Assembly (NCBI GenBank): GCA_035574915.1
Contig: DATLYJ010000105.1
Coordinates: 1-51,179, forward strand
From: Dehalococcoidia bacterium
GTDB lineage: Bacteria > Chloroflexota > Dehalococcoidia > DSTF01 > WHTK01
DNA length: 51,179 bases
Direction of reading: 5' to 3'
The notes under the pieces are model-generated. The model was not told where the DNA came from and made no database searches. It saw nothing but the letters and a program-made list of their open reading frames with translations. Positions 1 to 51,179 of this stretch are shown here, in pieces (position 1 is the stretch's first letter; each line of letters begins with the position of its first letter). The position numbers and the translations under genes are program-made.

Positions 1-905
1 ATGAGGTCCGGGTCCCGCCGTAGGATTTCGAGCTGTTCGGGATTTCGCAAGAGGTGAAAGAGGCCGTTGCCGATGAGGTTGGTGGTCGTCTCGTTGCCGG
101 CGATGAGCAGGAGCTCGGTGGTCGCGAACACCTCCTCCGCCGAGAGCTTGTCCCCCTCCTGCTCGGCCGCGACCAGGGCGCTGATCAGGTCCTCCCGCGG
201 CTCCCTTCGCCGCTCCTCGACCACGCCGGACAGATACTGGCGCAATTCGCGCGCCGCGAAGGTCGCGCGCCTCTGAGCGCTGTAGTCCTCGTTGAAGCCG
301 AGCGTGTTGGCGATGGCGTCTGACCACTCCTTGAACTGCTCGCGGTCCCCGGCCGGGATTCCGAGCATTTCGGCGATGACGATGACCGGCAGGGGATAGG
401 CGAGGTCGCGGATCACCTCGATCTCTCCGCGTTCCGCCGCCATATCCAGCAGCTCATCCACGATCTGTTCCACGCGGGGCCGCAGCGCCTCGACAGCCCG
501 CGGCGTGAAGGCGCGGCTTACGAGAGAGCGCAGACGCGTGTGGTCCGGCGGGTCCAGGCGCAGCATGGAGGGCGGCCGTTCGTACTCCTCCTGCGTCATT
601 GCGCCGGCGGCCAGCGCCTTGCGCCTCTGCTCCCAGAAGCCCTGGAGCTTTCGGTCGTCGGCTGAGAACCTCTGGTCCTTGAGAATGGCGCTTACGTCCT
701 CGAATCGGGTGAGGATCACACCAGGGAAGAGGCGGCTGCGGTGGATCGGGTCCTTCTCCCGGAGCTTGCGGTACAGCGGATAAGGGTCGGTCAGGTAACG
801 CTTTTCAAAGGGGTTGAAAGCGGCGCCGTCCTGCAGCAGTTCCCGGGCGAGGAGGACCCTTACGGCGACGGACTGGACGGCCTTGCTCAGGACACTGGGC
901 GCCAT
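1..905 (-). CDS. Cytochrome P450 (C-terminus off the left edge)
   Basis: An open frame starts at ATG 905 and runs leftward off the window, giving about 301 residues of what should be a ~400-residue enzyme. Visible landmarks are the LDPPDHTRLR stretch after helix C and the I-helix motif AGNETTT, with the acid at E272 and the conserved oxygen-activating threonines at 273-275. The heme-binding cysteine loop and ExxR motif lie beyond the edge. P450s are heme monooxygenases that hydroxylate small substrates using electrons from ferredoxin or flavoprotein partners; this one has no membrane anchor, as usual for bacterial class I enzymes. It is divergent from the CytX-like permease. A 7Fe ferredoxin lies 7.6 kb away, but I see no direct link. 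The substrate cannot be read from sequence. Confidence 0.93.
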   Translation of the reverse strand, partial: MAPSVLSKAVQSVAVRVLLARELLQDGAAFNPFEKRYLTDPYPLYRKLREKDPIHRSRLFPGVILTRFEDVSAILKDQRFSADDRKLQGFWEQRRKALAAGAMTQEEYERPPSMLRLDPPDHTRLRSLVSRAFTPRAVEALRPRVEQIVDELLDMAAERGEIEVIRDLAYPLPVIVIAEMLGIPAGDREQFKEWSDAIANTLGFNEDYSAQRRATFAARELRQYLSGVVEERRREPREDLISALVAAEQEGDKLSAEEVFATTELLLIAGNETTTNLIGNGLFHLLRNPEQLEILRRDPDL

Positions 906-1017
906 GATCCCTCCCTCGGCGACTGCAAGCGGGCCAGATTTGCTTCTACGCTGGCAGGTGGCGGATGTCAACTGCATCCCGCGCTTGTGCTAACATCGCG
1001 CCGTCAAGCGAATAGCG

Positions 1018-1106
1018 AAGGTGACGGGAGCCCGCGGGGGCTGAGAGGGCGCCATCGAGGCGTCGACCGTTTGGACCGGCCAGGTAATTCTGGCGCGGAA
1101 CACCGA
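1018..1106 (+). ncRNA. TPP riboswitch (THI element)
   Basis: The leader contains the CTGAGA box (1041-1046) and the second conserved half: GTTTGGACCGG followed by the CCAGGTAATTCTGGCGC hairpin (about 1068-1096). Together these match the thiamine pyrophosphate aptamer. A closing stem is visible between GGTG (1020-1023) and CACC (1101-1104). It lies just upstream of a perfect intrinsic terminator and a nucleobase-type permease gene. That arrangement is the expected one for ligand-induced transcription termination of a thiamine-precursor transporter. The call rests on pattern recognition of the conserved boxes; I could not run a covariance model. Confidence 0.88.
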
Positions 1107-1113
1107 CGATGAC

Positions 1114-1146
1114 ATGACCGCGGGACTCGGGACCGCGGTCATTTTG
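1114..1146 (+). terminator. Intrinsic terminator of the TPP riboswitch
   Basis: A perfect 10-bp stem (ATGACCGCGG at 1114-1123 with CCGCGGTCAT at 1133-1142) with a 9-nt loop is followed directly by a T run (1142-1145). It sits between the TPP aptamer and the permease start at 1183, so it is the probable expression platform. Its presence also argues against an upstream start codon at 1114, which would lie inside the stem. Confidence 0.85.
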
Positions 1147-1182
1147 CGGCGCCACCTTCGCCCAGGCAGAGGGGGCGGCAGC

Positions 1183-2613
1183 ATGGCGACCGAAGCGGCG
1201 GGCATCGAGATCATCGAGACCGAGGAGTGGGGCATCCGGCCGGTGCCGGAGAGCCACCGCCGCCTGCGCGGCATCGACTTCGCCATCCTCTGGGGCGACC
1301 TCGCCGTCAGCCTCCTGATCATCGCCGCTGGCAGCCTGCTCGTGCCGAGCCTTAGCACGCGCGACGCCCTGCTGGTGATCGTGATCGGGAATGTCGTTGG
1401 CGCCGCTCTGCTCGCGACGGCAGGGGTCATCGGCAGCAAGACGGGCGTGCCGACCATGGTGAGCCTCCGCGCCGTCCTTGGCATCCGCGGCTCCTACCTC
1501 GGCTCCGGATTGAACATCCTTCAGCTCGTCGGCTGGGCCGCCCTCGAGATCATCATCATGGCCAATCTGGCGAGCGGGCTCAGCGACCATTTTCTCGGCT
1601 TCCGCGGCTACTACTTCTGGCTCGCGGCGTTCGCCCTGCTCGGTACCGCCATGGCCCTGGGCGGGCCGGTAACGGTGGTGCGGCAGTGGATGCAGAAGTT
1701 CGGCGTCTGGGTTGTGCTTGCCGCATCCGTATGGCTTACGCTGCGGCTGTTCGACGCCTATGACTTCGACGCTATCTGGGACCGCGGCGGCGAAGGCGGG
1801 CTGCAGAACTTCTTCCACGGCCTCGACCTGGTGATCAGCCTGCCGGTCTCATGGCTGCCGCTCGTCGGCGACTACAGCCGTTTTGCCCGCAGGGCGGCGC
1901 CAGCAGCGGTCGGGACTTACGTGGGCTACGGGCTGGCAAACATCTGGTTCTTTGCCCTGGGCGCCCTGTACGTCTCTGCCCTCAACACCGACTACGTCGG
2001 CTTCTTCAACGGCGATGCCTTCGTCGACATGCTGGTGCCCCTGACGCTCGGCTGGCTGGCGCTGATTGCCTTGCTCGCGGGAGAGAGCGACGAGGTCTTT
2101 GCCAACATCTATTCGACGGCCGTGTCGCTGCGCAATGTCCTGCCCTGGGCCGGGCACGCGGCCCTCACGATTGCCGTCGGCGGGGTCGCGTTCGCGCTGG
2201 GCGTCATCCTGGACGCGCTCGCCTACGAGCCTTTCCTGCTGCTTATCGGCGGCGTCTTCGTGCCGCTGTTTGGCATCTTCCTGGCGGACTTTTTCGTACT
2301 GAGGTCCCAGCGTTACGACGTAGAGCAGCTTTACGGCAGCGGAGGCCCTTACTGGTACAGCGGCGGGTTCAACGTTACCGCGGTGGCGGTGTGGCTGGCC
2401 GGCTTCATCCTCTACACGCTGGCCGCGCAACCTTCCTGGCTGACGACGCACGACGAGTTCGACTTCGTCTCATGGGCGCCAGATACGATCCCGTTCATCG
2501 ACGACATCGGCGGGACCGCGCCGGCCTTCGTGTTTAGCTTCCTGGCCTATCTCCTGGTGTCGCGTCTCCTGGTACGCGCGCCGAGCGCGGCGCAGTCTAC
2601 AGCCGGGGCCTGA
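1183..2613 (+). CDS. cytX: NCS1-family permease, probable hydroxymethylpyrimidine/thiamine-precursor transporter (CytX-like)
   Basis: This 476-residue polytopic membrane protein belongs to the nucleobase:cation symporter-1 family. It has about 12 hydrophobic segments starting around residue 28, and an early NxxG/PxxG-rich region (GVPTMVSLRAVLGIRG) typical of the family. The start chosen is ATG 1183. A longer frame reaches ATG 1114, but that codon lies inside the riboswitch terminator. Known NCS1 members import cytosine, purines, allantoin or hydantoins; the CytX branch is associated with TPP riboswitches and imports the thiamine pyrimidine precursor HMP. The substrate call therefore comes mainly from the riboswitch. 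No other thiamine genes are in the window, so the gene appears to be a stand-alone salvage unit. Confidence 0.85.
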   Translation: MATEAAGIEIIETEEWGIRPVPESHRRLRGIDFAILWGDLAVSLLIIAAGSLLVPSLSTRDALLVIVIGNVVGAALLATAGVIGSKTGVPTMVSLRAVLGIRGSYLGSGLNILQLVGWAALEIIIMANLASGLSDHFLGFRGYYFWLAAFALLGTAMALGGPVTVVRQWMQKFGVWVVLAASVWLTLRLFDAYDFDAIWDRGGEGGLQNFFHGLDLVISLPVSWLPLVGDYSRFARRAAPAAVGTYVGYGLANIWFFALGALYVSALNTDYVGFFNGDAFVDMLVPLTLGWLALIALLAGESDEVFANIYSTAVSLRNVLPWAGHAALTIAVGGVAFALGVILDALAYEPFLLLIGGVFVPLFGIFLADFFVLRSQRYDVEQLYGSGGPYWYSGGFNVTAVAVWLAGFILYTLAAQPSWLTTHDEFDFVSWAPDTIPFIDDIGGTAPAFVFSFLAYLLVSRLLVRAPSAAQSTAGA

Positions 2614-2617
2614 CGCC

Positions 2618-3151
2618 TCACCGGGGCTTCGCCCTGAAAAGCGCCCTCAGCCAACCCTCGTCCGGCTTCTCGGAGATGCCGATGCGGGTTATGAAGCGCT
2701 CGATCATCTGGTTGAACTCCGCCTCGAGCTCCTCTATCTCGCGCGCCCGTTTGTCGGCCGACTCCCGCACGGCGGCTGCTTCCGCGATTATCGCCTCGGC
2801 CTGGCGGCGGGCGTCCTCGATGCGGCGCTCGGCTTCGAGCTGCGCGCGTTCGCGCACCTGCTGCGCCTCCACCTCGGCCGAGGTGAGGATCGACTGGATC
2901 TGGGCTTCGGCCGACAGACGCAAGGCCCGCAGCGACTCCATGAGCAGCGACATTTCGCGCTCACGGGTTGCGCGGGCGTCCTCGAGGGCCTCCAGGCGGA
3001 TCTTGGCCGCTTCCTCCAGGGCCTTTTCGAGCGCTTCGCGCGCACGGCGATAGGCAAGCTCGGCCAGCGTGCCCTGCGATTGGAGGGCGTCCAGATTGCG
3101 CAGGCGCTCGAGGAGCTCCGAGCGGGTGGTAGGCGCCGGCTCTTCTTGCAT
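2618..3151 (-). CDS. Coiled-coil protein of unknown function
   Basis: A 177-residue, highly charged protein, almost entirely predicted alpha-helical coiled coil between residues ~10 and ~150. It is rich in Glu, Ala, Arg and Gln with heptad-like spacing, and ends in a short basic tail (LRALFRAKPR). No signal peptide or membrane segment is visible. It resembles, in composition only, the helical parts of DivIVA-like or ATP-synthase-stalk-like proteins, but I see no diagnostic motif. It converges tail-to-tail with the permease (4-nt gap) and diverges from the SH3/CARDB protein. A TGTTATGAT extended -10-like element lies at 3187-3195, which could be its promoter. Function is not assigned. Confidence 0.7.
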   Translation of the reverse strand: MQEEPAPTTRSELLERLRNLDALQSQGTLAELAYRRAREALEKALEEAAKIRLEALEDARATREREMSLLMESLRALRLSAEAQIQSILTSAEVEAQQVRERAQLEAERRIEDARRQAEAIIAEAAAVRESADKRAREIEELEAEFNQMIERFITRIGISEKPDEGWLRALFRAKPR

Positions 3152-3313
3152 ACGTCTCTACATAAATGGATCGCAGGCGGGGCCTAATCATAACAGTCCT
3201 GGCGGCCCAAGGAGGGTGTGAGGCCCTGGATGGCCCTGCACCGCCTCTCTGAGGGAACCGGCCGTGGTGGGGCATCGATTCCATGCCCGGGCGCGGGCCG
3301 ATGCTAGAATGAG

Positions 3314-4285
3314 ATGCCGCAGATGCAACATACGCCTAGAGGGCATTCGGGGTCGGGGCCTGGCGAGAGCTACGACGGGGCGCCGGAGGGCGAGCGTCGC
3401 GGCTTTTCGCCCTTCAACTTCCTGTTCGGCTTCGGCGTCGGCACCTTCGTCGGCGTTGGCCTTGCGCTCCTTGCCTTCGCGATGGTCGACGAGGAGCCTC
3501 CGCCTCGCGCCACCGTCAGGCAACCGGACGCGCCCGTGCTCGCGACCAGCACGGCCGCGCCGGCCGTGGAGTCGCGCCCGAGGGCGAAGACCGCCCTCGA
3601 CGTCCGCCTTGGGCCGGGGAACGGCTTCGCCGTTGTCGGCGTGCTGGCAAAGGGCGATAGCGTCGAGGTCACGGGAAGAGACGACGCCGGCGAGTGGCTC
3701 GCGATCAGGTTCCCGCCCGGTTCGTCCGGGCGGGGCTGGATACCGGTGACGTCGGTCGACGAACCGCCGGACGTGACGCGGCTCGCGGTGCTCCTGCCGA
3801 CGCCCCTGCCGCGCACGATCTCGACTTTCCCACCCGGCGCCTTCAACGACGGCGAGCGCCAGGGAACCGGCGCCAGCATCGTGCCCACCCGTACGCCCGA
3901 CCCCAACGCGACTCCGGAACTGCGCCCCGGGCCTGCCGACCTCGTCGTCACAGCCGTGCGACTGCTGCCGGACCGGAGGATCTCGGTCACGGTCGCTAAC
4001 CGCGGTCCCAATGACCTGGTTGGCTTCACGATCTTCGTGGTCGTGCGAGACCTCGGCGCCCGCAGCGAGCAGCTTAGCCTCGCCATCCCCTTCCTGCGCG
4101 TCGGCGCGACCGCGACGCTGCAGACAACCTCGCTGCATGTCACAGGGGAAGAAGTCTATCAGGCGATCGTCGACCCATTTGGTTCCGCGCCAGACGTGGA
4201 CCGTACCAACAACTCCTTCCAGGTCACGCTGGTGGCGCCTACTCCCACTCCCACGGTCACGCCAACGCCGAACCCGCTGGACTGA
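3314..4285 (+). CDS. Membrane-anchored protein with bacterial SH3 and CARDB-like domains
   Basis: This protein of 323 residues has a short cytoplasmic N-terminus, one transmembrane segment around residues 36-58 (a glycine-rich FGVGTFVGVGLALLAF core), and a Pro-rich linker. An SH3-like domain follows at about residues 90-155 (DVRLGPGNGFAVVGVLAKGD, ending in GWIPV). A CARDB-like immunoglobulin-fold domain occupies about 205-310 (ADLVVTAVRL, then VANRGPNDLVGF and DRTNNSF). It ends in a Thr/Pro-rich tail. SH3 domains of this kind often bind peptidoglycan, and CARDB modules are extracellular adhesion-type folds. A surface or cell-wall role is likely but inferred. It precedes the AAA+/VWA operon, which has its own promoter. 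Confidence 0.8.
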   Translation: MPQMQHTPRGHSGSGPGESYDGAPEGERRGFSPFNFLFGFGVGTFVGVGLALLAFAMVDEEPPPRATVRQPDAPVLATSTAAPAVESRPRAKTALDVRLGPGNGFAVVGVLAKGDSVEVTGRDDAGEWLAIRFPPGSSGRGWIPVTSVDEPPDVTRLAVLLPTPLPRTISTFPPGAFNDGERQGTGASIVPTRTPDPNATPELRPGPADLVVTAVRLLPDRRISVTVANRGPNDLVGFTIFVVVRDLGARSEQLSLAIPFLRVGATATLQTTSLHVTGEEVYQAIVDPFGSAPDVDRTNNSFQVTLVAPTPTPTVTPTPNPLD

Positions 4286-4320
4286 AACGCGAGCGCTATG
4301 ACCGCGGGGGCGGACTTCTA

Positions 4321-4349
4321 CTGGCAATGCCTATCCGTGCAGGTATAAT
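4321..4349 (+). promoter_or_regulatory. Sigma-70-type promoter for the AAA+/VWA operon
   Basis: A perfect TATAAT lies at 4344-4349, with CTGGCA at 4321-4326 exactly 17 bp upstream. Transcription would start near 4356, giving a leader of about 70 nt before the GTG start at 4428. Confidence 0.6.
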
Positions 4350-4427
4350 TGCGATGCCTGCGGACGACGGAGTCCAGTGCATGGATTACCAGTCGCGTGC
4401 GCTGGACCTAGGAGGTAGTGAGGGAAC

Positions 4428-5822
4428 GTGGCAGGAAAACCAAAGACGCTAGGCGAGCTCAAGGCTTCCGGATACCGGGTCCTGAGCGTGAAAGAAGAGA
4501 TGCGCAAGAACCTCATCGCGAAGATGAGGGCGGGCGTAGAGCTGTTCCCGGGGATTGTCGGCTTCGAGGAATCGGTCATTCCCCAGCTTCAGAACGCGAT
4601 CCTTTCAGGGCAGGACATCATCCTTCTCGGCGAGCGGGGGCAGGCGAAGTCGCGGCTGACCCGGGCGCTGGTAGCCCTCCTTGACGAGGAGACCCCGATC
4701 GTCGAGGGCAGCGAGATCAACGACAACCCCTTCGAGCCCGTCTCGAAGTACGCGCGCGACATCGTCAACGAAAAGGGTGACGACACCCCGATCGAATGGA
4801 TCGGCCGCGACCGGCGTTATGGTGAGAAGCTTGCCACGCCCGACATTACAATCGCCGACCTCATCGGCGAGGTGGACCCAATCAAGGTCGCCGAGGGCCG
4901 CTATCTGGCCGACGAGTTGACGATCCACTACGGCCTCATCCCCCGGACGAACCGCGGCATCTTCTGCATCAACGAGCTCCCGGACCTGGCGGAGCGCATC
5001 CAGGTAGGCCTCTTCAACATCATGGAGGAGCGCGACGTCCAGATCCGCGGCTACCAGATCCGCTTGCCCCTGGACGTCTTCATCGTCTCCACGGCGAACC
5101 CGGAAGACTACACCAACCGCGGCCGCATCATCACGCCCCTGAAAGACCGCTACGGGGCCCAGATCCGCACCCACTACCCGCGCCAGGTCGAGCACGAGAT
5201 CGGCATCATGGAGCAGGAGCGGATGCGCTTCGACGACGAGGAGTACCGCGTCTTCGTGCCGCAGTACATGAAGGAAATCGTCGCCGAGATCAGCCGCCTC
5301 GCGCGCCGCAGCCCGGACGTCAACCAGCGCTCCGGTGTTTCCGTGCGCGCCTCCATCGCCAACTACGAAAGCCTGCTTGCCAACGCGATGCGACGGGCGA
5401 TCCACACGAGCGAGAATGAAGTCGTGCCCCGGGTCAGCGACCTGCCCTTCGTAATCCCGGCGATCCAGGGCAAGGTTGAATTCGAGACCGTCGAAGAGGG
5501 CAAGGAAGAGCAGATCATCGAGAAGCTCATCCAGGGGGCGATCATTGCCGTCTTCAACCGCTTCTTCAGCGTCTCGGAGTTCGACGACGTAATCACGCGC
5601 TTCAAGTCCGGCATCTCTGTCGAGGTCGGCGACATGATGCCCTCGGACAACTACACTCGCATCCTCAAGCAGGTCGAGGGGCTCGAGAAGCAGATGGCGA
5701 AGGTGGAGGCTAAGACGCCTCCGCAGGTCGCCTCCGCCATCGAGTTCATTCTCGAGGGCCTGCACCTCAACAAGCGCCTGAACAAGGACAAGGTTGGGGC
5801 CAGGGTCCAGTACAGGGGCTGA
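4428..5822 (+). CDS. AAA+ ATPase of the magnesium-chelatase ChlI / MoxR type
   Basis: This 464-residue ATPase starts at GTG 4428, 12 nt after an AGGAGG ribosome-binding site (4410-4415). Walker A is GERGQAKS (residues 68-75), the Walker B region reads GIFCINELPDL, and the sensor-like VSTANPEDYT follows. The C-terminal third carries the helical lid and a charged helical extension. It is closest in outline to BchI/ChlI-like and MoxR ATPases, which work with a VWA-domain partner to remodel or load metals into target proteins. The VWA partner is encoded 25 nt downstream, so the two almost certainly act as one complex. No ChlH-like large subunit or tetrapyrrole gene is present, so a true Mg-chelatase role is unlikely. 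Confidence 0.9.
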   Translation: MAGKPKTLGELKASGYRVLSVKEEMRKNLIAKMRAGVELFPGIVGFEESVIPQLQNAILSGQDIILLGERGQAKSRLTRALVALLDEETPIVEGSEINDNPFEPVSKYARDIVNEKGDDTPIEWIGRDRRYGEKLATPDITIADLIGEVDPIKVAEGRYLADELTIHYGLIPRTNRGIFCINELPDLAERIQVGLFNIMEERDVQIRGYQIRLPLDVFIVSTANPEDYTNRGRIITPLKDRYGAQIRTHYPRQVEHEIGIMEQERMRFDDEEYRVFVPQYMKEIVAEISRLARRSPDVNQRSGVSVRASIANYESLLANAMRRAIHTSENEVVPRVSDLPFVIPAIQGKVEFETVEEGKEEQIIEKLIQGAIIAVFNRFFSVSEFDDVITRFKSGISVEVGDMMPSDNYTRILKQVEGLEKQMAKVEAKTPPQVASAIEFILEGLHLNKRLNKDKVGARVQYRG

Positions 5823-5847
5823 CTCCGCCAGGTCCCGAGGTAATCCC

Positions 5848-8094
5848 ATGGTCATCAGATACCGCTACTCAGAGTGGGACGGTACTCAAGAGATACCGCC
5901 GCTCGACCCTGACGACATTCTCAATGCCCTCACGGACGACCTGATGAACTTCGGGGACCTGCAGCACGCGCTGCGGAACCTGCTGCAGCGCGGCATGCGC
6001 GACCCCATGGGGCAGCGAATGCAGGGCCTGCGCGACCTCCTGCAGCAACTGCGGCAGCAGCGCCGCGCCACCCTCGACCGCTTCAACCTCTCGTCCGTGT
6101 TCGAGGACATCCAGAGGCGCCTCCAGGACATCCTGGAGAAGGAGCGCAGGACGCTCGAACAGCGCCTCCAGGACCCTTCGGCAAGCTCGGGGCAAAGCCC
6201 GGACGCCAGTGAGAGAGAGCCGGGCGATGAGGGCGGACTCCAGGACGGGGAACCGTCCGAAGGCATGGAGGGTCAAGAAGGCCAGCAAGGTCAGCAGTCC
6301 GGCCGGCAGCAGGGCATGCGGCCGCGGGGCCAGCAGCAGTCGGGCCGGCCCCAGATGGGCCAGCGTGGCCAGCAAGGCGACCAGGGCGAGGGCCAGCAAG
6401 GCCAGCCCGGCGACGGGCTCTCGGAGGAGGAGCGCAAGCAATTCTCCGAGATGCTCAAGAACATGATCGAGAGGAAGAAGAACTTCCTCGACAACCTGCC
6501 CCAGGACCTCGGCGGCCAGATGAAGGACCTCCAGAACTACGAGTTCATGGACCCCGAGGCCCAGGCCGAGTTTCAGCAGCTCATGGAGATGCTGAAGCAG
6601 GCAATGATGCAGACGTTCTTCCAGGACCTGCAGTCCCAGATCGCGAACATGTCCCCGGAGGACATGGAGCGCCTCAAGAACATGGTCCGCGACCTGAACC
6701 AGATGCTGTCCGAGAAGATGGCCGGCGGGGAGCCGAACTTCAACCAGTTCATGCAGCAGTACGGCGACCTCTTCGGGGACAACCCCCCGCAGAGCCTCGA
6801 AGAGCTCATCGAGCAGATGCAGCGCCAGGTGGCGCAAATGCAGAACCTGCTCGATTCCATGCCTGCGGACATGCGCCAGCAGCTCCAGGACCTGCTGATG
6901 GACAAGATCGGCGACCCCGAGCTACGGGATGAGCTCGCCGAACTGGCCGCGAACCTCGAGTTCCTCTACCCGCAGCGAGACCTTCGCAACCAGTACCCCT
7001 TCCGCGGCGACGAGGAGTTGAACCTGCAGCAGGCCATGGAGCTCATGGGCCGCATGCAGGATATGGACGAGATCGAGCGCCAGCTGGAGCGCACCCAGTA
7101 CGGTGGCGACATCGATGACATCGACCCCGAGAAGCTGCGTGAGCTCCTCGGCGACGAAGCCTACGAGACGCTACAACAGCTAAAGCAGTTCCTCGAGATA
7201 CTCGAGGAGGCGGGTTATATCCGCAAGCGCGGCAATACCTGGGAGCTGACCCCGCGCGGCACCAGGAAGATCGGCCAGAAGGCCCTTGGCGAGATATACG
7301 CGCAACTTAAGAAGGAAAACCTCGGCAAGCACAAGATTGACTACGCTGGCCGGGGCGTCGACCGCTCGGATGACACGAAGGTCTACGAGTTCGGCGACCC
7401 GTTCCACCTTCACCTAGAGAAGACGATCATGAACGCGCTCAAGCGGGAGGGGGAGCCGCCGCCGATCCATCTCCAGAAGGACGACTTCGAGATCTGGAAG
7501 TCGGAGGCGCTGACCCAGACCGCCACGGTCATGATGGTCGACCTTTCGTGGTCGATGGCGCTGCGCGGCAGCTTCCAGGCAGCGAAGAAGGTCGCGATGG
7601 CGCTGCAAAACCTGATCAGCACCAGCTTCGCGCGCGACAAGCTGTACATAATCGGCTTCTCGGCCTACGCGCGCGAACTGAAGCCGGAACAGCTGCCCTA
7701 CGTGCGCTGGGATGAGAGCGTCCTGGGTACGAACATGCACCACGCCCTCATGCTCGCCCAGAACCTGCTGGCGAAGCACAAGGTGGGCACACGCCAGATC
7801 ATCATGATCTCGGACGGCGAGCCGACGGCGCACCTGGAGCGCGGCCGGTCGTACTTCGCCTACCCGCCGAGCCCGATCACCATCCGCGAGACTCTCAAGG
7901 AAGTAAAGCGCTGCACCCAGAAGAAGATCACCATCAACACCTTCATGCTGGACCGCAACTACTACCTCAAAGAGTTCGTGAACCAGATGGCGAAGATGAA
8001 CAAGGGCCGCGTCTTCTACACGACCCCGGACCACCTCGGCGAGTACATCCTCATCGACTACGTCCGCAACAAGCGCAAGTCACTGCGCGGCTAG
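5848..8094 (+). CDS. VWA-domain protein, partner of the AAA+ ATPase
   Basis: A 748-residue protein that starts at ATG 5848; an in-frame upstream ATG at 5794 would overlap the ATPase gene. The N-terminal ~120 residues are helical. They are followed by a low-complexity Gln/Gly/Arg-rich linker (about residues 125-200) and a long helical Met/Gln-rich middle. The C-terminal VWA domain (about 555-745) has a MIDAS motif DLSWS at residues 565-569 and a later SDGEPT. This matches the ChlD/CoxE/ViaA style of metal-ion-dependent partner for MoxR-type ATPases. An in-frame palindromic element lies near residues 109-117. Substrate or client is unknown. Confidence 0.88.
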   Translation: MVIRYRYSEWDGTQEIPPLDPDDILNALTDDLMNFGDLQHALRNLLQRGMRDPMGQRMQGLRDLLQQLRQQRRATLDRFNLSSVFEDIQRRLQDILEKERRTLEQRLQDPSASSGQSPDASEREPGDEGGLQDGEPSEGMEGQEGQQGQQSGRQQGMRPRGQQQSGRPQMGQRGQQGDQGEGQQGQPGDGLSEEERKQFSEMLKNMIERKKNFLDNLPQDLGGQMKDLQNYEFMDPEAQAEFQQLMEMLKQAMMQTFFQDLQSQIANMSPEDMERLKNMVRDLNQMLSEKMAGGEPNFNQFMQQYGDLFGDNPPQSLEELIEQMQRQVAQMQNLLDSMPADMRQQLQDLLMDKIGDPELRDELAELAANLEFLYPQRDLRNQYPFRGDEELNLQQAMELMGRMQDMDEIERQLERTQYGGDIDDIDPEKLRELLGDEAYETLQQLKQFLEILEEAGYIRKRGNTWELTPRGTRKIGQKALGEIYAQLKKENLGKHKIDYAGRGVDRSDDTKVYEFGDPFHLHLEKTIMNALKREGEPPPIHLQKDDFEIWKSEALTQTATVMMVDLSWSMALRGSFQAAKKVAMALQNLISTSFARDKLYIIGFSAYARELKPEQLPYVRWDESVLGTNMHHALMLAQNLLAKHKVGTRQIIMISDGEPTAHLERGRSYFAYPPSPITIRETLKEVKRCTQKKITINTFMLDRNYYLKEFVNQMAKMNKGRVFYTTPDHLGEYILIDYVRNKRKSLRG
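6172..6198 (+). repeat. Short palindromic element inserted in frame in the VWA gene
   Basis: The stretch beginning GACCCTTCGGCAAGCTCGGG encodes DPSASSGQ. It closely resembles the dispersed CCCTTCGACAAGCTCAGGGC-type element that recurs in many uncultured bacterial genomes and gives PSTSSGQ-like peptides when it lies inside genes. Here it falls in the non-conserved linker between helical regions, where an insertion would be tolerated. I saw only this copy in the window. Confidence 0.5.
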
Positions 8095-8121
8095 CGTCCG
8101 AACGCAGCGCAAGCACGCGAA

Positions 8122-8149
8122 GGCCGGGCGAAGAGCCCGGCCTTTCGTT
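8122..8149 (+). terminator. Intrinsic terminator after the AAA+/VWA operon
   Basis: A perfect 8-bp stem, GGCCGGGC (8122-8129) with GCCCGGCC (8135-8142), a 5-nt loop and a trailing TTTCGTT. It lies 27 nt after the VWA stop codon. Confidence 0.8.
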
Positions 8150-8425
8150 CCGGACAAGGCGGCGCAGGCGAGAGCGGCGTTTCGCGGAACGAGACATACC
8201 GGCGTTTCTACAGGCTGATGCCTGGGCCCCTGCCTCTCGGTCACTTCCGGCACCCGGAGTGGGCTCTCGCCCGCAGGTCGCCCTTCGCCAGGCATGGCAA
8301 CCGAGCCCGGCGCTGAGGGGCCGCGGCGGTAGTGCGACCCCTAAGCGGCAGCTCAGGACGCCGCCGCCCGCACGCGACATCGACATGGGCGCACGACCGA
8401 TGGCGATTTTCCTAAAAAGGCCGTA
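8150..8425. other. Non-coding gap upstream of the ferredoxin gene
   Basis: About 275 bases with no convincing gene on either strand. Small frames exist on the minus strand but lack a ribosome-binding site and family resemblance. Local inverted repeats occur (for example CGTTCC near 8146 with GGAACG near 8186), but I recognise no riboswitch or known RNA. Confidence 0.4.
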
Positions 8426-8449
8426 TTTGCGAAGTGAATACTTCGTAAA
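8426..8449. promoter_or_regulatory. Inverted repeat upstream of the ferredoxin gene, possible operator
   Basis: Arms TTTGCGAAGT and ACTTCGTAAA (one mismatch) flank a 4-nt centre in an AT-rich pocket 70 nt before the ferredoxin start. The symmetry and position suit a dimeric regulator site. No regulator gene is adjacent, so the binder is unknown. Confidence 0.45.
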
Positions 8450-8518
8450 CTGCTTCCACCTACCGTTGAGCCGCCCGATAATTGGCATGCTGCGCTTTCT
8501 GGGAAGAAGGAGAAAGAC

Positions 8519-8806
8519 GTGACCTACGTAATCACCGAGCCCTGCATCGGCACCAAAGACCGCTCTTGCGTCGACGTCTGCCCGGTCGACTGCATACATG
8601 ATGACGGCGACGAGGACCAGTGCCTCTATATCGACCCGGACGAGTGCATTGACTGCGGCGCCTGCGAGCCCGCCTGCCCGGTGACCGCGATCTTCGCCGA
8701 GGACGACGTGCCCGAGGACCAGAAGGTGTGGATCGAGATCAACGCCCTCTGGTACAAGGACAAGGCGGCCGCGCGCGCCAAGGTTGCGGCCATCCATCCG
8801 GCATAG
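8519..8806 (+). CDS. fdxA: Seven-iron ferredoxin (3Fe-4S / 4Fe-4S)
   Basis: This 95-residue ferredoxin starts at GTG 8519, 5 nt after an AAGGAGAA ribosome-binding site. Its cysteines follow the Azotobacter FdI pattern. C9, C17 and C53 fit the 3Fe-4S cluster; C21, C43, C46 and C49 fit the 4Fe-4S cluster; C25 is the usual free cysteine. An additional C35 lies between the cluster motifs. The C-terminal tail after residue 60 is acidic then helical, as in the actinobacterial/Chloroflexi FdxA type. It is a soluble low-potential electron carrier. Possible partners in this window are the sulfite/nitrite reductase and the P450, but nothing in the sequence ties them together. It is monocistronic, with terminators on both sides. 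Confidence 0.95.
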   Translation: MTYVITEPCIGTKDRSCVDVCPVDCIHDDGDEDQCLYIDPDECIDCGACEPACPVTAIFAEDDVPEDQKVWIEINALWYKDKAAARAKVAAIHPA

Positions 8807-8827
8807 CCGTCCCAGCCCTGGCACTTC

Positions 8828-8858
8828 CGGCGGCGTCTGAAGGCAGGCGCCGCCGTTT
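8828..8858 (+). terminator. Intrinsic terminator after the ferredoxin gene
   Basis: CGGCGGCG (8828-8835) pairs perfectly with CGCCGCCG (8848-8855), followed by TTT. It lies 21 nt after the ferredoxin stop codon. Confidence 0.7.
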
Positions 8859-8895
8859 GGCGTTCGCGTAGAATGCCGCACGGGAGGTACGCGGA

Positions 8896-9867
8896 ATGCT
8901 TCAGACTCCCGTGTGCGACCTTCTGGGCATTAGCGTCCCGATCATCTCAGCCCCTTTCGGACCCTGGGATTCGGTTGACCTTGCGGCCGCGGTCTGCGAG
9001 GCCGGCGGCATCGGCAGCCTCGGGACCGCAACCCGCACCGCGGACGAATTGCGGGAGCAGTGGCGGCGGCTGCGCGCGCTCACGGCGAGGCCGTTCATCG
9101 TCAATCACACGGGACGTCCCTTCAGCCCCGAGGCTTTCGACGCGACGCTGACGGAGCGGTCGAAGGCGATCTCGTTTCATATGGGCGTGCCTGCAGAGCT
9201 GGTCCGGCGCGCCCATGACCACGGCATCCTCTGGCTGCAGACCGTCGGTGACCTCGAGTCGGCTGAGCAGGCCCTCGAAGCGGGCGCCGACGCGCTCATC
9301 GCCCAGGGCGGAGAGGCCGGAGGCAACTCCGGCTGGGTTGCGACGACGGTGCTCGTTCCCGCGGTGGTCGACCTCGCCGGCGACGTACCGGTCATCGCCT
9401 CCGGCGGCATCGCTGACGGCCGAGGCATCGCCGCCGCGATTGCCCTCGGCGCCCAGGGCGTGCAACTCGGCACGCGGTTCCTTGCCACGCCTGAGATGCG
9501 CATCGACGAATCCTGGAAGCAGCGCATAGTCGCGGAGGGCGCGCTCTCGGCGGTGAAGGTGGAAAACGCCGAGCGGGTCATGCCGCCCTTCAACCTGCCC
9601 CAGATCGGCCCGAAGGCGGCGCCACGGGCGCTCGAAACCGATTTCATCCGGCAGCTCCGCGACGCGCCGGAGTCCTTCGACCCGCGGGAGGTCGGCCCGA
9701 TGATCGTGGCCGCGGTGCGCGCTGGCGGCGGCCACGACCTCATGCCGTTCACGGGGCAGTCTGTCGAGCTTGTGCGAGACATCGTGCCGGCGGGAGAGCT
9801 CGTGCGGCGGCTGGTGCGAGAGGCGGAAGACGCGCTGCGCGCAGCGCAGGGGGCGATACGCGCTTGA
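8896..9867 (+). CDS. Nitronate monooxygenase / 2-nitropropane dioxygenase family FMN enzyme
   Basis: This 323-residue TIM-barrel flavoprotein starts at ATG 8896, preceded by GGGAGGT. Family landmarks are the N-terminal SAPFGPW segment and the glycine-rich QGGEAGGNSG. The FMN-phosphate region is ASGGIADGRG, continuing into GAQGVQLGTRFLATPE. These enzymes oxidise alkyl nitronates (for example propionate-3-nitronate), and related members act as enoyl reductases such as FabK. The length and motifs fit either branch, but the absence of fatty-acid-synthesis neighbours favours a nitronate monooxygenase-like role. It is flanked by the ferredoxin terminator and the DinB gene. Confidence 0.88.
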   Translation: MLQTPVCDLLGISVPIISAPFGPWDSVDLAAAVCEAGGIGSLGTATRTADELREQWRRLRALTARPFIVNHTGRPFSPEAFDATLTERSKAISFHMGVPAELVRRAHDHGILWLQTVGDLESAEQALEAGADALIAQGGEAGGNSGWVATTVLVPAVVDLAGDVPVIASGGIADGRGIAAAIALGAQGVQLGTRFLATPEMRIDESWKQRIVAEGALSAVKVENAERVMPPFNLPQIGPKAAPRALETDFIRQLRDAPESFDPREVGPMIVAAVRAGGGHDLMPFTGQSVELVRDIVPAGELVRRLVREAEDALRAAQGAIRA

Positions 9868-10004
9868 CCCTGGCGGTCTGCCGGCCATCCGCCGGGGACG
9901 CCAAGCGGCGAACACGCCATCGCTTCAGGCTGCGCACCGTCTGCCAGTCTTAAAGGGTGACGCCCGGCCGGCCGCGGTCCGTCCACCCAGCCCGAGGAGG
10001 AGCG

Positions 10005-10518
10005 ATGCTTAGCTCCGTCGACGTCATCAGTTCTCTGGTCGAGTACGCCTACTGGGCCCGCGACCGCATTCTCGATGCAGCCAGACTGCTTTCGGCGGAG
10101 GAGTACCGGGCCCCGGCTGGGCTCGACCATGGGAGCATCGGCGAGACGCTTGCGCACACGTTCGCCGCGGAACGACTGTGGCGGCTGCGCCTGGAGTGCG
10201 CAGGCGACGCGCTGCTCCCAGACCAGACAGGCGCGGACAGCGTAGAGGCGCTGCAGGCAATGTGAAAAAGCGGAGGAGCGGGCGCTGCGCGCCCTCCTGG
10301 AGAGGGCAACGGACGCAACCCTGGAGCGGCGGTCCGAGTACGTGACGGGCCAGGGCGTCCCGCGCTCAGAGCCGAAGTGGCAGGTGCTGCTTCAGCTCGC
10401 CAACCACGGTACGCAGCATCGCAGCGAAGTCGCGCTCGTGCTGACGCGGCTTGGGCATTCGCCGGGGCTTCAGGACTTCATCGCGTTCTTGCGGGAGCGG
10501 GAAGGGACCGGCGTCTAG
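10005..10518 (+). pseudogene. DinB/YfiT-family protein with a single-base frameshift
   Basis: The frame starts at ATG 10005 behind a strong GAGGAGGAG site. It reads 86 residues of a DinB-fold helical bundle (VEYAYWARDRILDAA, then LDHGSIGETLAHTFAAERLW) and stops at TGA 10263. Homology continues in the +1 frame to TAG 10516-10518 (KWQVLLQLANHGTQHRSEV), giving the second conserved His region of the metal site. Inserting one G near 10262-10264 restores a continuous reading that includes the family-typical Trp (LQAMWEKAEER). DinB proteins bind a divalent metal with three histidines and often act as thiol-dependent S-transferases. This is a genuine inactivation or a one-base assembly error. The gene converges with the phosphoesterase, whose stop overlaps in the palindromic CTAG. 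Confidence 0.85.
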
Positions 10519-11258
10519 CCCTCGTCCGGCAAGAGGGGGATGCGCTCCATCGCGAAACCGAGGTCGGGGTCGAGGGCGACCAGGAGGCAGGCGCCGGCAT
10601 AGCTGTAGGGCACGGGGGCCCCGGAGTACACGGCGCGCATGCTGCCTTGCGTGACGTCGGCGTGACGGTCCCAGTGCCCGAGGGCCAGGTAGTCCCACTC
10701 TGCCTGCGCCAGTTCGCTCTGAGAGATGGGACCCCAGCGGCGCTCCCAGCGCGTGTCCTCCATGAAGTGCCCGTGCGCGATTGCGATGTGCCAGAAGTCG
10801 CCGCTTCGCGGCGGCATGCCCTCGAGGGGACGGTAGTATGGGTCACGCTCCGTCGCCGCGCGGCCCCAGACGACGGTCTGCAGATCTTCGAAGAGCAGCC
10901 GCTCGCCGCCGACGTCCTTGATCACGTGCACGTGGTCGCCTGCGGCCCGGAAGTCGACGCGGTGGTAGACCGAGCCGGGGTCGGCGCAGTCGTGGTTGCC
11001 GGGGCAGATCACCACCGGCCGCCCAACGCGCGCCAGCTGCTCCAGGGCGAAGTCCGTGGACACGGCGCTCGCGCGGTTGGAGTCGAAAAAGTCGCCGGCG
11101 ATGAGCAGCAAGTCGACGTCGAGGTCGATCGCCGCATCGACCACGCGCCGGAAGGCGGCGAAGTGCTGCGAGGTGAGGTGACGGCCGTCGCGGTAGGGCA
11201 TGTCGCCGTCGAGGTGGCAGTCGGAGGTGTGCAGGAGGCGGAGTGGGCGGTCAGGCAT
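10515..11258 (-). CDS. Metallophosphoesterase of the SbcD/Mre11-like type
   Basis: This is a 247-residue calcineurin-like phosphoesterase with the full metal-ligand series: DCHLDG near residue 13, GDFFD, GNHDC, then HGHF and GHWDRH. It lacks the C-terminal capping region of true SbcD/Mre11 and no SbcC-like ATPase is near. It may be a stand-alone phosphodiesterase or DNA-repair exonuclease-like enzyme. Expression is probably coupled to the toxin-antitoxin pair, whose last stop lies 18 nt upstream. Substrate not assigned. Confidence 0.85.
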   Translation of the reverse strand: MPDRPLRLLHTSDCHLDGDMPYRDGRHLTSQHFAAFRRVVDAAIDLDVDLLLIAGDFFDSNRASAVSTDFALEQLARVGRPVVICPGNHDCADPGSVYHRVDFRAAGDHVHVIKDVGGERLLFEDLQTVVWGRAATERDPYYRPLEGMPPRSGDFWHIAIAHGHFMEDTRWERRWGPISQSELAQAEWDYLALGHWDRHADVTQGSMRAVYSGAPVPYSYAGACLLVALDPDLGFAMERIPLLPDEG

Positions 11259-11276
11259 CAGGACGCGGGCTGTGAG

Positions 11277-11537
11277 TCAACGGTACGCATCTCGGCGGTG
11301 CCGGATGCGGTAGACGGTGACCACGCCCGCTCCCGCATCCAGCTCATAGATGACACGATAGTCGCCCACTCTGAGCCGAAAGAGGTCATTTTCACCGGCC
11401 AGCTTAAGAGATTGGCGCGGAAATGGGTCTTCGGCGAGTTTCGAAACGGCGGCGACAATGCGGGAAATGTCGCGCGGGGCGATCCGGCGAAGCTCGCGCT
11501 CCGCGGCGGAGTCATACTCGACTCTTAAGGAGGCCAT
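11277..11537 (-). CDS. RelE/ParE-family toxin
   Basis: An 86-residue protein with the RelE superfamily outline: N-terminal beta strand (LRVEYDSAAERELRRI), two helices, then the C-terminal beta sheet with FRLRVGDYRVIYELD and a final basic IRHRRDAYR. The catalytic-type tail residues (Arg, Tyr) are present, suggesting an active ribosome-dependent mRNA interferase; ParE-type gyrase inhibition cannot be excluded. Its start overlaps the antitoxin's last codons by 26 nt, the standard toxin-antitoxin coupling. Confidence 0.9.
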   Translation of the reverse strand: MASLRVEYDSAAERELRRIAPRDISRIVAAVSKLAEDPFPRQSLKLAGENDLFRLRVGDYRVIYELDAGAGVVTVYRIRHRRDAYR

Positions 11538-11703
11538 CGGCGCGGAGTCTGCGCTTGACCTCGTCCTCGCTCAACTTCGGGTTGTCTCGGCGAGCAGCAA
11601 CTGCCCTGAGATCATCCAAGTCCTCGAGGAGCTTCTCATACTCCTTGATAGGGATGAGCACAGCCGTTTTGCGACCCCGTTCGTCCATCACGTATTGCTT
11701 CAT
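11512..11703 (-). CDS. Phd/YefM-like antitoxin
   Basis: A 63-residue protein: short N-terminal beta/helix DNA-binding part (MKQYVMDERGRKTAVLIPI, then KEYEKLLEDLDDL) followed by a charged, likely disordered toxin-binding tail. It precedes and overlaps the RelE-like gene, which fixes its role. Only 12 nt separate it from the glycyl-tRNA synthetase stop, and no terminator is visible between them. Read-through from glyS is therefore plausible. A nearer promoter or autoregulatory palindrome is not evident. Confidence 0.85.
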   Translation of the reverse strand: MKQYVMDERGRKTAVLIPIKEYEKLLEDLDDLRAVAARRDNPKLSEDEVKRRLRADGLLKSRV

Positions 11704-11715
11704 GACGGTTCTATC

Positions 11716-13038
11716 CTACACCGGGCCGAGCTTCTCCCGGAGCACCTCGACCAGCTCCTCGATGCGGACGCGGGTCTGCTCCATGGAGTCGCGCTCGCGG
11801 ATGGTGACGGCGTGGTCTTCGAGCGAGTCGAAGTCGATGGTCACGCAGAAGGGCGTGCCGATCTCGTCCTGGCGGCGGTAGCGGCGGCCGATGGACTGGG
11901 CGTCATCTAACTGGGTCATGAAGTGCGGCCGCAGGAGGGCCGCCACCTCCCTCGCGAGAGGCGATAGCTTTTCGTTGCGCGACAACGGCAGGATGGCCAC
12001 CTTGATCGGCGCGATGGCGGGGTGGAGGTGGAGCACCGTGCGCTTCTCGCCTCGCACCTCCTCCTCATCGTAGGCGTCGTAGAGGAACACCAGGAATGTG
12101 CGCTCCACGCCCACGGCGGGCTCGATGACGTACGGGACGATGTGCTCGTTCGTCTCCTCGTCGAAGTAGGTGAGGCTCTTGCCGCTGACCTTCGCGTGCG
12201 CCTTGAGGTCGAAGTCGGTGCGGTTGGCGATGCCTTCTAGTTCGGACCAGCCCATCGGGAACAGGTACTCGATGTCGTAGGTGCCCTTCGAGTAGTGTGA
12301 CAGCTCGTCCTTCTCGTGGGCGCGGACGCGCAGGTGGTCGCCGCGTACGCCCAGACGCTTGAACCAGTCGAGGCGCTCCTTGACCCAGTGGTCGTGCCAG
12401 TACTCGTCGGTACCGGGCTTTACGAAGAACTCCATCTCCATCTGCTCGAACTCGCGGTCGCGGAAGATGAAGTGGCCGGGGGTGATCTCGTTGCGGAAGG
12501 AGCGGCCCTGCTGGGCGATGCCAAAGGGCAGCTTCTTGCGCATCGAAGTCAAGACGTTCTCGAAGTTCACGAACATCGCCTGCGCCGTCTCCGGGCGCAG
12601 GTAGGCCAGGCTGGCCTCATCCTCGACAGGGCCGACGAAGGTCTTGAACATGAGGTTGAAGGGGCGCGCCTCCGTGAATTGGCCCCTGGCGCCGCACTCC
12701 GGGCAGACGTCGCCTTCGAGGTGGTCGGCCCGGAAGCGCTTCTTGCAGTTCCGGCAGTCGACCATAGGGTCGGTGAAGGTGGCGACGTGGCCGCTGGCCT
12801 CCCAGACCTTCGGGTTCATGATGATGGCGGCGTCGATGCCGACGACGTCGTCGCGCTCCTGGACCATGGCCTTCCACCAGGCTCGCTTGATGTTGTTTTT
12901 CATCTCGACGCCAAGCGGCCCAAAGTCCCAGAAGCCGCCGATGCCGCCGTAAATCTCGCTGCCGGGGAAGATGAAGCCGCGCCGCTTGCACAGCGACACG
13001 AGGGTATCGAACTGAAGCTCCGCCCGTTCCTGGCTCAT
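11716..13038 (-). CDS. glyS: Glycyl-tRNA synthetase (alpha2 type)
   Basis: This class II synthetase has 440 residues and charges tRNA-Gly in the cytoplasm. Landmarks are the N-terminal [16 protein letters not shown] segment and a zinc-knuckle insertion (CRNCKKRF, then CPECG) near residues 90-115. The motif 2 region [19 protein letters not shown] and motif 3 ([10 protein letters not shown]) follow, with an anticodon-binding domain after residue ~335. I chose ATG 13038 because GGAG lies 8 nt upstream; a GTG at 13059 is an alternative with a weaker site. The leader at 13092-13140 looks like an attenuator. The toxin-antitoxin pair and phosphoesterase follow on the same strand. Confidence 0.97.
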
Positions 13039-13091
13039 GTCCTGTTCTCCGATCGACACTCTCTCGCGAGAAGAATGGTGATGAGGGTATG

Positions 13092-13140
13092 AAAAAGCCC
13101 CGGACCGAGGTCTCGGGGCGCGTGGTGAGCCAGACCTCGG
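13092..13140 (-). promoter_or_regulatory. Attenuator leader of glyS, possibly a divergent T-box
   Basis: Read on the minus strand, a strong terminator stem (GCCCCG pairing with CGGGGC, A bulge, inner GAC/GTC) is followed by TTTTT at 13092-13096. Its 5' half and loop are shared with a perfect 9-bp alternative stem, CCGAGGTCT (13140-13132) with AGACCTCGG (13113-13105). The two folds exclude each other. Between the alternative arms lies TGGCTCACCACGCG, which loosely recalls the T-box antiterminator bulge (TGGNACCNCG) but has extra bases. Aminoacyl-tRNA synthetase genes are common T-box targets. Attenuation is well supported; tRNA sensing is a hypothesis. Confidence 0.6.
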
Positions 13141-13251
13141 CTGTCCCTAGGTCTGTCCTCCTCCGGCGCGCGCGTCGCGGGGCGTCTTCATGACGGTTCA
13201 ACGCTACGGGACGGCCAGGGCACTGTCAACCGCAACCTTGGCGCCGCCATA

Positions 13252-13611
13252 ATGGCGGTGATGAACGGCAGCTCCGCGTCCTCGAACGGCGGCCGGCGCC
13301 CCGACCTCTCGCTGAGCCGCGCGGCCGCGGACTGGCTCAAGGCGAGGCTTTCGCCGGAGCGGGCCCGCACCATCGTCCTCCGTCTCGAGTTCCACGTGCG
13401 TGACGGCCAGCCGGTGCACGCCCTGATCCCCGGGGACCGCACTCGCCCCAGCGACCACGTCTTCCACCTTCAGGGCATCACCTTCGTGATCGACCCCAAG
13501 ACCTTCGAGCTGGTACGCGGTTCGGAGATCGACGTGGAGGAGGACGGTATCTCCGTCCTTAACCCGAACATCCAGGTCCGGGACGACGACGGGCCGGAAG
13601 CGGCAATCTGA
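13252..13611 (+). CDS. IscA/HesB-like fold protein without cluster-binding cysteines
   Basis: A protein of 119 residues. From about residue 17 it follows the A-type Fe-S carrier outline: LSRAAADWLKARL helix, then beta strands, then FVIDPKTFELVRGSEIDVE and VLNPNIQ. These last two align with the VDP...L.G..ID and NPN segments of IscA/ErpA. It contains no cysteine at all, so it cannot bind clusters the usual way. It may be a structural or regulatory relative (a cysteine-less subfamily exists in Gram-positives). Divergent from glyS and convergent, with directly abutting stop codons, to the 172-residue unknown protein. An alternative start is ATG 13261. Confidence 0.65.
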   Translation: MAVMNGSSASSNGGRRPDLSLSRAAADWLKARLSPERARTIVLRLEFHVRDGQPVHALIPGDRTRPSDHVFHLQGITFVIDPKTFELVRGSEIDVEEDGISVLNPNIQVRDDDGPEAAI

Positions 13612-14130
13612 TCAGCGGCCAAACGGCCACCAGCGGCGCCGGCGTGACGTGGCCGCTGGCGGCGTTGTGGCTGACTGCGCCTCTATCGCCGCGCGCCGCC
13701 CGAGCCCCAGTTCCCCCGACAGGCGGCGACGCAGCATCAGCATGCGCTCAGCGATGTCGTAAGCGTTCTCAGCGTCCTCGTCCACTTCCGGGAAAAGGTG
13801 GCGCAGAGTGCTGTCGAAGCCCGGTACTGTGCTGCGGCGTCCGGAGTCGGCCCGCAGCTCCAGCATGGGATACGCCTTCAACTCGGTCACCGAGCCGGCC
13901 ATCCCCGAGACCAGGCGTGTGACCTGGTCCGGGTTGAGCGAGATCGTCGCCACGGCCAACCTCAGTTGAGGCTGAAGCTCGCGCGCGACCTCCGCCAGGC
14001 CGTGCTCGACCGGCTGCTTGGTCATCGGGTCCAACTCCGACCCCGGCCGGCCGAGGTGGTAGGCAATGGCCAGGAATACGAGGCGGGCGTCCTCCTGGCG
14101 CAGGGAGAGGCTCACGCTTTCTGCTGGCAT
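13612..14130 (-). CDS. Unrecognised 172-residue protein
   Basis: Starts at ATG 14130. The N-terminal half looks alpha/beta (SLSLRQEDARLVFLAIAYHL, later LRLAVATISLNPDQVTRLV). It has a helical segment around residues 115-140 and a low-complexity basic C-terminus ending RRRRWWPFGR. No signal peptide, transmembrane segment or catalytic motif is evident. It follows the bS22-like gene on the same strand with a hairpin between them. I do not recognise a family. Confidence 0.6.
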   Translation of the reverse strand: MPAESVSLSLRQEDARLVFLAIAYHLGRPGSELDPMTKQPVEHGLAEVARELQPQLRLAVATISLNPDQVTRLVSGMAGSVTELKAYPMLELRADSGRRSTVPGFDSTLRHLFPEVDEDAENAYDIAERMLMLRRRLSGELGLGRRAAIEAQSATTPPAATSRRRRWWPFGR

Positions 14131-14142
14131 GAGAAGAGGATA

Positions 14143-14165
14143 CCGCCCGGCTCAAGGCCGGGCGG
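14143..14165 (-). terminator. Hairpin after the bS22-like gene
   Basis: CCGCCCGG (14143-14150) pairs perfectly with CCGGGCGG (14158-14165), loop of 7. On the minus strand it follows the bS22-like stop codon by a few bases, but the following T content is poor. It may act as a weak terminator or an RNA-stabilising end. Confidence 0.4.
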
Positions 14166-14170
14166 CGAGG

Positions 14171-14266
14171 CTACTTATGCATCCGTTGCCATCTGGTCTT
14201 TTTCCGCATCTTCCGGTACTTGTGCTTGCGGATCTTCTTGCGGCGCTTCTTGACGACGGACGACAT
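14171..14266 (-). CDS. Very small bS22-like / AURKAIP1-COX24-domain ribosomal protein
   Basis: A 31-residue protein starting at ATG 14266 behind GGGAGGGC. It opens MSSVVKKRRKKIRKHKYRKM and ends in a basic tail. The VxKKRRKK(M/I)xKHKxRK signature matches the AURKAIP1/COX24 domain and the small ribosomal protein bS22 of mycobacteria, which nestles in the 16S rRNA of the 30S subunit. More than half of its residues are Lys or Arg. An extended -10 (TGCTATACT on the minus strand, 14306-14314) supports independent transcription. The family role is ribosome-associated; a function in this organism is inferred. Confidence 0.88.
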   Translation of the reverse strand: MSSVVKKRRKKIRKHKYRKMRKKTRWQRMHK

Positions 14267-14305
14267 CAGCCCTCCCGGGTTTGATCTCACAATGTACGGG
14301 CAAAA

Positions 14306-14314
14306 GTATAGCAG
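14306..14314 (-). promoter_or_regulatory. Extended -10 promoter element of the bS22-like gene
   Basis: TGCTATACT on the minus strand lies about 40 nt upstream of the ATG at 14266. The TG extension compensates for the absence of a good -35 hexamer. Confidence 0.5.
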
Positions 14315-14338
14315 ACAGCTTCGCGCCGGCAGCCGGTG

Positions 14339-16105
14339 CTAACGGGCTACGTCGGCCCGCATCTCCCCGGCTTCAGCCTCGTGGTTGCCGAAGCGCCAGC
14401 CGCTGCCCAGCCGGTACGCGTTCTCGACGTACTGCTCCATCATGCGCTGGGCATTGAAGAAAGAGCCATTGAGCGCGATGGTGGAGCGCATCACCCGGCC
14501 GTAAGCCTGCGGCCGGTCGTAGAACAGCGGCAATATGACGTAGCGCAGCTTGTTATAGAGCGACCACGCTTCTGAGGCAGAGTCAGACTCGATGTCGGAC
14601 TCGTCCCCGATGGCCCAACCGGTGACGCCTTCGACCCAGCCCTCCACCCACCAGCCGTCAAGCACACTGAGGCTTGGTACGCCGTTAAGCGCCGCCTTCA
14701 TTCCGCTGGTGCCGGAGGCCTCCTGGGGCTTTTGCGGGTTGTTGAGCCACAAGTCCGTCCCGGAGCAGAGGAGCTTGCCCAGGGCCATATCGTGCTCCTC
14801 GAGGTACACGAACTGGATCTCCGGCTTCACGCTCGCGCCGCCCTCGAACACGCGACGGATGAGCGCCTGCCCCGCTTCGTCCCGAGGGTGGGCTTTGCCT
14901 CCGAAGACGAGCTGGATCGGCCCCACGTCCCGCGCGATTGCCTTCAGCCTGTCAGGGTCGGAGAAGAGCAGGGCCGCGCGTTTGTAGGTCGCTGCCCGGC
15001 GCGCAAAGCCGATGGTCATGGCCGTCGCGTCCAACACGACCCCGGTGCGTCGACGCACCTCGGCCAGCAGGGCCTGCTTGGCCCGCGCGTGCGCCTCCAT
15101 AATCTGCTCGACCGGGATGGCGACGGCGTAGCGCAGGTAGGCGTTGTCGCGACGCCACTCCGGCACCTCGCGGTCGAACAGGTCCTGGAAGGGCTGAGAC
15201 GTCCAGGTGGCGGCGTGGACGCCGTTGGTGATGGCGTGCACCCGGTAACCCGGGTACATGGCCTGCGAGACCTCGCCGTGACGCAGGGCGACGCCATTGA
15301 CATAACGAGAGAAGAACAGCGCCAGGAAGGTCATGTTCAGCGTACCGTCGTGCGCGAATGGGAGGCCCCTGAGAGCCGCGGCCCTGGCTTCCCCCAGGAC
15401 TTCCTCCACCAGCGTCATCGGGAAGCGGTCATGGCCGGCTGGCACGGGCGTGTGGGTGGTGAAGACGCACCGCGAGCGCACGGACTCGAAGTCGGCAGGG
15501 GAGGGCGTCTTGGAGCCCTGGCGCGCGAGCGCCGCCTCCAGGAGCGCCAGCGTGATGAGGGCGGAGTGGCCCTCATTCATGTGGTAGGTCTGGATGTCCC
15601 GGCAGCCCAGAGCCTCCAGCAGGGCGATGCCGCCGAAGCCGAGCAGGGCTTCCTGAGCAAGCCGGTAGCGCTCATCGCCGCCGTAGAGCTGGCCGGTGAG
15701 GGCCCGGTCGCGGGGGTCGTTCTGCGGCAGGGCGGCATCGAGGAAGAAGACGGGGACGGTGTGGCCGGACACTCCTTTGACTGTGTAACGCCACGGTCGC
15801 AGCGCTACCTGCCGGCCCTCCACCGTGACTTGCAGGAGAATATCGAGCGGCTCGAGGAACCGGGAAGGCTCCCAGGGATACGGCTCCTCTATTTGCTCGC
15901 CGGACGCCTCCAGGCGCTGGCGGAAGTACCCCTGGCGATGGAGCAGCGTGACCGCCACCATCGGCACACCCAGGTCGGCCGCGGCGCGCAGCGTGTCGCC
16001 GGCGAGCACACCCAGGCCGCCGCTATAGGTCGGCATGGCGGACTCGAGTCCGGCTTCCATCGAGAAGTAGGCGACGCGCGGCGGCGGGGACAGTCGCTCA
16101 AGCAT
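14339..16105 (-). CDS. glgP: Alpha-glucan phosphorylase (GT35)
   Basis: A 588-residue phosphorylase that releases glucose 1-phosphate from glycogen or maltodextrin. The N-terminal YFSMEAGLESAMPTYSGGLG and GVLAGDTLRAAADLG segments and the MNEGHSA motif are typical. The pyridoxal-phosphate lysine lies in GTSGMKAALNG near residue 470. The length fits the short bacterial/archaeal type that lacks the N-terminal allosteric region of the ~800-residue enzymes. No other glycogen gene is nearby. A 7-bp inverted repeat (16138-16144 with 16165-16171) lies just upstream, in the gap after the heme-b protein gene. Confidence 0.95.
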   Translation of the reverse strand: MLERLSPPPRVAYFSMEAGLESAMPTYSGGLGVLAGDTLRAAADLGVPMVAVTLLHRQGYFRQRLEASGEQIEEPYPWEPSRFLEPLDILLQVTVEGRQVALRPWRYTVKGVSGHTVPVFFLDAALPQNDPRDRALTGQLYGGDERYRLAQEALLGFGGIALLEALGCRDIQTYHMNEGHSALITLALLEAALARQGSKTPSPADFESVRSRCVFTTHTPVPAGHDRFPMTLVEEVLGEARAAALRGLPFAHDGTLNMTFLALFFSRYVNGVALRHGEVSQAMYPGYRVHAITNGVHAATWTSQPFQDLFDREVPEWRRDNAYLRYAVAIPVEQIMEAHARAKQALLAEVRRRTGVVLDATAMTIGFARRAATYKRAALLFSDPDRLKAIARDVGPIQLVFGGKAHPRDEAGQALIRRVFEGGASVKPEIQFVYLEEHDMALGKLLCSGTDLWLNNPQKPQEASGTSGMKAALNGVPSLSVLDGWWVEGWVEGVTGWAIGDESDIESDSASEAWSLYNKLRYVILPLFYDRPQAYGRVMRSTIALNGSFFNAQRMMEQYVENAYRLGSGWRFGNHEAEAGEMRADVAR

Positions 16106-16206
16106 GCGTGTTTATCGGCCTGATGGGGTTCTTTTCACCCTCCTATCGAGTGTGAGCATGCGACAGGAGGGGAGTATGACTCAAGCGGCACGTCTGGCTT
16201 CGCCGT

Positions 16207-16824
16207 TTAGACGCCGTGAACAGTCCGCCGCTCCCTCGCCTCGCCGCGACGGTCACGTCGATCACCCGGCGCGGCCGCGACCCTGCCCGGCCGGGCGCTG
16301 CCCTTTAGCGCCCGGTACACCAGGAGGTTGAAGGCCAGCAGGCCGGCGCCGGCGTAGAGGTACTGAGCCCATGCGGCCTCGGTGTCCGTCCCGGCGCCGG
16401 CGCCGTGCGCCAGAGCGAGCGCAAACGCGGCGAATGTCAGGTAGTGCAACAGCCGCCAGGCCCGATAACTCACGAGGTGCCGCACGTAGAAGGCAAGCAC
16501 GATCACGGCCACCAGGTAGAAGGCGAAGACGCCCAGAGCGACGAAGAAGGGCTCGTAAGGCGATGCGAAGGGCAGGAGCAGGCCGCCGAGCGAGAAGCGG
16601 ACGTAATCGTCCGGCCACACGACGAAGATGTGGAACACGGTGACGGCGAGGGTGAGGAGGGAGGTGAAGCGGTGCAGGTCGTAGACGCGGTAGCGGCGTA
16701 GCAGGCGCTCCAGCGCGCCGCCCGTCATCGTCAGCCCGAGTATCACGGACGTCGCGAGCAGGATGAACGCGACGAATCCGGAGGCGCGGTTCAGGTACCA
16801 GTAGGTATGGTCGATTTCGTTCAC
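16207..16824 (-). CDS. Ferric-reductase-like heme-b transmembrane protein (MsrQ/YedZ-like)
   Basis: A 205-residue membrane protein with about six transmembrane helices. Two helices carry His pairs with the 13-15 residue spacing of bis-heme proteins: DLHRF...FHIF and LLHYL...LAHG. No FAD or NAD(P) domain is attached. I start it at GTG 16824, whose GTGA overlaps the ApbE stop codon; a longer upstream frame would run back through ApbE. The family includes MsrQ, which passes quinone or flavin electrons across the membrane. ApbE immediately upstream suggests use of a covalently bound flavin. The C-terminal ~30 residues are basic and cytoplasmic. Confidence 0.87.
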   Translation of the reverse strand: MNEIDHTYWYLNRASGFVAFILLATSVILGLTMTGGALERLLRRYRVYDLHRFTSLLTLAVTVFHIFVVWPDDYVRFSLGGLLLPFASPYEPFFVALGVFAFYLVAVIVLAFYVRHLVSYRAWRLLHYLTFAAFALALAHGAGAGTDTEAAWAQYLYAGAGLLAFNLLVYRALKGSARPGRVAAAPGDRRDRRGEARERRTVHGV

Positions 16825-17741
16825 GCCGCCACCACGTAGGCGCTGAAGCCGCTGCTCCGCAGCACCGACCCGTCGGCGCGGGCGACCAGTCCCTCGACGC
16901 CGGCTTCCCCATCCAGGTACTCCAGGCCCGCTTGCGCTCCCTTGAGAAGCGCGACCTTGGCGTGGAAGTCGGCAAGAGTCGCGCCTGGCGCTACCACCGT
17001 GACCGCCACTGCATCCGTCGAGGCCGGCAGCCCGCTCCGGGGGTCGATCAGGTGGTGGGCCGCGCCCCTGTCGGTCTCCCAGCGCCGGCGGAGCACGCTC
17101 GAAGTGGCAACGCCCCGGTCGACGACGCCGATCAGCATCAGGTCCCGCTGCGGCTCCAGCGGGTCTTCGACCGCGATGTACCACGCATCCTCACCCGGGG
17201 GGTGGCCCAGCGCCGCGAGGTCGCCGCCGCAATCGACGAGGCAGGGCGCGCCGAGCAGGGCGGCCAGGCGGTCAGCGGCCCAGCCCTTGCCCAGCCCGCC
17301 GGAATCCAGGGCTAGACCTAACGGCAGCGTGACCATCCGCCGCCTCTCGTCCAGGCGTATGTCCTCGTACGAGGCCGTCCTCGCTGGCGGCGGGCGTGCG
17401 CGCGCGCTGTCGATGAGCTCGAAGGTGCGGTCGTAGCCAGCTGCTTCGACCTCGTGCAGCAGCGTAGGGTCGAAGATGCCGCCGGAGCGGCGGGCGAGTT
17501 GCAGGCACAGGCTCACGAATTCGAACAGGAGCGGCGAGGCCCTGAAGGCGGTTCCGCGGGCATTGTTCAGCCGGGACAGCTCCGAATAAGGGATGAAGCG
17601 GCTGAGACGCCCCTCGTAAGCGTGCGCCCAGCGCTCGGCCAGCCGGAGACGCCGCTCGGCGCCTGGCGCGTCCGGGCACGTCAAGGCCAGGGTTGTGCCC
17701 ATCGCTCGGAATTCGCGCCGCAGGAGCGTGCTCGCTACCAC
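16821..17741 (-). CDS. apbE: FAD:protein FMN transferase (ApbE family)
   Basis: A 306-residue ApbE-type flavin transferase, which attaches FMN through a phosphoester to Ser/Thr of target proteins. Motifs present are REFRAMGTTLAL at the N-terminus, FDPTLLHEVEAAGYD, DSGGLGKGWAADRL, VDCGGDLAALG and HHLIDPRSGLPA. No signal peptide or lipobox is visible, so it probably acts in the cytoplasm. The GTG start at 17741 overlaps the previous gene's stop (TAGTG), and its own stop overlaps the heme-b gene. No protein in the cluster has a clear flavinylation motif (D..(S/T)GAT), so the target must be unusual or encoded elsewhere. Confidence 0.93.
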   Translation of the reverse strand: MVASTLLRREFRAMGTTLALTCPDAPGAERRLRLAERWAHAYEGRLSRFIPYSELSRLNNARGTAFRASPLLFEFVSLCLQLARRSGGIFDPTLLHEVEAAGYDRTFELIDSARARPPPARTASYEDIRLDERRRMVTLPLGLALDSGGLGKGWAADRLAALLGAPCLVDCGGDLAALGHPPGEDAWYIAVEDPLEPQRDLMLIGVVDRGVATSSVLRRRWETDRGAAHHLIDPRSGLPASTDAVAVTVVAPGATLADFHAKVALLKGAQAGLEYLDGEAGVEGLVARADGSVLRSSGFSAYVVAA

Positions 17742-17965
17742 TAGCTTGCCCTTGTCCGTCCTCGCGGCGTGATCGGCGGAGGGTCTGCGATGGGCGGCGA
17801 GGGTGCTGTGGGCGCGAAGAAGCGCTCGTAATCCACGCCTGGCGCCTCCTGTCCGGTGGCCTCAATGCGCGGGTCGGAGCGGATGACCGCATAGAACGCG
17901 CCGAGGAGGCCCGCGGTCAATGCCAGGATCAGCGCCTTGGCCGGGGCCTGCTTGCGCAGCTTCAT
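17741..17965 (-). CDS. Small single-pass membrane protein
   Basis: A 74-residue protein: basic N-terminus (MKLRKQAPAK), one hydrophobic helix at about residues 11-28 (LILALTAGLLGAFYAVI), then an extracytoplasmic Pro-rich tail. It lies 7 nt after the DUF1501 stop and overlaps the ApbE start, so it is translated as part of the same set. It has no recognisable domain. Position suggests a partner or anchor for the heme-b protein, but that is inference. Confidence 0.75.
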   Translation of the reverse strand: MKLRKQAPAKALILALTAGLLGAFYAVIRSDPRIEATGQEAPGVDYERFFAPTAPSPPIADPPPITPRGRTRAS

Positions 17966-17972
17966 GGCCGCC

Positions 17973-19226
17973 TCACGCGTCGAGGAAGTTCAGCTGCGAG
18001 AAGCGGCCGTTGAGCACGTCGTCCGCGGGGGCCTTGAGCCAGCGCTCCAGGATCGTGGCGTAGACGGAACGGAAGTCAGTCGTAAAGCGCAGGTTGCCGT
18101 TGTCCAGGCTGCTGAGGCTCGGAGGCTCGCCGTAGAAGCCGCCCTTCACCTGGTTGCCGACGACAAACATGGGCACTGCCCAGCCGTGGTCGGTGCCGGC
18201 CTGGGCATTCTCGCCGGCCCGCCGGCCGAACTCTGACCAGGTCATTATCAGCACGTCGTCGCCGTGGCCGTGGGCGTTGACGTCTGTCCAGAAGGCGTGG
18301 ATGGCCTCACTCGTCTCGCGCAGGAGGCGGGTCAGGGTGTTCGGCTGGTTGGTGTGCGTGTCGAAGCCGCCGATGAAGACGTGCCCGACGCGCAGCGGCG
18401 AGGCCCCCGGCTGGCCGCCGGAGTCGATCAGCTCGGCGAGGAGCCTCATACCCGTGGCCAGTGAGCTCTGAGGGTAGGTGACCGCAGGCTTGTAGTTGCT
18501 GTGCGCCTCGCTGAGCTGGATGGAGCTCCGGTAGGCGTTGTCCAGCGTCGTGTCCAGGAGCGCCGCGAAGCGTGTGTTCGCCGGCCGGTACACATCGTAC
18601 AGCTTCATGAGGCTGGTCCGGCGCAGGTCCGGGTTCGGATCGCCCACCGCATTCTGCAACTGGAAGGACTCCAGGCTCGCGACGGCGGGGATCGAGACCT
18701 TGTCCGACTGGAAGGCCTCCGGCAGGCGGTTGCCGTAGCTCAGACCGGTGAGCGGGTGTCCTTCCGCGTCCGTGAGGCCCTCGAAGTAGCGCCCCAACCA
18801 GCCCTCGTTGACCTTGCCTTCGGGATCGGCGAACTGCCAGATGTCCATCGCCTTGAAGTGCGAGAAGTTCGGGTTCTGGTAGCCGACCCCCTCGATTACC
18901 GCCAGCTTGCCCGCGTCCAGGATCTCCTTCATCCGGCTGAAGGAGGGGTGAAAAGCCGCGCGGTCATTCACCGGGATCATGTCGCTCTCGGTGATCGCCA
19001 GCTCGTTGCGGTAGCGGCGGTAGTTCAGGTCGCGGTAGGGGATCACGGTATTCAGGCCGTCGACACCGCCCGCCATCTGGACGACGATCAGCGTCTTGCC
19101 CGATACGGAGCGCACGCTTGATTCCTCGGCTGCGGCAGCGACGGCCTTCGAAAACACCGAGGGCACTGCCAGCCCCAGCGAGACGACGGCTAGGCTCTGC
19201 TGGACGAAGTCTCTTCGCGTGATCAT
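17973..19226 (-). CDS. DUF1501 protein, Tat-exported
   Basis: A 417-residue protein beginning with a twin-arginine signal (TRRDFVQ followed by a hydrophobic run to about residue 30). The mature part has the DUF1501 outline: VVQMAGGVDGLNTVIPY, FHPSFSRMKEI, GFDTHTNQ and TWSEFGRRAGEN...TDHG. These resemble the metal-binding core of alkaline-phosphatase/sulfatase-fold enzymes. DUF1501 proteins are almost always paired with DUF1800, as here (38 nt between genes). Biochemical activity is unknown for the family. The gene order suggests co-function with the ApbE and heme-b products at the cell envelope. Confidence 0.92.
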   Translation of the reverse strand: MITRRDFVQQSLAVVSLGLAVPSVFSKAVAAAAEESSVRSVSGKTLIVVQMAGGVDGLNTVIPYRDLNYRRYRNELAITESDMIPVNDRAAFHPSFSRMKEILDAGKLAVIEGVGYQNPNFSHFKAMDIWQFADPEGKVNEGWLGRYFEGLTDAEGHPLTGLSYGNRLPEAFQSDKVSIPAVASLESFQLQNAVGDPNPDLRRTSLMKLYDVYRPANTRFAALLDTTLDNAYRSSIQLSEAHSNYKPAVTYPQSSLATGMRLLAELIDSGGQPGASPLRVGHVFIGGFDTHTNQPNTLTRLLRETSEAIHAFWTDVNAHGHGDDVLIMTWSEFGRRAGENAQAGTDHGWAVPMFVVGNQVKGGFYGEPPSLSSLDNGNLRFTTDFRSVYATILERWLKAPADDVLNGRFSQLNFLDA

Positions 19227-19264
19227 TGCTGCTCCTCCTTCTCCGCCAGCACGAGCCGTTTCCG

Positions 19265-20776
19265 CTAGGCGAGGTGGAACTGCGGCGATGCCAGGATCAG
19301 GTAGACCAGGCCGCGGAGCTGCTCTGGCGAGAGCGGCGCGTCCGGCCCGCCGGCATAGTCGAGGAGGACCCGGCGCGCCTCCTCGGGCACGTTGTCATCG
19401 AGCACCAGGGGCAGGTAGTAGTCGAGCGCCTGGGCGGCTGTACCGAGGTTCGCTCCCGGGGCCGGCTGCGATTGCTGGCGCGCGCCGCGAGGCGCCGGCT
19501 GGGGCGCGCCGCCCGTCACCAGGTTGATGAAGTTGAGCCTGGCGAACATGGTCGCGCTGTTGAGCCACGTCTCACCGCCAGGCCAGCCGGCAACATTCGG
19601 GGGCTCATACAGCACCTGGCCCATCTGCGCCAACGTCTGGCCCCGGTTCTGCGCCACCAGGCCGGCCACGCCGCCCTGCAACCCCAGCGCCTTGATCGCC
19701 GCCACGGCGTACTCCACGGGACTACGGACGATGGACCTGTAAGCCCGGGGCGAGTACATCTCGTCCGAGCGCAGGATGGCCTCGACAGTGGCGCCGATGC
19801 TCTTGCCGCTGCCCAAATAGGTGTCCACGAAGGGCTTGAGTGTCTGCTCATCGGCGCCGGGGTAGGCGAAGAATGCGAACAGCTTGCCCACTATGAAAGA
19901 CGCCGAGGCCGGCTGCTCGACAATGATGTCGATGACGTCTTCGGGCCGGAAGTTGCCGCTGCGGCCCAGCACGGTCTTCGTGCCGCCATCGAACAGGTTG
20001 GGACGGAAGGTTGGTTCGTCGTACTCGAAGTCGTTGTTGCCTGTACGCCGCCGGGGCACGAACCAGCCTGTGAAGGCGCGCGCGGCCTCGCGGATGTCCT
20101 GCTCGGTGTAATTGCCGATGCCCAGCGCGAAGAGCTCCATGAGCTCGCGCGCATAGTTCTCATTGGGCGCGCGCCGCTGGCTGCCGCTGATGTCCAGGTA
20201 GATCATCATGGCGGGGTCCATGGAGATGCCCTTGAGGATCTCGGGGAACGTCGCCATGGCGTTGGCGCGGAAGAAGTTGTTCTGCCGCTCCATCATCTCC
20301 GGGACCTGGACGACGCTGATCTGGCTCGTGAGGAGCCCGTGCCAGAAGAGCGTCATCTTCTCCTGCAGAGGCCGCTTGGTGTTGGCCATGCGGACCAGCC
20401 AGCGCGTGGGGAGTCCCTGCCGGTCGAGCGGTATCTGGCCCGCCAGCGTCTCGGCCGCGGAGTCATCGACGCTCGTGTAGTTGACGAGTTCGTCGATCGT
20501 TGCCTTGAGGCCGAGGCTCTGGTAGTGGTCGTACTCTTCGCGGCTGACGCCGAAACCGGCGCGGCGGAGGAGGTGATTGATCCGGACGCTTTCCTTCTTC
20601 AGGGCATCGGCGTCAGACCTGGTGGAGCCGGACGACAGGCCGTCGAGGATGCCGAACTTGTCACCCAGGGCAGCATAGGTGACGGCGACGGAAGCGGCGG
20701 CGATTGAACCACCCAGGATAGCCCTGCGCGTGGTTGAGGTCTTGAGCAGGGATTCCCGTGTTTGCTGTGCGGTCAT
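19265..20776 (-). CDS. DUF1800 protein, Tat-type export signal
   Basis: A 503-residue protein with TTRRAILGGSIAAASVAVTY near residues 15-34, a twin-arginine-like signal. The mature region matches DUF1800: INHLLRRAGFG, FWHGLLTSQ, NENYARELMELFALG, REAARAFTGW and PPNVAGWPGGETWL. The family's function is not established. It is the first gene of the five-gene set and pairs with DUF1501. The region 20777-20888 upstream is comparatively AT-rich and probably holds the promoter, although I see no consensus elements I trust. Confidence 0.92.
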   Translation of the reverse strand: MTAQQTRESLLKTSTTRRAILGGSIAAASVAVTYAALGDKFGILDGLSSGSTRSDADALKKESVRINHLLRRAGFGVSREEYDHYQSLGLKATIDELVNYTSVDDSAAETLAGQIPLDRQGLPTRWLVRMANTKRPLQEKMTLFWHGLLTSQISVVQVPEMMERQNNFFRANAMATFPEILKGISMDPAMMIYLDISGSQRRAPNENYARELMELFALGIGNYTEQDIREAARAFTGWFVPRRRTGNNDFEYDEPTFRPNLFDGGTKTVLGRSGNFRPEDVIDIIVEQPASASFIVGKLFAFFAYPGADEQTLKPFVDTYLGSGKSIGATVEAILRSDEMYSPRAYRSIVRSPVEYAVAAIKALGLQGGVAGLVAQNRGQTLAQMGQVLYEPPNVAGWPGGETWLNSATMFARLNFINLVTGGAPQPAPRGARQQSQPAPGANLGTAAQALDYYLPLVLDDNVPEEARRVLLDYAGGPDAPLSPEQLRGLVYLILASPQFHLA

Positions 20777-20888
20777 CTTGATTTCCTTGTCCGCGCCGGC
20801 ACCGGGCGTCCACTCTATTTCATTATTGATATCGCCAAGTTACGCCCGCGCGTTTCCGGGAATCAATGAAACATCTGTAAAACGTTGC

Positions 20889-21068
20889 CTATACGACGGA
20901 GGGCAGCGGCCACTTGAGGTCGCAGCTCAGGCAGCGGGCCTGGACGAGCACGCCGTCTGCCCAGTAGGAGATGGTGAAGGACTCGTGGCAGCGAGGGCAC
21001 TGCTGATCGCCGAGACGGACCTCCTTCGATTTGCTTGGAGGCGCCGGCTGCTGCTGACTGCTTGTCAT
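20889..21068 (-). CDS. Small zinc-ribbon protein
   Basis: A 59-residue protein starting at ATG 21068 behind AGGAG. Its first 20 residues are polar (MTSSQQQPAP onward), followed by CPRC near residue 24 and CLSC near residue 47, separated by about 20 residues with FTISYWADG. That spacing is a classic zinc ribbon. Such small proteins usually bind nucleic acid or act as metal-stabilised adaptors. It lies upstream of DUF1800 on the same strand with a 112-nt gap, and is divergent from the TlpA-like gene (29 bp between starts), so the two starts share a control region. Confidence 0.75.
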   Translation of the reverse strand: MTSSQQQPAPPSKSKEVRLGDQQCPRCHESFTISYWADGVLVQARCLSCDLKWPLPSVV

Positions 21069-21097
21069 CTCTCTCCTGGCGGCTCTTGGCCGATAAA

Positions 21098-22045
21098 ATG
21101 ACGCGAGGCTTCTTGGTGCAGAAGTATATCAACTGGCGGCGCGCGGCCTCCGGCGCCGCGGTGACGGCGCTCCTGCTCCTGCCGCTTTACCTCCTGGTCC
21201 TGCGGCCCGCGAGCACCAGCGCCATCGAGCCGGCGATCCTTCTCGACACGTCTCCTGGCGGCGCGACTACGGCCGTCGGCGTCGCCGAGGGCAAGCTGGC
21301 GCCTGACTTCGAAATATCGCCTCCAGAAGGCCCGCGCTTTCGCCTCAGCGACCTTCGCGGGCGGCCCGTCCTGATCAACTTCTGGGCAACCTGGTGCGGC
21401 AGTTGCCTGTCTGAGATGCCGGTGATCAAGCAACTGCAGGAGGAGCGCGGCCTCGACACCTTTGCGGTGCTGGCCGTGAACGCGGGCGAGACGCCAAGGC
21501 AGGCCCAGGAGTTCATCGACTTTCTGGAGGCCCCCTTCCTCTACGGCCTGGACATAGACATGAGGGTCACGGACGCCTACGGCGTCTACGGCCTGCCGCT
21601 CAGCGTCTTCGTCGATGCCAGCGGCGTGGTGCAGGCCCTGTACCGCGGTCACGCCGATAAGGCGCTCCTCACCCGCCTCCTGGACGCCGCCTCTGCCGCG
21701 ACACCGCCCGGCGAGATCGCGCCCGTGCTGCGCATCGTTTCCACCATTCCCCGTGAGCGGCTCCTTGTCGTGAAGGCCCAGGGGAGCAGGCTCGTTTCGG
21801 AATCACGAACCCTGCGCTGCGACCTCACTTACTGCGCCGGCGACGCCGTGCAGGCATTGCGGGAAGTGGCGGGCGTGAAGCGCGTCGACTTTCGCTCGGC
21901 CGGCGGGTCCGTAAAGTTGACGGTCGAGTTCGACCGCCGCGTAATCGACGGCCGGGCCCTGGCGGAGGAGCTGGCGCGTCGCCTCGAGGCGAGCCCGGAC
22001 CCTCTCTACGAAGGCCCGGTGCTGGTGAGGTACGAGGGTGGATAG
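21098..22045 (+). CDS. Membrane-anchored TlpA-like thioredoxin with an extra C-terminal ferredoxin-fold domain
   Basis: A 315-residue protein from ATG 21098 with no obvious ribosome-binding site. One transmembrane anchor (about residues 15-38) exposes the rest outside the membrane. The thioredoxin domain (about 65-205) has the redox motif WATWCGSCLSEMP and the cis-proline region YGLPLSVFVD. After residue ~230 a second domain shows beta-alpha-beta-beta-alpha-beta alternation (LRCDLTYCAGDAVQALREV, then VKRVDF, VKLTVEF). This resembles a heavy-metal-associated domain, with C-x4-C instead of CxxC. The fusion suggests thiol redox control of a metal or a partner cysteine protein at the cell surface. 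Confidence 0.85.
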   Translation: MTRGFLVQKYINWRRAASGAAVTALLLLPLYLLVLRPASTSAIEPAILLDTSPGGATTAVGVAEGKLAPDFEISPPEGPRFRLSDLRGRPVLINFWATWCGSCLSEMPVIKQLQEERGLDTFAVLAVNAGETPRQAQEFIDFLEAPFLYGLDIDMRVTDAYGVYGLPLSVFVDASGVVQALYRGHADKALLTRLLDAASAATPPGEIAPVLRIVSTIPRERLLVVKAQGSRLVSESRTLRCDLTYCAGDAVQALREVAGVKRVDFRSAGGSVKLTVEFDRRVIDGRALAEELARRLEASPDPLYEGPVLVRYEGG

Positions 22046-22084
22046 CGGCGCCTGCCGCCGGGCCTCCGAGGCCCCTGGACACCG

Positions 22085-22668
22085 ATGATCGACCGTTCGG
22101 CCCTCACAACGGAGTTCGAAGAGGCGATCGGCGACCTGGAGCGGGCGCTGCGGGAGTGCCCGGACGACCTCTGGGAAGCAAGCGCCTGGCGGGTCAAGAA
22201 GACCGACGCCTGGGTCTGGCCCCGTGAAGGCGTGACGCCGGTCCCGGAGCGCACCGAGGAGTCGATCCAGTCACTGTCTGCTGTCTGGGTGGTTGCCTAC
22301 CACTGCCTGTGGTTCCTCGACTTCTACACGAGCACGGGCGAGGGCTTCGAAAGCCCCGAGTACGTCCGCGGCGGCCCCGAAGAGCAAGGCATGGCAGCCG
22401 ATGGCGCCGCGCGCCTCCCGGCCCCCGTCTACCCGCGCGAGGTGCTGCTTCGCTACCTGGACCACGGGCGGCGCAAGGTCCGGCACACCATCGCGACTAT
22501 CAGCGAAGAGGAGCTGCGGGCGGTATGTGTCCGTCCTGGCACCCCCACCGCGGCAAGACCCTCGAACAGCTCCTGGAAGTGAACCTCGCGCATGCCCGCC
22601 AGCACGCGGGCGACCTGCTGGCCTTCGTCAGGCGGCAGGCCGGCGTCAGGCCCCGGCAGGCTACCTAG
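22085..22668 (+). pseudogene. Second DinB-family protein with a frameshift near its C-terminus
   Basis: Reading from ATG 22085 gives a DinB-fold N-terminus and core (VWVVAYHCLWFLDFYT, YLDHGRRKVRHTIATISEEE). After about residue 148 the frame loses resemblance and stops at 22582. The -1 frame continues the family pattern (PSWHPHRGKTLEQLLE, then NLAHARQHAGDLLAFV) to TAG 22666-22668. Removing a GT from the TGTGT run at 22526-22530, or adding one base there, restores one 190-residue frame with the third metal-ligand His region. This is either a recent frameshift or an assembly error. Confidence 0.8.
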
Positions 22669-22700
22669 ACCGAGGGGAGCAGCCGGGCGTCGGGCGCGCC

Positions 22701-22940
22701 TTAACGCAGATAGGCGGCCAGGCGGCCCTCGGTGAGCGCGTCCGCGTCGCTCGCGGCGACGGCGGCAGGGTCCAGGCGGGCGCCCAGGCGTACCAACAGC
22801 GACGCAAGCCGCGAGCGCAGGGGGCGGCGCGCAGCCTCAGGCTCCCTGAGCTCGGCTATCCAGACGGCCTGGATGAGGCCGCGCTCGACCTCGTGCTGAC
22901 GCATCCAGGCCAGGGCCTCGGCCTCGAGCCAATTGAACAT
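22701..22940 (-). CDS. Small unrecognised protein
   Basis: A 79-residue protein starting at ATG 22940 behind GGGAGGGATTAG. It is mostly alpha-helical (MFNWLEAEALAWMRQHEVER, then LIQAVWIAEL), leucine- and arginine-rich, with no cysteines or membrane helix. The upstream region (22967-23040) is unusually AT-rich and has a clear inverted repeat. The good ribosome-binding site and dedicated regulatory region support a real gene. No function assigned. Confidence 0.6.
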   Translation of the reverse strand: MFNWLEAEALAWMRQHEVERGLIQAVWIAELREPEAARRPLRSRLASLLVRLGARLDPAAVAASDADALTEGRLAAYLR

Positions 22941-22966
22941 TTCTAATCCCTCCCGGAGAAATTATC

Positions 22967-22990
22967 GGTGATTCCTATCACCCCTGTATA
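22967..22990 (-). promoter_or_regulatory. Promoter and operator-like palindrome of the small 79-residue gene
   Basis: A perfect inverted repeat GGTGAT-TCCT-ATCACC (22967-22982) lies immediately downstream (minus strand) of TATACA (22990-22985), a -10-like hexamer. A regulator bound here would cover the start site. The whole 22960-23040 stretch is much more AT-rich than its surroundings. Confidence 0.45.
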
Positions 22991-23134
22991 GACCATACCA
23001 ATGCTTTGTTGCGGCCAAGTTAAGTCAGGTTAATAGTGAGTTAAGGAGCAGTGTGAAGGGGTTCACTTCCGTCCGGGAGCGGGAGCAGGCGTCTCGGAAT
23101 CGCCTGTAGGGCCGCCGGGATGTAATTTGCGGCC

Positions 23135-24409
23135 ATGGAGCAGGAGAGTCTCCTGGGCCTCTTCCGCCGCTATCCCTCCCTGCTGATGCTCTGCGTGGCG
23201 ACGGCGATCATCATGCTCGGCCAGGGCGTGACGAGCCCCGTGCTTCCCCTGTACGCGCGCTCCTTCGGCGTGAGCGCCGCGACCGTCGGCCTCACGATCG
23301 CCGCCTTCGGCCTGGCGCGGCTCTTCCTGAACATTCCCGTAGGTCTCGCGTCCGACCGCTTCGGCCGCAGGCTGGTGCTGATCGGCGGCCCGCTGGTGGT
23401 CGCTGCCGGGTCCTTCCTCTCCGCGACCGCCGGCGATATCTGGCAGCTCTTGCTCTGGCGTTTCCTGGCCGGCGCAGGTTCCGCGATGTACATGACCGGC
23501 GCCGCCGCCTATCTCACGGACATTGCCGACCCGGGGAACCGGGCGCGCATGATGGGACTCAACCAGGGCAGCCTCTTGTTTGGCACCAGCCTCGGGCCGG
23601 CCGTCGGAGGCCTCGTGGCGGAGTTCACGGACTTCCGCGCGCCGTTCATCGTGGTCGGCGGCCTCTCTGGCCTGTGCGCCGTGTGGGCCTTCCGGTCGGT
23701 GCCGGAGTCGCACGGCATCGAGCGCCGCTCGGCGTTGCCGGAGGGCCGGGCGTCGCGCGGCTGGCTACGCGACACGATCGCTCTCGGCACGAACCTGCCC
23801 TTCTTCCTGATCAGCATGGTCACGCTCGGCACTTTCATGACCAGGACGGGCGGCAGGCAGACGATCCTGCCCCTGCTCGGCGCCGACCGCTTCGACCTCT
23901 CGCCCGGCAGTCTCGGCGCGCTCTTTACCCTGATGAGCTTCCTGAACCTGGCCGCCGTACCTTTCGCGGGCACACTGGCCGACCGCTGGGGCCGCAAGGC
24001 CGTCATCGTCCCCGCCTCGGCCATGACCTGCGCCTCGCTCGTCATGTTCGCCCTCGCCGGGGACGTAGCCTTCCTGGTGCTCGCCTCCGTCGTGCAGGGT
24101 GTCGGCACAGGGTTCGCCGGCCCGGCGCCGGCGGCGTACGCGGCCGACATTGCCCCGCAGGCCTCGCGCGGCTTCGCCATGGGCCTCTACCGGACCTACG
24201 GCGACCTCGGCTTCGTGGTAGGTCCGCCGGTGATGGGATGGATCGCCGACGCTTCCAGCTATGCCGGCTCCCTGTACTTCAACACCGCCCTGGTGGCGGT
24301 GAGCGCCGCCGCCTTTGGCTTGTGGGCGCCCGAGACCGTCCGCGGCGGACGGCGCGTGTGGGCCGCCGAGGTCGAGGCATCGAAGGCGAGCATCGACATC
24401 GCGTCCTGA
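23135..24409 (+). CDS. Major facilitator superfamily transporter
   Basis: A 424-residue protein with about 12 transmembrane helices in two halves, joined by a cytoplasmic loop near residues 190-210. The MFS motif A appears after helix 2 (ASDRFGRRLVLIGG) and its second-half counterpart after helix 8 (LADRWGRKAVIV). Motif C-like glycines are in helix 5 (GTSLGPAVGGL), typical of drug:proton antiporters. Export of small hydrophobic compounds is likely; the substrate cannot be predicted. It is monocistronic, with a candidate terminator at 24432-24457. Confidence 0.9.
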   Translation: MEQESLLGLFRRYPSLLMLCVATAIIMLGQGVTSPVLPLYARSFGVSAATVGLTIAAFGLARLFLNIPVGLASDRFGRRLVLIGGPLVVAAGSFLSATAGDIWQLLLWRFLAGAGSAMYMTGAAAYLTDIADPGNRARMMGLNQGSLLFGTSLGPAVGGLVAEFTDFRAPFIVVGGLSGLCAVWAFRSVPESHGIERRSALPEGRASRGWLRDTIALGTNLPFFLISMVTLGTFMTRTGGRQTILPLLGADRFDLSPGSLGALFTLMSFLNLAAVPFAGTLADRWGRKAVIVPASAMTCASLVMFALAGDVAFLVLASVVQGVGTGFAGPAPAAYAADIAPQASRGFAMGLYRTYGDLGFVVGPPVMGWIADASSYAGSLYFNTALVAVSAAAFGLWAPETVRGGRRVWAAEVEASKASIDIAS

Positions 24410-24431
24410 GCAGGGCGCGGGAAAGGCGCAG

Positions 24432-24457
24432 CGGGGCATCCTTCACGCCCCGTCTTT
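24432..24457 (+). terminator. Candidate terminator after the MFS gene
   Basis: CGGGGC (24432-24437) pairs with GCCCCG (24447-24452), loop of 9, followed by TCTTT. The stem is short but GC-only, and the spacing after the MFS stop codon is right. Confidence 0.5.
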
Positions 24458-24493
24458 CGGAGCCGGTCGGGGCCGCGACCCCGGTGGAGCTGG

Positions 24494-25183
24494 CTACGTG
24501 AGGTGCTGGCGGAAGAAGGCCAGGGTGCGCGCCCAGGCGTCGCGGGCGGCGTCGGCGTTATAGATCTGCGGCGCCTCGTCGTTGAAGAAGCCGTGCGCCG
24601 CCCCCGGGTAGACGTGGTACTCGAACGATTTCCCGGCGCTGCGCATGGCCTCCGCGAGAGCGGGAGCGTTCCCCGTGATGCGCGTGTCCAGCTCGGCGTA
24701 GATGCCGAGCACAGGCGCCTTTACCGACTTCGCCTCCTCGAGTTGGTTGGGCGAGCTGCCGTAGAAGATGACGGCCGCGTCCGGCGCCTCGGAGTGGGCA
24801 GCGAACCGGTAGGAGAGGCCGCCGCCCATGCAGAAGCCCACCACCCCGAGCTTGCCGCTGCACTGCGGCAGCCCTTTCAGGTACTTCGCGCTCGCCCTGA
24901 GGTCGTGCAGGGCGCTGTCCCAGGCCAGGGAGCGCGCCAACTGCATCGCCCTGTCCGGCTCCGTCGTGGTCTGGCCGTGGTAGAGGTCAGGCGCGAGGGC
25001 CACGAAGCCTTCGGCGGCGAACCGCTCCGCCACGTTCTTGATGTGCGGCACGAGCCCCCACCACTCCTGGATAACGATGACGCCCGGGAAGCGGCCCTCG
25101 GCGTCGGGCCGGGCCAAGTAGCCGCTGACGTCCGTGCTCTCGTTCGGGAAAGTAACCATCTCGCCCTTGACCGAGTAAGCCAT
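24494..25183 (-). CDS. Dienelactone hydrolase family protein
   Basis: A 229-residue alpha/beta hydrolase. The nucleophile elbow is GFCMGGG with Cys as nucleophile near residue 118. The acid is in AELDTRIT and the histidine is in YPGAAHGFF, giving the Cys-Asp-His triad of dienelactone hydrolases. The N-terminal VIVIQEWWGLVPHIK holds the conserved Glu/oxyanion region. These enzymes open lactones in chlorocatechol degradation, but many homologues are general esterases. No aromatic-degradation genes are adjacent. It is convergent with the MFS gene. Confidence 0.92.
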   Translation of the reverse strand: MAYSVKGEMVTFPNESTDVSGYLARPDAEGRFPGVIVIQEWWGLVPHIKNVAERFAAEGFVALAPDLYHGQTTTEPDRAMQLARSLAWDSALHDLRASAKYLKGLPQCSGKLGVVGFCMGGGLSYRFAAHSEAPDAAVIFYGSSPNQLEEAKSVKAPVLGIYAELDTRITGNAPALAEAMRSAGKSFEYHVYPGAAHGFFNDEAPQIYNADAARDAWARTLAFFRQHLT

Positions 25184-25298
25184 GCTCCACCTCCGATTCG
25201 TCGCTCAGGGTCCGGGGTAGCCAGACTTTAGCGCAGCGGCCGACTCTCCGGAAGCCGCACCGGGCTTCGTCGCCGCCGTATGCTACGATCCTGGCGTC

Positions 25299-25373
25299 GG
25301 GCCTGTAGCTCAGCGGCAGAGCGGCCGGCTCATAACCGGTTGGTCGCAGGTTCGAATCCTGCCGGGCCCACCA
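25299..25373 (+). tRNA. tRNA with CAU anticodon (elongator Met, or Ile2 read by lysidine)
   Basis: A 75-nt cloverleaf with encoded CCA. The acceptor stem GGGCCTG pairs with CGGGCCC (one T-G pair). The D arm has AGCTCAGCGGCAGAGC, the anticodon stem CCGGC/ACCGG presents CATAA, and the T arm has GGTTCGAATCC. The G1-C72 pair excludes an initiator tRNA. CAU is shared by elongator tRNA-Met and by tRNA-Ile whose C34 becomes lysidine; the sequence alone does not settle which. Confidence 0.93.
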
Positions 25374-25426
25374 CTCCAGTGCAGCCGAGACTGAATTCCC
25401 GTCCTCCCTGGGCCGACAATCACTAA

Positions 25427-26161
25427 ATGTCTTCGCTCCTGTACGCGATCGCGTCACTGCGGCATCGGCTGCCGCGATCGCCGGCCTTGATGGCACCTGT
25501 CGCAGTCAGCTTGCTGCTGCTGACCACCTGGGCGCTGCTGGCCGCGGCCGCCATCGGGCCCCTGCCCGCTATTGGCCTCGCGGGGGCGCTCGGTTTCGGC
25601 CTCTTCGCCGCCTGGCTCGGCTTCGCCGGCAGCACCCGGCGGGCCGCGGCCAAAGCCGACGGCGGCCTGCGGAGCCAACTCACCCAGGAAAACAGGGTCA
25701 ACAGGCGCCTGGCCCTCTACGACAGGGTCAGCGGCCTCTACAACCGCTGGTACCTGGAGCTTCGCCTGCAGGAGGAGTACCTGCGCTGCGCCCGCTACGG
25801 GCTCTCGATGGCGGTCGTCTGCATGAAGCTGGGCGAGCTGCGGCTGACCGAGATGTCGAACGACTCCTGGGGCGGCCTAGCCTCCGAACTTGGCCGGGCG
25901 ATGGCGAAGAGCGTGCGCGCGGTCGACATCACCGCCGCGCTCGGACCCCTGGAGTTCGCGATCTGCCTCGTGCACTGTGACCGGACGGGCGCGGAGAGCG
26001 CCATCGCCCGCGTGCTCCAGAGTCTGGACGGCCGCCCCGCGAAGGTCGGGCTTGCTGTCTACCCCGAGGACGACTGCGACGGCAAAGCCCTGATCGAGCT
26101 CGCGCGCCGGCGGGCCGTCGACATCGACGTCCTCGGCGCGGCCCACCCCGAGGCCGCCTGA
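25427..26161 (+). CDS. Membrane protein with a degenerate GGDEF domain
   Basis: A 244-residue protein. Two hydrophobic helices at about residues 22-65 are followed by a helical linker and a C-terminal domain that begins like a diguanylate cyclase (YDRVSGLYNRWYLELRL, then YLRCARYG). The signature GGDEF is replaced by GPLEF (near residue 186) and the metal-binding DxD region by CMKLGE. Catalysis is therefore not expected. Such relics may sense GTP or c-di-GMP, or serve as protein interaction modules. It lies just downstream of the tRNA gene and may be transcribed from it. Confidence 0.75.
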   Translation: MSSLLYAIASLRHRLPRSPALMAPVAVSLLLLTTWALLAAAAIGPLPAIGLAGALGFGLFAAWLGFAGSTRRAAAKADGGLRSQLTQENRVNRRLALYDRVSGLYNRWYLELRLQEEYLRCARYGLSMAVVCMKLGELRLTEMSNDSWGGLASELGRAMAKSVRAVDITAALGPLEFAICLVHCDRTGAESAIARVLQSLDGRPAKVGLAVYPEDDCDGKALIELARRRAVDIDVLGAAHPEAA

Positions 26162-26163
26162 GG

Positions 26164-26925
26164 TTAGATCGCTACCGGCCAGCGCCCGCTGCGCCGCTTG
26201 AAGAGTTCGCGCGCACCCAGGATCTTCGCCTGCACGCGCTCCACACCCTCGCGCCGGTCGCCTTCGGAGACGCTGAGGCTGATCGACAGCGGCTCGCCGG
26301 GGTGCGTCTCCCGCAGGACACGCCACAGTTCGCCAAGTTCGGCCTGCAGGTCGTCGTTGAGCCGGCGGGCGGCCCGCAGCTGGTCCTCGAGCTCGGCTTG
26401 GAGCGAGGCCGCGCGCGCGAGCTCGCGCTCCAGGCGCTGCCTGTCCGCCTCGCTATAGGCGAGCGACGCCTCGGCGGCCGCGCGGGCGACGCGCTCGGTC
26501 TCGAGCTCGGCCCGGAGCGCGTCCGTCACCGTGGCCGCCTCGTGCGGGACAGCGGGCAGACCCGCCCCCTCGCCCGGGGCTGCCTGGGCCTCGATCGCGC
26601 GCAGGCGCATCAGCAGGCGTCTGCGGGCGGCAAGGGCCCACTTGCGTGAGCGCATAGCGGCGGCCAGGCGCTCCTCGAGGGTGTGCTTGTCAGCGAGAGC
26701 CGTCTCCAGCATCTCGATGGCGCGGTCGCGCTCCGACTGCAGCCGGTCGACGGCGGCGCCCAACTCCTGGACGGCCTCCCGCGACCCCAGCCGCAACTCG
26801 ACGGCAAAGCGGGCCGCCGGCGGTGCGGCGGCTGATTGCGGAGATGCGGGGTCTGAGTGGAGTTCGTTTTCGAGCCAGGCGGCGAGGTGGCGCAGGATCT
26901 CTTCGAGCGGGAGTTGCGGCGTCAA
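26164..26925 (-). CDS. Coiled-coil protein
   Basis: A 253-residue protein with an apparent TTG start; an internal start is possible. It is Ala/Glu/Arg/Leu-rich, with long predicted coiled coil from about residue 45 to 200 (repeated LETERVARAAAEASL-type heptads). A distinct C-terminal motif follows (ILGARELFKRRSGRWPVAI). Its stop is 2 nt from the GGDEF-like gene's stop. No enzyme motif. A filament, scaffold or cell-division-associated role is conceivable but unsupported. Confidence 0.65.
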   Translation of the reverse strand: MTPQLPLEEILRHLAAWLENELHSDPASPQSAAAPPAARFAVELRLGSREAVQELGAAVDRLQSERDRAIEMLETALADKHTLEERLAAAMRSRKWALAARRRLLMRLRAIEAQAAPGEGAGLPAVPHEAATVTDALRAELETERVARAAAEASLAYSEADRQRLERELARAASLQAELEDQLRAARRLNDDLQAELGELWRVLRETHPGEPLSISLSVSEGDRREGVERVQAKILGARELFKRRSGRWPVAI

Positions 26926-26993
26926 GAAGCGTGCCCCCCAGGGGTCAGGAGTCTCCTTAATAAGTTTCGGCCGCAGGCGGGCGTTCTAGCGGG

Positions 26994-27326
26994 CTATATC
27001 CAGAATTCCGTCACACTCCGCGGGTCGTCGGGGAGGCGTCCCTTGAACCGCCGGCCCTTCGGCGTGACCACGAAGGTGGCGCCTCGCACGTCCGGCTGCA
27101 GGCGCGCCTCGGCGAGTCCCAGGCCGACCAGGCGGCTCATCGCCTCGTCGGCATCAGGCGTGACCGCCCAGTGCCGTGACTCCAACTCGGAACGAAGGGC
27201 CTCCAAGGTCGCGCTTTCGAACCGCAGCAGGTAGGCGAGCGCCACCTGCTCCGCGGGCCGCAACTCGAAGCTCTCGCCCGAAGGCGGCCGCCGGAAGAGG
27301 CGCCCGAAGTAGTCACGCAGGCCCAT
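26994..27326 (-). CDS. Small winged-helix-like protein
   Basis: A 110-residue protein from ATG 27326. After a basic N-terminus (MGLRDYFGRLFRR) it has a predicted helix-turn-helix outline (AEQVALAYLLRFESATLEAL, DEAMSRLVGLGLAEAR) and a two-strand wing (ATFVVTPKGRRFKG). The pattern is reminiscent of MarR/PadR-type wings, but it is short and I cannot place the family. It is divergent from the carboxypeptidase gene and might regulate it; that is inference. Confidence 0.55.
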   Translation of the reverse strand: MGLRDYFGRLFRRPPSGESFELRPAEQVALAYLLRFESATLEALRSELESRHWAVTPDADEAMSRLVGLGLAEARLQPDVRGATFVVTPKGRRFKGRLPDDPRSVTEFWI

Positions 27327-27388
27327 GTAGCGAGGCTAGCAGAGGCGACGGCGGATTGTTAGATGGCGAGCCGCTAGACTGGCTGACG

Positions 27389-28594
27389 GTGTACTCGTAC
27401 GAGCGGCGCAGCAGTATAAGCCCCCTGTTCATCGCCGTCCCGGCCGTCATCCTGCTGTTTCTCGGCGTCTTCCAGAGCGTCCGCGGCCTGCCTGCCATCG
27501 AGGCGACCACGACCCTCGCGCCCCAGGCGACGGTCGGGTCCGTCAGCCCGCTGCCTCTCCCGGCGACCGGCGCCTCGATAGTCTCCGTCACCGGCCTCGG
27601 CACGCTGGCGGCAAGCGGTGCGCCTGCGCCGCGGCCCATCGCCAGTATCACTAAGGTGATGACGGCCTGGGTGATCCTGAAGTACCACCCGCTCCGTCCG
27701 GGCGAGCCCGGCCCGACCATTACGACGACAGCCGCCGACGCCTCGCGCTACCTGCAGATGCTGGCCCAGGACCAATCGGTGCTGCCAGTCGCTGCCGGCA
27801 TGAGCTTCACACAGCTTGAGCTCCTGCAGGGCCTTCTGGTCCCCTCCGCGAACAACTTCGCCGAGATCCTTGCGGTCTGGGACGCGGGGTCGGTCCAGGC
27901 ATTCGTCCAGAAGATGAACGCGGAGGCCCGCGCTCTCGGCATGGCCAGCACTACTTACGCGGACCCCAGCGGCTTCTCCTCTGGCTCCGTGAGCACGCCC
28001 CAGGACCAGCTTGTCCTCGCGCGCGCGGCGATGCAAAACCCGGTGTTCGCCCAGATCGTGGCCATGCCCAGCGTGCGGCTCCCCGGCATCGGCCTCGTGA
28101 ACGCCGTCAACCAGCTCATCGGCCAGGACGGCGTGGTCGGCATCAAGACCGGCTTCACCGAGGAGGCTGGCGGTAACCTGCTCTTCGTCGCGCGCCGCCA
28201 GGTCGGCGGCCAACAGGTCGAGGTAATCGGCGCCGTCATGGGCCAGGCGGACCGGCCCGCCGCCTTCGAGGCGACACGCCGCATACTTGCGGCCCTCGGC
28301 CAGGGCCTGCAGTTTGCGCGCGTCGTCGCCTCAGGGCAGCCGGTGGCGACCCTGGACCCAGAGTGGTCAGGTCCCGTGGACGTGGTCGTCGCGGAGGACG
28401 TCCAGATGCTCCTGTGGCCCGGCATGACGCTCGAGGCCTCGGTCGAACTCAACCAGGTCCGGGGTGGCATGAGGGCCGGCACTGAAGTGGGCACTCTCGT
28501 CCTGCGCCTGGGTGAGCAGGAGCGCCGCGTGCCCTTGACCCTGGCAAGGGACCTGCCAAAAGCGGGCGTCCTCTGGCGCCTCACACGCACTTAG
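27389..28594 (+). CDS. dacA: D-alanyl-D-alanine carboxypeptidase (S11, PBP5-type)
   Basis: A 401-residue protein starting at GTG 27389; a longer upstream frame would overlap the divergent gene. An N-terminal signal/anchor helix covers about residues 10-28. The penicillin-binding motifs are in order: SxxK in ASITKVM (S86, K89), SxN in PSANNFAE, and KTG in VGIKTGFTEEAGG. A C-terminal beta-domain follows after residue ~300. It trims the terminal D-Ala from peptidoglycan stem peptides outside the membrane. This indicates a peptidoglycan-containing cell wall, which many Chloroflexota retain. Confidence 0.93.
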   Translation: MYSYERRSSISPLFIAVPAVILLFLGVFQSVRGLPAIEATTTLAPQATVGSVSPLPLPATGASIVSVTGLGTLAASGAPAPRPIASITKVMTAWVILKYHPLRPGEPGPTITTTAADASRYLQMLAQDQSVLPVAAGMSFTQLELLQGLLVPSANNFAEILAVWDAGSVQAFVQKMNAEARALGMASTTYADPSGFSSGSVSTPQDQLVLARAAMQNPVFAQIVAMPSVRLPGIGLVNAVNQLIGQDGVVGIKTGFTEEAGGNLLFVARRQVGGQQVEVIGAVMGQADRPAAFEATRRILAALGQGLQFARVVASGQPVATLDPEWSGPVDVVVAEDVQMLLWPGMTLEASVELNQVRGGMRAGTEVGTLVLRLGEQERRVPLTLARDLPKAGVLWRLTRT

Positions 28595-29046
28595 CCGCCG
28601 GTCCAGCTCAACCGCGCCGGCTCGTCCCACGAAGACATCTGCAGCCGCCACAGCTCGCGCGACTCGCGCGCGCCTCCCGCGAGCTGCAGTTCGAGCGAAA
28701 GATTCGATAGCGTCGGCGGCGGCTCATCCCCGTAGGGGATGAGCGCGTCGTTGAAGGTCAACGTCAGCGTCTGCGGCGCCTCTCCGGCCTCAAACGCCAG
28801 GGGCTGCGGCGGGTAGCGGAACCTCCCTCCCGCGACGGCGCGGTCCCACCGGCTCCGCCGGAACTCTCGCCGCCCGATCCGCCACACGAGAAAGGCGTCC
28901 TCGACGAGCAGGGGCCGCGAAGCCGAGGCCGCGAAGTGCACGTCCGCGTGCAGCGCCGCGAAGCCACGCGTCTGCGGCACGATTACGCACTCCCGCTGCT
29001 CGAAGCGCAGCCTGAGCCGCGCGTTGCTGAAACCAGGAAGGCGCAT
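28591..29046 (-). CDS. Unrecognised beta-rich protein
   Basis: A 151-residue protein from ATG 29046; a longer frame begins at 29124 but its extra residues look non-conserved. The sequence is mainly predicted beta strands (LRLRFEQRECVIVPQ, ALHADVHF, LTLTFNDALIPYGD). No cysteine pattern, signal peptide or catalytic motif. It is convergent with dacA (4-nt overlap at stop codons). Function unknown. Confidence 0.55.
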   Translation of the reverse strand: MRLPGFSNARLRLRFEQRECVIVPQTRGFAALHADVHFAASASRPLLVEDAFLVWRIGRREFRRSRWDRAVAGGRFRYPPQPLAFEAGEAPQTLTLTFNDALIPYGDEPPPTLSNLSLELQLAGGARESRELWRLQMSSWDEPARLSWTGG

Positions 29047-29217
29047 CTGGCTAGAAGCGTAACCGGATGGATGCCTCGGCGTCAGGCCCTTCGCTGCAAC
29101 ACGCGCGCGGCAAGGCGCCATCACTCATCGGCCGGCGCACGCTGGCCCTCAAGCGGCGAAAACGCTATTGTGCGCCCGGATTCCCGGGACGGGGCTTCAG
29201 ACTTGAGGAGGACCTGA

Positions 29218-29964
29218 ATGGCGGCTCGACTTGACGGCAGGGTTGCAATCGTTACCGGGGCTTCGCGCGGCATCGGCCGGGCGGTGGCCCTGGAGCTGGC
29301 CAACGTGGGCGCCAAGGTTGTCGTGAATTACGCCCAGGCGAAGGACATGGCCGAGGGCCTCGTCGAGGAGATCAAGAAGGGCGGCGGCGAAGCCATCGCC
29401 ATCCAGGCCGATGTGTCGAAGTTCGAGGAGTGCAAGAAGCTCGTCGACCAGTCGCTCGCGGCCTACGGACAGGTCGACATCCTGATCAACAACGCCGGCA
29501 TCAACCGCGACCGCACCATCCAGCGCATGTCGCCGGAGGAATGGCACGCCGTCATCGAGACCGACCTGAGCAGCGCCTTCTACATGACCAACCTGCTTGC
29601 CGGCCACATGCGGGAGCGCAACTTCGGCCGCATCGTCAACATGTCGAGTATCATCGGCCAGTCCGGCAACATCGGGCAGGCGAACTACGCCGCGGCCAAG
29701 GCGGGCCTGATCGCCTTCTCGAAGTCCGCGGCCCTGGAGCTCGCCCGGTTCAATATCACCGTCAACGCCATGTGTCCGGGCTTCGTCGAGACCGATATGG
29801 TCACCGCCCTCAACGACGACATCAAAGCCGCGCTCCTCGCCAAGATCCCTCTTGGCCGCTTCGGCAGGCCGGAGGAGGTCGCCACTTTCGTCCGCTACAT
29901 CGTCACCGAGGGCGACTGGATCACCGGCCAGCAGCTCAACCCCAACGGCGGCCAGTACATGTAG
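29218..29964 (+). CDS. fabG: Short-chain dehydrogenase: 3-oxoacyl-ACP or acetoacetyl-CoA reductase
   Basis: A 248-residue classical SDR with a strong GAGGAGG site. The nucleotide motif is TGASRGIG (residues 14-21), NNAG follows, and the catalytic Ser-Tyr-Lys is in SSIIGQSGNIGQANYAAAK. The C-terminal LNPNGGQYM resembles the PhaB-type acetoacetyl-CoA reductases of polyhydroxybutyrate synthesis as much as FabG. NADPH is the likely cofactor. The alpha/beta hydrolase downstream begins 20 nt later, so the two are probably co-transcribed. No PHB synthase is in view, so FabG remains the safer name. Confidence 0.92.
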   Translation: MAARLDGRVAIVTGASRGIGRAVALELANVGAKVVVNYAQAKDMAEGLVEEIKKGGGEAIAIQADVSKFEECKKLVDQSLAAYGQVDILINNAGINRDRTIQRMSPEEWHAVIETDLSSAFYMTNLLAGHMRERNFGRIVNMSSIIGQSGNIGQANYAAAKAGLIAFSKSAALELARFNITVNAMCPGFVETDMVTALNDDIKAALLAKIPLGRFGRPEEVATFVRYIVTEGDWITGQQLNPNGGQYM

Positions 29965-29983
29965 GGCCGCTTGGGCATCCGGC

Positions 29984-30757
29984 ATGAGCTGGCGAGAAGG
30001 CGAGCTTTCAATCGAAGGCGAGACCTTCCACTATTACCGCCGTGGGTCCGGTGCGCCGGTCTTGCTGGCTCACGGCTTCGGCGATAACGGCAGGTGTTGG
30101 ACACGGGTCGCCGAGGCCCTCGAGGCCGAGTTCGAGCTCATCGCATACGATGCCCGTGGTCATGGCCTCTCTGGCGGTGACGCGAACCCGAACGCCGCGG
30201 GAGACCTCGCCAGTGTCGTCAGGGCGCTGGAACTCGAGCGTCCGGCGCTGATCGGGCACTCCATGGGCGCCTCCGCTGTCGCCCGCGCGGCCGCGAAGGC
30301 GCCCGGCGCATTCGCCTGCGCCATCCTGGAGGACCCGGGTTGGCGCTCCCCTGACAGGGCAGGGGCGCCCAGGCCGCCAAGGCCGGACTACGCCGCCATG
30401 AGCGTCGACGAGATCGAGAGGGCCGGCCGCGAGCGCAATCCCGGGTGGCACGATGTCGAGTTCCGCGACTGGGCGGAATCGAAGAAACAGCTTCGGGCAA
30501 CGGGCTTGCCTCCGACCAGCCCGGAAGCGTGGAGAGACGACGTCCGCGGCCTCGAGGGCCTGCCGGTCTTGCTGGTCACCGGTGACAATGCGCTCGGCGC
30601 TATCGTGACACCAGAGACCGCGGCCGAGGCACAGCGCCTCTGCTCGACGCTCGATGTGGTGCGGCTTTCCGCGGGCCACAACATCCGTCGCGAGGCCTTC
30701 GGGCCGTTCGTCGAAGCCGTACGAGCATTCCTGCGCAGGCACTGCCGCGCCCCGTAG
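29984..30757 (+). CDS. Alpha/beta hydrolase
   Basis: A 257-residue hydrolase starting at ATG 29984. It has the oxyanion HGFGDNGRCW, the nucleophile elbow GHSMGA (Ser near residue 92), an acid candidate in LLVTGDNALGAIV, and the C-terminal histidine in LSAGHNIRR. This fits an esterase or C-C hydrolase of the epoxide-hydrolase-like superfamily. It is co-directional with the SDR gene, but the substrate is unknown. Confidence 0.9.
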   Translation: MSWREGELSIEGETFHYYRRGSGAPVLLAHGFGDNGRCWTRVAEALEAEFELIAYDARGHGLSGGDANPNAAGDLASVVRALELERPALIGHSMGASAVARAAAKAPGAFACAILEDPGWRSPDRAGAPRPPRPDYAAMSVDEIERAGRERNPGWHDVEFRDWAESKKQLRATGLPPTSPEAWRDDVRGLEGLPVLLVTGDNALGAIVTPETAAEAQRLCSTLDVVRLSAGHNIRREAFGPFVEAVRAFLRRHCRAP

Positions 30758-30835
30758 TCCCTCTTCGATTACAGCCCCTGCGGTCGCGGCCCGCTACGCC
30801 CAATGCGGTGTGCGCGGCCGTCTGACACCCGAGAC

Positions 30836-31909
30836 CTACGTCACCTCCGGCAACTCCAGGGGCGGATAGAAGGGAATGCCCTTCTGCAACTCCTGCTGAA
30901 ACGTGGTGCCGTAGTCCTGCTCGATGTTGCCCAGGTTCCAGGCCTGGCGTTTGAAATTCCAGTTGTCCGGCTTGATCTCGTGCGCGCGCTTGAACTGCGC
31001 GACCGCCTCCTCGCGCCGCCCCGCGGCGTTCAGGTACATCCCGAGCCGGAAGTGGGCCATCGCCCGCGCGTTGTCGGCGTCGGGTGAGCCGACGCGACGG
31101 CTCGTCTCCTCCGGCGGTGTTACGAAGATGCTCGCCGGGCCCTTCGCCACCCAGTCGCGCACCGCGTTCAAGTAGCGCTCGTTCCTTGTCGTCTCCCCGG
31201 TCTCACGATTGCGGCGGAGCAAGTAGACGGGGTCGTTCGCGCGCACGATCTTGCCCTGCTCATCGATCCAGAAGCAGGCGGGGACGTTCTTGGTGTTGTA
31301 AAGCGCTGCGACCTTGAACAGCTTGTCGATGAGCGCAGGGTGCTTCGGCTGGGCGGCGTCGATGAACTGCTGGCCTGCCTCTGCCCCTTTGCTGTCCTCG
31401 TCGACCGTGATGACCTCGAAGTTGCGGTCCTTGAGTTCTTCCCGCAGTTCCTGCCAGACCGGCAGGTCAAAGCGGCAGCTTCACCATGAGCTCCAGAGGA
31501 GCAGCAAGACCTTCCGGCCGCGGAACGCCGAGAGTGTATACTCCCGCCCGTCGTAGCCGGGGAGAGTGAAGTCCGGCGCCTCCAGAGAGAGGATCTGACT
31601 CCTTAGCTCCTCGGGCGATTCTCCGAAGGCCCAGATGCTGCCGCTTTCGTCGCTGGCATACGGCTGTCCGATGTAGTCCGCGAACGCCCGGAAGTCGACA
31701 TAAGTCCGCCCGGCGTCCTGCCGCACGAACTCGGGCTCGCGTCCGGGTGGGACCGGAATGCACATTTCGTCGCGGCAGAGGCCCTCCGGCTTGAGCTCCC
31801 AGCCGGTCGCGGCGTGGAGTGTCTCCGCCGGCAGCCAGAGGCGCGCCCCTTCGACCGCGGCTTCCGCTTCCTCTCGCACGCTCTCGCCGTAGATTATGGT
31901 CGCTGCCAT
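30836..31909 (-). CDS. Candidate selenoprotein: TlpA/redoxin-like protein with in-frame TGA at the redox-active residue
   Basis: One reading frame runs from ATG 31909 (AGGAGG 6 nt upstream) to 30836, interrupted only by TGA at 31483-31481. Read as selenocysteine (residue 143), the sequence is WSSW-U-SCRFDLPVWQEL, where TlpA-type proteins have the reactive Cys. The preceding APDFTLPGYDGREYTLSAFR and following KDRNFEVITVDED fit a redoxin fold. Residues ~1-110 form an extra N-terminal domain with C-x4-C (CRDEMC). The last ~100 residues include a TPR-like helical repeat. A bacterial SECIS-like hairpin lies 20 nt after the TGA. The protein would be 357 residues and act in thiol/peroxide redox chemistry. 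Alternatives are a pseudogene or an in-frame 3-nt loss. Confidence 0.82.
31450..31466 (-). promoter_or_regulatory. SECIS-like hairpin downstream of the in-frame TGA
   Basis: On the minus strand CCTGCC-GGTCT-GGCAGG forms a perfect 6-bp stem with a GGTCT loop starting 20 nt after the TGA. The loop is identical to that of the E. coli fdhF SECIS recognised by SelB, and the spacing falls within the usual bacterial range (about 16-37 nt). Confidence 0.75.
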
Positions 31910-32053
31910 TTCTGCCTCCTGGCCCATGAGATTACCGTGAAAGCCCGCGAGGCGCACGGTGAGGCCATGCGCTGCCCGATCTGGAACGCCCCGCGGACCG
32001 GATCAGATCGATGGTGGATACCGCCCGCGGCCAGCACGTGATGGAATAGGACA

Positions 32054-34675
32054 GTGGGGCCTGACTCCGAGCCTGTTCACCTGCAGGACCCGTGGACCGA
32101 AGCCGAAGCGCGAGCCGGGGACGAAGGCGCGCGGAGGCCGTGGCACGCCCTGACAGCGGCGGAGGTGCTCTCCGTCCTGGGCGTCTCGCCGGGGGCCGGC
32201 CTGAGCGCCGCCGAAGCCGCCCGCCGGTTGCGTGACCTGGGGCCAAACCTGGCGCCTGCCGCCAGGGGCCGGCCGGCGACCCTCCTCCTTCTCGCCCAGT
32301 TCCGGTCCATCCTCGTGTACGTGCTCCTCGTCGCCGGCGCCGTCTCCCTCGCCCTGGGCGACACCTTCGAAGCAGCGGCGATCGGGGCGATCGTCCTCCT
32401 CAACGCCATGCTCGGTTTCGCCCAGGAATATCGCTCGCAGAGGGCCCTCGAGGCCTTGCGCTCGATGGTCGCGCCCGAGGCGACCGTCCTTCGCGACGGC
32501 CGCCCGGCGCGGATGCCGGCGGCGGGCATTGTGCCCGGGGACATCGTCCTGCTCGAGAGCGGGGACATCGTGCCGGCCGACGGCCGGATCATCGAGGCCG
32601 CATCGCTCCAGGTCAGCGAAGCGCTGCTCACCGGCGAGTCGACACCGGTCGACAAAGGCCCAGACCCCGTTGGGCTGGACGCTGTCCTCGCGGACCGCAC
32701 CTCCATGGTCTTTCAGGGCACGGTCGTGACCTCCGGGCGCGGCGCCTGCGTCGTAGTCAGCACGGGCTCGCAGACCGAGATGGGCCGCATAGCCGGCCTG
32801 ATCGCCGCCCCGAAGGAGGAGATGACGCCCCTGCAGCAGCGGCTCGAAGGGGTCGGCCACTTTCTGCTGTTCGGGGCTCTGCTGCTGTGCGTACTCGTCT
32901 TCGTCATCGGGGTGGCCCGCGGCATCGACGCCGGCGAGATGTTCCTCACCGCCACCAGCCTGGCCGTCGCCGCAATCCCCGAGGGGTTGCCAGCAGCCAC
33001 CACCCTCGTGCTGGCCATCGGCGTCCAGCGGATGGCGAGCCAGAACGCCATCGTCCGGCGCCTCTCGAGCGTCGAGACGCTCGGTTCGGTGACCGTCATC
33101 TTCACGGACAAGACGGGCACGCTTACTGAGAACCGCATGACTGTCGAGCGGCTCTGGACGCCTGACGGCCGGGAGGAGGCGCTGCTCGCGGCCGTCCTCT
33201 GCAACAACGCCCGGCTGGGAGGGGACGGCGAACCCGAAATCGGCGACCCGACCGAAATTGCCTTGCTCGCCTTCGCGCTGAAGTCCGGGCTCGATCCCGA
33301 GGCGGCGCGGCGGGACCACCCGCGTCTGTCGGAAATCCCTTTCGATTCGAGCCGAGCGCGCATGACCGTGACAGTGGGCGGGCCCGACGGCCGCCGCGCC
33401 GCTTACATGAAGGGTGCGCCTGAGGTCGTCCTCCCGTTGTGCGACATTTCCCCCGCAGGCGCTGAGGAAGAAGCGGCGCGGATGGCGTCCGATGGCCTGC
33501 GCGTGCTCGCGCTCGCTCGCCGGGACGTGACGCAAAAGGATGACCCTGACATCGAGCGCGGTATGCGTCTGGTCGGCCTCGCCGGGCTCTGGGACCCCTT
33601 GCGTCCGGAGGCCCCGGCAGCGCTACGTCAGGCCGCGGCCGCCGGCGTCAGGGTCGTCATGCTCACAGGCGACCATCCGGCAACGGCGCGGGCGATCGCC
33701 GCCCGCCTCGGGCTCGAGGGAGATGTCCTTACCGGTCGCGAGATCGAGGCCCTGGACCCGGACGAGCTACGCGTCAGGGCCGCGGGCGCGACCGTCTTTG
33801 CCCGCGTCACGAGCGAGCACAAGTTGCGCATCGTCGAGGCCGCGCGCCGAGGCGGGGAGGTCACCGCGATGACCGGCGACGGCGTGAACGACGCCCCGGC
33901 GCTGCGCGCAGCGGATATCGGCATCGCCATGGGCCTCGGCGGCACCGACGTCGCGCGGGAGGCGGCGGACATGGTCCTGGTCGATAACCGCTTCGCGACC
34001 ATCGTGGAGGCGATGCGCCAGGGGCGGGCGATCTACGCCAACATCCAGCGCTTCGTCCACTTCCTGCTCTCCTGCAACCTCGCCGAAGTGGCGGTCATCT
34101 TCATCGCCTTGCTCGTCTGGTCGGCTTCGCCCCTGACGCCGCTTCAAATACTGTTCGTCAACCTGCTCACGGACGGCCTGCCTGCGCTCGCCCTGGGCCT
34201 GGAGCCGGTCGACCCGATGACCATGACCCGGCCGCCGCGCCGGCCAGGCGCGGGCATCATCTCGAAGCGGTCCCTGATGCCGATTGTCGGCGTCGGCGGC
34301 GTGGTTGCCGCCTGCACCCTTGTTGGCTACGCCCTCGGGCGAGAATGGGGCGGCGCCGCCCTGGGCAGGGACATGGCTCTGGCCACCTTGGTGGGCGCGC
34401 ATCTCGCCGTAGCGTTCGTCTTCAGGAACGAGTCCCGCCCATTCTTCGCCCTGCGGGCAAACCACTGGCTGACGGCCGCGGTGGCGTCCTCTGCCCTGCT
34501 GCTCGTCGGCCTCTACGAGGCGCCATTCCTGAGCGAGAGGCTGGATGTCCACTCCCTGGCGTGGAAGCACATGGCTGTTGTCGCCGCCCTCTCGCTGGCC
34601 CCGTTAGCCGTCGGCGAGGCCGCGAAAGTATCGGGCGTCCTCCGCCGCGCCGGCCTGCTGCCGGAGGGCGTCTGA
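32054..34675 (+). CDS. P-type cation ATPase, Ca2+-transporting type (P2)
   Basis: An 873-residue pump from GTG 32054. The N-terminal cytoplasmic part (PWHALTAAEVLSVLGVS) matches cation-ATPase N-domains. The actuator loop has LLTGES. The PEGLP motif sits in TM4 before the phosphorylation motif DKTGTLT (D352). KGAPE and the hinge MLTGDHPATARAIA and MTGDGVNDAPAL follow. TM6 contains NLLTDGLPALALG, as in SERCA/PMCA-like calcium pumps. It exports Ca2+ or a similar divalent ion from the cytoplasm. It is separated by 145 nt from the divergent selenoprotein candidate. Confidence 0.95.
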   Translation: MGPDSEPVHLQDPWTEAEARAGDEGARRPWHALTAAEVLSVLGVSPGAGLSAAEAARRLRDLGPNLAPAARGRPATLLLLAQFRSILVYVLLVAGAVSLALGDTFEAAAIGAIVLLNAMLGFAQEYRSQRALEALRSMVAPEATVLRDGRPARMPAAGIVPGDIVLLESGDIVPADGRIIEAASLQVSEALLTGESTPVDKGPDPVGLDAVLADRTSMVFQGTVVTSGRGACVVVSTGSQTEMGRIAGLIAAPKEEMTPLQQRLEGVGHFLLFGALLLCVLVFVIGVARGIDAGEMFLTATSLAVAAIPEGLPAATTLVLAIGVQRMASQNAIVRRLSSVETLGSVTVIFTDKTGTLTENRMTVERLWTPDGREEALLAAVLCNNARLGGDGEPEIGDPTEIALLAFALKSGLDPEAARRDHPRLSEIPFDSSRARMTVTVGGPDGRRAAYMKGAPEVVLPLCDISPAGAEEEAARMASDGLRVLALARRDVTQKDDPDIERGMRLVGLAGLWDPLRPEAPAALRQAAAAGVRVVMLTGDHPATARAIAARLGLEGDVLTGREIEALDPDELRVRAAGATVFARVTSEHKLRIVEAARRGGEVTAMTGDGVNDAPALRAADIGIAMGLGGTDVAREAADMVLVDNRFATIVEAMRQGRAIYANIQRFVHFLLSCNLAEVAVIFIALLVWSASPLTPLQILFVNLLTDGLPALALGLEPVDPMTMTRPPRRPGAGIISKRSLMPIVGVGGVVAACTLVGYALGREWGGAALGRDMALATLVGAHLAVAFVFRNESRPFFALRANHWLTAAVASSALLLVGLYEAPFLSERLDVHSLAWKHMAVVAALSLAPLAVGEAAKVSGVLRRAGLLPEGV

Positions 34676-34679
34676 GCGT

Positions 34680-34910
34680 TCACGCTGCCGGCTGCCTGGC
34701 CTCGGGCTGGCTGCGAGATGTCCTCTGTTCCCGGCCCGCCGCTACGCGGGCCAGCGCCCGCGAGCGTTCGGCGGCGCGGCGCTCCGCCAGTCCGGTAGCC
34801 GTGCGGCCGCACTGGAGGCAGACGTACGCCGCGACTCCCATTTCGTCCACTTCCAGGATGAGGTCTCCCCGACAGCGGGCACAGGCTCGGAGCAAGAGGG
34901 GCTTCAGCAT
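34680..34910 (-). CDS. Small CxxC zinc-ribbon protein
   Basis: A 76-residue protein starting at ATG 34910 behind GGAGG (5-nt spacing). Zinc-binding pairs are CARC near residue 13 and CLQC near residue 30, then a basic Ala/Arg-rich tail (GLAERRAAERSRALARV). It is tail-to-tail with the Ca-ATPase (4-nt gap). Such ribbons often bind RNA or DNA; no precise function is supported. Confidence 0.7.
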   Translation of the reverse strand: MLKPLLLRACARCRGDLILEVDEMGVAAYVCLQCGRTATGLAERRAAERSRALARVAAGREQRTSRSQPEARQPAA

Positions 34911-35147
34911 GGCAGCCTCCAATCCCGTTCGCCGGCGCTTGCCCCAGAGGGGTGAGCGCTTCGGTCTTGCCAGGTCAGGTTAGTCTCGCGTGCCGGCTTG
35001 TCGCAGGTGCCGGACAGACTCAAGCCCGTGGGCCATTTATCGCCGGGTAGATGGCCATGCGGCCCGGTGCGCCGCCGCGCGCCCCTTAGCCTTAATCCCT
35101 TGTTCACATCCTTCTATGGGATTTAGGGTGTTCTCTAGACGGCGGCC

Positions 35148-36842
35148 GTGCCCAAATGGATCCGGCCTATGCTCGACGCCCCCCGCACCGCCAGCTCCCC
35201 GCCCCAAATCCCCTCTGGCCCTGCCTGGCTCCCCGGCCGATTCGTCGGTCCCCTGGTCGTCGCCGCCTGGCTCTTAGGCGCCGCCCTTCGGGCGGCTTAC
35301 GTCCTCCCGGCCGGCTTCCCCCTGAATGATGGGGGCCTCTTTTACGCCATGGCGGAGGACTTGCGTGAAAATGCCTTTCGCCTTCCCGAAGTCACCTCCT
35401 ACAACCAGGCAGGCATCCCCTTCGTCTACCCGCCTCTCGGTTTCTACGTCGCCGCGGCCATCGACTCCGTCACTCCCTTCACCCTGATCGATGCTTTCCG
35501 TTTCGTCCCCCTGGCGGCGACGTGTCTCACGCTGCCGGCGTTCTGGTTGCTCGCCCGCCGCTTTCTGAGCCCTGACCTCGCCCTCGTGGCTGCCAGCTTC
35601 GCGTTTGCGCTCGTGCCGCGGAGTTACATCTGGCTGCTTATGGGCGGCGGCCTGACCCGTTCGCTCGGGCTCCTTTTCGCCATCCTCGCCCTGCACCAGG
35701 TCCACAGGTTGTACACGTCGCGCGGCCGCGTTGCTCTGCCGCTGGCCGCGCTCTTCGCCGCCCTGACGGTGCTGAGCCACCTGGAGACAGCCTGGTTCCT
35801 GGCCTTCAGCACCGCGCTGATGCTCGTCGCCTTCGGACGCAACCGGCGGGCGTTCGCCAGTTCGCTTCTCCTGGCCGGCGCCGTCGCGACGCTCACGTCA
35901 CCGTGGTGGCTGACCGTGCTTTTCCATCACGGCTTCGCGCCGTTGCTTGCCGCGTCCAGCACCGGCGGGTCCTTCTTCTCCGATGGGGACACGCGGGCCC
36001 ACCTCCTGCTGTCGCTCGCTCGCGTGGCGTCCACCAGCGAGCCCCTGTTCCCGGTCATAGCCGTCCTGGGCCTGCTCGGCGCCATCACCTCACTCGTGCG
36101 CGGCTTCTGGTTTCTGCCCGCCTGGTGGGTCGCTATCGTGCTCCTGGACGCCCGCGCCTTCCCAACCTTTACGACGGTCCCGGTCGCGATTCTGGCCGGC
36201 GTGGGAGTGAGGGAGGTCCTGGTCCCCGCCGTGCAGGCGGCGGCAAGGGATGCTGGCGCGGGCCGCGCCCTCGCCGCGCCCGTCGTGCTGGTCGCCGTCC
36301 TTCTTTACGCGGGCGTGGCATCGCTGCAGCGCAGCCCCCACGCCGGCGGCGAGGCTGCCTTCCTTCAGGCGCTCGACGGCGCCGAGCTTGAGGCCTTTCG
36401 CTGGGTGGAGAACGAGACCCCGCGCGGCAGCCGCTTTCTGATCGTCCCCGACACCAGCTGGGAGACCGCCAGCACAAGCGAGTGGTTCCCCATGCTCGCC
36501 GGGCGAGTGAGCGTGGCGACCGTGCAGGGCACCGAGTGGCTGCCCGGCGGCGTCTTCCAGTCGCGGGTGAAAGCGTATTACGAAGCCCTCGAGTGCGGCT
36601 ACAGGACGTCAGCCTGCCTGCAGACCTGGATGCAGGAGACGGGCCTCTTCTTCACCCACGTCTACCTGCGCAAGTGGGACGGCGAAGGCCGCTGCTGCGA
36701 CACCCTCGTCGAGTCCCTCCTTGGCGATCCGCACTATGCCCTCGTGTATGACGGCCCCGGCGCGATGATCTTCGAGTCGCTGGCCGACCGGCCGGCCGTC
36801 ACCAAGGACCCGTCCGGCAGCGACCTGTCCGCCGGCCCGTAG
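35148..36842 (+). CDS. Polytopic membrane protein resembling GT-C glycosyltransferases
   Basis: A 564-residue protein (GTG 35148; ATG 35169 is an alternative) with about ten transmembrane helices from residue ~33. The first loop after TM1 has LNDGGLFYAMAEDLREN, with the acidic pair expected of GT-C enzymes that use lipid-phosphate sugars. The region YPPLGFYVAAAID is also characteristic. The last ~180 residues form a soluble extracytoplasmic domain with several cysteines (ECGYRTSAC and CC). It probably transfers sugars from polyprenyl-phosphate donors outside the membrane. No glycan cluster is adjacent. Confidence 0.75.
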   Translation: MPKWIRPMLDAPRTASSPPQIPSGPAWLPGRFVGPLVVAAWLLGAALRAAYVLPAGFPLNDGGLFYAMAEDLRENAFRLPEVTSYNQAGIPFVYPPLGFYVAAAIDSVTPFTLIDAFRFVPLAATCLTLPAFWLLARRFLSPDLALVAASFAFALVPRSYIWLLMGGGLTRSLGLLFAILALHQVHRLYTSRGRVALPLAALFAALTVLSHLETAWFLAFSTALMLVAFGRNRRAFASSLLLAGAVATLTSPWWLTVLFHHGFAPLLAASSTGGSFFSDGDTRAHLLLSLARVASTSEPLFPVIAVLGLLGAITSLVRGFWFLPAWWVAIVLLDARAFPTFTTVPVAILAGVGVREVLVPAVQAAARDAGAGRALAAPVVLVAVLLYAGVASLQRSPHAGGEAAFLQALDGAELEAFRWVENETPRGSRFLIVPDTSWETASTSEWFPMLAGRVSVATVQGTEWLPGGVFQSRVKAYYEALECGYRTSACLQTWMQETGLFFTHVYLRKWDGEGRCCDTLVESLLGDPHYALVYDGPGAMIFESLADRPAVTKDPSGSDLSAGP

Positions 36843-36976
36843 GGCCGCACGGACCTTCCACCCCAGGATCTTTCGCCTCCGGACTTCCATCCGCAATCTG
36901 GCCGAAGAGGCACTGGCTCCCGCGATCATTGTTGACTTTGTTACTCATCTTCATCCACAATCTGTGTGACCGGCGC

Positions 36977-37005
36977 TTGACATGCCCTTTCCGCAAGTAA
37001 ACACT
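36977..37005 (+). promoter_or_regulatory. Candidate promoter of the sulfite/nitrite reductase gene
   Basis: A consensus TTGACA (36977-36982) lies in an AT-rich stretch, followed 17 bp later by AACACT (37000-37005), a weak -10. TTGACT also occurs at 36932-36937. The gap 36843-37033 shows no other feature. Confidence 0.4.
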
Positions 37006-37033
37006 TTGCTTATTCGTTCACTGGAGCCCACAC

Positions 37034-38899
37034 ATGACCACTAACGGTTCCCAGAGCAGACGCCATCCCAAGGTGCCGGAGGTCATCAAGCCGGGCTTCA
37101 TCCTGCCCGTGAGCTTCGAGGAGATCGACGAGTTCGAGCAGCGGGCGAAGAAGTTCCGGATCGGCGACGAGGACCCAGAGGAGTTCCGGCTGTTCCGCCT
37201 GTCGCGGGGCACTTACGGCCAGCGGCAGGAAAACGAGCAGATGATACGCATCAAGCTGCCGTCGGGCGGCGTCACGGCCGACCAGTTCGACGCGCTCGCC
37301 GAGGTCTCGGAGAAGTATTCCGACTTCCACCGCGGCCACATCACCACCCGCCAGAACTTCCAGTTCCACTTCGTCGACCTCCTGGACGCGCCCGAGGTCA
37401 TGCGCATCATTGGCCGCGCCGGCCTCACCACGCGCGAGGCCTGCGCCCACACCGTGCGCAACGTCACCGGCTGCGCCTTCGCCGGCGTCTGCCCGGACGA
37501 AGTCTTCGATGCAACACCCTACCTAACGGCCTACGCGCGTAACATGCTGCGCAACCCCATCTGCCAGCGCCTGCCGCGCAAGTTCAAGACCGCCTTCTCC
37601 TCCTGCCCCAGCGACTGTGCCGGCACGCCGTTCCACGACCTGGGCTTCCAGGCGATGATCCGCGACGGCGTCAAGGGATTTCAGATCCGCGTCGGCGGCG
37701 GCACCTCGACCATGCCCCGTCAGGCCGACGTCGTCTGGGACTTCGCCACCGCCGACGACGGCGAGTACATCCGCGTCTCCGAGGCCATCCTGCGCGTCTT
37801 CGACCGCGAGGGCGACATGCCGGGCCTGCTGCGCAAGAACATGAACAAGGCGCGCATCAAGTTCCTCCTGCACAAGATCGGCGCGGACGCATTCCGGGCA
37901 AAGGTCCTCGAAGAGCTGAAGCAGGACTGGGCGAGCGAGCCCTACGACATGGAAGCGCTGATGGAGATGGCGCCCGAAGGCCCCTCCGACGGCCCCATCC
38001 CCGAGGACGACGGCCGCGAGGCGCCGGGCTTCGAACGCTGGCTGGCTGAGAACGTGCGGCCCCAGAAGCAGGAAGGCTTCCGCGCGGTCACTGTAACCGT
38101 GCCGATGGGCAACATCAGCACCTTCCAGTTCCGCGCCCTGGCGAACATAATGCGCCGCTTCTCCGGCGGCAACGCTCGGACGAACCAGAACCAGAACCTG
38201 GTCCTACGCTGGGTGCATGAGGCCGCGCTCCGGCCCCTGTACAAGGAACTGCGCGCCATCGGCCTGGGCGAGGCGGGCGCCGAGACCGTCACCGACGTCG
38301 TGGCCTGCCCCGGCGCCGATAGCTGCAAGCTGGCGATCACGTCATCGAACCAGGCCGGCTACAGCATGCGCGAGGCGATGATCGCCTTCGACTACCAGGA
38401 CCCGGAGGTCCGGAAGGTCAGCGTCAAGATCAGCGGCTGCCCCAACGGCTGCGGCCAGCACCACCTGGCGGGAATTGGCCTCCAGGGCTCTTCCTACAAG
38501 GCCGGCCCCTTCGAGGTGCCCTGCTACGACATTCTGGTCGGTGGCGTCGGCTACAAGGGCGCCGGGCGCTTCGCCCAGCGCGTCACCCGCGTGCTGGCGA
38601 AGAAGGCCCACCTGGCGATCGACCGCATCTTCCAGGTCTACCAGGCGGAGCGGCTGAGCCCGAGCGAGAGCTTCGTGGCCTTCGTAGACCGCGTCGGCCA
38701 CAAGTACTTCGAGCCGCACCTCGAGGAGTTCAAGTGGGTCGGCGACGTCAACACCGAGCCGGAGATGTACTCGGACTGGGGGTCAACAGAGCTCTTCCAG
38801 GTCATCCGCGGCGAAGGCGAGTGTGCCGCCGGCGAAGTGCCGGTGGACCGCCTGGCATCTCTTGCGGCCGGCGGCAGCGCCGGCACCCCGGCAGACTAG
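37034..38899 (+). CDS. Ferredoxin-type nitrite/sulfite reductase (siroheme, 4Fe-4S)
   Basis: A 621-residue reductase with the two-fold repeated ferrodoxin-like and siroheme-binding halves of assimilatory nitrite/sulfite reductases. The cluster cysteines are C425 and C431 (CPGADSC) and C469 and C473 (CPNGCG). The first half has RGHITTRQNFQFHF, TVRNVTGCAFAG and SSCPSDCAG; the second has NARTNQNQNLVLRW. It performs a six-electron reduction to ammonia or sulfide in the cytoplasm, probably taking electrons from ferredoxin. Sulfite versus nitrite cannot be separated reliably here. It ends 18 nt before a strong terminator. Confidence 0.93.
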   Translation: MTTNGSQSRRHPKVPEVIKPGFILPVSFEEIDEFEQRAKKFRIGDEDPEEFRLFRLSRGTYGQRQENEQMIRIKLPSGGVTADQFDALAEVSEKYSDFHRGHITTRQNFQFHFVDLLDAPEVMRIIGRAGLTTREACAHTVRNVTGCAFAGVCPDEVFDATPYLTAYARNMLRNPICQRLPRKFKTAFSSCPSDCAGTPFHDLGFQAMIRDGVKGFQIRVGGGTSTMPRQADVVWDFATADDGEYIRVSEAILRVFDREGDMPGLLRKNMNKARIKFLLHKIGADAFRAKVLEELKQDWASEPYDMEALMEMAPEGPSDGPIPEDDGREAPGFERWLAENVRPQKQEGFRAVTVTVPMGNISTFQFRALANIMRRFSGGNARTNQNQNLVLRWVHEAALRPLYKELRAIGLGEAGAETVTDVVACPGADSCKLAITSSNQAGYSMREAMIAFDYQDPEVRKVSVKISGCPNGCGQHHLAGIGLQGSSYKAGPFEVPCYDILVGGVGYKGAGRFAQRVTRVLAKKAHLAIDRIFQVYQAERLSPSESFVAFVDRVGHKYFEPHLEEFKWVGDVNTEPEMYSDWGSTELFQVIRGEGECAAGEVPVDRLASLAAGGSAGTPAD

Positions 38900-38917
38900 G
38901 CACGAGCCCAGTGGAGA

Positions 38918-38950
38918 AGACAGCGGGGCCACACGGCCCCGCTGTCTTTG
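38918..38950 (+). terminator. Strong intrinsic terminator after the reductase gene
   Basis: A perfect 13-bp stem: AGACAGCGGGGCC (38918-38930) pairs with GGCCCCGCTGTCT (38935-38947), 4-nt loop, followed by TTG. It could also serve the convergent gene that ends at 38969. Confidence 0.85.
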
Positions 38951-38968
38951 CGTCCGTGGTACGACTGT

Positions 38969-39499
38969 TCAGGTCCGTGCCAGCGGGTAAACGGGCGGCT
39001 GCTCGAAGTCGATGAGCGCTTCGCAGGCCTCGTCGCCCCACTTGCTCTCGCTCAGGATGCTGTCCGTCGCGAAGATACCCATCGCCTCATACCAGCCCTG
39101 CCGGCGATGCCAGGAGCCGCAAGCCGTGACGCCTCGCCAGTTGTTGCGCTCAATCCGCTGGAAGACTGGACATTTGCGGACGGCGACCCGCAGACAGTCC
39201 TCCGACAGCCGCTCGACGCTCCCTGCCTCCTCGTCCGGCAGGTAGAGCTTGAAGGCCGCGGCCACCAGGTCGGCCGCCGTGGCCGGGGACACGGGGCGTG
39301 TCACGCCGGCCGCGGCCATCAAGTGCTCCATGTCCCTCCTGCCACGCTCGCGCTCTTGGCGCAGGAAGGCCTCGTTAGCATCCTGCCACCGTCCGCGATG
39401 AGCCAGGTCGGTGGCCCAGGACGTCGGCTCTACAAGCTGGAACTCGCGCCGCAGCGTTTCGACCTCGTCGCGCGGTAGTGATTCGATTAGCGCCTGCAT
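38969..39499 (-). CDS. Unrecognised 176-residue protein
   Basis: Starts at ATG 39499 with GGAGG 6 nt upstream. Helical N-terminus (MQALIESLPRDEVETLRREF), then a C-terminal half with KCPVFQRIERNNWRG and TACGSWHRRQGWYEAMG. The spaced Cys residues, His and acidic residues might form a metal or substrate site. The pattern is faintly like small L-2-amino-thiazoline-4-carboxylate hydrolase-type or DUF proteins, but I would not assign it. It lies between the reductase terminator and citrate synthase (41 nt), same strand as the latter. Confidence 0.6.
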   Translation of the reverse strand: MQALIESLPRDEVETLRREFQLVEPTSWATDLAHRGRWQDANEAFLRQERERGRRDMEHLMAAAGVTRPVSPATAADLVAAAFKLYLPDEEAGSVERLSEDCLRVAVRKCPVFQRIERNNWRGVTACGSWHRRQGWYEAMGIFATDSILSESKWGDEACEALIDFEQPPVYPLART

Positions 39500-39540
39500 T
39501 CTCGTCCTCCTCACAGCCTCGGGCCGTGGCGGAACGCGGC

Positions 39541-40701
39541 TCAGGCGACTACGGCCTCCTTCTTATCACTGCGGGCGGCGATCGGCGTGTACGTCCGGCC
39601 GTGCGTGCCCGTGTAGACCTGGGTTGGCCGGAAGATCCGGTTGTCCTCCAGCTGCTCCAGCCAGTGCGCCAGCCAGCCGACGACGCGCGCGATGGCAAAG
39701 AGAGGCGTAAAGAGGTCCTTCTCGATGCCCAGCGTCTCGTAGACGCAACCAGAGTAGAAGTCGACGTTGGGGTAGATGCCGCGGTCGCCGAGGCGCTCCG
39801 TCAGCACGCGCTCCAGTTCGAGGGCAATCGGGTAGTGGGGGTTAACGCCGTGCCGCGCGTAGCGCTCCTCCGCCAGCTTCTGAAGGATGATCGCGCGCGG
39901 GTCCTTGACGTGGTACACGCGGTGGCCGAAACCCATGATCTTCTCGCCCGCGTCCAGCATCTTCCGGACTTCCGCCTCGACCGCTTCCGGGCTGCCGATG
40001 CGGTCAAGCAGCGTGAGCACGCGCTCGTTGGCGCCGCCGTGCAGGGGCCCCATGAGGGCGCCCACCGCCGACGACACGACCGAGTACGGGTCGGCCAGGG
40101 TCGACCCGACGACCCGTGCCGTGAACGTCGAGGCGTTCATCGTGTGGTCCATGTGCAGGATGAGGGCTGTCTCCAGGAGTCTGACGTCCTCGGGGTCGGG
40201 TTCCTCGTCCCGCAGCATGTACAGGAAGTTCGCCACGTGGCCCAGGTCGTCACGCGGGCGGACCGGATCGTCGCCCTTCCTGATCCGGTCGATCGCCGCC
40301 ACGATGGTCGGGAACTTAGCGATGAGCCGGATTACGGACCAGTAGCGCTCCGGCGCGTTCTGCGCGTCCCGTCCCGGGTAAAAGGCCCCCAGGGCGGCCG
40401 CCGCCGACTGCAAAGCTTCCATGGGATGGACCGTGTCCGGCAGGGTCTTCAAGAGGTCCGTTATGCGGAACTTGATCCGCCGGTGGTGGCGCAAGTCGTA
40501 GTCGAAGCGCTCCAGTTGCCCCGTGGTCGGCAGGTCGCCGAAGAGCAGCAAGTAGGCAACCTCTTCGAAGGTCGCCTCCCTGGCGAGCTCTTCGATTCGG
40601 ATGCCGCGGAACTCCAGGATCCCCTTCTCGCCGTCGATGAAGCTGATCGACGACTTTGCGGCGGGGACACCGCTCAAGCCAGGCACGTACTCTACTGTCA
40701 T
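39541..40701 (-). CDS. gltA: Citrate synthase
   Basis: A 386-residue citrate synthase (acetyl-CoA + oxaloacetate to citrate, cytoplasm). Catalytic landmarks are LHMDHTMNAST, GPLHGGANE (first catalytic His), GFGHRVYHVKDPR (second His) and the aspartate in YPNVDFYSG. The length fits the short dimeric type. The shape is also compatible with 2-methylcitrate synthase, but no propionate genes are near. A strong stem (AAGCAGCG at 40733-40740 with CGCTGCTT at 40764-40771) lies 32 nt upstream in its leader. Confidence 0.95.
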   Translation of the reverse strand: MTVEYVPGLSGVPAAKSSISFIDGEKGILEFRGIRIEELAREATFEEVAYLLLFGDLPTTGQLERFDYDLRHHRRIKFRITDLLKTLPDTVHPMEALQSAAAALGAFYPGRDAQNAPERYWSVIRLIAKFPTIVAAIDRIRKGDDPVRPRDDLGHVANFLYMLRDEEPDPEDVRLLETALILHMDHTMNASTFTARVVGSTLADPYSVVSSAVGALMGPLHGGANERVLTLLDRIGSPEAVEAEVRKMLDAGEKIMGFGHRVYHVKDPRAIILQKLAEERYARHGVNPHYPIALELERVLTERLGDRGIYPNVDFYSGCVYETLGIEKDLFTPLFAIARVVGWLAHWLEQLEDNRIFRPTQVYTGTHGRTYTPIAARSDKKEAVVA

Positions 40702-40732
40702 CGTTACCCCTTTCTCTTCCGCCGAAGGCCTG

Positions 40733-40771
40733 AAGCAGCGGCCCGGGGCTTCTCCCCCGCCGGCGCTGCTT
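40733..40771 (-). promoter_or_regulatory. Hairpin in the gltA leader
   Basis: An 8-bp perfect outer stem with an inner GGGG/CCCC stem, ending 32 nt before the gltA ATG. No T run follows on the minus strand, so it is not a terminator. It may shape translation or mRNA stability. Confidence 0.35.
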
Positions 40772-41101
40772 CGTCCGATTTCCTAGTTCGTCCCGCTTCG
40801 CGTCTGTCTTTGCGCGCCCAGGCTCTCAGGCCATGGCTCGCACTGGCGGCGAGCGGCAAGTGTTCTTCGCCGGCGGGCTTCTCTGCTGGCGCCTGAGGCG
40901 CCTTAATGCCCCATCAGCGGCCCTTCCTTCGGCGGCCCTCCGCGGTCTCGAACGTCTTTACGCCCTAAAGCTATTCCCGATCCGAGCCACGCGGTCAGGG
41001 CCATTGAGTCCGACTTTCGGGGCCAATCCGCATGTCCGGACGGCCCGTCCCGCGTGCTTGCTTGTGCCGACGGCGCCCCATCGTTACCGTGCGACTTGTC
41101 G
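40772..41101. other. Non-coding gap between gltA and the FAD/Fe-S dehydrogenase gene
   Basis: About 330 bases with no gene I accept on either strand. It contains a perfect palindrome GGCGCC-TGA-GGCGCC (40888-40902). It must carry promoters for both divergent genes, but no consensus elements stand out. Confidence 0.45.
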
Positions 41102-44032
41102 ATGAAAGCCCATCCCTTGCACGAGACCGTCAGCCGCGCCCGCGACCTTTCCGAAGCCGACCGCCGCGCGCTGCGCGCCGATCTCCGCGCCGGCCTCCTG
41201 GGCGACGTCCGCACCGAGCGGGCTTACCGGCTCCTCTACGCCACCGATGCGTCCATCTACCAGATGGAGCCAGCCGCCGTTGTCTTCCCGGACAACGCCG
41301 AGGACGTCCGTCACGTCGTCGAGGTCGCCGCCAGGGCGGGGGTGCCCATCCTTCCTCGGGGCGGCGGCACCAGCCTCGCCGGGCAGGCCGTGAACCACGC
41401 CATCGTCCTCGACTTCACGCCGCGGATGCGCCGCGTGCTCGAAGTCAACCGCGACGAGGGCTGGGCGCTGGTAGAACCCGGCGTTGTCCTCGCGGAGCTG
41501 AACAGGGCAGTGGCGCCCTACGGCCTCCACTATCCCATCGACCCCTCCACCGCGAACCGCGCCACCATCGGCGGCGGCATCGGGAACAATTCTTGCGGTG
41601 CCCACTCCGTCATCTACGGCAAGACCAGCGACCAGGTCCTCTCGCTGGACCTCTTGCTGGTCGACGGCTCGCGCGTCACCTGGGGGCAAGAGCCGCCCGC
41701 GAATGCGGGTGGCCTGGAGGGCCGCATCCTCGCGGAGCTCGCCCGCATCGGCCGGGAGCAGCGCGAAGAAGTCGAGCGCCGCTTCCCGAAAATCATGCGC
41801 CGCGTTTCCGGCTACAACCTCGACGCGATTACGGGCAGCGGGCCGCCCGACCTGCCCCATCTCATCGTCGGCTCCGAGGGCACTCTTGCCGTGATCACGG
41901 CGGCGAAGGTGAAGCTCGCGCCCTTGCCCGCCGCGAGGGCCCTCGCCGCCGTCCACTTCGAGACGATCGAGCAGGCAGCGGAAGCGACGCTTGCGGCCCT
42001 CGAGCACGGCCCCGCGGCCGTGGAGTTGGTGGACGATGTCATCATCCGCCGCTGTCGTGCCCACTCGTCCCTCTGGCGCCTCGCTGGCTACGTGCAGGGA
42101 GACCCGGGCGCCGTCCTCCTGATCGAGTTTTTCGGGTCGAGCGAGGCCGAAGCCCTGTCCCGCGCCGGGTCGATGAGCGCGGCTTTCGAGAAGCGGCGCC
42201 TGGGCTACGCGACCGTCATCACGACAGACCCGGCCCGCCAGCGCGACATGTGGCGCATGCGTGAGGCCGGCCTCGGGCTGATCATGAGCGTGCGCGGCGA
42301 CGCCAAACCGGTCGCGTTCGTAGAAGACACGGCGGTGGCGCCGGAGAAGCTGCCTGCCTTCGTGCAGCGTTTCAAGGAGATCGTCGCCGGCCACGGGCTC
42401 GAGGCCGCCTACTACGGCCACGCGAGCGTGGGCTGCCTTCACATCCGCCCCATGGTGGACCTCAAGACACGGGAAGGCCTCGCCGTCGCGGAGGCGGTTG
42501 CGACCGAGGTCGCGGACCTCGTCCTCGAGTTCGGCGGCAGCCTCAGCGGCGAGCACGGTGACGGCATCGTCCGCGGCGTATTCACGGAGCGCATGTTCGG
42601 GCCGCGCCTGACCGAGGCCTTCCGCGAGCTCAAGCGCGCCTTCGACCCCCGGGGGATCCTCAACCCGGGCAAGATAGTGGACACCCCGGGCTTCTCCGAG
42701 AACCTGCGGGTCGGCCCTGCCCTGAGGCCCTGGGAGCCCGCCACCTACCTCGACTTCAGCGCCGAAGGCGGCATCGCCCGGGCGGCCGAGCAGTGCAACG
42801 GCCAGGGCGCCTGCCGAAAGCTCGATGGGACCATGTGCCCCTCCTACATGGTCACGCTTGACGAGGAGCACTCCACGCGCGGCAGGGCCAACCTCCTGCG
42901 TCTTGCCATGTCCGGCGTCCTTCCGCCCTCGGAACTCACGGGCGACGCCATCCACGAGGCGCTGGACCTCTGCGTCGAGTGCAAGGCCTGCCGCGCCGAG
43001 TGCCCGTCCGGTGTCGACCTGGCGAAGCTGAAGTACGAGGTCCTGGCGCAGCGCCTGCGGGCGCGAGGAGTGCCGCTCCGGTCGCGGCTCTTCGCCGAAA
43101 TCGCGGCCCTCAGCGCTGCTGCGAGCCGAGTCGCCCCGCTGGCGAACGCCCTCGCGCGCTTGCGCCCCGGACGCCTCCTGCTCCACCGCCTTCTGGGCAT
43201 CCACAGCGCCAGGCCGCTGCCGCGATTCGCCCCGCGCCGCTTCGAGGCAGCGCTACGACGCTATCGCCGCACCGCGCCGCCGGCCACCGGCGTCCGCGGC
43301 GACGTCGTGCTCTTTGTCGACACCTTCACGCGCTACTTCCATCCGGAAGCCGGGATCGCGGCCGTCCGCCTGCTGGAGGCCGTCGGCTACCGCGCGGTCG
43401 TCGCGGAGGGCGTCGGATGCTGCGGCCGGCCTGCCATTTCGAAGGGCCTCTTGCCTCGCGCGGGGCGCATGGCGAGGCGCAACGTCGATTTGCTCGCGCC
43501 CTACGTGGAGCGCGGCCTGAGCGTGGTGGGCATCGAGCCGTCCTGCCTGCTGACCTTCCGTGACGAGTACCCAGACCTCCTACGCGACGACGCGTCGCGG
43601 CTGCTCGCGTCCAGGGCCATGCTGGTCGATGAGCTGCTCATGAAGGCCGCCGAAGGAGGACCGTCCCTGCGCGCTCTCTTCGCCGGCGCGGGCGAGGTGC
43701 TCCTGCACACCCACTGCCACCAGAAGGCCGGTCCGGGCTCCGAGGCCACGCTGGGCGCCCTGCGTCTCGCCGGCTACGATGCCCGTCTCATTGACTCCGG
43801 CTGCTGCGGCATGGCCGGCTCCTTCGGCTTCGAAGCCGAACACTATGAGGTCTCTCGCGCCATGGGCGCCTATCGACTATTCCCCGTCCTCGAGGCGGCT
43901 GCGCCGGACGCCCAGGTGGCGGTTACCGGCGTTTCCTGCCGCCAGCAGGTCTCCCACTTCACCTCCCGCCGGCCGCGCCATGCCGTCGAGCTCCTCGCGG
44001 ATGCTCTTGCCCCCCGGCATCCCCCGGCCTGA
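41102..44032 (+). CDS. FAD-linked oxidase fused to Fe-S / CCG-domain subunit (D-2-hydroxyacid dehydrogenase, YdiJ/GlcD-like)
   Basis: A 976-residue, three-part protein from ATG 41102. (1) The FAD-binding domain of the vanillyl-alcohol-oxidase fold has ILPRGGGTSLAGQAV and IGGGIGNNSCGAHS (residues ~75-170). The FAD-oxidase C-terminal domain follows to ~540, including GEHGDG and HIRP. (2) The [4Fe-4S] region has CNGQGACRKLDGTMCPSY and CVECKACRAECPSGVDL (residues ~565-645). (3) Two CCG-type repeats, GCCGRPAISKG and SGCCGMAGSFG, would bind a further cluster. The whole is a one-polypeptide version of GlcD-GlcF, oxidising D-lactate, D-2-hydroxyglutarate or glycolate. Electrons probably go to quinone. 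No partner genes are beside it. Confidence 0.93.
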   Translation: MKAHPLHETVSRARDLSEADRRALRADLRAGLLGDVRTERAYRLLYATDASIYQMEPAAVVFPDNAEDVRHVVEVAARAGVPILPRGGGTSLAGQAVNHAIVLDFTPRMRRVLEVNRDEGWALVEPGVVLAELNRAVAPYGLHYPIDPSTANRATIGGGIGNNSCGAHSVIYGKTSDQVLSLDLLLVDGSRVTWGQEPPANAGGLEGRILAELARIGREQREEVERRFPKIMRRVSGYNLDAITGSGPPDLPHLIVGSEGTLAVITAAKVKLAPLPAARALAAVHFETIEQAAEATLAALEHGPAAVELVDDVIIRRCRAHSSLWRLAGYVQGDPGAVLLIEFFGSSEAEALSRAGSMSAAFEKRRLGYATVITTDPARQRDMWRMREAGLGLIMSVRGDAKPVAFVEDTAVAPEKLPAFVQRFKEIVAGHGLEAAYYGHASVGCLHIRPMVDLKTREGLAVAEAVATEVADLVLEFGGSLSGEHGDGIVRGVFTERMFGPRLTEAFRELKRAFDPRGILNPGKIVDTPGFSENLRVGPALRPWEPATYLDFSAEGGIARAAEQCNGQGACRKLDGTMCPSYMVTLDEEHSTRGRANLLRLAMSGVLPPSELTGDAIHEALDLCVECKACRAECPSGVDLAKLKYEVLAQRLRARGVPLRSRLFAEIAALSAAASRVAPLANALARLRPGRLLLHRLLGIHSARPLPRFAPRRFEAALRRYRRTAPPATGVRGDVVLFVDTFTRYFHPEAGIAAVRLLEAVGYRAVVAEGVGCCGRPAISKGLLPRAGRMARRNVDLLAPYVERGLSVVGIEPSCLLTFRDEYPDLLRDDASRLLASRAMLVDELLMKAAEGGPSLRALFAGAGEVLLHTHCHQKAGPGSEATLGALRLAGYDARLIDSGCCGMAGSFGFEAEHYEVSRAMGAYRLFPVLEAAAPDAQVAVTGVSCRQQVSHFTSRRPRHAVELLADALAPRHPPA

Positions 44033-44066
44033 AGCTTACTCGCCGGGCCTGAGCCATCTCGTGGGC

Positions 44067-44336
44067 TTACGGCAGCAGTTGGTCCTCGAGGTTCTCGAAG
44101 TCTTTCGGGGTCACGTGAAAGTCGGGCTGCGGCGAGAGGTCTCCGTCGTCGCCGGCGCCGGGCTCACCCGGTGCCGGGCTCACCCGGCGGCGGCACACAG
44201 GCCGAGAGCAGGCCGCCGTCATCGCCGCTCGCAAGTCGCTCGGGTGGGCCGCGACCATCAGCGCCTCCTCGGGGTCGACCGCGAGGAGCTCACGCCAGCC
44301 AGGTACGCGTCTCAAGAAGGCTCAGCCTTGCCCTCG
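44067..44336 (-). pseudogene. C-terminal remnant of a haloacid-dehalogenase-type (HAD) protein
   Basis: The minus strand encodes DPEEALMVAAHPSDLRAAM and, at the end, PDFHVTPKDFENLEDQL. These match the C-terminal motif and tail of type II 2-haloacid dehalogenases. The middle reads correctly only in a different frame (GLLSACVPPPGEPG), so there is at least one frameshift. A GGTGAGCCCGGC tandem duplication sits there. No catalytic N-terminal Asp or cap domain is present. It abuts the M3 peptidase stop. A degraded, N-terminally truncated gene is the best reading. Confidence 0.7.
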
Positions 44337-44339
44337 CCC

Positions 44340-46298
44340 CTAGAGCCCCATGTTCCGCAGGAACGCGTCGGTGTTCGGTTCGCGGCCCAGGAACTCTCGC
44401 ACCAGTACGTCGCCGTCGACGCTGCCGCCGCGCTCCAGCACCTTGCGCCGGTAGTCGAGGCCGATCGCCGGGTCCAGCGGGTTCGCCTCGAAGCGCGTGA
44501 ACATGTCGTCGGCGAAGACCTCCGACCACTTATAGCCGTAGTAGCCGGCGTCGTAGCCGAAGAGGTGTCCGAAGCCGGCCTGGAAGTACGTCCCCTCCGG
44601 CATCGGGAATCCCGTGATCTGGTGCAGTTCCGCCGCGATGGCAGTCGTGTGCTTGCGGGCGCCGCCGGAGTGATAGGCGTAATCGAGTTCGCCGAAGAAG
44701 AGCTGCCGCGCGCAGAACACGGCGGAGTCCAGGTTCTTCGCCTCGATCATGCGCCCCAGCAGGTCCTTCGGCAGTGGCTCGCCCGTCTCCACATGGCGCG
44801 AGAAGCCGGCGAGCACCTCCGCCGACCACACCCAGTGCTCCAGCATCTGAGAAGGCGCCTCGACGAAGTCGCGCTCCGTCCTTGTGCCGGAGAAGCGCAG
44901 CCGGGACGCCTTCGTCAGTGTCTGGTGCAGGATGTGGCCGAACTCGTGGAACAGCGTCTCCACTTCCGTATGCCGAAGGAGGGAGGGCTCTTGCGGTGTC
45001 GGCTTCGTGAAGTTCGCCACGATGGCGCTCACGGGCTTCTGGTAGCCGCCGCCATTCAGCGACCTGCCCCCGACGAGCGTGAACGCCGCGGCGTGGCCGT
45101 ACTTGTTCGGCCGGGGAAAGAGGTCCATGTAGAAGTGGGCGATCTCTTCGCCGGACTCGGCGTCGAGGATGCGGTAGAGGCGCACGTCCGGGTGCCACGC
45201 GTTCGCTGGCTCAACCGCCTCGAAGCGCACTCCGAAGACCGTCTGATAGACGTCGAACAGGCCTTTCAGGACCGCGTCCAGCGGAAAGTACTTCGCGACC
45301 TCGAAGTCGTCGACGGCGTAGCGGGTCTTGAGGAGGTAGTTGTGGTAGAAACGCCAGTCCCAGATGTGGAGGTTGGCATCCTCGCTGCGCGTGTGCTCGC
45401 GCTTGGCGGCCAGAAGGCCCTCCATATCGCGTACTCGCTTCGCCTCGATCTTCTGGCGCAGGTCGGTCAGGAACTCGCGCACGGCCTCCGGCCGCTTAGC
45501 CATCCGCACCTCGAGCACGTACGCGGCCCACGAGTCGTAGCCGAGCAGGCGCGCGGCCTCGTCGCGGATGGCGATCGCCTCTTCCAGGATGGGGATGTTC
45601 GCCTCGCCACCGCGCCGCAAGGACTTCACCAGCAGTTCCCGCCGCAGCTCCTCGATCTCGGCGTTGTCGAGGAAGGGGTGCAGCTCGGGGTAGTCGAGGG
45701 AGACGCGGTACAGCGTCTCGCCGTCCTGTTGCTCAGTCCGTAGCCGCGATATGTAGGCCTCTGGCAGGCCAATCAGCTCCTCCCGCGTCACGAGGATGGC
45801 ATCGTCGTATGTATCGATGTTGCGCTGGAACTCGACGCCGAGTTCCACCAGCCGGTTCTTTAGCTCCTTGACGCGCTGCCGCTGATCCGCCGGCAGGTCA
45901 AACCCGTCGCGACGGTAGTCGCGCAGCGTGAACTCGAGGAATCGCTTGTCTTCCCCCGTCAACGACGCCGCCTCTGGAGTGCGCGCGAACTCCTGCACGG
46001 CCCTGTAGACATCCTCGCGGAACCCGAGCTCGATCTCGAACTTCTCGAGCTCCTCCCGCAGGACGTCTGCCGCCGCCCGCACCTCGGCGTCCTCGGCGAC
46101 ATAGGACATGAAGCCGTAGCGCCCGTGGGCACGCTCGATCAGGTCCGCTGCTTCCTCGAGGGGCAGTATCGTGTTAGCGAAGGTGCGCTGGCCGGCCGGC
46201 ACCGCGAGCATCCCGTCGATGACCCGGTTGGCCGCCTCGATGGCCTCGGACTGCGCGGCCCTGATCTCGGCCGCCGTGGGTACGCGGAAGTCGATCAT
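44340..46298 (-). CDS. M3-family metallopeptidase (thimet oligopeptidase / oligopeptidase A-like)
   Basis: A 652-residue zinc peptidase with the motif HEFGH at residues 451-455 and the third ligand glutamate in the following helix (FVEAPSQMLEHW). The C-terminal YYGYKWSEVFADDMF and FGHLFGYDAGYY segments line the active-site channel of the M3A group. The N-terminal helices resemble the thimet family (ANTILPLEEA). It cleaves short peptides in the cytoplasm. It starts at ATG 46298 and is divergent from the enoyl-CoA hydratase gene. Confidence 0.93.
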   Translation of the reverse strand: MIDFRVPTAAEIRAAQSEAIEAANRVIDGMLAVPAGQRTFANTILPLEEAADLIERAHGRYGFMSYVAEDAEVRAAADVLREELEKFEIELGFREDVYRAVQEFARTPEAASLTGEDKRFLEFTLRDYRRDGFDLPADQRQRVKELKNRLVELGVEFQRNIDTYDDAILVTREELIGLPEAYISRLRTEQQDGETLYRVSLDYPELHPFLDNAEIEELRRELLVKSLRRGGEANIPILEEAIAIRDEAARLLGYDSWAAYVLEVRMAKRPEAVREFLTDLRQKIEAKRVRDMEGLLAAKREHTRSEDANLHIWDWRFYHNYLLKTRYAVDDFEVAKYFPLDAVLKGLFDVYQTVFGVRFEAVEPANAWHPDVRLYRILDAESGEEIAHFYMDLFPRPNKYGHAAAFTLVGGRSLNGGGYQKPVSAIVANFTKPTPQEPSLLRHTEVETLFHEFGHILHQTLTKASRLRFSGTRTERDFVEAPSQMLEHWVWSAEVLAGFSRHVETGEPLPKDLLGRMIEAKNLDSAVFCARQLFFGELDYAYHSGGARKHTTAIAAELHQITGFPMPEGTYFQAGFGHLFGYDAGYYGYKWSEVFADDMFTRFEANPLDPAIGLDYRRKVLERGGSVDGDVLVREFLGREPNTDAFLRNMGL

Positions 46299-46443
46299 GC
46301 GAGTGCTCTCCGCCTACGAGGGGTCTTGGAACGACGCGAGTGTAGCACGCGCGACCTACCGGCCCCCGCACCGTGATTGAAACAGCCTCGGGCCGGATGT
46401 AATGTTCGGCTGACGGTGCGACCAAGCCCCGAGGAGGACCCGC

Positions 46444-47238
46444 ATGACCACCACTGAGGTATCAGCCCCCCACGCCTTGTTCGAGAAGGCCGGCCGTGTC
46501 GGCATCATCACCCTGAATCGCCCCGAGCGTCTCAACGCCTGGTCGGGCGAGATGGCCGCCCTCATCCGCAAGTACATCGCCGAGTGCAACGAGGACTCGA
46601 AGGTAGGAGCCATCGTCCTGACCGGAGCCGGCCGCGGCTTCTGCTCCGGCGCGGACCAGGGGCCGCGCGACCCCAACCGTGAGCCCCTGGCGACTACGCC
46701 GCCGGACGCCGACCAGCTGGCCGACTTCATGACGCGCTCCAAGCCGATCATCGCCGCCATCAACGGTGTCGCCGTTGGCGTCGGCTTCACGCTGACGCTC
46801 GCCTGCGACCTCCGCATCGGCTGCGAGAACACTCGCCTCTCTGCCCGCTTCGTGCGCGTCGGCCTCACGCCCGAGTTCGGCTCCACGTGGTTCTTGCCTC
46901 AGATCGTCGGCCTCTCCAACGCGGCGGAGATGATCCTCACCGGCCGGATCGTCGACGCCGACTACGCGCAGCGCATCGGCCTGCTCAACTACGTCGTGCC
47001 GAGCGAGAAGCTCATGGAGAAAGCCCTCGAACTGGGAGAGGAAATCGCCTTCAACCCGCACTGGCATGTCCTGCAGTCCAAGCGCCTGCTCTACGCCAAC
47101 GCCACCGAGAGCAACATGCGCATCGTGCATCTGGCGGAGACGCAGATCTTCGCCGCTGCCGGCCGCACGCCCGCCCGCCAGGAAGCCGCCCTGGCCTTCC
47201 GCGAGAAGCGCGAGCCCGACTTCCACAAGGACGACTAG
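46444..47238 (+). CDS. Enoyl-CoA hydratase/isomerase family protein
   Basis: A 264-residue crotonase-fold protein behind a GAGGAGG site. NRPERLNAWSGEM opens the domain. The oxyanion segment GRGFCSGADQGPRD has the expected CoA-binding residues, and AAINGVAVGVGFTLTLACDLRIG follows. In the position of the first catalytic Glu of hydratase it has NGVAVGVG. The second comparable position carries E in LTPEFGSTWFL, so the isomerase-type single acid is more likely. It acts on acyl-CoA thioesters, for example in fatty-acid or aromatic degradation. No other beta-oxidation gene is adjacent. Confidence 0.9.
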   Translation: MTTTEVSAPHALFEKAGRVGIITLNRPERLNAWSGEMAALIRKYIAECNEDSKVGAIVLTGAGRGFCSGADQGPRDPNREPLATTPPDADQLADFMTRSKPIIAAINGVAVGVGFTLTLACDLRIGCENTRLSARFVRVGLTPEFGSTWFLPQIVGLSNAAEMILTGRIVDADYAQRIGLLNYVVPSEKLMEKALELGEEIAFNPHWHVLQSKRLLYANATESNMRIVHLAETQIFAAAGRTPARQEAALAFREKREPDFHKDD

Positions 47239-47551
47239 CGCAGGGCGTGAGGTGGACGGCGGAGCACAAACATACGTCCAGCGCGGCCAGCCTCCCCCAC
47301 TCTGGCGCAGTAGTGCCAGCTTCAGGTCCTCCTCCCCGCCCGGCGGAGAGGGGGATGCCGGCAGCCAGCGGTCACCTCCGCTCGCGCGGGCGTGAACTCG
47401 GCCTTGAAGACAGGGAGAGTTCCCTTGGTGAGTCTGCTAAGCTAGTCAGCGTCCGCAATGGCCGCGATACGTGTCGGCGTTGACCGGCTATGAGACTGAC
47501 ACGTATCATGCGGGCTTGACGTAAAGTTCCCCCGCCGTTTAGGAGCTTCGT
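47239..47551 (+). other. Intergenic control region before the cyclase operon
   Basis: About 310 bases without a gene. The left part shows no recognisable feature. The right part holds the inverted repeat and the promoter described separately, then AGGAG at 47541-47545. Confidence 0.5.
47466..47509 (+). promoter_or_regulatory. Promoter embedded in a perfect inverted repeat
   Basis: GATACGTGTC (47466-47475) and GACACGTATC (47498-47507) are perfect 10-bp arms separated by 22 nt. Between and overlapping them lie TTGACC (47480-47485) and TATCAT (47504-47509), an 18-bp-spaced -35/-10 pair. A dimeric or looping regulator bound here would control the cyclase operon directly. Confidence 0.55.
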
Positions 47552-47599
47552 CTGAGTCTACTGCGCATTCCTCGCGCCAGGAGTCGCCGTCAGGCTCGC

Positions 47600-49429
47600 G
47601 TGGTTACCGGGACCGCCCTGGTCCTGGCCACCGGCGTGGGCCTTATCGCCCTCTTCTGGCTCGCGCGCCCTCTCGATAGCATCCAGAAGCGCGTGTCCGA
47701 CCTTGCCCTCTTTCGCGAGCAAGCGGGGACCTCGGGCATAGTCATCGCTGCCATCGACGAGACCAGCCTTCAGACGCTCCAGCGCTCTCCCCAGCCGAAC
47801 CTCCTGCACGCTCGCGCGGTGACGAACCTCAAGTCCGCTGGCGCTATCGTCATCGCCTTCAACCTGCTCTTCACCGAGCCCTCCGCCGACGATTCCGCCT
47901 TCGCCGAGGCCATGAAGGAAGCCGCGAACGTTATCCTGCCCGTGGCCGGCGTGCAGCCCCTCGGTACCTCTCCGTCGGAACGCTACGTCCACCAGGCCAC
48001 CCTTGCGCCGCCGGAACCCCTGCGCAGCGCTGCCCAACAGCTCGGGCACGTCAACTTCCCGCCCGACGACGACGGCGTCCTGCGGCGGCTGCCGCTCTAC
48101 ATCAAGGGCGTCGACGGCGCCGAATATCCTTCACTCCTCGTGGCGGCCCTCTTCGCGCAAACTCGCAGCAAGGCGCCAGCGAAGGCCCCCATCGAGGACG
48201 GCAAGGTCAACCTCCTCAACCAGCGGATACCTGTCGACGCGGCCGGAGCGATGCGTCCCCTCTTCTCCGCCCGCCTGGAGGACTTCGAGCGCTTCTCCTA
48301 CGCCGACGCGATCGCCGGCCGCCTTCAGCCGGGCCAGCTCCAGGGCAAGACCGTGCTCATTGGCTTTACGGCCGAGGCCACGGGCGACCGGTACATCACG
48401 CCTCTCTCCGGCTCTCCCGAGCCCGGCGTCGTGGTGCTCGGCAACGTCCTCGACAGCCTCCAGGACGGCGTCTATGTCCGCGAAGCAAGCCGCGGCGTCA
48501 TCGCGCTCGCCCTGCTCCCTCTGGTCGCGGTAACGATGTACGCAGTGCCGCGTTTCAACGTGAGGGTGACGGCGCTCCTCCTGGTGCTGGTGGCGCTCCT
48601 TACCTACCTGATTTACATAGCCCTCTTCAACAGCGACCAGAAGGTCATCATGAACTTCGTCTATCCCGCGCTCCTACTGCCGGCGATGTCGCTCGTAGGC
48701 CTGGGCTATCGCTTCGCCGCCGAGCGCACCGACCGCCGGGAACTGGGCGACCTTTTCGGCCGCTATGCCTCGCCCCAGGTCATGCAGCAGCTCACCGAGT
48801 CTGCCGACCGCGGCGAGCTGAACCTGGGCGGCACCCTGCGCGAGGTCACGGTGCTGTTCGCGGACCTCCGGGGCTTCACTGGCGTCTCGGAACGCCTTCC
48901 CCCGGACGAGGTCGTCCGATTCCTGAACGCCGCCTTCGACATCATGATCACCAGCATCGTCCGGAACGAGGGCATCGTTAACAAGTTCGGCGGCGACATG
49001 GTCATGGGCGTATGGAACGCCCCTAACGATGTCGACGACCACGCCGTCAAGGCTTGCCGCGCCGCCGCGGAGGCCCTGGCCGAAATGGCCGCCAGGAACC
49101 TGTCCATCCCCGACGACCCGGACGCGAAGTTCGGCTTCGGGATCAACTCCGGAGAGGCAGTTGCGGGGAACGTCGGTTCTGCCGGCCGCCTCGAGTACAG
49201 CGTAATCGGCGACCCCGTGAACGTCGGCTCGCGGCTCTGCGGCATCGCCGGCGGGGGCGAGATCTACATCGGCGAGCGCACCCGGGAGTTGGCCGGCAAT
49301 CGCGTTGAGGTCGAGCCCCTGGGTCCCCAGACCCTCAAGGGGCGCAGCCGGCCCGTCGAGACGTATCGAGTGCTCAGCGTCGAAGGACGTGTCGTGGTGA
49401 GTCAGCCCCTTGCCGCGGCGGGGTCCTGA
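47600..49429 (+). CDS. CHASE2-domain adenylyl/guanylyl cyclase (class III)
   Basis: A 609-residue sensor cyclase from GTG 47600; the frame extends upstream to a possible CTG start at 47552 that sits 6 nt after AGGAG. After one N-terminal TM helix, an extracytoplasmic CHASE2 domain (about residues 35-285) is followed by three TM helices (about 290-375). The catalytic domain (about 400-590) has metal-binding aspartates in FADLRGF and GGDMVMG, the substrate lysine in NKFGGD, and EYSVIGDPVNVGSRL. The latter contains the Asp that selects adenine, the Asn and the transition-state Arg. All catalytic positions are intact, so cAMP synthesis is expected. The next gene's start overlaps by one base. Confidence 0.93.
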   Translation: MVTGTALVLATGVGLIALFWLARPLDSIQKRVSDLALFREQAGTSGIVIAAIDETSLQTLQRSPQPNLLHARAVTNLKSAGAIVIAFNLLFTEPSADDSAFAEAMKEAANVILPVAGVQPLGTSPSERYVHQATLAPPEPLRSAAQQLGHVNFPPDDDGVLRRLPLYIKGVDGAEYPSLLVAALFAQTRSKAPAKAPIEDGKVNLLNQRIPVDAAGAMRPLFSARLEDFERFSYADAIAGRLQPGQLQGKTVLIGFTAEATGDRYITPLSGSPEPGVVVLGNVLDSLQDGVYVREASRGVIALALLPLVAVTMYAVPRFNVRVTALLLVLVALLTYLIYIALFNSDQKVIMNFVYPALLLPAMSLVGLGYRFAAERTDRRELGDLFGRYASPQVMQQLTESADRGELNLGGTLREVTVLFADLRGFTGVSERLPPDEVVRFLNAAFDIMITSIVRNEGIVNKFGGDMVMGVWNAPNDVDDHAVKACRAAAEALAEMAARNLSIPDDPDAKFGFGINSGEAVAGNVGSAGRLEYSVIGDPVNVGSRLCGIAGGGEIYIGERTRELAGNRVEVEPLGPQTLKGRSRPVETYRVLSVEGRVVVSQPLAAAGS

Positions 49430-50877
49430 TGCGGCTTCGCCGGCGCGTCCTGTCCGTCCTGGGCCTGGGCCCGCTGTTCTTCGTGGCCTCGATCCTCTTA
49501 CCCCTCGGTGCCGCCCTCTACCTCATCTTCTTCGCTGAGGCGCCGGTACCCATAACCAGCGCCATCCTCTCGACCGTCAACAACGTAGTCGAGGTACAGG
49601 GGGTCAACGAAACGGACTTCCGGCGGGCGGAGGAGCAGCAGGTCCTGGTGTCGGGCGATGGCGTCAGGACCTCTAAAGAAGGCAGGGGCGTCATCACCTT
49701 CGTCGATGAGAGCAGCATCGTCCTCGAGCCTGACAGCCAGCTGCGAATTCTCCCTCCGGCCCGGCGAGGCGGAGGCCTGATTAACCGCTTCAGTCAGTCG
49801 TTCGGGACGTCCTGGTCTCAGCTGTCGGCGCTGGCCGGAGGCAGCTACGAGATCAATACTCCAGCCGGAGTAATCTCGGTACGCGAGGGCGCCATCCTCC
49901 GGGTCGGCGTGGGACGCACCGAGGAGGGCAGGGCCGCGGTGCAGGTCGTCGTCCTCGAGGGCGAAGCGGAAGTACGGTCCTCCGCGGGCGACGGGCGCTC
50001 GGTCGTGGTCGGGGCCGGCGAGACGGTCCGCGCCGTCGAAGGCGAAGGAGTCGCAGACCCGGAGGCCTTCGTGCCAGACAACGAGATCGTCCTGCGTCTT
50101 TTCTCCCCCTTCTTCATGCTCGTAGCCGAGCCTGCCTCCGGGCTCTCGACCGGCCTCCTGCCCCCGGGCATCGCCCTCCGCCAGATCCCGCTCTCCGCGA
50201 CCACCGCTGGAGGCGTCGATCCGCAGACTGTCCGCCTCAACGAAGTCAGGCCGGGCACTTACACCATCTACCTCCTGCCGAAGCGGCAGGGCGGCTTTTT
50301 TACCGTGACGGCGGACGGCCGTTCGCTGCAGGGTCCCATCTTCGCTGACGCGCGCGACGGCGAGACTGAGGGCTGCGAGTGGCTATACCTGCTCCTCACA
50401 GTCGATCTCGACGCTGAGGGGCTCCTCAGCTTCGGCGAGCTGCAGGGCCCATTCCCGCTGACCCGCATGCCAGGCGTCATCGGCCGCGAGATCGACTCCG
50501 ACTGCCCGCCGCCGCGTCCCATTGCCCAGGTTGCGGCCGCCCAGGCGACGCCAACTCCGCCTCCGACAGCAGTTCCGCCAACACCAGTACCCACGCAGCC
50601 GCCGCCGCCGACCGAGGTGCCGGAGGAGCCGACGCAGGTCCCGACCGCGGCGCCATCCCCAACCGCCCGGGCGACGAGTGAGCCCGAGTTTCCGGAGCCG
50701 ACGATGGCGCCCACGGTCGCACCAACCCCGCCGCCGCGGCCCGATATCGGCATTACCCCGATCGAGGAGAGCGTTGCGGGAAGCTTCGACCCCGGCCTGC
50801 CGCTGCTCCTGGCAATGGCGCCTGGCGTCGGCTACGCCATCGTTGCTGCTTTGAGGCGTCGGGGGGTTCGCCGATGA
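49429..50877 (+). CDS. FecR-like membrane protein with Pro/Thr-rich spacer
   Basis: A 482-residue protein, ATG 49429 overlapping the cyclase stop (TGATG). A TM helix (about residues 12-36) is followed by a FecR-like domain (about 50-200): EEQQVLVSGDGVRTSKEGR, ITFVDESSIVLEPDS, then INTPAGVISVREGAILRV and VVLEGEAEV. The middle shows beta-rich structure to about residue 360. A Pro/Thr-rich linker (375-440) leads to a C-terminal TM helix (about 455-475). FecR proteins relay signals to sigma factors across the membrane. Here the partner could be the cyclase in the same operon. No sigma factor is adjacent. Confidence 0.8.
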   Translation: MRLRRRVLSVLGLGPLFFVASILLPLGAALYLIFFAEAPVPITSAILSTVNNVVEVQGVNETDFRRAEEQQVLVSGDGVRTSKEGRGVITFVDESSIVLEPDSQLRILPPARRGGGLINRFSQSFGTSWSQLSALAGGSYEINTPAGVISVREGAILRVGVGRTEEGRAAVQVVVLEGEAEVRSSAGDGRSVVVGAGETVRAVEGEGVADPEAFVPDNEIVLRLFSPFFMLVAEPASGLSTGLLPPGIALRQIPLSATTAGGVDPQTVRLNEVRPGTYTIYLLPKRQGGFFTVTADGRSLQGPIFADARDGETEGCEWLYLLLTVDLDAEGLLSFGELQGPFPLTRMPGVIGREIDSDCPPPRPIAQVAAAQATPTPPPTAVPPTPVPTQPPPPTEVPEEPTQVPTAAPSPTARATSEPEFPEPTMAPTVAPTPPPRPDIGITPIEESVAGSFDPGLPLLLAMAPGVGYAIVAALRRRGVRR

Positions 50878-51179
50878 GCTACCAGGAACGGGAGCTGCGG
50901 GCCCGAAGGCGGGAGAGGGTGGTGATGAGCATCCTCAGCCTGCTCATCCTGGCCACACTCCTTGGCGGCTACTTCTACATCCGCGCTACTCAGGAGGAGA
51001 CGGGCAAGCTGGCCGTGCTTTCCACATCCCAGGTCACGATCGGGGTAAATGAGACATCTACTCCCGCGGAAGAGCCAGCCGCCCCCGAGCCGTCGCCGGC
51101 TCCTACGCCCCGCCCGGCTGCATCCGGCCGCGCGCCGGGGCCAGCGATCTCGTCCCAGGTCCTGGGCGAATCCTCCGAG
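50874..51179 (+). CDS. Single-pass membrane protein with Pro-rich extracytoplasmic tail (runs off the right edge)
   Basis: A frame starting at ATG 50874 overlaps the previous stop by four bases (ATGA), so it is the third gene of the cyclase operon. The visible 102 residues have a basic cytoplasmic start (MSYQERELRARRRERVV), one TM helix at about 18-37 (ILSLLILATLLGGYFYI) and a Pro/Ala/Thr-rich tail. The domain that would identify it lies beyond the window. Confidence 0.7.
   Translation, partial: MSYQERELRARRRERVVMSILSLLILATLLGGYFYIRATQEETGKLAVLSTSQVTIGVNETSTPAEEPAAPEPSPAPTPRPAASGRAPGPAISSQVLGESSE

Follow-up and report, generated by a model that had tools for sequence, protein, structure and literature searches.

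A small membrane protein with a conserved C-terminal serine motif as candidate flavin acceptor of an ApbE–cytochrome b unit in Chloroflexota and Actinomycetota

In the MsrQ-like flavinylated systems surveyed by Meheust et al. (2021, PMC8238504), the gene for a PF01794 cytochrome adjoins apbE, typically, although not absolutely, in the company of an FMN_bind gene. In the ApbE motif D-x-x-[ST]-G-A-[ST], it is the final S/T that receives FMN; as described for the engineered Flavin-tag, seven residues suffice, protein termini are the best location, mutation of the Asp to Ala has little effect and that of the Gly to Ala cuts flavinylation to about half (PMC12052999). Other described acceptors include DUF2271 and DUF3570, ApbE substrates without FMN_bind whose recognition accounted for some of the "orphan apbE" genomes (PMC8238504), and FMN_red proteins that are flavinylated on an unstructured C-terminal extension (PMC11334425).

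The window, by which we mean the whole 51,179-nucleotide stretch of Dehalococcoidia DNA analysed here, resembles the MsrQ-like systems in that an apbE gene adjoins that of a PF01794 cytochrome. As originally predicted, open reading frame calls and Pfam matches place the two at the end of a tightly spaced minus-strand run of five genes (16207–20776; Table 1), in which the small transmembrane (TM) protein gene overlaps apbE by 1 base and apbE overlaps the heme-b gene by 4, with gaps of 38 bases between the DUF1800 and DUF1501 genes and 7 between the latter and the small TM gene. The difference from the described systems is that an FMN_bind gene is found neither in this cluster nor in the genome, and a small protein with a conserved C-terminal tail is encoded instead.

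Table 1. Coordinates of the genes, segments and codons discussed in the text
Feature	Position (strand)	Details
DUF1800 protein	19265..20776 (-)	PF08811, 335.6 bits, over cut-off
DUF1501 protein	17973..19226 (-)	PF07394, 107.9 bits, over cut-off
Tail protein (small TM)	17741..17965 (-)	74 aa; candidate flavin carrier
TM segment of tail protein	17882..17938 (-)	about residues 10-28; hydropathy maximum
T-R-A-S codons at tail protein C-terminus	17744..17755 (-)	ACA AGG GCA AGC; candidate site of FMN attachment at the last Ser
ApbE, FAD:protein FMN transferase	16821..17741 (-)	PF02424, 166.7 bits, over cut-off
Heme-b membrane protein	16207..16824 (-)	GTG start; PF01794, 29.4 bits (cut-off 28)
His51 codon of heme-b protein	16672..16674 (-)	invariant; proposed heme ligand
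His65 codon of heme-b protein	16630..16632 (-)	invariant; proposed heme ligand
His127 codon of heme-b protein	16444..16446 (-)	invariant; proposed heme ligand
His140 codon of heme-b protein	16405..16407 (-)	invariant; proposed heme ligand

Judged by its profile and active-site residues, the window ApbE is predicted to be an FAD:protein FMN transferase: when it is aligned with solved FmnB/ApbE structures, the published Ser-His-Asp triad is, by eye, in place. It is the only ApbE of its genome and, in agreement with the earlier reading, appears to lack a signal peptide or TM segment: by hydropathy, none of 50 ApbEs, this one among them, has a hydrophobic N-terminus; this sets it apart from the systems retained by the 2021 survey, whose filter is described as a signal peptide on either ApbE or FMN_bind (PMC8238504). 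A sequence check also bore out that none of the five window products carries a D..[ST]GA[ST] motif. A standard FMN-bind target elsewhere in the genome could have accounted for the enzyme; of the four families tested (FMN_bind, NqrB/RnfD, DUF2271 and DUF3570), no member was found there, which rules out these four.

The same absence recurs across the class, where the heme-b family is present in 38 of 294 genomes. ApbE occurs in 37 of these 38, compared with 33 of the other 256, and 31 of the 37 have none of the four acceptor families; DUF2271 and DUF3570 are missing from all 38. FMN_bind, in turn, is found in 5/37 genomes with heme-b and ApbE versus 30/33 ApbE genomes without heme-b (Fisher 4e-11, a value that serves only as a guide because the genomes are related; intersections of the genome lists were made by hand). 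Moreover, in the heme-b genomes each of the five FMN_bind genes adjoins a second, phylogenetically distinct ApbE, and FMN_bind-linked ApbEs form one clade (support 99/97).

The role of the missing acceptor most likely falls to the small TM protein (74 aa), in which an N-terminal TM anchor is followed by a Pro/Ala-rich linker and the C-terminus R-T-R-A-S-COOH. It has no Pfam or NCBIfam match, and tail proteins in general match no Pfam profile over cut-off, FMN_bind (PF04205) included; the extreme C-terminus is nevertheless kept among relatives, which share the anchor/linker architecture and end in [ST]-x-[AGSV]-S, sometimes plus one residue. The Ala/Pro/Thr-rich linkers of the family span 32–207 residues. 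The tail resembles the minimal ApbE motif [ST]-G-A-[ST], of which T-R-A-S is the window version, although the position of the Gly is occupied by Arg in 55, Lys in 6 and Gly in 5 of the 75 strict tails; Gly-bearing examples are TTSGGS, GRSGGS, GGTGGS and TSTGSS. Tails are Arg-rich both before and within the motif, and nine run one residue beyond it, so that not every conserved Ser is terminal. The last position draws on all six Ser codons, and positions -4 and -3 draw on several codons each, so that selection acts on the protein and not on a ribosome-binding site. Conservation of these bases as the ribosome-binding site of apbE was rejected on the same grounds, and also because some tails precede heme-b rather than ApbE.

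Within the class, a tail protein lies beside ApbE and/or heme-b in 36 of the 38 heme-b genomes, the exceptions being G020, the sole heme-b genome without ApbE, and G213, whose contig stops inside apbE. The regular expression for the tail was framed only after the first examples had been seen; after that point, tails turned up again in all but four (L097, L104, L111 and L112) of 23 additional named loci, hence in 19, and in 6/6 opened actinobacterial plasmid loci out of 8 found, while L081 and L050 likewise have none. Under a rule combining location with a TM segment, 62 of 93 ORFs upstream of ApbE or heme-b end in [ST].[AGSV]S, compared with none of the 133 ORFs that precede other genes; the 31 non-strict ORFs, sorted by hand, comprise 11 ApbEs upstream of heme-b, 8 acidic-tail proteins, 4 tails with one added residue, 4 variants (RQS, RQS, RMS and RRS), 1 FMN_bind protein and 3 others. 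ORFs in this GC-rich DNA were called with a codon-usage method trained on eight window genes. Matches outside the usual place occur at L102 (5590-5784), L111 (4864-5034) and L118 (3321-4814); the first is counted as a second tail of its locus, the other two are left out, and the L055 (7906) row, which is the heme-b gene itself, was dropped, leaving a set of 84. In the actinobacterial plasmid records, tail genes are unlisted or "hypothetical", and the NuoF-like and VIT genes of these loci recall some actinobacterial MsrQ-like systems (PMC8238504). Two further ApbE loci, L019 and L023, have neither heme-b nor a tail adjoining.

The AlphaFold2 model of the heme-b protein (pLDDT 91.7) matches SpNOX (Z 14.8, rmsd 3.0, 154 aligned) and STEAP4 (Z 14.0), so that the protein is predicted to have the ferric reductase/NOX/STEAP fold with two His pairs on two helices; H51, H65, H127 and H140 are invariant in family alignments of 27 and 30 rows and may hold two hemes. 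Together with the signal-less ApbE that adjoins this cytochrome and the lack of FMN_bind in the genome, these features support the envelope electron-transfer system suggested originally. The small TM protein, as that suggestion had it, does matter, though more likely as flavin acceptor than as a mere connector.

Tail protein, ApbE and di-heme cytochrome b probably form a three-part transmembrane electron-transfer unit in which FMN on the tail Ser replaces the folded FMN_bind domain of ordinary MsrQ-like systems. ApbE would attach FMN to the conserved Ser that closes the [ST]-x-[AGSV]-S tetrapeptide; the N-terminal helix would anchor the protein in the membrane; and the linker may let the flavin swing back and forth from the heme-b protein to a partner outside the cytoplasm, the direction of electron flow along this path being equally conjectural. 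Because the C-terminus is predicted to lie outside (77/84 tail proteins, by positive-inside pattern) and ApbE is signal-less, the tail would have to be modified before export. We rate as slightly better than an even bet the fuller proposal of a natural "flavin swinging arm", in which single-pass small proteins of Chloroflexota and Actinomycetota, conserved in nothing but anchor and C-terminal tetrapeptide, are flavinylated on the latter by a cytosolic ApbE before export, and their tethered FMN takes over, alongside a di-heme cytochrome b, the part of a folded FMN_bind domain. Against FMN on the tail speak the usual replacement of Gly by Arg, in a motif where exchange of Gly for Ala already halves flavinylation, the four tail-less named loci, the nine tails with an added residue, the late framing of the regular expression, and a C-out topology paired with a signal-less enzyme.

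An unlikely alternative is that the tail protein is a cytochrome subunit or assembly factor whose basic-Ser tail docks, without FMN, on heme-b or a peptidase, with ApbE modifying another protein. A docking peptide would explain the Arg-rich tails equally well, and the tail does accompany heme-b even where ApbE is elsewhere in the genome (L054, L044 and L046); the near-constant presence of ApbE in heme-b genomes, most of them devoid of every tested acceptor family, argues the other way, as do the correspondence of the tail S/T and S positions with the pair of S/T in that enzyme's motif and the Gly found between them in some tails. Least credible is an ApbE that acts, like Ftp of Treponema, as an FAD pyrophosphatase or flavin-supply enzyme alongside a tail protein unrelated to flavin: one ApbE homologue has been described with such an activity (PMC4767422), but it would leave both the conserved tail and its positional swap with FMN_bind unexplained.

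As a putative ApbE target, the tail would share with the Flavin-tag a short motif that suffices for the enzyme, in the tag best placed at a protein end; it differs from this engineered, canonical sequence in being natural, usually having Arg for Gly and lacking a conserved Asp (PMC12052999). DUF2271 and DUF3570 bear the motif on the acceptor, but are domains (roughly 135 and 420 aa) whose [ST]GA[ST] is canonical (PMC8238504); the FMN_red site, also on an unstructured C-terminal extension, extends a folded flavoprotein and is described mainly from Firmicutes (PMC11334425). Our literature searches found no C-terminal small membrane ApbE substrates of this sort. With tail, enzyme and cytochrome genes together, the unit offers a testable ApbE-target candidate across two phyla; if correct, it would explain ApbEs whose target was unknown, including many "orphan" apbE genes, and the tail would be a minimal natural substrate, implying that ApbE in nature needs neither a folded domain nor the motif Gly, which would be useful for flavin-tag design.

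The DUF1800–DUF1501 pair is a recurrent but dispensable neighbour and not part of the core. Its members begin with what we take to be twin-arginine-like stretches (STTRRAILGG in DUF1800, ITRRDFVQ in DUF1501), and DUF1501 contains the conserved blocks GGFDTH, TWSEFGRR and DHG. Neither has sequence relatives in the PDB at E 0.01, and a structure search with the DUF1800 model (AF2 pLDDT 71) gave no match at E <=0.001 or Z >=5, the best (4.9) being a phycobilisome linker fragment. Both had been put forward as novel flavin partners, a role now rejected for want of an acceptor motif: the DUF proteins of these loci have no conserved [ST]G[AS][ST] or flavinylation motif, the only such sequence in either window protein being a non-conserved SGST just past the DUF1800 signal region. 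That one of them, or the heme-b protein itself, accepts FMN through an unrecognised site is very improbable, given also that no S/T motif is conserved among the columns that are invariant in the heme-b family and that 12 of 38 heme-b genomes lack DUF1501; in 7 genomes spread over two families the pair does adjoin heme-b, an association more than chance for that reason, and DUF1501 is enriched with heme-b (26/38 versus 68/256 other genomes). Co-occurrence of all five genes holds in part, inasmuch as the small TM–ApbE–heme-b unit is also found within the order without the DUF genes. Next to our preferred acceptor, the tail protein, the Tat-type pair would be a likely but optional redox partner in this lineage. 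The same tandem, its DUF1501 with a twin-arginine signal, also accompanies bacterial chitin synthases, and the account of that association describes no ApbE or cytochrome partner in the part considered here (PMC5122149). DUF1800 recurs as a neighbour in G017 and L054.

The five-gene layout of the original prediction was confirmed in the window (contig C105 of a 3.25 Mb source assembly, 96.4% complete), where the minus strand carries genes for DUF1800, DUF1501, a single-TM protein of 74 aa, ApbE and a membrane protein of the heme-b type. From DUF1800 to heme-b, the four junctions are gaps of 38 and 7 bases, then overlaps of 1 and 4. The cluster is more interesting than that first reading, since the overlooked 74-aa protein, considered there as a possible connector, is the likely flavin carrier: we propose that ApbE attaches FMN to the terminal Ser of its C-terminal tail.

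The source genome encodes a single ApbE, and a search of it for FMN_bind, NqrB/RnfD, DUF2271 and DUF3570 proteins returned none, so that a standard FMN_bind target encoded elsewhere, the earlier alternative, does not account for the enzyme here. Profile A1 detects the heme-b family in 38 of 294 genomes from the class; 37 of these encode ApbE, compared with 33 of the 256 others. Where ApbE occurs without heme-b, FMN_bind is present in 30 of 33 genomes, versus 5 of the 37 that have both, and in these five its gene directly adjoins a second ApbE at a different site; as NqrB/RnfD matches (6/38) fall in the same five genomes and G293, 31 genomes with ApbE and heme-b have none of the four acceptor families. 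According to the available text of PMC8238504, MsrQ-like systems typically come with FMN_bind, and orphan apbE genes are treated as an open question in passages of PMC8238504, PMC12052999, PMC11334425 and PMC5122149. In a midpoint-rooted tree of 66 ApbEs, whose backbone is weak, the nine FMN_bind-linked enzymes form one clade (support 99/97). Some of the same genomes additionally encode a separate FMN_bind–ApbE–NqrB/RnfD-like system whose ApbEs form a clade of their own, at loci L119-L124 (G059, G071, G129, G210, G282, G220) and L016 (G007). The ApbE of a contig labelled Bifidobacterium breve (L108) clusters with those of Caldilineaceae/Anaerolineae; this is probably a mislabelled or contaminated MAG.

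Relatives in the window's order encode the small TM protein together with ApbE and heme-b at loci that lack the DUF1800–DUF1501 pair, and this protein ends in RTRAS (window), RTHAS, RTHVS, RTSVS, TTRAS, RTRVS or STNGS, a range widening across the class to RSRGS, KSKGS, RSRAS and similar. The tail protein is present in 36 of the 38 heme-b genomes; the exceptions are G020, the sole one without ApbE, and G213, whose contig stops inside ApbE. The motif was framed on these first loci, and loci found later provide a partial independent check. Of 31 named loci, 8 repeat genomes already counted; 19 of the remaining 23 have the tail, which is one residue longer in seven (for example VTRSSR and TTGSSK). 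Two of the 19 carry the titles Acidimicrobiales (TQTSGS) and Actinokineospora (TTSGGS), both Actinomycetota, so that the family extends over two phyla. All six plasmid records examined out of eight (H4 and H5, from Rhodococcus, being left out) encode a tail protein (TTKGS, ATRAS, RSAGS, RSAGS, HTAAS, STRAS) whose gene immediately precedes those for ApbE and a ferric reductase-like protein; in all five loci with named products, NuoF-like and ferredoxin genes come next. The records' gene table, which is known to be incomplete, omits four of these six tail genes.

As a location control that ignores the C-terminus, we selected same-strand ORFs of 50-330 aa whose stop precedes ApbE or heme-b by at most 300 bases and which have a hydrophobic segment 40 or more residues ahead of the ORF end. 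The ending [ST].[AGSV]S occurs in 62 of 93 such ORFs (66 with one extra residue allowed), versus 0 of 133 upstream of other genes and 2 of 952 called proteins, although the rows share descent and the counts are not independent. Among 84 tails, Lys/Arg average 3.77 in the N-terminal flank versus 0.89 after the helix (N > C in 77/84), a charge pattern that probably places the N-terminus inside and the tail outside; Ala, Pro and Thr abound in the linker, which spans 32-207 residues (median 68). In the 75 strict tails, position -4 is T (39) or S (36), -3 is R (55), K (6), G (5) or another residue (9), and -2 is G (32), A (27), S (8), V (4) or another (4). Ser at -1, fixed by the selection rule, is encoded by all six Ser codons, which does not fit a ribosome-binding-site artefact. 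One weak point of the flavin-carrier reading is Arg where the published motif, described in the available part of PMC12052999, has Gly; the same text reports that a seven-residue ApbE tag performs best at protein ends. The consulted portions of PMC8238504, PMC12052999, PMC11334425 and PMC5122149 do not describe C-terminal tail proteins of this kind.

Coordinates of the cluster components and associated features
Feature	Location	Strand	Remark
Tail protein	window 17741-17965	-	74 aa
Heme-b protein	window 16207-16824	-	GTG start at 16824
Carbohydrate phosphorylase	window 14339-16105	-	after heme-b
Carbohydrate phosphorylase	L054 10803-12512		after heme-b, G017
CxxC...CxxC protein, 58-59 aa	window 20889-21068	-	upstream of DUF1800
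CxxC...CxxC protein, 58-59 aa	L054 5998-6174		upstream of DUF1800, G017
DUF1501 of G017	L054 8545-9799		two overlapping frames
Second heme-b gene of source genome	G000:C71 ~21905-22980 (L055 7906-8981)		no ApbE beside it
Acidic-tail small TM protein	L034 319-651; L040 5648-5950; L061 1131-1445; L068 5806-6108; others		beside heme-b or ApbE

The heme-b protein, a Pfam Ferric_reduct match, was modelled with a pLDDT of 91.7 (alignment of 27 rows); the model superposes on SpNOX with Z 14.8 (rmsd 3.0, 154 residues), on STEAP4 with Z 14.0 and on cytochrome b561 with Z 13.0, where chance can reach Z near 13 for such helical folds, and the sequence profile also retrieves SpNOX (E 1.2e-5). H51, H65, H127 and H140, two on each of two helices, are invariant in alignments of 27 and 30 rows, an arrangement that would fit two hemes. 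At 205 aa the protein has no space for an FAD/NAD domain, and a Pfam search finds none. None of 50 ApbEs from these loci has a hydrophobic N-terminus, which bears out the earlier remark on the missing signal peptide and leads us to place flavinylation ahead of export; cytosolic ApbEs are known from the available text of the same four papers. A cytosolic ApbE would thus modify the tail, whose acceptor at the extreme C-terminus would be the final portion to leave the cytosol, and the heme-b protein would exchange electrons with the tethered FMN across the membrane, in either direction. NAD(P)H would probably be the donor in Actinomycetota, via the adjacent NuoF-like protein and ferredoxin; the outer partner would differ among lineages and, in the window's family, may be DUF1800–DUF1501. 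The second heme-b of the source genome has its own tail, ending in RARARTRAS after a linker with an Asp/Glu-rich stretch. A second, recurrent small TM protein has an acidic His/Asp tail (...HDDDDHEDDD) and perhaps binds metal.

In G017, of the window's family, the order DUF1800–DUF1501–tail–heme-b–phosphorylase is kept with ApbE on a separate contig, and the pair adjoins heme-b in five genomes of family f36 (G075, G129, G180, G210, G219); DUF1501 itself is commoner alongside heme-b, in 26 of 38 genomes (three with E above 1e-6) versus 68 of 256 others. The DUF pair, the other acceptor candidate, is therefore linked to the tail–ApbE–heme-b set and not required by it. The split DUF1501 of G017 probably reflects an assembly or real frameshift. 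The small CxxC protein kept in both family members has the consensus VRLGDQ.CPRCHESF...RCLSC.LKWPLP.VV.
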